Shown: in pieces, positions 1 to 28,846 of the stretch
How the letters are laid out: every line of letters begins with the position of its first letter
How positions within the stretch are numbered: position 1 is the stretch's first letter
From: a virus
Reading direction: 5' to 3' (one strand)
Virus record (IMG/VR): IMGVR_UViG_3300031565_000259
Location: 1-28,846 of that record
DNA: 28,846 nucleotides
The notes under the pieces: model-generated
Told to the model about the DNA's origin: nothing
Databases searched by the model: none
What the model saw: the letters and a program-made list of their open reading frames with translations, nothing else
Translations under genes and position numbers: made by a program

Positions 1-51
1 AAGCTGTTCTACGCAGACGGCACCAAGTGGCAGTTCATGGCGATCAGTTAA
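1..51 (+). CDS. C-terminal end of a truncated upstream gene
   Basis: The first 17 codons read in frame to a TAA stop and end in the peptide KLFYADGTKWQFMAIS. The window edge removes the rest. A terminal segment of the type F-Y-x-D-G-T-x-W is common at the end of phage virion decoration or head-fibre proteins, and the next genes are virion genes, so a structural protein is likely. This is inference from 16 residues and gene order only. Confidence 0.45.
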   Translation, partial: KLFYADGTKWQFMAIS

Positions 52-94
52 TTAATCTGGGCGGCTTTCGGGCCGTCCATTTTACGGAGTTTTT

Positions 95-274
95 ATGGCT
101 GTTATCTACCTTGTTCACGACGTCCACGGCGCAAAAGTTGCCATCTCTGAAGAAGAAGCGCGCTGCGACGAAGAGTATGGTTGGGAACGCTTTTACCCTG
201 ACGCCCCTGTAGTGGCGCCCGTTAACGAAATGTCGGCGGGCAGCAAACGCCGCCGCGCAACGCAGGAAGACTAA
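95..274 (+). CDS. Small hypothetical protein upstream of gp4-like adaptor
   Basis: A 59-residue protein beginning MAVIYLVHDVHG and ending in a basic-acidic tail (KRRRATQED). The start is ATG at 95, with a CGGAG ribosome binding site about 5-9 bases upstream. It ends three bases before the start of the gp4-like gene, so it belongs to the same late transcript. The N-terminus (MAVIYLVHDVHGAKVAISEE) resembles small proteins often found between coat and connector genes of phages of this type. I know no function for it. The start, spacing and codon use make it a credible gene; a role in the virion or in head assembly is only suggested by position. Confidence 0.7.
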   Translation: MAVIYLVHDVHGAKVAISEEEARCDEEYGWERFYPDAPVVAPVNEMSAGSKRRRATQED

Positions 275-277
275 CCA

Positions 278-988
278 ATGGAAACGGCTGGGGACATAAT
301 TAACGGTTCGCTTAGGCTTCTAGGCGTTCTGGCAGAAGGCGAAGTTCCATCGGCTGAAACGTCGCAAGACGCACTGCGCGCCATGAACCAGATGATTGAT
401 AGCTGGAACACTGAGCGCCTCGCGGTCTTTTCGACGCAGGACCAGATATTCACATGGCCGTCAGGCCAACTGTCGCGCACGCTCGGCCCTTCCGGCGACT
501 TCTCCGGCAACCGCCCCGTGCTGCTTGAGGACTCAACGTACTTTAAAGACCCCGGCACTGGCGTCAGCTACGGCATCAAATTCATTAACCAGCAGCAGTA
601 TAACGGCATCGCGGTCAAGACCGTCACGTCCACCTACCCGCAGGTTATCTTCGTCAACATGACGTTCCCCGACATCGAAATGTACGTCTATCCGCGCCCT
701 ACGCGCGATCTGGAATGGCACTTCATTTCGGTCGAAGAACTCACCCAGCCAGCAACGCTGGCGACCACACTGCATTTCCCGCCCGGCTATTTGCGTGCGT
801 TCCGTTACAACTTGGCGTGCGAGATGGCACCTGAGTTTGGCGTTGAGCCGTCACCGCAAGTGTCGCGTCTGGCTATGGCATCGAAGCGCAACCTGAAGCG
901 CATCAACAACCCTGACGACATCATGTCCATGCCGTACAGCATTGTGGCGACGCGTCAGCGGTTCAACATCTTCGCGGGTAACTATTAA
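278..988 (+). CDS. P22 gp4-like head-tail adaptor (tail accessory factor)
   Basis: A 236-residue protein that matches the P22 tail accessory factor gp4 family by its N-terminal half: an opening helix (ETAGDIINGSLRLLGVLAEG), then D-A-L-x-A-M-N-x-M-I-D-S-W and the beta-rich segment around FTWPSGQLSRTLGP. In P22, gp4 binds the portal ring after packaging, forms a dodecameric adaptor that closes the head and provides the platform for the tail hub. The size is larger than P22 gp4 (about 166 residues) but usual for homologues in other proteobacterial podophages. Its stop overlaps the start of the next gene by one base (TAATG), so the two are translationally coupled. The next gene is gp10-like, as in P22, which strengthens the call. 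Confidence 0.85.
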   Translation: METAGDIINGSLRLLGVLAEGEVPSAETSQDALRAMNQMIDSWNTERLAVFSTQDQIFTWPSGQLSRTLGPSGDFSGNRPVLLEDSTYFKDPGTGVSYGIKFINQQQYNGIAVKTVTSTYPQVIFVNMTFPDIEMYVYPRPTRDLEWHFISVEELTQPATLATTLHFPPGYLRAFRYNLACEMAPEFGVEPSPQVSRLAMASKRNLKRINNPDDIMSMPYSIVATRQRFNIFAGNY

Positions 989-2418
989 TGAAGACGCCGA
1001 TCCTTGGGTCGGCGTATGTCGCAAGAAGCGTCAACGCCGCAGACAACCGAATGGTGAACCTCTTTCCGGAAATCGTACCGGAGGGCGGCAAAGAGCCAGC
1101 CTTTCTCCAGCGCGCGCCGGGGCTAACCCGTCTGGCTACCATCGGCATCGGGCCTATCCGCGGGCTGTGGCAGTTCGGCGATTACGGCTACGCCGTGTCT
1201 GGCCCTACGCTGTTCCAGATTGACAGCAACTGGAACGCGGTCGCCAAAGGCACCGTAGGCGGCACTGGCCCTGTCAGCATGGCTGACAACGGCACGCAGC
1301 TATTCATAGCCGCCAACCCATTAGGTTACATCTACAACGCCGGCACTGACGCGTTCCAACAGATCACTGACCCTGACTTCCCCGGTGCAGGCACGGTCGG
1401 CTACATCGACGGCTATTTCACGTTCAACGAACCGGGCACACAGAAGATTTGGGTAACGTCGCTGCTCGACGGCACGGCTGTCGATCCGCTGGAGTTTGCC
1501 AGCGCCGAAGGCAATCCAGACAATGTGGTCGCGGTCTTTGTGGACCACCGCGAAGTCTGGGTGTTCGGCACCAACTCGACCGAAGTCTGGTACGACGCAG
1601 GGCTGCTCGACTTCCCGCTGACGCGTATCCAAGGCGCGTTTAACGAACTGGGCTGCGCGGCGCCGTACAGCGTCGCCAAGATGGACAACCAAGTCTACTG
1701 GCTGGGCAAAGACGCCCGCGGTCAAGGCATCGTCTACCGCGCCGCTGGCTACATCGGCCAGCGCGTGTCAACGCACGCTATCGAATGGCAGATGCAAGAG
1801 TATGCCGACATCTCGGACGCCACAGGCTACACGTACCAGCAGGACGGCCACAGCTTCTACGTGCTGAACTTCCCGTCGGCCAACACGACATGGGTGTATG
1901 ACGTCGCCACCGGCGCATGGCATGAGCGCGCGTCGTTTGTTAACGGCGAGTTTAACCGTCACCGCGCCAGCAGCCAGATGTTCTTCAACGCTACCACTGT
2001 TGTCGGCGACTACCAGAACGGCAAGATTTACGAGTTTGACCTGAACGAATATTCCGACGACGGCAGCCCGCAGAAATGGTTGCGGTCATGGCGGGCGCTC
2101 CCGACAGGCGCTAACAATCTGGCCCGTACTATCCAGCACTCTATGCAGCTTGACTGCGAGACAGGCGTTGGCCTGAACAACGGCCAAGGCGAAAACCCAC
2201 AAGTCATGCTGCGTTGGTCTGACGATGGCGGGCACACATGGTCGAACGAACACTGGAAGTCGATGGGACGCATTGGCCGGTCTGGCTACCGCACGATCTG
2301 GCGCCGCCTTGGTGCGACGCTGAAGATACGCGACCGCGTCTACGAGGCGTCAGGGACTGACCCTGTACGCATCTACATCATGGGTGCTGAACTGCTACTG
2401 TCAGGGACGCGGGCCTAA
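988..2418 (+). CDS. P22 gp10-like tail hub / packaged DNA stabilization protein
   Basis: A 476-residue protein of the P22 gp10 (Phage_stabilise) family. The N-terminus PILGSAYVARSVNAADNRMV followed by NLFPEIVPEGGK and a P-G-L motif is characteristic: these proteins open with a segment that anchors to the gp4 adaptor and continue as a beta-propeller-like body with repeated Y-x-V-x-G, W-V-F-G-T and W-Y-D-A-G motifs, visible here from about residue 60 to 330. P22 gp10 is 472 residues, so the length is full. In P22 a gp10 hexamer forms the tail hub, plugs the portal channel and carries the tail needle. It lies directly after the gp4-like gene (TAATG overlap) and runs into the next gene with the same kind of overlap (TAATG at 2416-2420). 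Confidence 0.88.
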   Translation: MKTPILGSAYVARSVNAADNRMVNLFPEIVPEGGKEPAFLQRAPGLTRLATIGIGPIRGLWQFGDYGYAVSGPTLFQIDSNWNAVAKGTVGGTGPVSMADNGTQLFIAANPLGYIYNAGTDAFQQITDPDFPGAGTVGYIDGYFTFNEPGTQKIWVTSLLDGTAVDPLEFASAEGNPDNVVAVFVDHREVWVFGTNSTEVWYDAGLLDFPLTRIQGAFNELGCAAPYSVAKMDNQVYWLGKDARGQGIVYRAAGYIGQRVSTHAIEWQMQEYADISDATGYTYQQDGHSFYVLNFPSANTTWVYDVATGAWHERASFVNGEFNRHRASSQMFFNATTVVGDYQNGKIYEFDLNEYSDDGSPQKWLRSWRALPTGANNLARTIQHSMQLDCETGVGLNNGQGENPQVMLRWSDDGGHTWSNEHWKSMGRIGRSGYRTIWRRLGATLKIRDRVYEASGTDPVRIYIMGAELLLSGTRA

Positions 2419-3635
2419 TGGCGCTTTCACCGATCAACCCTACCCAGCTAACGCCGCCGCGTGTCGATCTGATCGACCAGCGGTCAGGCGCTATCAGCCG
2501 TGAATGGTATCGGTTCTTCCTGTCGCTGTTGACTGCGACGCAGACTAACCAAGAAGAAGTCGAGTTAGCGCCAGATGCTACGTCGCTGATAGCGACCTAT
2601 GACTCCGTATTTGCTGACGCTATTCAGGGGATAGAAGCCGCGCCGGTTCCGCAAGTCAGCAATACGATCAGCACTAACTATATTGACTTTGAGTTAGACG
2701 CGCCGCACGTCGGGAAAATCGGACGTATGGCGTGGAACCCGACCGACCAAACGCTTGACCTTGGTATGGAATACGACGTAATCCAACAGATTGGGCAGGA
2801 AACATACGCCCGCGTTGAAAACATGACCGGAGTAGCAATCCCTAACGGAACGGTGGTTGGCTTCGTTGGTGTTGGTGCAAGCAATACTTTGTCTGTTGCG
2901 CCTTATCTTGCTGATGGGGCAACGCCAACGCTCTACATCCTTGGCGTCATGACGCACGACCTACCGGATAGCGGCGAGGTTGGCTATTGCAACGTCTGGG
3001 GACACGTTCGCAATCTGGACACAAGCGCGTTCACCATAGGCGATATTCTTTACGCATCGCCAACGGTAGCGGGTGATTTTACCAATGTTAAGCCGACTGC
3101 TCCTGACAACGTAATCCCACTTGCTGCCGTGCTGAAGGTTGGCGTGACTGATGGCGAGATTTTCGTTCGCCCTACAATCGAGCAAGAACGTTATTACGGC
3201 GAGTTTTACAACACGACTGGCGTTACTCCTGTAGCCGCAAACACTGCCTATGCCCTGTCATGGGACGGAGCAACCATTTCGGACGGCGTTATGGCTACGG
3301 GAAGCCAGATTGAGGTATCTGAAAGCGGACTATTTCAGTTTAACGCACGGGTTCAATTTTCATCCGGTAACTCCAATACAAAGAGCGCATGGCTTTGGTG
3401 GAGGCTTAACGGAACGACAACCTATTCAAACAGTGCGGTGATTGGAACTCTTTCCACAAACAACGGATATGTGGTATTGCGTAACTCGCAGTTCTTCTCT
3501 CTTGCCGCTGGGGATTATATTGAGTTGATGTGGGCGGTAGATAATACAGGCCTTGCACCGACAAACGTAGCGGCTACGGCTTTTGCCCCTGCGGCGCCGT
3601 GTGGGCTAGTTGAAGTTACGCAAATTCAGCAGTAG
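2418..3635 (+). CDS. Tail fibre or needle-like protein with C-terminal jelly-roll-like domain
   Basis: A 405-residue protein in the position that the tail needle gene (26) holds in P22. Three parts are visible. Residues 1-50 are a short virion-anchoring-type segment (LTPPRVDLIDQRSGAISREW). Residues about 75-250 hold a beta-rich domain with IGRMAWNPTDQTLDLGMEYD, then repeats of the type N-G-T-V-V-G and G-D-I-L-Y, which is shared by many phage tail-fibre proteins. Residues about 255-405 are a C1q/TNF-like beta sandwich judging by alternating hydrophobic strands (GEFYNTTGVTPV, SESGLFQFNARVQF, AAGDYIELMWAVDNTG). Such C-terminal domains trimerise and often bind receptors. I see no long coiled coil, so it is not a plain P22-type needle. 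Receptor binding or tail tip is an inference. Confidence 0.65.
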   Translation: MALSPINPTQLTPPRVDLIDQRSGAISREWYRFFLSLLTATQTNQEEVELAPDATSLIATYDSVFADAIQGIEAAPVPQVSNTISTNYIDFELDAPHVGKIGRMAWNPTDQTLDLGMEYDVIQQIGQETYARVENMTGVAIPNGTVVGFVGVGASNTLSVAPYLADGATPTLYILGVMTHDLPDSGEVGYCNVWGHVRNLDTSAFTIGDILYASPTVAGDFTNVKPTAPDNVIPLAAVLKVGVTDGEIFVRPTIEQERYYGEFYNTTGVTPVAANTAYALSWDGATISDGVMATGSQIEVSESGLFQFNARVQFSSGNSNTKSAWLWWRLNGTTTYSNSAVIGTLSTNNGYVVLRNSQFFSLAAGDYIELMWAVDNTGLAPTNVAATAFAPAAPCGLVEVTQIQQ

Positions 3636-3644
3636 GATTATCTT

Positions 3645-3980
3645 ATGACCGTATCCATTAGTAACATCATTCCCGCCAAGACCGCGGAGAACGCGCAGAC
3701 TACACAGTACATATCGAATGGCGTACAGACGATCATCGACAAGTTTACCGCGACGAACTACAGCGCGACGGCTGCGACGATTAGCGTCAACCTTGTCACG
3801 GCTGCGGGCGCTGCCGGCAACGACAACTTGATCGTCAAGTCGAAAACGCTTCAAGCTAGTGAGACTTACACCTTTCCTGAACTGGTCGGCCATGTGCTGC
3901 CCAACAATGGCTTCATCAGCACAATCGCAGGCACGGCGTCGGCGATCAACATCCGCGCGTCAGGCCGTCTGGTTAGCTAA
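3645..3980 (+). CDS. Small beta-rich virion-associated protein
   Basis: A 111-residue protein rich in Thr, Ala, Ser and Asn (start MTVSISNIIPAKTAENAQTT) with alternating hydrophobic residues that predict an all-beta fold. Segments such as YISNGVQTIIDKFTATNYS and ISVNLVTAAGAAGNDNLIVK resemble small conserved proteins encoded near tail-fibre genes of podophages; they look like a single beta-sandwich domain. The start is ATG at 3645, nine bases after the stop of the fibre-like gene, with a weak AGGAT upstream. It ends in a TAATG overlap with the acetyltransferase gene. I do not know its function; a decoration, fibre-adaptor or chaperone role would fit its place. Confidence 0.7.
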   Translation: MTVSISNIIPAKTAENAQTTQYISNGVQTIIDKFTATNYSATAATISVNLVTAAGAAGNDNLIVKSKTLQASETYTFPELVGHVLPNNGFISTIAGTASAINIRASGRLVS

Positions 3981-4444
3981 TGCCGGTGACAGTCCGCACC
4001 GCTACTGTCGAAGACCTACCATGCTACATGGACTTGGCGGAAGCGTTTGTGGCGACGACACCTGTAAACCATCTGATCCCGTTTAACCGCGACAGCACTG
4101 CGGCGTTCGTCGAAGGTGCGCTGGACAACGAAAACATGGTTGTTTTGGTGGCTGAAGATGCAGGCGAACTGATCGGCATCACGGCGGCGATTGCGTACCC
4201 TATGTACTTCAACCCATCGAAGCTGGTGGCGCAGGAGTTGTGGTGGTATATCAAGCCTGACGCAAGGGGCGGAACAGCATCAAAATTGCTGTTTCAAGAG
4301 ATAGAAAAATGGGGTAAGAGTAAACAAGCCGAAGCTATGTTTATGATTGCGTTGGACAACGACCGCGTCACGACTATGGCAAAAATGTACGGACGCTTAG
4401 GATACGCGCCCACAGAACGTGTATTTGTAAAGGGATTAAACTGA
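3980..4444 (+). CDS. GNAT-family N-acetyltransferase
   Basis: A 154-residue protein of GNAT length. The N-terminus VTVRTATVEDLPCYMDLAEA is the usual beta1-alpha1 start. The strand VVLVAEDAGELIGITAA is motif D/A, and ELWWYIKPDARGGTASKLL carries the acetyl-CoA pyrophosphate loop (R-G-G-T-A-S, in the place of the R/Q-x-x-G-x-G/A consensus), followed by the helix FQEIEKWGKSK. The C-terminal part KMYGRLGYAPTERVFVKGL is the typical Y-x-R-x-G-Y motif. It would transfer acetyl from acetyl-CoA to an amine; the substrate is unknown. Related acetyltransferases occur in virion operons of many podophages between tail and ejection genes. The overlaps at both ends (TAATG before, and a one-base overlap at 4444) show it is translated with structural genes. 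Confidence 0.85.
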   Translation: MPVTVRTATVEDLPCYMDLAEAFVATTPVNHLIPFNRDSTAAFVEGALDNENMVVLVAEDAGELIGITAAIAYPMYFNPSKLVAQELWWYIKPDARGGTASKLLFQEIEKWGKSKQAEAMFMIALDNDRVTTMAKMYGRLGYAPTERVFVKGLN

Positions 4445-5229
4445 TGGCAATCTCCACCGCAGCAGCGATTTTAGGTGCCGCCGTCATCGGCGGTGCCGCG
4501 TCGGCATCAGCGTCCAGTAAAGCCGCTAAGGCGCAAACGCGGGCAGCCCAAGACGCTAACGCCGCACAAGAACGTATGTTCGAGAAGCAGACGCAACTGC
4601 AAGAGCCGTTTCGTCAGGGCGGCCTCACCGCGCAGAACGAAATCATGCAGCTTCTCGGCATCGGCGGCGACAAGACCGCCGCTGGCTACGGCAGTCTCGG
4701 TAAGTCTTTTGGCACCGATCAATTCCAGCAAGACCCCGGCTACGCTTTTCGTCAATCGGAAGGCATGAAGGCGCTTGAGCGGTCGGCAGCGGCGCGCGGC
4801 AACCTCATGTCGGGCAGCACCATGAAGGGTATCCAGCGTTTTGGTCAGGACTTGGCAAGCCAAGAATACCAGAACGCGTTCAACCGCTATCAGGTCGAGC
4901 GGTCGGCCAAGCTGAACCCGCTGCAATCGTTGATGGGTTCCGGTCAGTCCGCAGCCAATGTGATGACCGGCGCCGCAGGTCAGATGGGCCAGAACGAAGC
5001 CTCCAACATCTACAACGCCGGTCAAGCCCGCGCGTCTGGGTACATCGGTCAAGCTAACGCGCTTAACACCGCGCTGGGCCAAGTAGCTGGATACGCGGCG
5101 CAAGCACCGTTGAACAACGCTATGATTAACTATTACAACAACGCGGCTCCAAGCGGCGGCGGCGCGCCGGGCGGCGGGTTTGGCTCCAGCACGGGCAACT
5201 ATTTGCCGGGTATTCCAAGAGGTTATTGA
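4444..5229 (+). CDS. Ejection (DNA transfer) protein, P22 gp7 position
   Basis: A 261-residue protein with an N-terminal Ala/Gly-rich hydrophobic segment (residues 3-25, AISTAAAILGAAVIGGAAS), followed by an Ala/Gln coiled coil up to about residue 60 and a motif common to phage DNA transfer proteins (QEPFRQGGLTAQNEIMQLLG). The middle holds DPGYAFRQSEGMKALERSAA and GNLMSGSTMKGIQRFGQDLA, also typical, and the C-terminus is Gly/Asn/Pro-rich. Proteins of this kind are packaged in the head and leave it ahead of the DNA, where they help build a conduit through the envelope; the hydrophobic N-terminus fits this. It occupies the place of P22 gene 7, after the fibre block and before two large proteins. 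Confidence 0.75.
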   Translation: MAISTAAAILGAAVIGGAASASASSKAAKAQTRAAQDANAAQERMFEKQTQLQEPFRQGGLTAQNEIMQLLGIGGDKTAAGYGSLGKSFGTDQFQQDPGYAFRQSEGMKALERSAAARGNLMSGSTMKGIQRFGQDLASQEYQNAFNRYQVERSAKLNPLQSLMGSGQSAANVMTGAAGQMGQNEASNIYNAGQARASGYIGQANALNTALGQVAGYAAQAPLNNAMINYYNNAAPSGGGAPGGGFGSSTGNYLPGIPRGY

Positions 5230-5230
5230 T

Positions 5231-7051
5231 ATGCCAAACCAGATGATAGCACTTCAAGCGCGCAACCCGCAGCTTCCGGACCCTGCCCGCCAGACCGCAC
5301 AGTTTGCCAACATGATGAACATGGCGTCGCAACAGCGCGCAGCGCAACTCCAAGGCGAACGTATACGTCAGGAGATGGAATACGAGACGGAATTGCAGGA
5401 GCCTAGATTAGCTGAAGCAGGTGCAAAGGCAGATACGGAACGACTAAAATATGCCATGCTTTTTTACAAAGAGTCTGCAAATGACCTTATTAATTCAAAC
5501 ACGCCTGAACAGGCAGTATCTCGCGGCGAACGCTTAAAAGCTATGTTTCCAGACCCTGCGCTTCAAGCGCGGATAGACGAAACAATAACAGACTTAGTAA
5601 GCGACCCAAGCCAGTTTGAAGCTAAACGCAGGCAAATGCTTCGCAACACTTTAGACGCTGAAAAGCAGCTTGCTATAGAACATAGTGATGTGTTTGACGC
5701 CGAAGGAAACTTAATTCTTATGGAAAGAAGCCCTGTGGGCGCTTTTCCAACCAGAGTAACCCCCGGAGTTATAACTGACCTTCCGTCTACTGCAACGCAA
5801 GCCTCGCCACCCCGCGCAACGCCAACCGCGGGCGCCGGTACATCCGCAAATATGCGCGCGACGCGCGGTGCCAACACAACGCCGCAAGACCTGATAAACC
5901 AAGGGATGAACCCTAATAATATTCCTTCTGGTATGCCTACTTCGCGTCCAGTGTCGTTCAACCAAAGCGATATGGCCGGCGCTGGCGCAGGGCAGATGAC
6001 GCCTGATGTGATGTCGCGCATTGTTAACTCTGCGTTTGAAACAGGCGTTATGGCGCAGGTGGACTTTGACCAGCTTTTAGCATCTCAGCCGCCGCAGAAT
6101 AAGCAGGCGCTTATGAACGCATTTCAGCAAGCCAACATCACGCTGCAAGCCGATGCACCGTCGCTGGCTGACAGCGGAATGGGCCAGCAGCAGATGGCGG
6201 CTAACCCTGTGCAAAGGCCGCAGTCGCAGTTTGCTGATTTGCGTGGCCCAGCGCCGCAGTCACAGACCGCTGGTCTGCGTGGCGCGCCGCCTATGGAACA
6301 GACGCTGGCGCAGTACCAAGTTGGCCAGCAAATTAAAGGCCGCAATCCAAATATGGCGCTGACCCCATCGCCAGTTGCCCCTGCCGTTCTTGCGGCGCAA
6401 GAAGCGGCAAAAACGACTGCACAAGAGCAAGCTAAGGAAGCGGCAGCAGCAGCGGCTGCGCCAGCCTTGGCGCAGCGCGAACGTAACCTAGCGTTTAGTA
6501 AAGAGCGCGGCACGGCAGATGCAAAGTTTATGGAGTTGGCGCCAGCCGTAGTAGAAGCATCTAATGAAGGTCGCAACATTCTAAACCAGATGGTTGGTGA
6601 TGCGTATGTAAACAAGCAAGGCCAAATCACAGTACCTAAAGGCGGTCGCCGCCCGCACTCAGGTTTTGAAGGTGTTGTTGGATTGGGCTTTCCGGGTATG
6701 CGGTTTGTACCCGGTTCACCGGAAGCGGATTTTGACAAAAAATTCAAGCAAGTGGTTGGTAAGGCGTTCCTTAAAGCGTTCAACGACTTGAAGGGCGGCG
6801 GGCAAATTACAGAAAAAGAAGGTGAAAAAGCAACAGAAGCCATAACGCGGCTGTCGCGGTTCTCGTCTGAAGTTGAGTTTATCCGCGCCGCACGCGAATT
6901 GGAGAACATTCTTGCAAAGGGTGAGCAGCGTGCGCTTGATCGCCGGGCGCGCATAGAAGGTAAAGCTGCGCCGCGTGTGTCAACGCCAACCAGCAAAAAA
7001 AGCAAACCAAGAGAGTTGGTATTTAATCCGGCTACGGGGGACTTTGACTAA
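5231..7051 (+). CDS. Presumed internal virion / ejection protein, P22 gp20 position
   Basis: A 606-residue protein. I choose ATG 5231 (MPNQMIALQARNPQ), with AAGAGG about 10 bases upstream, over the in-frame start at 5180, which would overlap the preceding gene by 50 bases. The N-terminal 130 residues are helical and charged, residues about 180-400 are low-complexity (Pro, Gln, Ala, Thr, Met-rich), and residues about 405-435 form an Ala/Gln/Glu helix with a run of seven Ala. The C-terminal quarter has a helical domain and ends with LVFNPATGDFD. I do not recognise an enzyme. Composition, length and place between the gp7-like gene and another large protein suggest the second of three ejection proteins. 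Its stop overlaps the next start (TAATG). Confidence 0.68.
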   Translation: MPNQMIALQARNPQLPDPARQTAQFANMMNMASQQRAAQLQGERIRQEMEYETELQEPRLAEAGAKADTERLKYAMLFYKESANDLINSNTPEQAVSRGERLKAMFPDPALQARIDETITDLVSDPSQFEAKRRQMLRNTLDAEKQLAIEHSDVFDAEGNLILMERSPVGAFPTRVTPGVITDLPSTATQASPPRATPTAGAGTSANMRATRGANTTPQDLINQGMNPNNIPSGMPTSRPVSFNQSDMAGAGAGQMTPDVMSRIVNSAFETGVMAQVDFDQLLASQPPQNKQALMNAFQQANITLQADAPSLADSGMGQQQMAANPVQRPQSQFADLRGPAPQSQTAGLRGAPPMEQTLAQYQVGQQIKGRNPNMALTPSPVAPAVLAAQEAAKTTAQEQAKEAAAAAAAPALAQRERNLAFSKERGTADAKFMELAPAVVEASNEGRNILNQMVGDAYVNKQGQITVPKGGRRPHSGFEGVVGLGFPGMRFVPGSPEADFDKKFKQVVGKAFLKAFNDLKGGGQITEKEGEKATEAITRLSRFSSEVEFIRAARELENILAKGEQRALDRRARIEGKAAPRVSTPTSKKSKPRELVFNPATGDFD

Positions 7052-9438
7052 TGCCCGACATTCGCGTTACAGGTCCAGACGGAAATGTATATCGGTTTAA
7101 AGAAGGAACGTCGCGCGAAACCATGCGCGCGGCGATGGCAAAATGCTTCCCTAAAGTTAGCCGCACTGAAGCGGTTATATCTGGTATTGAACGCGGCCTG
7201 AAGCCTATTGCTGAAGCATTGGATTATATTAACCCTGCGGCTTATTTTCTTTCTGCAAAGCCTTCGGCGCAGACTAAAAAACAGTTGGCACAAACTGCTG
7301 CTGGTGCGCGGACGCAAAGACCCAACTACTACACCGGCGGCAAGATTGCCGGCGAAGTTATCGGGACGGCGCCAGCAGTAAGTTTGGGTGGCAGCGGTCT
7401 TGCAATTTTGGGTCGCGAAGGGGGTAAATACGCGGCTAAAAAGTTGGGTGCAACCGGCGTAAAAACGGCGGCGCGCGTTGTAGAAAACATCGGAAAGTCC
7501 ATCGCACGCGGCGGTGCCGGTGTGCGGGCGCCAACAAAGGCGGCTGTTACCAGAGGCGCACCAGTAGCTACATCTAAGGCCGCGCGCGTTGGTTTGCGCG
7601 CCACCGGCGGTGCGGGCGCCGGCTTGATTTCCGCGGGGTTGACCGATGCGGATATATCCGATGCGTTGGTATCTGGCGCGCTGACGCCTATTGCGCTTAA
7701 CGTAGGTAAGCATGGCGCTGGCGCTGTGTTTGATTTTATGGCTGGACGCGTAGGCCAAGTACAAGCGGCGCAGATAATGCGGAACCTTGTAGCCGATAAG
7801 AGCAGCAAGATCGTAGAGGCGTTGAAGAATGCGCCGCGCGACATCAAAGCTAATACGGCTGAATTTCTTGCGTCGCAGGGACTGCTTACTCCAGAGTTGG
7901 CCGCAGCTACTAGGCTTGTTACGGGCGGCGTAGCCAGCAAACCGCTGCGCGACGTGGCGACAGCGCGGGCGGCGGAACAGAATGCAATGCGAACAGCTAT
8001 CCGCGGCGGCAAAACCCAGACGGAAGCAGTAAGCAATATAGCAGAAACTAAAAAAGCGTTGCAGGATGTAACAGGTCCGCAGCGCGAAGGGGCGCTTGGG
8101 GCGTCTGACATTGGGCGAACACAAGTTATTCCGCTTGAAAGGGAAGCCGCGCGCCTACGCCAGTTGGCATCTGAAGAAGCTGAGAACGCGCGGCGGCTGC
8201 TCACGGCGAACGACCGGAGCGCAACTCTTATCCGTGAAAGTGGCTTGCGTTTACCTGCCGATATAAAACGGCAGCGTGAGATTGTCGCCGGATTGGAACG
8301 CTTTGGGGGCGAAGCGGCGGATAGGTCGGTTGTGGCGGGGGCAGACGCCCGCGCGGCAGAAGCCGCCGCAGCTAATTTGCGCGCGCAAGGGCTACAACCG
8401 TTAGATATTTCAGGCTTAGTATCTACGCTGCGTCAAAAAGCGTCGGAGGCTGAATTTGTAAGCCCTGATCGGTTTAGGATACTGTCAGAATTTGCAAACA
8501 ATCTGGAGCGTCGCGCCGCTAAAATGGGCGGCGTCATTGATGCTACAGGGCTTTATTTAGCCCGCCGCGAAATGGGTAATTTTGTACGTAATATTTTAGA
8601 TACGACAGACCCTAAAGCGTTGCGCCAAGGCACAGCGCAGCTTGTTGGTGAAGCGCAGCCTTTAATTGATGACGCTATTGAAGCGGCTGGCGGTAAAGGT
8701 TGGCGTGAATATCTGAACACGTTTGCTGAAGGTATGAAAGGTATTGAACGTCAAGAACTTCAACGTGAACTTACCAAACTGTCTCCCGCAAGGTTTGCTA
8801 AGGTCATGGAGGGTGACGACCCTGAATTTGTAGAGGGTATTTTAGGTTTTGGCCGCGGCGACATCAACGCCGAACTGCAAAGCCCAGTGTTAGACACCGC
8901 TAAAAAACTTGGCGGCGACATCAGCGCAACCCGTGCCGTAGCCCAAACAGGTCTTGAAGATTTAGACCCGGCGCAAAAACTTAGCCTAGCCAGCGGCGCG
9001 CAAGCAAGCGTCCGCGAAGCAATGGAACCGGGTACGGCTAACTTCCTTTTGCGTGGTGCGTCGCGTGTAGTCGGCGGTTTGCCGGGCGTGTACGGCGGCG
9101 GACAGTTTGCTACGGAAGCAGAAAAGAAGTTGGCTGAACGGATGTCAACAGGCATCATGCGTAAATTGGCGCCGTCGTTGGCGTCGCCATCAAAAGCGGG
9201 CGATCTGTTACGAGTGCAGCCTTCAACAGAATATATAGATAGGTTTATAAACCGCGCGCCGGCGGCTGTCAGGAATACGATGGCACCTATGCCGGCGCGC
9301 GTTGAAGACATCAATACGGAATTGATGTTTTCTCAATATGACCCTGACTCCGGCGAACCGCTGATAGACATCGACTATTCCGAAGGTTATCCCGTGCCGA
9401 TATACGGCAGAGTATCACGCAACAGTATGAGACGCTAA
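7051..9438 (+). CDS. Large presumed ejection / internal virion protein, P22 gp16 position
   Basis: A 795-residue protein, the largest in the virion block. Residues 1-35 carry a small domain seen at the start of many phage internal proteins (IRVTGPDGNVYRFKEGTSRE). Residues about 85-245 are Gly/Ala-rich with hydrophobic stretches (GKIAGEVIGTAPAVSLGG, TGGAGAGLISAGLTDADISD) that could insert in membranes. From about 290 to 700 the sequence is mainly charged helix and likely coiled coil. The C-terminus includes a short acidic stretch. No lytic transglycosylase or peptidase motif is visible, unlike some large ejection proteins. Gene order (third after gp7- and gp20-position genes, and just before lysis) makes a gp16-like role reasonable; sequence similarity to P22 gp16 itself is not evident. 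Confidence 0.65.
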   Translation: MPDIRVTGPDGNVYRFKEGTSRETMRAAMAKCFPKVSRTEAVISGIERGLKPIAEALDYINPAAYFLSAKPSAQTKKQLAQTAAGARTQRPNYYTGGKIAGEVIGTAPAVSLGGSGLAILGREGGKYAAKKLGATGVKTAARVVENIGKSIARGGAGVRAPTKAAVTRGAPVATSKAARVGLRATGGAGAGLISAGLTDADISDALVSGALTPIALNVGKHGAGAVFDFMAGRVGQVQAAQIMRNLVADKSSKIVEALKNAPRDIKANTAEFLASQGLLTPELAAATRLVTGGVASKPLRDVATARAAEQNAMRTAIRGGKTQTEAVSNIAETKKALQDVTGPQREGALGASDIGRTQVIPLEREAARLRQLASEEAENARRLLTANDRSATLIRESGLRLPADIKRQREIVAGLERFGGEAADRSVVAGADARAAEAAAANLRAQGLQPLDISGLVSTLRQKASEAEFVSPDRFRILSEFANNLERRAAKMGGVIDATGLYLARREMGNFVRNILDTTDPKALRQGTAQLVGEAQPLIDDAIEAAGGKGWREYLNTFAEGMKGIERQELQRELTKLSPARFAKVMEGDDPEFVEGILGFGRGDINAELQSPVLDTAKKLGGDISATRAVAQTGLEDLDPAQKLSLASGAQASVREAMEPGTANFLLRGASRVVGGLPGVYGGGQFATEAEKKLAERMSTGIMRKLAPSLASPSKAGDLLRVQPSTEYIDRFINRAPAAVRNTMAPMPARVEDINTELMFSQYDPDSGEPLIDIDYSEGYPVPIYGRVSRNSMRR

Positions 9439-9441
9439 CCC

Positions 9442-9612
9442 ATGACAACCATCGACCAGACCCAAGCACAACTCAACACGCACGAACAGGTCTGCGCGTT
9501 CCGGTATGAAAGTATCTGTGCGCGGTTGAAGCGTCTTGAAACCATAGGTATGTCTGTGGCCGGCACAATCATTCTGCTGCTAATCGGCATACTTATAAAA
9601 GGTACGCCATGA
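9442..9612 (+). CDS. XhlA-like small membrane protein of the lysis cassette
   Basis: A 56-residue protein. Residues 1-35 are a charged, probably amphipathic helix (HEQVCAFRYESICARLKRLE), and residues about 36-53 are one transmembrane segment (SVAGTIILLLIGILI), followed by a short Lys-containing tail. This arrangement, including the H-E-x-x-C-x-x-R-Y motif, is that of the XhlA/haemolysin-type small phage proteins that accompany holins. The start ATG at 9442 follows the preceding stop by three bases, and the gene ends in an ATGA overlap with the endolysin gene. It probably acts in the inner membrane in timing or assisting lysis. The gene is shorter than 60 codons and easily missed. Confidence 0.72.
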   Translation: MTTIDQTQAQLNTHEQVCAFRYESICARLKRLETIGMSVAGTIILLLIGILIKGTP

Positions 9613-10001
9613 CTATCATACTGGGCCAGCGTAGCCTGTCCCGGCTTGAGGGCGTGCATCCAGACCTTGTCCGCGTTGTCAAGAAGGCGGCTGCAATGTC
9701 CGACCTTGACTTCACGGTGCTAGAAGGCTTGCGTACCGTCGCGCGCCAGACGCAGTTGGTCAAGCAGGGCGCGTCGAAGACGATGAACTCACGTCACATT
9801 ACAGGACACGCTGTCGATTTAGCGCCGCTGATCGACGGTAAAGTATCTTGGGACTGGCCGCTCTACCATCGGTTAGCCAAGATTGTGAAGGCCGCTGCGG
9901 CGGATGAAAAAGTGCCGCTCCAGTGGGGCGGCGATTGGCGGACGTTCAAGGATGGCCCGCATTGGGAACTGCCTTGGAAGTCCTACCCGAAAGGAAAATA
10001 A
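9609..10001 (+). CDS. Endolysin, M15-family peptidase (VanY / L-Ala-D-Glu peptidase type)
   Basis: A 130-residue single-domain peptidoglycan peptidase. The zinc site is visible: SRHITGHAVDLAP gives ligands H63 and D70, and KDGPHWEL gives the third ligand H118 with D115 as the probable catalytic acid. The segment VLEGLRTVARQTQLVKQGAS with the conserved R-T and Q residues precedes it, as in T5-type endolysins. The enzyme would cut the peptide stem of Gram-negative peptidoglycan (L-Ala-D-Glu or D-Ala-D-Ala bond; the exact bond is not decided by these motifs). There is no signal peptide, so export needs a holin, and a holin-like gene follows. The ATG overlaps the stop of the small membrane protein gene by four bases (ATGA). 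Confidence 0.9.
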   Translation: MTIILGQRSLSRLEGVHPDLVRVVKKAAAMSDLDFTVLEGLRTVARQTQLVKQGASKTMNSRHITGHAVDLAPLIDGKVSWDWPLYHRLAKIVKAAAADEKVPLQWGGDWRTFKDGPHWELPWKSYPKGK

Positions 10002-10002
10002 C

Positions 10003-10188
10003 ATGAAAATCGTATCTTTTTTAGTTAGCCGTTTGAAAGAGCCTAGCACCTACGCTGGCTTTGCTGGCATTGCCTTGGCCCTTGGCTTGTCCAGTGAAGA
10101 ATGGTCAGCCATCGCTACTGCTCTTGCAGGTATTGCCGGCGTCGCGGCTATGTTTTTAGTTGAGTCCCCAGCACAATCCGCTGACTAA
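10003..10188 (+). CDS. Holin-like small membrane protein
   Basis: A 61-residue protein starting at ATG 10003 one base after the endolysin stop, with AAGGAAAAT just upstream. The opening MKIVSFLVSRLKEPSTYAGF is characteristic of a family of small phage membrane proteins annotated as holins. Two hydrophobic segments are visible, about residues 17-29 (YAGFAGIALALGL) and about 36-53 (AIATALAGIAGVAAMFLV), separated by a short S-S-E-E-W turn. It would form lesions in the inner membrane that release the endolysin. The 10188 position is shared by its stop and the next start (TAATG overlap). A longer in-frame reading upstream exists but would lie inside the endolysin gene and is not needed. Confidence 0.78.
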   Translation: MKIVSFLVSRLKEPSTYAGFAGIALALGLSSEEWSAIATALAGIAGVAAMFLVESPAQSAD

Positions 10189-10409
10189 TGATAAAACTAC
10201 TGTCGTCTTTGCTGTCGTTGCTTGACCGCCTTTGGGCGGCGTGGAGCGAAAACAAGCTGCGGCAGCAAGGACGTCAGGAAGCTATCAAGGAAGCGAACGA
10301 TGCAATTAACAGGCAAATCGAACTGGGCGAAGCTGCCGTTGCTATTCCTGATCCTGAGCGTGACGAGCGGCTGCGTAACAGATTTGACCGCTCCCGCACC
10401 GATAAATAG
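10188..10409 (+). CDS. Rz-like inner-membrane spanin (i-spanin)
   Basis: A 73-residue protein with an N-terminal hydrophobic stretch (IKLLSSLLSLLDRLWAAW), followed by a charged helix rich in Lys, Arg, Gln and Glu that would form the periplasmic coiled coil, and a very charged C-terminus (DPERDERLRNRFDRSRTDK). This is a short version of the i-spanin layout: one membrane anchor and a periplasmic rod that meets the outer-membrane partner. The hydrophobic segment is weak for a transmembrane helix, which lowers confidence. The case is made mainly by the lipoprotein gene that starts inside it in another frame, as in the classic Rz/Rz1 arrangement, and by its place at the end of the lysis cassette. 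Confidence 0.65.
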   Translation: MIKLLSSLLSLLDRLWAAWSENKLRQQGRQEAIKEANDAINRQIELGEAAVAIPDPERDERLRNRFDRSRTDK

Positions 10410-10551
10410 TTACTGCGCTATCGCAAAACCCATTACCTACAACGCTACGCAAGACACACCTGAAACGGTAGCTGAAGTCGAAGCACACAACAGTCGCTTT
10501 ATTTGTCTGTGCGAACAAGACTGTCCCGCCACCGCTCCAGATACCAAATAG
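10300..10551 (+). CDS. Rz1-like outer-membrane lipoprotein spanin (o-spanin), overlapping the i-spanin gene
   Basis: An 83-residue protein in the +1 frame relative to the i-spanin gene. I choose ATG 10300 (MQLTGKSNWAKLPLLFLILS) because it gives a proper lipoprotein signal: K11, a hydrophobic core and the lipobox T-S-G-C with the lipidated Cys at residue 25; AAGGA lies about 9 bases upstream. The mature part contains two features usual for o-spanins of podophages, the segment INSYCAIAKPITYNATQDTP and a late E-V-E-A-H-N-S-R-F-I-C-L-C motif. It would sit in the outer membrane and fuse it with the inner membrane together with the i-spanin. It is not proline-rich like lambda Rz1. The last 53 bases overlap the end of the convergent DUF3310 gene. 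Confidence 0.82.
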   Translation: MQLTGKSNWAKLPLLFLILSVTSGCVTDLTAPAPINSYCAIAKPITYNATQDTPETVAEVEAHNSRFICLCEQDCPATAPDTK

Positions 10552-10771
10552 CTTTGCGTACCTCTTGACCGACCGCGTCCTTGCGTCCGGCACGGCTGAC
10601 ATATTTCAGGGCGTTGCCGCGGCAGTAACCGGCAAACTCTTCTGGCGATAGCTTGGCCTGAATGTAGTCGATAGCTTCTATTCCGCCAGCCTTGTAATGG
10701 TCAGGCTCAATAGCCGACTTAAACTGCATGGCCTCTACCCACGACCCAGCATCGCTCTTGTCGTCTATCAT
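10499..10771 (-). CDS. DUF3310 family protein
   Basis: A 90-residue protein with the DUF3310 signature: D-H-Y-K-x-G-G-I-E-A-I-D-Y-I near residue 24, then GNALKYVSRAGRKD and a final KAIWYLERWRDSL. The family is common in phages, is sometimes called nucleotide-kinase-like or SaV-like, and has no settled function; it is usually encoded close to replication genes, as here. The start is ATG at 10771, in an ATGA overlap with the stop of the gene before it in the leftward unit. Its 3' end overlaps the convergent lipoprotein spanin gene by 53 bases with no terminator between them. Confidence in the family is high; function is unknown. Confidence 0.85.
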   Translation of the reverse strand: MIDDKSDAGSWVEAMQFKSAIEPDHYKAGGIEAIDYIQAKLSPEEFAGYCRGNALKYVSRAGRKDAVGQEVRKAIWYLERWRDSLVRTDK

Positions 10772-10959
10772 TTCTTCAACCTCTTCATAATCTCGACACG
10801 CTCCCGCGCCGTCCGCATCGCGGAGTATCTTTGGTGCAACCGCCGTGCGAGGGCTGGCCGCTTGTGCGTCTTCAGTTCAACGTCCAGCGCGTCCTTTAGC
10901 TGCTCTTCCGTAAGGTCGGACAGCACGGCGATCATCGACCGCCAGTTTAGCTTACTCAT
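10768..10959 (-). CDS. Small hypothetical protein in the leftward replication unit
   Basis: A 63-residue, highly charged and helical protein (MSKLNWRSMIAVLSDLTEEQ and, at the end, TARERVEIMKRLKK). It begins with ATG at 10959, preceded by GAGGAAT about 8 bases upstream, and overlaps the end of the helicase gene by 8 bases; its own stop overlaps the DUF3310 start (ATGA). The pattern L-T-E-E-Q-L-K-D-A-L-x-x-E-L-K followed by R-L-H-Q-R-Y-S-x-x-R-x-A-R-E-R is reminiscent of small accessory proteins beside SNF2-type helicases in siphophage and podophage replication modules. No function can be given. Its embedding between two well-supported genes with overlaps makes it a real gene. Confidence 0.78.
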   Translation of the reverse strand: MSKLNWRSMIAVLSDLTEEQLKDALDVELKTHKRPALARRLHQRYSAMRTARERVEIMKRLKK

Positions 10960-12265
10960 TTTTCAATTCCTCTAAGGCTATGTCGGACACCGCACGCTTG
11001 TCGTGCAGCGCCGCCCATATACGTTCGTCAATACTCTTTTCGGTTAACATCACATAGACCCAGACGTCCTTCGTCTGGCCGCTGCGGTGCAGGCGTCCGA
11101 CTGTCTGCTCGTACAGTTCCAGCGACCACGGCAGCGACAGGAACACCATGTGGCATCCGCCATGCTGTAGGTTCAGGCCGTGGCCTGCCGACTTAGGGTG
11201 GGCCAACAGCAATTCGACCTGCCCTGCGTTCCAGTGTTCGATGACGTTGTCGTCGTCCATTGTCTTTGCGTGCGGGAAGCGGCGCTTCAGTTCCGCCAAC
11301 TCTTCCTGATAGGTGTAGGCGACGATGGTGTTCGCACGCTGGTTCTCCGCCAGCAGTTCTTCCAGCCGATCAAACTTGTGGCTGCTGAACCAGATGGACG
11401 GCGTGCCAGCGTCGCGGTTGTAGACAAAGCCTGACGCCATCTGTTGCAGCTTGGTTGTCACCGACGCGGCGTTCTGCGCTACGATCTGGTCGTCGCCAAA
11501 GCGCACGACATATTCGCGCTTCATCTTTTCGTATGGCTTGCGGTCGTCCAGCGCGACGCGCACTTCTGTGACGTGGCACGGCGGCAGCTTGTCCTTATAC
11601 TCGCCCGGCTCCAGCACAAACGTCGCAGGGCGGATGCGCTGCATGACTTGCTCCAGCGCGCCGGCTGCGGGAACCCACTGGCCGAAGTCGCGGTTGGTGC
11701 ATATGAAATACTGCTGCATGAACGCACCCTTGGCGCGGCCCAGCAGCGTCTGGTCAATGATCTTGCACTGGCCGAAGACATCCTCCAGCCCGTTCGACGT
11801 GAACGAACCTGTCAAACCCCAGCGCACCTTGACGTTAGCCAGCAGCTTGTCCAGCGCCTTGAAGCGTTTGCCGCTGGGGTTTTTCAACCGCGTCAGTTCG
11901 TCAAACACAACTCCATCAAAACTTGATAAATCCTCTAGCTTATCTAGGTTGTCATAGTTAATGACGACAACACTGGCATCACTTCGTAACGCATCCACCC
12001 TTTGCGCTGGTGTGCCGACAGCCAGCGCCGGAGTGATGCCAGACCACTTCGGTGCTTCAACAGGCCACACGTCCGTACAGACGCGCTTCGGCGCTACCAC
12101 CAGCCAGCGTTTGACATGGCCGTCGCGCAGCATCTCATCCATCGCCGTCAGGGTAATGGCCGTCTTGCCCGCGCCGACAGGCGCAAGGATCATGGCGCGG
12201 TCACGCTCGTACAGAAACGACGCAGCCTCTTGCTGGTACGGCCTTAGCTGAAGCGTTTGAGCCAT
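10952..12265 (-). CDS. SNF2/DEAD-like ATP-dependent helicase
   Basis: A 437-residue superfamily 2 helicase with both RecA-like lobes. Visible motifs: LRPYQQEAASFLYE (Q-like region), Walker A GAGKT at residues 31-35, Walker B as FDELTR at 121-126 (DELT in place of DEAH/DEAD), motif III LTGS at 151-154, and motif VI GRLHRSGQ at 390-397, which is typical of the SNF2 class. These phage proteins are about 450 residues and usually lie next to a VRR-NUC nuclease, as here; a role in replication, recombination or fork remodelling is inferred. The start is ATG 12265 with GAGGATG nine bases upstream, giving a 22-base overlap with the nuclease gene, so the two are co-translated. The domain is complete, with no damage to motifs. 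Confidence 0.92.
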   Translation of the reverse strand: MAQTLQLRPYQQEAASFLYERDRAMILAPVGAGKTAITLTAMDEMLRDGHVKRWLVVAPKRVCTDVWPVEAPKWSGITPALAVGTPAQRVDALRSDASVVVINYDNLDKLEDLSSFDGVVFDELTRLKNPSGKRFKALDKLLANVKVRWGLTGSFTSNGLEDVFGQCKIIDQTLLGRAKGAFMQQYFICTNRDFGQWVPAAGALEQVMQRIRPATFVLEPGEYKDKLPPCHVTEVRVALDDRKPYEKMKREYVVRFGDDQIVAQNAASVTTKLQQMASGFVYNRDAGTPSIWFSSHKFDRLEELLAENQRANTIVAYTYQEELAELKRRFPHAKTMDDDNVIEHWNAGQVELLLAHPKSAGHGLNLQHGGCHMVFLSLPWSLELYEQTVGRLHRSGQTKDVWVYVMLTEKSIDERIWAALHDKRAVSDIALEELKNE

Positions 12266-12519
12266 GCGTCCACATCCTCTTTAGACCAGAGGCAGGCGTA
12301 GTGCTGCTTGGTGTGCGTCATCTCATCGGAAAAAATACGCTGCAACGCAGACAGCCGACCGTTCGGCTGCTTCAGTTCCACGAACCATGCCTCACCGTTG
12401 GGCATACAGGCTATGCGGTCGGCGACGCCGATCTGCGTAATGCTGCGGAACTTATAGGCAAAACCGCCCGCCGCCCGCACGCGTTTACAGAAATACCGCT
12501 CTATCTCTTTCTCAGTCAT
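12244..12519 (-). CDS. VRR-NUC domain nuclease
   Basis: A 91-residue stand-alone VRR-NUC (PD-(D/E)XK superfamily) nuclease. The catalytic core is visible: the helix MTEKEIERYFCKRVRAAGG carries the first conserved Glu, then GVADRI provides the metal-binding Asp, and WFVELKQPNGRLSALQ gives the E-x-K pair and the Q of the VRR-NUC signature. Such small nucleases cut branched DNA (Holliday-junction-like) in the related FAN1-type family; in phages they sit before an SNF2 helicase gene, as here. It is first in the leftward unit. The ATG at 12519 has no clear ribosome binding site, since the bases before it are T- and C-rich on the sense strand; it may be translated from a very short leader. Confidence 0.9.
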   Translation of the reverse strand: MTEKEIERYFCKRVRAAGGFAYKFRSITQIGVADRIACMPNGEAWFVELKQPNGRLSALQRIFSDEMTHTKQHYACLWSKEDVDAWLKRFS

Positions 12520-12557
12520 AAAAGGGGGCTACTACAAAATTTTTTGCATTTCAAGGG

Positions 12558-12585
12558 TTGCATCAAATTTTGTTGTCTGTATGGT
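12558..12585 (+). promoter_or_regulatory. Candidate rightward promoter of the replication operon
   Basis: TTGCAT at 12558-12563 and TATGGT at 12580-12585 are separated by 16 bases and point to the nuclease gene that starts at 12616. Both boxes match the sigma70 consensus at four positions. The predicted start lies near 12592 and leaves a short leader with GAGGT before the ATG. The call rests on box matches only. Confidence 0.45.
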
Positions 12586-12595
12586 GAGGGTTCAA
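12567..12595 (-). promoter_or_regulatory. Candidate leftward promoter for VRR-NUC/helicase unit
   Basis: On the minus strand TTGAAC (12590-12595) and CAAAAT (12567-12572) have a 17-base spacer. The -35 box is followed at once by CCTC, so the motif ACCCTC overlaps it, as in the two other leftward promoters of this window. This divergent region (12520-12615) must hold start signals for both directions. The -10 match is moderate. Confidence 0.4.
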
Positions 12596-12615
12596 ACAGT
12601 AAAGTGAGGTACGAT

Positions 12616-13737
12616 ATGCAACATAGTAAGATAGTCGGCGGTTCGACCGCCAAACGCGTCATCAACTGCCCCGGCAGTGTGGCGCTGGTGGACACCGTTC
12701 CGCCAAAACCCAGCAGCAGCTACGCCGACGAAGGCACGCTCCTGCATGACACTATAGCAACTATATTAGAGCGTGACCTTGACCCGTACAGCATGGTCGG
12801 CACGGCCTATGAGAAGACCGTGCTGACTGAAGCACTGGTCGATGACAAGCTGATACCGGCGCTGCGCGCGCTGGACGAGATAGACCCGCATGGGGAGATG
12901 GAATATGCTGTTGAGAGCAGGGTTGGTTTTGGTGATTTTCTGCCTGACGTTTTTGGTTCTACCGATCTTCTTGGTCGCATTGGTGATAGAGCGGTCGTTC
13001 TGGATTGGAAGTTTGGCGATGGCGTGGCTGTCGAAGTCGAAGAAAACGCGCAGCTACTCTTCTACGCTGCGGCAGCTAAACGCACGGCGGATACGGCATG
13101 GGCTTTCAAAGACGCAAAAGAAGTCGAACTGATTATTGTCCAGCCGCCCTACGTCAAGCGTTGGGTGACAGACCTTGCGCGCGTTGACGCGTTCGAGAAA
13201 GAACTTGCCGCTGCCGTCAAGATTGCGAAGCGGCCAGACGCGCCGTTGGCGTCAGGCGACCATTGCAAGTGGTGCGCGGCCAAGCCTATCTGCCCTGTGA
13301 TGACAGGCGCTGTAGACCGCGCACTGAAAGCTAAGATTGACGCGCTGCCGATTGACCAGATTGCACACTATCTGGAACAGGCGCCGCTGATTGAAGCGTT
13401 CATCAAGGACTTGCAGCAGATGGCGCACGGGCTTCTGGAAGAAGGCCGTAAAGTCCCCGGCTGGAAGCTGGTCAACAAACGCGCCACAAGACAGTGGACA
13501 AATGAGGATAAGGCTGTAGCCTTCCTAACGGGTGTTGGTGTAGAAGCATGGGGCGACCCCAAGCCGCTGTCACCAGCCCAAGCGGAAAAGGCTTTGAAGA
13601 AAGCCAAGATAGAATTGCCAGCGGACTTAGTTGTCGCTGTCTCCACAGGCTCTACCCTTGCGCCGGAAAATGATCCCCGGCCAGCGGTTTTGCAAATCGG
13701 GCAGACGCTTACCAAAGCCATGTCTAAAATCCAGTAA
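12616..13737 (+). CDS. PD-(D/E)XK nuclease of Cas4/AddB type (DUF2800-like) with Fe-S cysteines
   Basis: A 373-residue protein. I choose ATG 12616 (MQHSKIVGGSTAKRVINCPG), with GAGGT seven bases upstream; the reading frame is open further upstream but would run through the divergent promoter region. The nuclease core is visible at about residues 99-150: GFGDFLPDVFGSTDLLG, then VLDWKFGDG (D and the E/D-x-K strand) and QLLFYAAAAKR. Cys18 in the N-terminus and a cluster H-C-K-W-C-A-A-K-P-I-C near residues 217-226 form the four-Cys pattern of the iron-sulfur nucleases Cas4 and AddB. Such phage proteins are thought to resect DNA ends in replication-linked recombination. It is the first gene of the rightward replication operon and is followed by an ssDNA-binding candidate. 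Confidence 0.88.
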   Translation: MQHSKIVGGSTAKRVINCPGSVALVDTVPPKPSSSYADEGTLLHDTIATILERDLDPYSMVGTAYEKTVLTEALVDDKLIPALRALDEIDPHGEMEYAVESRVGFGDFLPDVFGSTDLLGRIGDRAVVLDWKFGDGVAVEVEENAQLLFYAAAAKRTADTAWAFKDAKEVELIIVQPPYVKRWVTDLARVDAFEKELAAAVKIAKRPDAPLASGDHCKWCAAKPICPVMTGAVDRALKAKIDALPIDQIAHYLEQAPLIEAFIKDLQQMAHGLLEEGRKVPGWKLVNKRATRQWTNEDKAVAFLTGVGVEAWGDPKPLSPAQAEKALKKAKIELPADLVVAVSTGSTLAPENDPRPAVLQIGQTLTKAMSKIQ

Positions 13738-13756
13738 ACAGAAAAGGTACAATACA

Positions 13757-14419
13757 ATGTCAAATATCACAACTTTTGGCGGCGCTAACTTGCCGTCCGT
13801 ACAATCACTCTCCGGCGCGTTGCGCTCCATCCAGTCTGAGGTCGCCCCCGGCGGCACAGTCATTCTGAAGATGGACAAGACAGGCCATTGGGTTTTCGGT
13901 GCAGACCAGACCGAAGTCGAAGACGGCAGCCTGTGGGCAGCCAATCCGTTCTCGTTCGTTCACGGCTATATTGCGTGGGGTAACGGCGAAGTGCTGGCTG
14001 AGAAGCTGGTTCCGGTGTCAGAGCCGCTGCCAGAGTTAGAGCCAGCGCCATCAGGCGCAACGCGCGGATGGGAAATGCAGGTCGGCATGATGCTGGTTTG
14101 CACGAACGGTGAAGACAAGGATATGCAGGCGCGCTTCACGGCTACATCAGTCGGCGGCAAGCGTGCAGTGCAGGCGTTGGCAGTTGCCATCGCCGATCAG
14201 GTGGATAAGGACCAGACTAAGCCTGTGCCATTGCTCACACTGACGTCTGAGCATTACCAGCACAAGACCTATGGTCGTATCTATACGCCTATCTTTAATA
14301 TTGTCGATTGGGTGTCGATGGACACCGCATCGGCTGAAGAAGCAGATGACGCGGAGTTGGAAGTCGCCGCTGAAGCTGAAGCCGCTGATGGTGCGCGTCG
14401 TCGTCGTCGCGTAGTATAA
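13757..14419 (+). CDS. Presumed single-stranded DNA-binding protein
   Basis: A 220-residue protein from ATG 13757 (MSNITTFGGANLPSVQSLSG), with AGAAAAGG about 10 bases upstream. The body is beta-rich (GGTVILKMDKTGHWVFG, FSFVHGYIAWGNGEVLAEKL). The last 40 residues are acidic (EEADDAELEVAAEAEAADG) and then change abruptly to five Arg. An acidic tail is common in phage and bacterial SSB proteins, where it recruits partners, but here it ends basic. Its place between an end-resecting nuclease and the polymerase is where related phages encode their ssDNA-binding protein. I do not recognise an OB-fold signature, so the role is inferred from context. The five-Arg tail is unusual. Confidence 0.6.
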   Translation: MSNITTFGGANLPSVQSLSGALRSIQSEVAPGGTVILKMDKTGHWVFGADQTEVEDGSLWAANPFSFVHGYIAWGNGEVLAEKLVPVSEPLPELEPAPSGATRGWEMQVGMMLVCTNGEDKDMQARFTATSVGGKRAVQALAVAIADQVDKDQTKPVPLLTLTSEHYQHKTYGRIYTPIFNIVDWVSMDTASAEEADDAELEVAAEAEAADGARRRRRVV

Positions 14420-14432
14420 CAGGGCGCGAAAG

Positions 14433-14456
14433 CCGGGGGTGAACCACCACCCTCGG
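14433..14456 (+). other. Stem-loop in the intergenic leader of the DNA polymerase gene
   Basis: The bases CCGGGGGTG (14433-14441) pair with CACCCTCGG (14448-14456), with one G-U pair and a six-base loop. There is no T-tract after it, so it is not an intrinsic terminator. It lies 27 bases before the polymerase ATG and could affect mRNA stability or translation. The right arm also contains ACCCTC, the motif found at several promoters. Confidence 0.4.
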
Positions 14457-14482
14457 CGAGTAGCGGAAGAGTGAGAACTTCT

Positions 14483-16438
14483 ATGTCTAAATTATGGGTT
14501 GACTTTGAAACGCGTAGCCGTTGCGACCTTCGCAGCCGCGGCGTGTACAATTACGCGCAGGACGCCAGCACTGACGTTCTGTGTATGTCATACGCATTTG
14601 ATGACGAAGACGTGCGGACGTGGCTCCCCGGTGAGCCTTTCCCGCAAGCCGTCAAAGACCACAAAGGGCTGGTGTACGCGCACAACGCCGCGTTTGAGCG
14701 CCTGATATTCTGGTATGTCCTTCAGGTAAACTTCAAGCTGGAGCAGTTCTATTGCACCGCAGCGCAGGCCCGCGCCAACTGTGCGCCGGGCAGCCTTGAA
14801 GATGTGGGCCGGTTCGCTGGCGCGACCATGAAGAAAGACCACCGCGGCGGACAACTGATCCGCGCGCTGTCCATCCCGCAGTCAGACGGCACATTCCGCG
14901 AGGATGCCGCGCTGATGCAGGAGATGGTTGACTATTGCGAACAGGATGTGCGGGCCATGCGCGCCATCGCGCAGGCGCAGCGTCCGCTGTCGGCAGAAGA
15001 GTTGGCCGACTACCACACTAACGAGCGCATCAACGACCGCGGCGTCCTGCTTGACAGGCCGTTGGCGCTGGCGGCTGTGCGCTACGCTGAAACTGAATTG
15101 GCTGAGATACAAGACATCGTCGCAGAGGTGACGCAGGGCGAGATAACGTCCGTCCGCAGCCCCAAGATGCGTAAGTGGGTGCTGGACCGCGTAGGGCCGC
15201 AGGCGCTCGAACTGGCAACGCTTTACAAAGACGGCGAAGCCAAGCTATCCATTGACAAGAACGTGCGCGCTAACCTGCTCACGCTGGCGGAGGAGAACCC
15301 CGATGAAGTACCGGCAGAAGTTGCGGAAGTCATCCAGTGCGCAGACGATCTCTGGGCATCGTCCGTGGCAAAATTCCAGCGTGCCGCGGCGCTTGCTGAT
15401 GAGGAAGATTTTCGAGTTAGAGGAGCATTTGTATTTGCAGGAGGCAGTGCTACTGGCCGCGCTTCATCATTTGGGCTTCAGGTCCACAACTTCCCAAGAA
15501 AGTGTGCCGACGACCCTGCATTAGTACGGCAGGCTATGGTGCGCGGACACCAGATTGTCCCCGAATATGGTCGCCGCGTAACAGACGTCTTGAAAGGTAT
15601 GCTACGCCCTGCGCTGATGGCCGACAAAGGCAAGCGGCTGGTCGTCGCTGACTGGGCCGCCATCGAAGCGCGGGTGACGCCGTGGGCGTCCAACAGCATC
15701 TTTGGTGCGAACAAGCTGGACATCTTCGCCAAGGGTGAGGACGTTTACAAGCACAACGCTATGGCGACGTTCCATGTCGGCTATGACGATGTCGATAAAG
15801 ACCAGCGCCAGATCGGTAAGGTTCAAGAGTTGGCGTGTGGCTTTGCCGGCGGCGTAGGGGCCTTCGCCAGCATGGGTCGCATCTACGGCCTGATGATGTC
15901 TGAGAGCGACGCCAAGCGCATGGTGGACGCATGGCGCAGGGCTAACAAGTGGGCTGTGCCTTACTGGTCTGGCCTTGAGGAAACCTATATGCGCGCCATG
16001 CGGAACAAGGGCCGTGAGTTTACCATCGGGCGCGTCACATATTTATTTGATGGGCTGCATCTTTGGTATGCACTTCCGTCTGGCCGTGTGTTATGTTATC
16101 CTTTCGCCCGCTTTAACGAGGAAGGCGACCTGACCTATGCCAAGGCTTCATGGAAGCCAGCCGCAGATGCGAAAGAGTGGCCTAGGGCGCGGCTGTGGCG
16201 CGGTCTGGCGTGTGAGAACATCACGCAGGCTGTCGCTAACGACTTGCTGCGCGCCGCCTTACGTCGGTTGGATGACGTAGTGCTGCACATTCACGACGAA
16301 ATCGTCTTGGAAGTGCCAGCGGATGAAGCCGAAGCCGCCGCCGCGCGGCTGGTGCAGATTATGTGTGAGCCGCCACCTTGGGCAGCAGGGCTACCCCTGA
16401 ACGCTGAAGTGGCAATTATGGAACGATATGGCAAATAA
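14483..16438 (+). CDS. Family A DNA polymerase with 3'-5' exonuclease domain
   Basis: A 651-residue DNA polymerase I-type replicase of phages. The exonuclease motifs are intact: D-F-E-T (D7, E9), AHNAAFERLIF near residue 65, and DYCEQDVRAM near residue 150. Polymerase motif A is VADWAAIEARV near 387, motif B is the segment KDQRQIGKVQELACGFAGG near 437, and motif C is LHIHDEIVLEV near 602 with the catalytic H-D-E. I choose ATG 14483 (MSKLWVDFETRSR); the in-frame GTG at 14471 is too close to the GGAAGAG ribosome binding site, which is well placed for the ATG. It belongs to the rightward replication operon and would copy the phage genome with the following primase-helicase. All catalytic residues are present. 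Confidence 0.95.
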   Translation: MSKLWVDFETRSRCDLRSRGVYNYAQDASTDVLCMSYAFDDEDVRTWLPGEPFPQAVKDHKGLVYAHNAAFERLIFWYVLQVNFKLEQFYCTAAQARANCAPGSLEDVGRFAGATMKKDHRGGQLIRALSIPQSDGTFREDAALMQEMVDYCEQDVRAMRAIAQAQRPLSAEELADYHTNERINDRGVLLDRPLALAAVRYAETELAEIQDIVAEVTQGEITSVRSPKMRKWVLDRVGPQALELATLYKDGEAKLSIDKNVRANLLTLAEENPDEVPAEVAEVIQCADDLWASSVAKFQRAAALADEEDFRVRGAFVFAGGSATGRASSFGLQVHNFPRKCADDPALVRQAMVRGHQIVPEYGRRVTDVLKGMLRPALMADKGKRLVVADWAAIEARVTPWASNSIFGANKLDIFAKGEDVYKHNAMATFHVGYDDVDKDQRQIGKVQELACGFAGGVGAFASMGRIYGLMMSESDAKRMVDAWRRANKWAVPYWSGLEETYMRAMRNKGREFTIGRVTYLFDGLHLWYALPSGRVLCYPFARFNEEGDLTYAKASWKPAADAKEWPRARLWRGLACENITQAVANDLLRAALRRLDDVVLHIHDEIVLEVPADEAEAAAARLVQIMCEPPPWAAGLPLNAEVAIMERYGK

Positions 16439-16448
16439 GGAGCAAGCG

Positions 16449-18797
16449 ATGAGTGAGGATCGCACGAAATTCATAGAGTATATAACTGGCTTGGCGACAG
16501 ACAATGTCGGCGAGACAGCCCTTGTTGTGCGGCAGAAGCCGCAGCACGACAGCGACGGCAACATGATATTCCACGCAGACGGCGCGCCGAAGGCGACCTT
16601 CCCTGCGTTCCTGCCAGAAAAGACCCGCATGAAAGAAGGCGAGGCATGGTATGTCAACACAGGTTCGTTCATCGTTGACCGCTTTGTAGACGGCAAGCCG
16701 TCCGCCAAGTCGAGCAACGTCGAATATGTGCTGTTCATGATGCTGGATGACGTTGGCACGAAGTCAAAAGAGCCGCCACTTGACCCGACATGGATACTGG
16801 AAACCAGCGAAGGTTCGTTCCAATGGGGCTACGCGTTCAGCGAACAACCTAAGAAGGGCGACTTCTGCGCGGCCATCAAGGCCATCGCGGATGCAGGCTA
16901 CACTGACCCCGGCGCGACTAACGCCGTTCGCAACTGCCGTATCCCCGGCAGCGTCAACCTGAAGCAAGGGCGCAATAACTTTCCTGCGCGGCTGGTATCG
17001 TTCAACCCTGAGCGTGAATACACGCTGGACGAGATATGCAAGGCGCTGGACGTAACGCCAGAGGAAGGCGACACAGCCGAATATAAAGCCGTGCAGTTGC
17101 GCGACAATGGGCTGGACAACGTCCTGACATGGCTTGCTGAAAACAACCTAGTCCTGAGCGCGCCTAACGCTGACGGCTGGTGCGCCATCGTCTGCCCTAA
17201 CCATCAGGAACACAGCGACGGCATGATTGAGGCGCGCTACAAGCCGCTGGATCGTTCGTTCTGCTGCTATCATGGGCACTGCCAAAACTTAGACAGCCGC
17301 ACGTTCCTTGATTGGGTAGCCAATGAAGGTGGCCCGAAGGTAACGCCGGGCTTGCGTGATGAACTAATCGCTGAACGTCTGGCGTCGATGTATGACAAGA
17401 TAGCGCCGAACGAGGCGTTTCCTGATGAGGCCGCAGCGCGTGTGCGTGAGGTCGAAAAGAAAGAAGCAGGACGGCTGGAACAAAGCGAATGGTTCGAGCG
17501 TTTCGCCTATATCCAGTCCGACGATTGCTATTTCGACATGGTGACGCGTCAAGAGATAGGGCGTAACGTCTTTAACGCCCTGTTCCGTCACGTTGACTGC
17601 AAATCCCTGCATGGCAAGAAGCCCCGCATTTCGGCGTCTTATTATTTTGACGAGCGCCGGCAGGATCGCGGCGCACCTGCGTTGTCGGCGGTGACGTTCG
17701 CCGCTGGCGATGACGTGTTGGTGACGCGCGACGGGTTGGTTTACGGCAACCGCTGGACAAACGCCCGCCCTGACGTGTCCAGTAGCGATGACATCGCCGA
17801 CCATGACGTTGAACCTTGGCTGGAGCATTGCCGCAATCTGGTGTCGGACGACGCAGAGTTAGACCACATCCTTGACGCTATGGCGTTTAAGATACAGCAC
17901 CCGAACGTCAAGATTAACCATGCCATCCTGATTGGCGGTGATGAAGGCGCGGGCAAGGACAGTATGTTCCAGCCGTTTCTGTGGGCGCTCGGCGGTAAGC
18001 ATTGGCGCAATCGGTCAGTCATTGAGGCTGGCGGCTTGGACAGCCAGTGGGGCTATGCGCTTGAGGCTGAAGTTGTCATCCTGAACGAACTAAAGGAGCC
18101 AGAGGCGCGTGAACGGCGCGCTATGGCTAACAAGCTGAAGCCGCTCATCGCTGCGCCGCCTGAAACGCTGTCGGTCAATCGCAAGGGGATGCACCCTTAT
18201 GAGTTGGTCAACCGCCTGATGGTGGTGGCTTACACGAACGATCCACTGCCTATCACGCTGCCGACACAGGACCGCCGCTGGTTCTGCGTCTGGACGCGCG
18301 CGCCGCGTATGACAACGGCGGCGGCTAAGGCGCTGTGGGGCTGGTATGAGGCCGGCGGCTATGAGAAGTGCGCCGCTTGGCTGCATCAGCGCGACGTGTC
18401 GGCGTTCAACCCTGCCGCTGCGCCGCCAGTGACCGAATGGAAGCTGAACATGGTCGAGCATGGCATGAGCGTAGCGGAAAGCTATCTTGTGGACATGATG
18501 CGGCTTCGGTCGGGCGTGTTCTCTGATGGCGTCATCGGTGGGCCTTTCCATCGCATCTGTGACGCGCTGGCGGTTAACGTGCCAGCGGGCGTTAAAATCC
18601 CACAGGCTGCGCTGCTGCACGCGCTAAAGGAAGCGGGTTGGATCGACATTGGCCGCATCAACTCGAAAGAATATCAAAACAAGAAACACATCTTTGCCGC
18701 GCCAGAGGCGTTGGAAAAGCACAGCAAGTCAGAATTGCGCCGCATGGCTGAAGAATTGCCAAAGCCCAACACGATGTCAAACTTAGGCAAGATTTGA
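16449..18797 (+). CDS. Primase-helicase (AEP-like primase N-terminus, DUF5906/D5-like helicase C-terminus)
   Basis: A 782-residue multidomain protein. ATG 16449 is preferred over 16428 because AAGGAG lies seven bases before it; the stop of the polymerase gene falls between the two. Residues 1-200 carry a primase-polymerase-like domain with VLFMMLDDVGTK (near 95), LDPTWILETSEGSFQW and CRIPGSVNLK (near 165), as in RepB-like/archaeo-eukaryotic primases. A Cys/His-rich segment (WCAIVCPNHQEH and CCYHGHC, residues about 243-290) may bind zinc. The C-terminal helicase has Walker A GGDEGAGKD near 495, Walker B VVILNELKE near 541 and an Arg pair in TQDRRWFCVW near 606, matching the DUF5906 group of SF3-like helicases. 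It would unwind and prime the phage fork for the polymerase encoded upstream. Confidence 0.9.
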   Translation: MSEDRTKFIEYITGLATDNVGETALVVRQKPQHDSDGNMIFHADGAPKATFPAFLPEKTRMKEGEAWYVNTGSFIVDRFVDGKPSAKSSNVEYVLFMMLDDVGTKSKEPPLDPTWILETSEGSFQWGYAFSEQPKKGDFCAAIKAIADAGYTDPGATNAVRNCRIPGSVNLKQGRNNFPARLVSFNPEREYTLDEICKALDVTPEEGDTAEYKAVQLRDNGLDNVLTWLAENNLVLSAPNADGWCAIVCPNHQEHSDGMIEARYKPLDRSFCCYHGHCQNLDSRTFLDWVANEGGPKVTPGLRDELIAERLASMYDKIAPNEAFPDEAAARVREVEKKEAGRLEQSEWFERFAYIQSDDCYFDMVTRQEIGRNVFNALFRHVDCKSLHGKKPRISASYYFDERRQDRGAPALSAVTFAAGDDVLVTRDGLVYGNRWTNARPDVSSSDDIADHDVEPWLEHCRNLVSDDAELDHILDAMAFKIQHPNVKINHAILIGGDEGAGKDSMFQPFLWALGGKHWRNRSVIEAGGLDSQWGYALEAEVVILNELKEPEARERRAMANKLKPLIAAPPETLSVNRKGMHPYELVNRLMVVAYTNDPLPITLPTQDRRWFCVWTRAPRMTTAAAKALWGWYEAGGYEKCAAWLHQRDVSAFNPAAAPPVTEWKLNMVEHGMSVAESYLVDMMRLRSGVFSDGVIGGPFHRICDALAVNVPAGVKIPQAALLHALKEAGWIDIGRINSKEYQNKKHIFAAPEALEKHSKSELRRMAEELPKPNTMSNLGKI

Positions 18798-18823
18798 CAT
18801 CTGATATACAGCGATGATATACG
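18794..18823 (+). promoter_or_regulatory. Candidate promoter at the end of the primase gene
   Basis: A perfect TTGACA box (18794-18799) overlaps the primase stop codon. After 18 bases comes TATACG (18818-18823), preceded by TG at -1 from an A, the extended -10 pattern. The sequence TGATATAC occurs twice (18802-18809 and 18815-18822). A start near 18829-18831 would produce only a short RNA ending at the terminator. Confidence 0.4.
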
Positions 18824-18828
18824 TTTAG

Positions 18829-18891
18829 GGTCGGCTATGCTCCGCTGACCTGATTAAACCCCCGACGTCCTCACTCCGTCGGGGGTTTTTT
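18829..18891 (+). ncRNA. Possible short two-hairpin RNA between convergent operons
   Basis: About 63 bases follow the candidate promoter without an open reading frame. They hold a first hairpin (GGTCGGC 18829-18835 with GCTGACC 18844-18850, eight-base loop, one G-U pair) and then the strong terminator hairpin with a T-tract. This is the layout of a small regulatory RNA gene: promoter, hairpin, linker, terminator. It may instead be just the 3' untranslated end of the replication mRNA. Confidence 0.35.
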
Positions 18892-18893
18892 AT
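18856..18893. terminator. Strong intrinsic terminator, probably bidirectional
   Basis: CCCCCGACG (18859-18867) and CGTCGGGGG (18877-18885) form a perfect nine-pair, GC-rich stem with a nine-base loop, followed by six T on the plus strand. On the minus strand the stem is followed by TTTAAT, a weaker tract. It lies between the ends of the rightward replication operon and the leftward small-gene operon, so it probably ends both transcripts. Confidence 0.88.
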
Positions 18894-18896
18894 TGT

Positions 18897-19148
18897 CTAG
18901 TCTACTATTGCTGTGATGTTAGCCACTTGGCCTTTCCAATACGCTATGGTGTCGCGTTCCGCATTGTCGCTGTTGTCTTCGTCAATGACGAACCCTTCGA
19001 CAGAGCGATTGCTGTCTAGCGCATACCACGTGTAGCCATCGGCAAGCCACACTATAGCTTTGCCGGGTTCGTCGAACTCAACATTACTGTCAAAGCGCGG
19101 GTCTTTGGCGACGGCTGCGCGGATGTATTTTGCTGTCAAGTAAGTCAT
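18897..19148 (-). CDS. Small hypothetical protein with its own promoter
   Basis: An 83-residue acidic protein (MTYLTAKYIRAAVAKDPRFD, then AIVWLADGYTWYALDSNRSV). I choose ATG 19148, with AAGGAAAG about 8-10 bases upstream, over the in-frame ATG at 19175. The arrangement of short strands (W-L-A-D-G-Y-T-W-Y-A-L) suggests a small alpha/beta domain. No function is recognised. It is the last gene of the leftward set and the only one there with a clear promoter of its own (19211-19238) and a palindrome in its leader, which implies separate control, perhaps early or constitutive expression. It ends four bases before the terminator hairpin. Confidence 0.75.
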   Translation of the reverse strand: MTYLTAKYIRAAVAKDPRFDSNVEFDEPGKAIVWLADGYTWYALDSNRSVEGFVIDEDNSDNAERDTIAYWKGQVANITAIVD

Positions 19149-19179
19149 GCTCCACTTTCCTTTTATCAATGTCAAAGAA

Positions 19180-19207
19180 CCATCAAGGCGGTTTCCCGTC
19201 TTGATGG
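19180..19207. promoter_or_regulatory. 28-base palindrome at the transcription start of the last leftward gene
   Basis: CCATCAAGGCGG (19180-19191) and CCGTCTTGATGG (19196-19207) are inverted copies with one mismatch and a four-base spacer. On the minus strand the loop reads GAAA, a GNRA tetraloop. The palindrome begins four bases after the -10 box (19211-19216), so it covers the expected start point. It can be an operator for a repressor or a protective hairpin at the 5' end of the mRNA. Confidence 0.65.
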
Positions 19208-19210
19208 CTC

Positions 19211-19238
19211 ATTATAACATAGTTTGAGGGTATGTCAA
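19211..19238 (-). promoter_or_regulatory. Near-perfect sigma70 promoter, leftward
   Basis: On the minus strand both boxes match the consensus exactly: TTGACA (19233-19238) and TATAAT (19211-19216), with a 16-base spacer. The spacer begins TACCCTC, the motif also found just after the -35 box at 22644-22671. It drives the 83-residue protein gene starting at 19148. Confidence 0.82.
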
Positions 19239-19303
19239 TAACTTTCTTTCCTTTGTTTTCAAAGACTTATGAGAAAGTTATTTTTATTGTCTTTTGTTTT
19301 CAG

Positions 19304-19483
19304 TCAGTTAAACCCTGCCGCAGACCTTTTTTTCAGTTTTCTATAGCGGCCTTCAACAGAGGCAATCGTAAGCCCCATTTGCTCCGCCATGTAGGCCGGT
19401 CTTAGGCCATGCGCGTAATAGCTTATCAACTCTGCATCCATTTCAGGTGTCCACACGCGCCTAGTCCGTCTTACTAATGGCAT
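19304..19483 (-). CDS. Small helix-turn-helix (Myb/GcrA-like) DNA-binding protein
   Basis: A 59-residue basic protein. It opens with an Arg-rich arm (MPLVRRTRRV), then W-T-P-E-M-D-A-E-L-I-S-Y-Y-A-H-G-L, a helix, a turn and a second helix (PAYMAEQMGLTIASVEGRYR) that ends in KLKKRSAAG. The opening W-T-P-E, an internal G-L and I-A-x-x-M-G-x-T-x-x-S-V-x-x-R-x-x-K-L is the pattern of Myb/SANT-like and GcrA-like DNA-binding domains. The start ATG overlaps the stop of the gene before it (TAATG at 19485-19481), so it is in the leftward operon. It is the only recognisable DNA-binding protein of that operon and is a candidate for the regulator of the repeated ACCCTC sites; this link is inference. Confidence 0.75.
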   Translation of the reverse strand: MPLVRRTRRVWTPEMDAELISYYAHGLRPAYMAEQMGLTIASVEGRYRKLKKRSAAGFN

Positions 19484-19665
19484 TATTCATCCTTTAATGC
19501 GGCTTCTGCGTCTTCGATCAATTCAATCGGCGGCCAGCGCAGATAGGCCACATGGTCGGCGGTTATCACGCCCAGAAACTCCAGATACTCCATCAGGCGA
19601 TAGGCCAAGGTTTCGGCTGCGCGTTCGGTGTATCTGTCGGGCAGTGTGTCATCATCATCAATCAT
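19483..19665 (-). CDS. Small acidic hypothetical protein
   Basis: A 60-residue acidic protein (MIDDDDTLPDRYTERAAETL, then YRLMEYLEFLGVITADHVAY and EDAEAALKDE). I choose ATG 19665, in an ATGA overlap with the stop of the preceding gene, over an in-frame ATG at 19722 that would overlap that gene by 61 bases. A GGGAC sequence lies about 9 bases upstream. The three predicted helices could form a compact bundle. No family is recognised. The overlap on both sides (the next start is inside its TAA) shows coupled translation with the helix-turn-helix gene that follows. Confidence 0.68.
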   Translation of the reverse strand: MIDDDDTLPDRYTERAAETLAYRLMEYLEFLGVITADHVAYLRWPPIELIEDAEAALKDE

Positions 19666-19904
19666 TTGCTTTGTCCCTTTGTAACTGGTCTGGCTGTCAT
19701 CTGTTGTATTGTCGTCGGACATATGGCTTGCGCCTCATCGGCTGGATAGGGCGCTACGTTGGCGCTGGTGTGCGTTATGCGTCCGTTTGCGTCGTAATGC
19801 TCGGTAACTGTCGATCCGTCATCGTTCAGGACAACAGCAAGGTCTGGGTATAAGCGCAGCGGCCTTCCCGTCTTAGGGTCTAGGCGGTATTTCACGTTTA
19901 TCAT
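19662..19904 (-). CDS. Small hypothetical protein
   Basis: An 80-residue protein (MINVKYRLDPKTGRPLRLYP, then DLAVVLNDDGSTVTEHYDAN and an Ala/Pro-rich C-terminus). ATG 19904 follows the stop of the gene before by one base, and AAGGA is about 10 bases upstream; a TTG at 19913 is possible but less likely. The first half looks beta-stranded with D-P-K-T-G-R-P-L-R, a phrase close to D-P-K-T-G-R-Y in the neighbouring 67-residue protein. No function is recognised. Its stop overlaps the next start (ATGA). Confidence 0.68.
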   Translation of the reverse strand: MINVKYRLDPKTGRPLRLYPDLAVVLNDDGSTVTEHYDANGRITHTSANVAPYPADEAQAICPTTIQQMTARPVTKGQSK

Positions 19905-19905
19905 G

Positions 19906-20091
19906 TCAAACAATCCTTGTGATGAAGGTGACGCCGTTCACAGTGCGACACTTGAACGTCTTACCGTTGCGGATGCCGTATTGGCTGACGTTGCGGCTGG
20001 TGCGCTTGGCATCGCCGCGCTTGGTGGCTGGCATAGAGACAACCTCGCCTACGGCGATGTCGCCCATTGGATATGTCATTGGTCTTGTCAT
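19906..20091 (-). CDS. Small basic hypothetical protein
   Basis: A 61-residue basic protein (MTRPMTYPMGDIAVGEVVSM). The C-terminal half, NVSQYGIRNGKTFKCRTVNG followed by VTFITRIV, resembles a small winged or beta-hairpin nucleic-acid-binding unit seen at the end of several short phage proteins, but I cannot name a family. The ATG at 20091 is in an ATGA overlap with the stop of the upstream gene, and its ribosome binding site is supplied by the last copy of a tandem AGGAAC repeat inside that gene. Translation is therefore likely to depend on the gene before it. Confidence 0.68.
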   Translation of the reverse strand: MTRPMTYPMGDIAVGEVVSMPATKRGDAKRTSRNVSQYGIRNGKTFKCRTVNGVTFITRIV

Positions 20092-20234
20092 TTGCTTTGT
20101 TCCTGTTCCTGTTCCTGTTCCTTGCGGCGCTCCGCAAACGTCTTACCGTCTATGCTGCTCCGCAAAGGCCATGCGCTGTCGGACGATATGCGATGCTTAC
20201 GCCCCATAGGGGCGGCTTGTTGTGGCTTTATCAT
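20088..20234 (-). CDS. 48-residue hypothetical protein with Glu-Gln repeat
   Basis: A small basic protein (MIKPQQAAPMGRKHRISSDS, then AWPLRSSIDGKTFAERRKEQ) that ends in four Glu-Gln pairs and S-K. The repeat is encoded by four tandem AGGAAC units. The ATG at 20234 overlaps the stop of the preceding gene (ATGA) and has AAGGA nine bases upstream; its own stop overlaps the next start in the same way. These double overlaps are the main evidence for a real gene. It is below 60 codons. No function is recognised; the basic N-terminal half could bind nucleic acid. Confidence 0.62.
   Translation of the reverse strand: MIKPQQAAPMGRKHRISSDSAWPLRSSIDGKTFAERRKEQEQEQEQSK
20099..20122. repeat. Tandem hexanucleotide repeat, four perfect copies of GTTCCT
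   Basis: Four uninterrupted six-base units; the minus strand reads AGGAAC, so each copy contains AGGA, a ribosome binding site core. The array codes for the Glu-Gln tail of the 48-residue protein and lies 8 bases before the ATG of the next gene. Change in copy number would keep the frame. Confidence 0.9.
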
Positions 20235-20434
20235 GGCTGCTTGTCCTTTTTGACGTAGCGGCCTGTCTTAGGGTCGCGCAGGGTCGCGTGACGTTTCCAG
20301 AATAGCAATTCGGCACTGTCGCGCGTCCATGCGGCTTGCCATGCATCGCCGCGCTTGACGGCTTCCCATATCAGAAAGGCGGTGAACAGTTGCGCGGCTA
20401 ACATTAGCGCAATGATGGTTTGATAATGGTTCAT
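20231..20434 (-). CDS. Small membrane-anchored hypothetical protein
   Basis: A 67-residue protein with one N-terminal hydrophobic segment (residues about 6-24, TIIALMLAAQLFTAFLIWEA), likely a transmembrane helix or uncleaved anchor, followed by a charged cytoplasmic or periplasmic part (WTRDSAELLFWKRHATLRDP) and a basic end (KTGRYVKKDKQP). The ATG at 20434 has GAGGAT about eight bases upstream. Its stop overlaps the next start (ATGA). By position in a leftward set of small genes it may act on the host membrane, for example in exclusion or control of lysis, but nothing in the sequence shows this. Confidence 0.75.
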   Translation of the reverse strand: MNHYQTIIALMLAAQLFTAFLIWEAVKRGDAWQAAWTRDSAELLFWKRHATLRDPKTGRYVKKDKQP

Positions 20435-20494
20435 TTGGTTAATCCTCTAATAAAAGGGTGATGAGAAAGAGAGCGGCTCCACAAAGAACCGCTA

Positions 20495-20704
20495 TCATTC
20501 TGCCATATCATCCAGCAGGGCGTTATTCTCAGCCACTAGGCGGTCGTATAGTATTTGTAACGCCTCCAGTTCATCATCAACGCCTACCAGACGCTCTAAG
20601 CGCTCCAGCAGGACAAATTCTAGTTCGGTGCGGACGTTGTCCTGTGCGTAGCGCGTCAATTCGCAGTCGTGCATCATGCGTAAATAGTTGCGGTCGTTTG
20701 TCAT
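20495..20704 (-). CDS. Small helical (coiled-coil) hypothetical protein
   Basis: A 69-residue acidic protein (MTNDRNYLRMMHDCELTRYA). Residues 20-66 have leucine-type heptads (ELEFVLLERLERLVGVDDEL, EALQILYDRLVAENNALLDD) and should form a coiled coil or helical hairpin. I choose ATG 20704, which follows the preceding stop by one base, over ATG 20788 inside the upstream gene. Proteins of this type may be oligomeric adaptors or inhibitors, but no family is recognised. After its stop there is a 60-base gap with a short hairpin (AGCGG at 20472 with CCGCT at 20489), which might weaken transcription of the next gene. Confidence 0.7.
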   Translation of the reverse strand: MTNDRNYLRMMHDCELTRYAQDNVRTELEFVLLERLERLVGVDDELEALQILYDRLVAENNALLDDMAE

Positions 20705-20705
20705 G

Positions 20706-20939
20706 TTATTCGCCCTCCAAGCCAAGCAGGCCAATGACTTCATACAGTTCGGCACATTCCATGCCGCTTGCCACGCATACGTCCACAAGGCCGCGCAGTG
20801 ACGGCTCCAGCATATCCAGCGCGTGAAGGTTCTCGACGCTATCGTCGTATAGCTTGCCCTCAGTGTTGACGGCGTTACCCATTAGGACGCAATCGCGGTT
20901 TTCGAGTAATTCCCGCACAGTTCTAAAAATATCGTTCAT
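20706..20939 (-). CDS. Small acidic hypothetical protein
   Basis: A 77-residue acidic protein (MNDIFRTVRELLENRDCVLM), with later segments SVENLHALDMLEPSLRGLVD and ECAELYEVIGLLGLEGE. Mainly helical by composition. The ATG at 20939 has a strong AAGGAG about nine bases upstream, one of the best ribosome binding sites in this operon. It is followed one base after its stop by the coiled-coil protein gene, with which it probably forms a translational pair. I do not recognise a family. Confidence 0.72.
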   Translation of the reverse strand: MNDIFRTVRELLENRDCVLMGNAVNTEGKLYDDSVENLHALDMLEPSLRGLVDVCVASGMECAELYEVIGLLGLEGE

Positions 20940-20963
20940 GATTTTAGTCTCCTTTTAAATTGG

Positions 20964-21221
20964 TCAGTAAAAGCCGACGTTAGGCGCGTCTGTGATGTGG
21001 CCAAGCAAAACGGCGTAACCGTCGTATGGGGTGTTATTGCGATATTCGTCCTTATCGGCTTGCGACAAGTCGTAACCGGAAGACTCGCAATCTGCGAAGA
21101 AGCATTCAAACGCTGCATCCATAATCGCGCTTTGCGATGGTTCGGCAACGGTGACATGGTCAAGGCGCTTTCCGTCGTCGTCGCCGATGTTGCCCCAAAT
21201 AACTGTATATTCGTGTGTCAT
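20964..21221 (-). CDS. Small acidic hypothetical protein
   Basis: An 85-residue acidic protein (MTHEYTVIWGNIGDDDGKRL, then DHVTVAEPSQSAIMDAAFEC and a C-terminal D-G-Y-A-V-L-L-G-H-I-T-D). The opening strand, S-A-I-M-D-A-A-F-E-C helix and closing strand suggest a small alpha/beta fold. The phrase V-I-W-G-N-I-G-D-D-D resembles L-I-W-G-N-A-D-D-G in the 116-residue protein of the same operon, which could mean a shared short motif. The ATG at 21221 has AAGGAAA about 9-10 bases upstream. No function is known. Confidence 0.75.
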   Translation of the reverse strand: MTHEYTVIWGNIGDDDGKRLDHVTVAEPSQSAIMDAAFECFFADCESSGYDLSQADKDEYRNNTPYDGYAVLLGHITDAPNVGFY

Positions 21222-21224
21222 GGT

Positions 21225-21314
21225 TTAGTTTCCTTTCAATGTGTAAATGATTGACCATATCGCCAGCGCGCCAGCGCCAGCGAATAGGGATAGGGCGGCG
21301 ATGTGGGCGATCAT
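21225..21314 (-). CDS. 29-residue single-span membrane microprotein
   Basis: A very short gene: MIAHIAALSLFAGAGALAIW, then S-I-I-Y-T-L-K-G-N. Residues 4-25 form one transmembrane helix with a small-residue face (G-A-G-A). The ATG at 21314 is one base after the stop of the preceding gene, with GGAGG nine bases upstream, and the stop lies three bases before the start of the next gene. It fills the gap between two good genes exactly and shares their signals, which supports it despite its size. Microproteins with this look occur in other phages of proteobacteria. A role in the inner membrane is likely; its target is unknown. Confidence 0.6.
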   Translation of the reverse strand: MIAHIAALSLFAGAGALAIWSIIYTLKGN

Positions 21315-21315
21315 G

Positions 21316-21564
21316 TTACGCGCCCTCCACGTTTACGAAGACATAGCCGTTGCCCTTGGCGTTGCCGCCTTGTGCAAACTTACCTTGCCAGCCCATTTTA
21401 GCGATCAGGGCGTCTGCGGCGGCCTTGTGCGCGCCCTCAGTGTTTAGCGCATGGTCGTAACCAATAGTGACGCTACCGCCCCATGCGGATGCCTTGATAC
21501 GTCCGCCCTTGGTGTTGGTCGGGCCAAGGTAACGGGTTTCGATTGCTTGCGTAATGAATGTCAT
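21316..21564 (-). CDS. Conserved-looking small phage protein
   Basis: An 82-residue protein (MTFITQAIETRYLGPTNTKG, then GRIKASAWGGSVTIGYDHAL, and a later GWQGKFAQGGNAKGNGYVFV). The order of motifs I-x-T-R-Y-L-G-P-T-N-x-x-G-x-R-I-K-A, then Y-D-H-A-L-N and a central A-A-A-D-A-L helix recalls a widespread family of short phage and plasmid proteins without known function. The basic N-terminal strand pair may bind nucleic acid. The ATG at 21564 has AGGAG about 10 bases upstream. It is followed one base after its stop by the 29-residue microprotein gene. Confidence 0.8.
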   Translation of the reverse strand: MTFITQAIETRYLGPTNTKGGRIKASAWGGSVTIGYDHALNTEGAHKAAADALIAKMGWQGKFAQGGNAKGNGYVFVNVEGA

Positions 21565-21603
21565 AGTTTCTCACTCCTATTATTGGCACTAGCGCCATCC
21601 TCG

Positions 21604-21621
21604 CGGCGGATTGCTCCGCCG
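21604..21621 (-). other. Short hairpin with GNRA loop between two small genes
   Basis: On the minus strand CGGCGGA and TCCGCCG flank the tetraloop GCAA, giving a perfect seven-pair stem. It lies in the 67-base gap between the 72-residue and 82-residue protein genes. No T-tract follows, so it is not a terminator; it may stabilise or punctuate the operon mRNA. Confidence 0.45.
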
Positions 21622-21631
21622 TCCGGTGGTG

Positions 21632-21850
21632 TTAGGCGTATTCGCTGCCATTCCAGCGTTGCAGCTTGGCAGGGTCAATTGGGGCGCTGCTACTGCGTCC
21701 TGCTTCGCGGATAGCGTCCACATCGTCGACTGCGCCGATCATGATCCAGCCATACGGCCCCGCATAGCGGTAGCTGGTGAGGCCCTGCGCGGCGCATGGC
21801 TTGTCCCAGTAATCGGTGACGCGATAACCTTTTATCTTTGTGCGTCTCAT
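21632..21850 (-). CDS. Small conserved-looking phage protein
   Basis: A 72-residue protein (MRRTKIKGYRVTDYWDKPCA). The core SYRYAGPYGWIMIGAVDDVD followed by AIREAGRSS and a final LQRWNGSEY is a pattern I have seen in short proteins of many proteobacterial phages: a G-x-Y-G-W-I-M-I-G-A strand, an A-x-x-E-A-x-R-S helix and W-N-G at the end. Their function is unknown. I choose ATG 21850, in an ATGA overlap with the stop of the upstream gene and with GGGAGAG upstream, over the longer in-frame start at 21877. Confidence 0.75.
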   Translation of the reverse strand: MRRTKIKGYRVTDYWDKPCAAQGLTSYRYAGPYGWIMIGAVDDVDAIREAGRSSSAPIDPAKLQRWNGSEYA

Positions 21851-22197
21851 GCCATCTCTCCCAGTGCCAGCGCCCAAAGTTCATTGCAGACGCCATTGTC
21901 GGTGTAGTCAGCAATCAATTCGCTACCATCGTCGGCATTGCCCCAGATAAGGCTAAAGCTGCCAGCATCATGCCAGCCTACAGTTTTGCTGGGGTCAGCG
22001 GCATGAAGCCGCAGCGTGTCCTCGCCTGTCGTGCAAAGCGCATCCTTGATGGTCTTTGAATTGGTGCTGCGCTTTACAGTCCATTCCTCGCCGTCATTGA
22101 CGCTGATGGTATAGCCAGCGTTTAACGCTGCGCGGATTAGCCGCCGCGCTATGTTGCGCTCTCCGGCTGTTGCGTATTGTTGAAAAGATGTCGTCAT
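21847..22197 (-). CDS. Hypothetical protein, largest of the leftward small-gene operon
   Basis: A 116-residue protein. The N-terminus FQQYATAGERNIARRLIRAA is a helix, followed by GYTISVNDGEEWTVKRSTNS, a T-L-R-L-H strand and, near the end, SFSLIWGNADDGSELIADYT then C-N-E-L-W-A-L-A-L. This arrangement of motifs (I-S-V-N-D-G-E-E, L-R-L and L-I-W-G-N) is shared with unnamed phage proteins in similar accessory blocks. The ATG at 22197 has AGGAG about 9 bases upstream. The stop overlaps the next start. No function is known. Confidence 0.78.
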   Translation of the reverse strand: MTTSFQQYATAGERNIARRLIRAALNAGYTISVNDGEEWTVKRSTNSKTIKDALCTTGEDTLRLHAADPSKTVGWHDAGSFSLIWGNADDGSELIADYTDNGVCNELWALALGEMA

Positions 22198-22222
22198 TGG
22201 TTCTCACTCCTGTTGGTTAAGG

Positions 22223-22429
22223 TTATGCGTATGGTTCGATTTGCATCACACGTCCGCATGATGTGAAGAAGTCAGCGCAATGCTGATTGAGCGGGTCGCG
22301 CTCTAGGTCGATAATGACAAACATATCGTGCGCTAGTGCGATCGCGTCCGCCAAGCTGTCGGCTGTGGCGACGACAGTCTTGCGGCGATTTGGGCCGACG
22401 CCAAAAGTTTCGATAATTTCGTAGGTCAT
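22223..22429 (-). CDS. Small hypothetical protein
   Basis: A 68-residue protein (MTYEIIETFGVGPNRRKTVV, then ATADSLADAIALAHDMFVII and a short C-terminal part with two Cys). The strand-helix-strand order with A-D-S-L-A-D-A-I-A-L-A-H resembles small alpha/beta modules found in many phage early regions. The ATG at 22429 has AAGGAG about 8 bases upstream. It is the second gene after the promoter at 22644-22671. No function is recognised. Confidence 0.75.
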   Translation of the reverse strand: MTYEIIETFGVGPNRRKTVVATADSLADAIALAHDMFVIIDLERDPLNQHCADFFTSCGRVMQIEPYA

Positions 22430-22442
22430 GTCGTTTGCTCCT

Positions 22443-22610
22443 TCACTGATTGATTAGGCGATGCAATGCCGCAGCGCGCTTATATTCGGTCATTAGCTTG
22501 CGCTGGATAGCTTTCAGATTTGAAAGCTGGCCCTTGCTGGCAACTGGGCAATTAATCATGTTGTCAATCCGCATCATGTCGGAAACAATCGTGTGGGTGT
22601 TGCGTGGCAT
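22443..22610 (-). CDS. 55-residue basic protein, first gene of the leftward operon
   Basis: A small basic, helical protein (MPRNTHTIVSDMMRIDNMIN, then CPVASKGQLSNLKAIQRKLM and TEYKRAAALHRLINQ). The ATG at 22610 has AAAGGA about 9 bases upstream and follows a promoter whose start should lie near 22637, so the leader is only about 27 bases. It is below 60 codons and easily missed. As the first gene of a leftward early-type operon it would be among the first products made. No family is recognised; charge and helix content allow nucleic acid or protein binding. Confidence 0.7.
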   Translation of the reverse strand: MPRNTHTIVSDMMRIDNMINCPVASKGQLSNLKAIQRKLMTEYKRAAALHRLINQ

Positions 22611-22643
22611 TTTAAAAAATCCTTTCGTTCGTGCTGTGCCCTC

Positions 22644-22671
22644 ATTCTACATTTTAAGAGGGTAGTTACAA
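22644..22671 (-). promoter_or_regulatory. Main leftward promoter of the small-gene operon
   Basis: On the minus strand TTGTAA (22666-22671) and TAGAAT (22644-22649) are separated by 16 bases, the same spacing as the consensus promoter at 19211-19238. The spacer contains CTACCCTC next to the -35 box, as there. The predicted start near 22637 leaves room for the ribosome binding site of the gene at 22610. Confidence 0.68.
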
Positions 22672-22790
22672 GACACTATTTTACCCTCTCATGTCGATTT
22701 CTGGATTTGCAGCAAATTGTGTTGCATTTCTGCACTACCCTCTAAAACCGATTTTAAGCCTCATATAGCGCGATTTGAGTTTGAGGGTAG
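22657..22790. repeat. Cluster of four GAGGGTA / TACCCTC motifs
   Basis: AGAGGGTAGT (22657-22666), TTACCCTCT (22681-22689), ACTACCCTCT (22734-22743) and GAGGGTAG (22783-22790) lie within 134 bases in both orientations; the first and third are exact inverted copies over ten bases. The fourth extends to AGTTTGAGGGTA (22778-22789), identical over 12 bases to 19221-19232 in the other leftward promoter. They look like binding sites of one regulator. Confidence 0.6.
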
Positions 22791-22871
22791 GTTAGTATGG
22801 AAAAGGGTCGAGTCTTAAAAGGTTCTGGTTCTGTTCCGTATCTGTTCCAATAGTCATGCGATCGGGTGAAA

Positions 22872-23031
22872 TGACGTCCAAATGGCGTTCGATTTGGTGG
22901 CTGGCAGATATCCTGTAAAATGTTTGGATTTTAGGGACGTCAAAACAGTCGTGAGGGACGTCATGAAAAGCGGTGCAAATGACGTCCCGAAAAATGGCTT
23001 GATTGCGCGGATTAATGGCAAAGGGACGTCA
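22872..23031. repeat. Five copies of a GGGACGTCA motif (candidate iterons or operators)
   Basis: The nine-base word GGGACGTCA or its complement occurs at 22934-22942, 22955-22963, 22980-22988 (inverted) and 23023-23031, with an eight-of-nine copy at 22872-22880 (inverted). The core GACGTC is palindromic. Centres are 63, 21, 24 and 44 bases apart; the first two gaps are whole helical turns. The stretch has no credible gene. Confidence 0.8.
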
Positions 23032-23036
23032 TATTG

Positions 23037-23100
23037 TTATGAAATAGATATATAGGTGATGTTTGAAAATTAGATGTATATTTATAACCTATATGGTTTG
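23037..23100. other. AT-rich segment with inverted repeat, possible unwinding element
   Basis: This 64-base segment is strongly A/T-rich compared with the window. ATATAGGT (23050-23057) and ACCTATAT (23087-23094) are exact inverted copies. It lies right after the GGGACGTCA cluster and before the second repeat block, the usual arrangement of protein sites and an easily melted region at an origin. Confidence 0.45.
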
Positions 23101-23131
23101 CTACGCTGGCAGGCCAGTTGAAAACCGATGA

Positions 23132-23322
23132 CAACTTGACAATTTGACTTGATGCATAAATGTCACACTTCCCCATCAATCGCGCATGACGTTAACGTAA
23201 AGCGTCATGGTCGCGCAGTCATGACCCGCGCAGTCATGGCAACTTGACAACCCGCCCATGCATAAATGTTGCACCGCAGCATAGCCAGCCAGCCGATGTG
23301 TTTTTCTTGACGTTAACGTAAA
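23132..23322. repeat. Second block of short direct and inverted repeats
   Basis: Several sets overlap. CAACTTGACAA (23132-23142 and 23240-23250) is each time followed by ATGCATAAATGT (23152-23163 and 23258-23269). CGCGCAGTCATG repeats at 23212-23223 and 23227-23238. The 15-base TGACGTTAACGTAAA repeats at 23187-23201 and 23308-23322 and contains the palindrome ACGTTAACGT. CATGACG (23185-23191) and CGTCATG (23203-23209) form an inverted pair. No gene is supported here. Confidence 0.75.
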
Positions 23323-23388
23323 CGTAAAGCCAAAAGGCCAACCGAAAATCTGGAGCTGATCGCCGATCGCTTTTCGCCGCTGGCTGGA

Positions 23389-23411
23389 GGGGGGAGGGGT
23401 GGGGCCTTGGG
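23389..23411 (+). other. Potential G-quadruplex upstream of the terminase genes
   Basis: The plus strand has four G runs of 6, 4, 4 and 3 bases, separated by one, one and four bases, which fits the canonical G-quadruplex pattern. It lies about 70 bases before the small terminase start and is followed by a run of T at 23446-23459. The role is unknown. Confidence 0.5.
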
Positions 23412-23481
23412 CCGCGTGACTGTCACGGGCACCGTCCGCAAACAATTTTATTTTTTTTTGCAATCTGGTTTGCAACACACT

Positions 23482-23994
23482 ATGGTACGCCCAATGACTT
23501 TCTACTCACTGCCATTCACACCAGAACGGACGCAAGCCACAGAGGCGCGGCTAGAGGCAATCTATGAAGCTGCCCGCTACGGCCTCAAGGGTGACAGTTT
23601 GGCGATGGCTGCTGGATTGACGCCGCGCCAATTCCGCGTGCTGGCCGACGCTGACCCGCTGGTGGAGATGGCTGAGATCAAAGGTCGCGCTGACGGCGAA
23701 TACACAGCGGCTAAAACGATGTATGACGCAGCGCGCGATGGCGACAGCAAGGCTGCGCTGGAAATACTCAAGCATCAGCACGGCTGGGTAGCCAAGCAAC
23801 AGATCGACGTGAACATCGACCAGCAGATCAGCATTACAGGCGCGCTCGAAAAGGCACAGCAGCGCGTCATCGAAGGGACGTATCTTGAGATACCCCAGCT
23901 AGAGGATAACACACCAAATGCAGCAGCCGATTTACAGCGCATCGGAAGAGATGGAATTGATGTCGCGGCTATGGTCGCCGGCAATCAAGGATGA
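23482..23994 (+). CDS. terS: Terminase small subunit
   Basis: A 170-residue protein if ATG 23482 is used; ATG 23494 is possible, and neither has a clear ribosome binding site. The N-terminal part holds a helix-turn-helix-like unit (YEAARYGLKGDSLAMAAGLT then PRQFRVLADADP), the middle is a helical oligomerisation region (EYTAAKTMYDAARDGDSKAA then LEILKHQHGW), and the C-terminus has the segment IDVNIDQQISITGALEKAQQ that is usual in terminase small subunits. The protein would bind the packaging site as a ring and activate the large subunit. It precedes the large subunit gene with a 77-base overlap. A longer frame starting at 23407 uses a non-ATG codon inside the G-rich stretch and is not supported. 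Confidence 0.85.
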   Translation: MVRPMTFYSLPFTPERTQATEARLEAIYEAARYGLKGDSLAMAAGLTPRQFRVLADADPLVEMAEIKGRADGEYTAAKTMYDAARDGDSKAALEILKHQHGWVAKQQIDVNIDQQISITGALEKAQQRVIEGTYLEIPQLEDNTPNAAADLQRIGRDGIDVAAMVAGNQG

Positions 23995-25444
23995 CCCACT
24001 AGCTTTTGTATTACTGACATTCCCGTGGGGCGAAAAGGGTACGCCGCTAGAGCATTTCCAAGGCCCGCGTAAATGGCAACGCGAAGTGTTGGGCACGCTA
24101 CGCGACCACATCAAGCAGAACAACGGCAAGCTAGACTATGACACCATGCGGCTGGCGATTGCGTCAGGCCGCGGGATTGGCAAGTCAGCCTTAGTAAGCT
24201 GGCTGACGATATGGATGCTGTCTACGCGCATCGGCAGCACGACCATCGTGTCGGCAAACTCCGAAGCGCAGCTCAGAAGCGTAACATGGGCCGAAATTAC
24301 CAAGTGGCTGGCGATGTCGCTTAACAGCCATTGGTTCGAGATAGCCGCCACACGCATCATGCCAGCCAAGTGGCTGACCGAACTGGTCGAGCGCGACCTC
24401 AAAAAAGGCACGCGCTACTGGTCAGTCGAAGGGCGGCTGTGGTCCGAAGAGAACCCTGACGCATACGCAGGGGTCCACAACTTCGACGGTGTGCTGCTGA
24501 TCTTCGACGAAGCCAGCGGTATTCCAGATAGCATCTGGTCGGTTAGTGACGGTTTCTTCACGGAGAATACGCCGCACCGCTTTCATGTCGCCTTTTCCAA
24601 CCCGCGGCGGAACACTGGCTATTTCTACGAGACATTCCACAGCAAGCGGGCGTTCTGGCAGACGCGCAACATCGACGCGCGTGATGTCGAGGGTACAGAC
24701 AAAAACCTGTATCAGCGCATCATCGACGAATATGGGGCTGACAGCTACCAAGCGCACGTCGAAGTCTTCGGTAAGTTCCCGTCAGAAGGTGACGATCAGT
24801 TCATCGGCGTCAATCTGGTGGACGACGCAATGGCACGGCCCAAGTATAAGGACGAAACGGCGCCCATCGCCATCGGTGTTGACCCTGCGCGGTTTGGCGC
24901 TGACGCCACCGTCATCGCTGTGCGGCAGGGCCGCGACATCATCGCCATCAAGCGGCTGAAAGGCGCTGACACTATGGAAGTGGTAGGCCATGTCATCGAC
25001 GCTATCGAAGAGTATAAGCCTGCGCTGGTCGTCATCGACGAAGGCGGGCTGGGCGCAGGCATCGTAGACCGGCTGAAAGAGCAGCGGTACAAGATACGCG
25101 GCGTGAACTTCGGCAATAAGGCCATGAAGCAGATGATGTACGGAAACAAGCGTGCTGAAATGTGGGGCGCCATGCGTGACTGGCTGAAAACGGCGCACAT
25201 ACCCAACGACAGGTTCCTGAAAACTGACCTGATAAGCCCTAAGATAAAGCCCGACAGCAAGGGGACCATCTTCCTCGAAAGCAAGAAGGACATGAAGTCG
25301 CGCGGACTGGCCTCGCCAGACGCTGCGGACGCCATTGCAGTGACTTTTGCATTTCCTATCGCACACCGCGAAGCACGCGTTGACAAGCGACGCATGAGCA
25401 GTTATTCTCCACAAGGAATTTCTACAAGCTGGATGGGTTCGTAA
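23918..25444 (+). CDS. terL: Terminase large subunit
   Basis: A 508-residue packaging motor with ATPase and nuclease parts. The ATPase has Walker A GRGIGKS near residue 84 and Walker B LLIFDEAS near 195 with the catalytic Glu. The RNase H-like nuclease has its acidic residues in VDPARFGADATV (near 321), VVIDEGGLGAG (near 371) and SPDAADAIAV (near 466). The family-specific N-terminus RLWSPAIKDDPLAFVLLTFP then WGEKGTPLEHFQGPRKWQRE is intact. ATG 23918 is chosen because GAGGATAA lies about 9 bases upstream and the segment up to residue 20 fits the family; a start at 23951 is possible. It pumps DNA through the portal and cuts it, probably by a headful mechanism as in other P22-like phages, though the cutting mode cannot be read from the sequence. 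Confidence 0.95.
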   Translation: MQQPIYSASEEMELMSRLWSPAIKDDPLAFVLLTFPWGEKGTPLEHFQGPRKWQREVLGTLRDHIKQNNGKLDYDTMRLAIASGRGIGKSALVSWLTIWMLSTRIGSTTIVSANSEAQLRSVTWAEITKWLAMSLNSHWFEIAATRIMPAKWLTELVERDLKKGTRYWSVEGRLWSEENPDAYAGVHNFDGVLLIFDEASGIPDSIWSVSDGFFTENTPHRFHVAFSNPRRNTGYFYETFHSKRAFWQTRNIDARDVEGTDKNLYQRIIDEYGADSYQAHVEVFGKFPSEGDDQFIGVNLVDDAMARPKYKDETAPIAIGVDPARFGADATVIAVRQGRDIIAIKRLKGADTMEVVGHVIDAIEEYKPALVVIDEGGLGAGIVDRLKEQRYKIRGVNFGNKAMKQMMYGNKRAEMWGAMRDWLKTAHIPNDRFLKTDLISPKIKPDSKGTIFLESKKDMKSRGLASPDAADAIAVTFAFPIAHREARVDKRRMSSYSPQGISTSWMGS

Positions 25445-25446
25445 GC

Positions 25447-25713
25447 ATGGCGGACAAGAAAAAGTCTGTGTCGCTGTCAGTTGGCCGTGGAGAGAAGCTG
25501 TCCGCCGCCAAGGGCGCGGGGCTGACCGCCAAAGGCCGTGCTAAATACAACGCTGCGACAGGCTCTAAGCTGAAGGCGCCAGCGCCCAACCCGAAGACAA
25601 AGGCCGATGCAGGCCGCAAAGCGTCATTTTGCGCCCGCATGGGCGCTGTAGCAGCCAAAGCTAAGGATGGTACCCGCGCTAAGGCTAGTTTGAAAAGGTG
25701 GAATTGCTCGTGA
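25447..25713 (+). CDS. Basic small protein of DUF6321 type
   Basis: An 88-residue Lys/Ala-rich protein. The core SAAKGAGLTAKGRAKYNAAT followed by GSKLKAPAPNPKTKADAGRK, S-F-C-A-R-M and a final S-L-K-R-W is the signature of a short phage protein family (DUF6321) usually found near the terminase and portal genes. ATG 25447 follows the terminase stop by two bases, and the next gene starts inside its stop codon (GTGA). Its function is unknown; the charge and size would allow DNA binding, and it may be packaged with the DNA. Confidence 0.8.
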   Translation: MADKKKSVSLSVGRGEKLSAAKGAGLTAKGRAKYNAATGSKLKAPAPNPKTKADAGRKASFCARMGAVAAKAKDGTRAKASLKRWNCS

Positions 25714-25868
25714 AGCCCGGACTATATGCCAATATCCATGCCAAGAAGGCCCGCATTGCGGCTGGTTCTGGCGAAAAGATGCGTAAACCCGGCGCTAAAG
25801 GCGCACCAACAGCCAAAGCGTTCAAAGAGAGCGCCAAAACAGCTAAACCAGCTAAGAAGGGTAAGTAA
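25710..25868 (+). CDS. 52-residue basic protein, GTG start
   Basis: The sequence reads MKPGLYANIHAKKARIAAGS, then GEKMRKPGAKGAPTAKAFKE, and ends in a Lys/Ala tail. The phrase G-L-Y-A-N-I-H-A-K-x-x-R-I-A-A-G-S-G-E-K-M-R is one of the most recognisable small-protein signatures beside phage portal genes. The start is GTG at 25710, which overlaps the preceding stop (GTGA); the stop is directly followed by the next ATG. The gene is short and lacks an ATG, so it is easily missed. No function is known, but the high Lys content suggests nucleic-acid contact. Confidence 0.8.
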   Translation: MKPGLYANIHAKKARIAAGSGEKMRKPGAKGAPTAKAFKESAKTAKPAKKGK

Positions 25869-26120
25869 ATGCCAGCCAACAAATACACCAAAACATTGTA
25901 CAAGTCTGGTACTATTAAGGCTGAAAAGGCCGCTATGGCTAACCGCGATCCAGCCCGCAAAGCAGCAGCCATGAAGATTTTGGCGCGCGAAGGCACGACA
26001 AGCGCAGCCGGTGGCCGCGCACCCGTCAAAATGCCAGCTAAAACACCAGCGCCAAAAGCGCCACAAGTCATCCGTACAACGACGATGATGAAGCCCACGC
26101 CAACGGGCAAAAAGAAATAA
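25869..26120 (+). CDS. Lys/Ala/Pro-rich small basic protein
   Basis: An 83-residue protein (MPANKYTKTLYKSGTIKAEK, then AAMANRDPARKAAAMKILAR and a Pro/Lys-rich tail ending T-G-K-K-K). Composition is like that of histone H1-type or nucleoid proteins, with about one fifth Lys plus Arg. ATG 25869 follows the preceding stop directly, with AAGGGTAAG upstream. I do not recognise the family as well as its neighbours. Placement in a run of four such genes between the terminase and the portal suggests a common role. Confidence 0.72.
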   Translation: MPANKYTKTLYKSGTIKAEKAAMANRDPARKAAAMKILAREGTTSAAGGRAPVKMPAKTPAPKAPQVIRTTTMMKPTPTGKKK

Positions 26121-26122
26121 CC

Positions 26123-26263
26123 ATGCCGCTCGTCAAATCGACAGGTAAAGCCGCGTTCCGCAAGAACATCAAGGCTGAAGTAAACGCTGGCAAGCCTGTG
26201 AAGCAGGCTGTTGCGATAGCGTACAGCGTCAAACGAGAAGCCGCCAAGAAGGGCAAGAAATAG
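26123..26263 (+). CDS. 46-residue basic protein of the portal-adjacent KS-x-AF-KNI type
   Basis: The protein reads MPLVKSTGKAAFRKNIKAEV, then NAGKPVKQAVAIAYSVKREA and A-K-K-G-K-K. The pattern P-L-V-K-S, A-F-x-K-N-I-K-x-E and K-P-x-K-Q-A-V-A-I-A-Y-S-V-K-R is a very widespread short protein in phages and prophages, often next to portal or terminase genes, with no proven role. ATG 26123 starts two bases after the preceding stop. It ends three bases before the portal gene. It is under 60 codons and often left unannotated. Confidence 0.82.
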   Translation: MPLVKSTGKAAFRKNIKAEVNAGKPVKQAVAIAYSVKREAAKKGKK

Positions 26264-26266
26264 CAC

Positions 26267-28549
26267 ATGGCCGACCCCACAGGCATCAACACCGCAGGCA
26301 AAGTCGCCAACGTAGGCTCTAACCCGCCTAAAACGTCTGGCGACGACCATGACAAGATGGCAACCATGCGGTCGCGCCTGCAAATGGCGCAGGCTGCGTA
26401 CTCGGACAGCCGTGAAGACGAACTGGACGACCTTCGGTTCATGGCTGGTAGCCCTGACAACCAGTGGCAATGGCCTGCTGACGTGTTGGCGACCCGCGGA
26501 AGTGTCCAAGGGCAGACAATTAACGCACGTCCATGCCTGACGATCAACAAATTGCCGCAGCACGTCCGCCAAGTCACTAACGAACAGCGTCAAAACCGAC
26601 CTAGCGGCAAGGTCATCCCCGCCGATGACAATGCGGACGTGCAAGTTGCAGAGATTTTCAACGGCGTCATGCGCCACATCGAGTATATGTCGGACGCTGA
26701 CGTTGCGTATGACACCGCCTGCGACAACCAAGTCACTTACGGCGAAGGCTATATCCGCCTGCTGACTGAGTATTGCAACGAAGACAGCTTCGACCAAGAC
26801 ATCCGCATCGTGCGTGTGCGTAACTCGTTCAGCGTTTACATGGACCCCACAATCCAAGACCCATGCGGATCAGACGCTGAGTATTGCTTCGTAACCGAAG
26901 ACATCCTCAAGTCTGACTATGAGCGTATGTTCCCAGACGCTGCGCCTATCTCGACCATCATGTCGCAAGGCGTCGGCAACGAAAGCATGGCGCAGTGGCT
27001 GGCTGAAGACACCATACGCATCGCAGAATACTTTTACAGGACGTATGAAAAGGCTACGCTGCACCTGTATCCTGACAATCAGACTGCATTTAGCGGTACG
27101 CCGCAGGACGCAGAACTGAAGGCCATGTTTGGTAAGCCTATCCGCTCACGCGAAGTAGACCGCGAAAAAATTATGTGGATGAAAACCAACGGGTTTGACA
27201 TCCTCGACGAACGCGAATGGCCGGGCAAGTTTATTCCTGTCGTGCGCGTTGTTGGTAACGAATGGGAAGTCGAAGGCAAGCTGTACATCAGCGGGCTTGT
27301 GCGTAACGCCAAGGACGCCCAGCGTATGTATAACTACTGGACCAGCCAAGAAGCAGAAATGCTGGCGCTGGCGCCAAAAGCACCATTTATTGCGTATGGC
27401 GGCCAATTTGAAGGCTACGAACAGCAGTGGAAGACTGCCAACACAACCAACTGGCCGTATTTGGAAGTCAACCCAGACGTTACAGACGGCGCTGGGAACG
27501 TATTGCCGCTTCCGCAGCGTGCAGCACCCCCGCTACCGCAAACAGGGCTGATACAGGCTAAAATGGGCGCTGGCGAGGACATCAAGTCCACCACCGGCCA
27601 GTACGACGCATCTTTGGGCCAACAAGGCAACGAACGGTCTGCAAAAGCCATCATTGCACGCGAAAAGCAGGGCGATGTTGGCACGTACCACTATGTTGAC
27701 AACCTAGCCCGTGCGATCCGTCACATTACCCGCCAGCTTGTCGATATTATCCCCAAGATTTACGACACGCAGCGCATTGCACGCATCATTGGCGTTGATG
27801 GCGAAGTCAGCATGGTCAAAATGGACCCTATGCAGCCAGAGCCTGTTAAGGAAATCCGCGACCAAAACGGCGGTATAATAGAGAAAATCTACAACCCGTC
27901 AATCGGCACATACGACGTTATGGTCACTACTGGCCCCGGCTACATGACCAAGCGTCAAGAGGCGCTTGACGCCATGTCAACGATCCTGCAATCCAACCCG
28001 CAGCTTTGGACTGTGGCTGGCGATCTGTTCATTAAGAACATGGATTGGCCCGGAGCGCAGGAAATGGCCGCACGGTTCAAGAAAATCCTTGACCCTAAAG
28101 TCTTGGAAGAAGGCGATCAATCGCCAGAAGTCATGGCTGCCAAGCAACAGATTGAAGCCCTGTCGCAAGAACTTAACCGCGTGTCTGACATCATGGAGAA
28201 TATCCAAGACAGTGCAGAACAGCAGAAGATTGCCATCGACAAGTACAAGGCTGAAGTGCAGGCTTACGAAGCTGAAACCAAGCGCATCTCTGCGGTACAG
28301 AACAGCATGACACCTGAGCAAATTCAAGATATTGTCATGGGTACGATTGCAGGCGCTCTGGATACAGGCGACTTGATCGGCGGTTCACCTGAAATGCGCG
28401 AAGTACCGCAGATGGACGAACAGATGCAGCAAGCCCCAGAAATGGGGGAGCAGCCTGAGATGCCTATGGAAATGCCTATGGAAATGCCTATGGAAATGCC
28501 TATGGAAATGCCTGAAATGCCAGAACAAGCCCCTGAAGGAATGATGTAA
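26267..28549 (+). CDS. P22-type portal protein
   Basis: A 760-residue portal close in length to P22 gp1 (725 residues). The N-terminal part DDLRFMAGSPDNQWQWPADV then INARPCLTINKLPQHVRQVT and N-E-Q-R-Q-N-R-P is diagnostic of this family, as are CDNQVTYGEGYIRLLTEY and VRVRNSFSVYMDPTIQDPCG. Residues about 615-700 form a long helix (MAAKQQIEALSQELNRVSDI, then KAEVQAYEAETKRISAVQNS), likely the start of the C-terminal barrel typical of P22. The last 30 residues are Met/Pro/Glu repeats. Twelve copies form the ring at the head vertex through which DNA is packaged and ejected; it binds the gp4-like adaptor encoded at 278. The stop overlaps the next start (TAATG). Confidence 0.93.
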   Translation: MADPTGINTAGKVANVGSNPPKTSGDDHDKMATMRSRLQMAQAAYSDSREDELDDLRFMAGSPDNQWQWPADVLATRGSVQGQTINARPCLTINKLPQHVRQVTNEQRQNRPSGKVIPADDNADVQVAEIFNGVMRHIEYMSDADVAYDTACDNQVTYGEGYIRLLTEYCNEDSFDQDIRIVRVRNSFSVYMDPTIQDPCGSDAEYCFVTEDILKSDYERMFPDAAPISTIMSQGVGNESMAQWLAEDTIRIAEYFYRTYEKATLHLYPDNQTAFSGTPQDAELKAMFGKPIRSREVDREKIMWMKTNGFDILDEREWPGKFIPVVRVVGNEWEVEGKLYISGLVRNAKDAQRMYNYWTSQEAEMLALAPKAPFIAYGGQFEGYEQQWKTANTTNWPYLEVNPDVTDGAGNVLPLPQRAAPPLPQTGLIQAKMGAGEDIKSTTGQYDASLGQQGNERSAKAIIAREKQGDVGTYHYVDNLARAIRHITRQLVDIIPKIYDTQRIARIIGVDGEVSMVKMDPMQPEPVKEIRDQNGGIIEKIYNPSIGTYDVMVTTGPGYMTKRQEALDAMSTILQSNPQLWTVAGDLFIKNMDWPGAQEMAARFKKILDPKVLEEGDQSPEVMAAKQQIEALSQELNRVSDIMENIQDSAEQQKIAIDKYKAEVQAYEAETKRISAVQNSMTPEQIQDIVMGTIAGALDTGDLIGGSPEMREVPQMDEQMQQAPEMGEQPEMPMEMPMEMPMEMPMEMPEMPEQAPEGMM
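28460..28507 (+). repeat. Tandem 12-base repeat in the portal gene, four perfect copies
   Basis: ATGCCTATGGAA is repeated four times without change and codes for Met-Pro-Met-Glu units at the portal C-terminus; degenerate units follow. Perfect identity, including third codon positions, points to recent expansion by slippage. Confidence 0.92.
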
Positions 28550-28846
28550 TGACTTGCGCTGACTTTGTAGGCACATTGTTTCTTGCGCGCGATGTGGCTC
28601 ACTCGACGCATCTAAACACGCGCAGCTACGCAAAACACAAAGCGTTGCAAAAATTTTATAACGGCATAGTTGATGTAACAGACAAATTTGCAGAGGCTTA
28701 TCAGGGCAAATATGGCCTAATTGGCCCTATTTCGCTTATGTCAGCTAAGAAGACTAACAACATTGTCGAGTTTCTTGAAGGTCAGGTAGACGAACTTGAG
28801 GAAATGCGGTATAAAGTTGTCGATAAGGATTGCACTCCAATCCAAA
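28549..28846 (+). CDS. DUF5856-like protein, cut by the window end
   Basis: The first 99 codons of a gene that continues past the window. The start ATG at 28549 overlaps the portal stop. The sequence MTCADFVGTLFLARDVAHST then HLNTRSYAKHKALQKFYNGI and FAEAYQGKYGLIGPISLMSA matches the DUF5856 family, helical proteins of about 120-150 residues. The pattern of His (H18, H21) and Glu/Asp in helices resembles ferritin-like or Dps-like bundles, but whether it binds metal is not shown. It is found beside portal or terminase genes in other podophages. Function is unknown; a link to the capsid is inferred from position. Confidence 0.78.
   Translation, partial: MTCADFVGTLFLARDVAHSTHLNTRSYAKHKALQKFYNGIVDVTDKFAEAYQGKYGLIGPISLMSAKKTNNIVEFLEGQVDELEEMRYKVVDKDCTPIQ

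Follow-up and report, generated by a model that had tools for sequence, protein, structure and literature searches.

A repeated word beside the terminase genes of a podovirus group, very probably the iteron array of a replication origin

The gap between the early genes and the terminase genes

The DNA analysed here (the window) is the whole 28,846-base stretch of a virus record, which is related to, among others, phage DSL-LC05 and the complete podovirus genome MW202483. A gap of approximately 870 bp, flanked by leftward early genes and rightward terminase genes, holds an array of a repeated word. The features of the gap and its borders are as follows, with iteron used for the proposed role of the repeats.

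22443-22610, minus strand: last leftward early open reading frame (ORF), start codon at 22610
22658-22789: GAGGGTA, four copies, on the upstream side of the leftward early genes (22658 plus, 22682 minus, 22736 minus, 22783 plus)
22871-22880, plus strand: iteron 1, ATGACGTCCA, one mismatch to ATGACGTCCC; contains the 9-mer TGGACGTCA at 22872-22880 (minus), one mismatch to GGGACGTCA
22934-22943, minus strand: iteron 2, TTGACGTCCC, one mismatch to ATGACGTCCC; exact GGGACGTCA at 22934-22942 (plus)
22955-22964, minus strand: iteron 3, ATGACGTCCC; exact GGGACGTCA at 22955-22963 (plus)
22979-22988, plus strand: iteron 4, ATGACGTCCC; exact GGGACGTCA at 22980-22988 (minus)
23023-23032, minus strand: iteron 5, ATGACGTCCC; exact GGGACGTCA at 23023-23031 (plus)
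23021-23100, no strand: AT-rich segment between both iteron sets, with the near-palindrome AACCTATATGGTT at 23086-23098
23128-23142, plus strand: right-hand iteron pair of a second word, ATGACAACTTGACAA
23188-23201 and 23309-23322, plus strand: two copies of GACGTTAACGTAAA, also present in relatives of other word classes
23236-23250, plus strand: right-hand iteron pair ATGGCAACTTGACAA, which has one mismatch to ATGACAACTTGACAA and follows the first at a distance of 108 bp
23482-23994, plus strand: small terminase subunit, the first gene right of the array, identified by position and relatives
23918-25444: ORF of the large terminase subunit

A recount confirmed the four exact copies and one eight-of-nine copy of GGGACGTCA that the first-pass annotation had reported at 22872-23031, and no exact copy beyond these four was found in the 28,846 bases. 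Its view that the repeat is not due to chance also holds, as any 9-mer reached four copies in only 3 of 2000 dinucleotide shuffles of the gap. Only this gap-based test was used, because the cluster test on the whole shuffled window is confounded by simple repeats. The GACGTC cores are spaced by 63, 21, 24 and 44 bp, and the first two spacings only, those for which a common helical face had been proposed, correspond to whole helical turns. The region is indeed gene-free, with the leftward block ending at 22610 and the small terminase starting at approximately 23482. The reported AT-rich stretch and its inverted repeat were likewise confirmed (73% AT at 23021-23080; arms at 23050-23060 and 23084-23094). 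The segment at 23021-23100 is a probable melting site, and its near-palindrome is also found in relatives of several word classes. The earlier annotation did not include ATGACAACTTGACAA, a further word located in the right half of this gap and the main word of the TGACAAC class of relatives.

Searches of the gap for RNA families, tRNAs, terminators and sigma-70 promoters gave nothing above chance, and GC skew does not reverse clearly at the array, which makes it uninformative as a marker of the origin. The earlier statement that no described phage origin carries this word agrees with a blastn search of the gap, which returned no match among 50,697 phage records. Because CCCTCT motifs similar to the GAGGGTA copies occur in relatives of other word classes, these copies appear to be a separate control element, which suggests a conserved operator for the early promoter. 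Elsewhere in the window, a 760-residue ORF, probably the portal protein, carries tandem PMEM repeats at its C-terminus (28400-28540).

Different words at the same place in relatives

Fetching 80 loci per terminase subunit query allowed us to compare this gap across relatives, which are mostly metagenomic contigs; all evidence presented here is comparative. The GACGTC array is present in about a fifth of the relatives compared, and many do not have it, including phages whose small terminase is 93-97% identical. Word counts made without any preset word revealed others in the same gap, among them TGACCCAG, TAGCCTA, TGACAAC, TGACCCAA, TTGTCCACA, TGACTA, TGACCTAG and TGACCCAC. Absence of the repeats from related phages had been named in the first-pass annotation as evidence against their being functional sites. 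Many relatives do lack GGGACGTCA, yet they carry another word at the same place, so that this test is misleading and its outcome is not a refutation.

Array spacing is often alike between word classes. Counted from the terminase start, sites lie at -667, -645, -634, -623, -570, -549, -526, -481, -375 and -272 in a TGACGTC locus (L136), and at -669, -647, -637, -626, -567, -555, -520, -379 and -273 in a TGACCCAG locus (L155). The AT-rich maximum has sites to its left and right in 78 of 83 distinct loci of four classes, and at the array the class word reaches 13-262 times its density elsewhere in the loci.

An exact DnaA box, TTATCCACA, is present in 26 of 66 related gaps (for example L087, L043, L090 and L113), where approximately one is expected from shuffles. 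Since the window has no DnaA box, host DnaA may help some members only. A host search against GTDB genomes gave a single match, to an uncultured bin. Two relatives carry nuclease frames between origin and terminase, namely an HNH-type reading frame (judged by eye) approximately 500 bases upstream of the small terminase in L143, and an annotated homing endonuclease at 10712-11158 in L162. These might be origin-targeting nucleases like ICP1 Odn.

Covariation of the word with the primase-helicase C-terminus

A word that changes throughout the array needs a partner that changes with it, and proteins were therefore scored for association. Every alignment column was compared with word class and corrected by label shuffles (corrected MI/H) for those proteins that could be aligned, namely seven large proteins and twenty early-region ORF families. 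The association peaks at residue 745 of the primase-helicase (0.72, z 26), with further values of 0.48 at residue 747, 0.36 at 750 and 0.35 at 751. The protein and its relevant parts are placed as follows.

16428-18797, plus strand: primase-helicase, the proposed initiator, with a RepB'-type primase region, a DUF5906 SF3-type helicase and a C-terminal winged-helix-like domain
18465-18752, plus strand: C-terminal winged-helix-like domain, approximately residues 680-775, from AlphaFold2 secondary structure
18660-18683, plus strand: wing, residues 745-752 (NSKEYQNK), the central part of the stretch covarying with the word

In Pfam, PF19263 (DUF5906) scores above the cut-off, PF16793 (RepB_primase) just below and PF05272 below, and the PHROG assignment is DNA primase. 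Foldseek with the whole chain matches NrS-1 primase-polymerase (6k9c, the best match, E 5e-13), D5/E5, SaPI PriRep1 and RepB'. The AlphaFold2 model has a mean pLDDT of 74 and a pTM of 0.38 for the whole protein, and a pTM of 0.68 for the last 130 residues. Its C-terminal elements are ordered helix, strand, helix, helix, strand, wing, strand, with residues 745-752 forming the wing and a nearly invariant helix (726-735) just before it. The C-terminal domain has no sequence match to solved structures in the PDB and, taken in isolation, gives weak winged-helix matches only in Foldseek (best E 0.05), so a winged-helix fold is probable from the model but unproven.

Residue 745 is N in all 15 loci of the GTC class and all 7 of the CAA class, G in 35 of 36 TAGCCTA loci, and H or A with TGACCCAG. 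The window protein has N745 and K747, and its gap carries both words of the N-K combination, TGACGTC on the left and TGACAAC on the right. Residue 747 may tentatively be placed in contact with the end of the word, with K accompanying a final C and V a final G. For pairs of primase-helicases at least 95% identical over residues 1-680, residue 745 agreed in 120/120 pairs with the same word and differed in 112/113 pairs with different words. A tree built from residues 300-680 requires at least 16 changes of word class and at least 16 of residue 745; where independent pairs lie on supported branches, they agree (4/4 and 3/3), but such pairs are too few for a significant sign test alone. The signal is confined to codons 741-765 and drops off over roughly ten codons; almost all synonymous sites score at or below 0.16 (codon 743, at 0.29, is the exception), so simple linkage is insufficient to account for it.

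The rule linking residue to word extends to a second clade, approximately 55-60% identical, for which scans with two distant primase-helicases brought the collection to 266 loci, 167 of them distinct. In the first clade A745 goes with TGACCCAG; in the second it goes with TGACCCAA or TGACCCAT, and TGACCCA(A/T) is found in 40 of 43 A-G, A-S and A-A loci. Second-clade proteins with K745-R747 have TTGTCCA(CA) (38 loci) or TGACCCAC/TGACTCAC (9 loci), in 47/47 cases, and those with M745-R747 have TGACTA (8/8). At L033, G745 is found with TAGCCTA, while MW202483 and two relatives combine unrelated wing residues with the word ATGTAAAC. There are exceptions. Primase-helicases with a RIACVD wing have mixed AAGTTAGGC/TGACCCAG arrays (L205, L091, L218, L206) and are possibly intermediates in a specificity switch; G745-K747 proteins occur with TGACCTAC or TAGCCTAC; and in 7 of 167 loci no word reaches three copies.

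Other candidate readers were rejected. The terminases, polymerase, nuclease and helicase show no association with word class (maxima of 0.07 for the small terminase, 0.09 for the large terminase and 0.15 for PolA). Early-operon families reach maxima of 0.06-0.33 in small samples without a clear split by class, the highest value coming from spurious ORFs antisense to the 3' end of the primase-helicase gene. The 59-residue helix-turn-helix protein at 19304-19483, proposed earlier as a possible binder, is present in 21 of 82 relatives and has no clear association with the word. Another helix-turn-helix-like protein, of approximately 133 residues, is present in 66 of 82 relatives and absent from the window.

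A proposed origin, its alternatives and known replicons

Judged from the sequence comparisons, the repeated word is very probably the iteron array of the phage replication origin. We put a probability of about 0.88 on the array being the left half of this origin, with iterons bound by the C-terminal domain of the primase-helicase and the two evolving together as a matched pair. Each phage thus appears to recognise a version of the origin that is specific to it. Of the two readings offered by the first-pass annotation, the one with good support is origin iterons, given that the C-terminus of the primase-helicase changes with the word; the repressor operator array lacks such support. In the proposed mechanism, the winged-helix-like domain would bind iterons on both sides of the AT-rich segment; the protein would melt this segment, assemble as an SF3-type helicase ring and prime synthesis, so that replication would start at the gap. 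A few changes in the wing (residues 745, 747, 750 and 751) would go together with a new word across the whole array.

There are other possible explanations for an array in this position. Operators of an early regulator or phage repressor would sit naturally between divergent gene blocks, at divergent early and late promoters, with word classes as immunity groups, and the Myb/D5-like helix-turn-helix protein at 19304-19483 could be their reader. We consider this very unlikely, as that protein family is found in 21 of 82 loci only, the early-operon proteins do not follow the word, and the protein that does is a replication protein; the primase-helicase could, in addition, regulate transcription. 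A host factor as the binder, with different hosts accounting for the different words, is less probable again: the DnaA boxes in 26 of 66 related gaps indicate that the host initiator may also act there, but a host factor leaves unexplained why the word tracks 2-5 residues of one phage protein among near-identical phages.

The start codon of the small terminase is 450-610 bp downstream of the array, as might be expected if the array consisted of packaging (pac/cos-type) sites for the adjacent small terminase, comparable to lambda cosB. This is scarcely credible given that the small terminase has no association with the word (0.07 at most) and that of the window is 97% identical to that of L087, whose word is wholly different. 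Hitch-hiking, in which the array and the 3' end of the primase-helicase gene are swapped jointly by recombination without a functional link, has a similarly slight chance of being correct. The two lie 4.1 kb apart on one genome and these phages are mosaic, but the intervening genes and the terminase beside the array show no association, and the narrow primase-helicase signal with nearly flat synonymous sites argues against it.

By analogy, the proposed origin with its iterons and primase-helicase would work like the replicons of phage P4 alpha and of SaPI/PICI Rep. The C-terminal domain is what binds iterons in SaPI Rep and SCCmec Cch2 (PMC7581432), and origins of E. coli PICIs always have two iteron sets around an AT-rich region, which the authors did not find in any other known bacterial replicon (PMC6092414). 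Likewise, the proposed initiator is a D5/SF3-type helicase with an AEP primase, fused or alongside, and two sets of short iterons flank an AT-rich site, in the window five on the left and two pairs of the second word on the right. SaPI PriRep1 with dsDNA (7pds) is among the structural matches of the window protein. In SaPI/PICI, however, the origin lies immediately 3' of rep, whereas the primase-helicase gene of the window ends at 18797 and the array starts at 22871, 4.1 kb away by the terminase. SaPI/PICI are also satellites without their own capsid and large terminase, while the window phage carries a large terminase ORF; in MW202483, a complete relative, the annotation lists P22-like genes for portal and coat. 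The specificity residues can moreover be pinned to the wing by covariation, unlike in SaPI/PICI. With an origin 4.1 kb from the initiator gene and its own packaging genes, the system is therefore not filed as a SaPI/PICI replicon.

P4 alpha combines primase, helicase and a C-terminal winged helix that binds origin repeats in one protein (PMC4234260). The window protein likewise joins primase and helicase regions in one chain; its C-terminal domain has the element order of a winged helix in the AlphaFold2 model, with Foldseek matches no better than E 0.05. The P4 primase is of the TOPRIM type (PMC4234260), whereas the window protein has a RepB'-like AEP primase region. NrS-1 primase-polymerase is similar in its AEP primase, SF3-like helicase ring and tail domain, and differs in that origin iterons are not mentioned in the passages of PMC7102993 consulted.

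In PLE satellites of Vibrio cholerae, the DNA-binding domain of RepA_N and the origin iterons covary and are exchanged as modules, only cognate initiator-origin pairs replicate in swaps, and an origin-directed phage nuclease selects for change (PMC8263062). As an initiator RepA_N is unrelated and contains neither helicase nor primase, and whole domains differ there, versus a few wing residues in the window family. By analogy with PLE, selection by nucleases is a possible reason for the word diversity, which is perhaps selected by co-infection, satellites or origin-cutting nucleases.

We give an even chance to a broader proposal, in which the wing, not the recognition helix, sets origin specificity, and 2-5 wing substitutions have repeatedly retargeted the family to at least eight words. 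Such a natural residue-to-base code would yield mutually exclusive replicons among otherwise nearly identical phages. For a large set of uncultured podoviruses, amounting to hundreds of contigs and with apparently undescribed replication, the analysis provides a probable origin and its probable reader. The iteron/AT-rich/iteron layout has been described as unique to satellite islands and would now extend to phages that encode packaging and structural proteins themselves. Natural variation serves as a fine-mapped association study that gives residue-to-word rules, and possibly as a set of orthogonal origin-initiator pairs.
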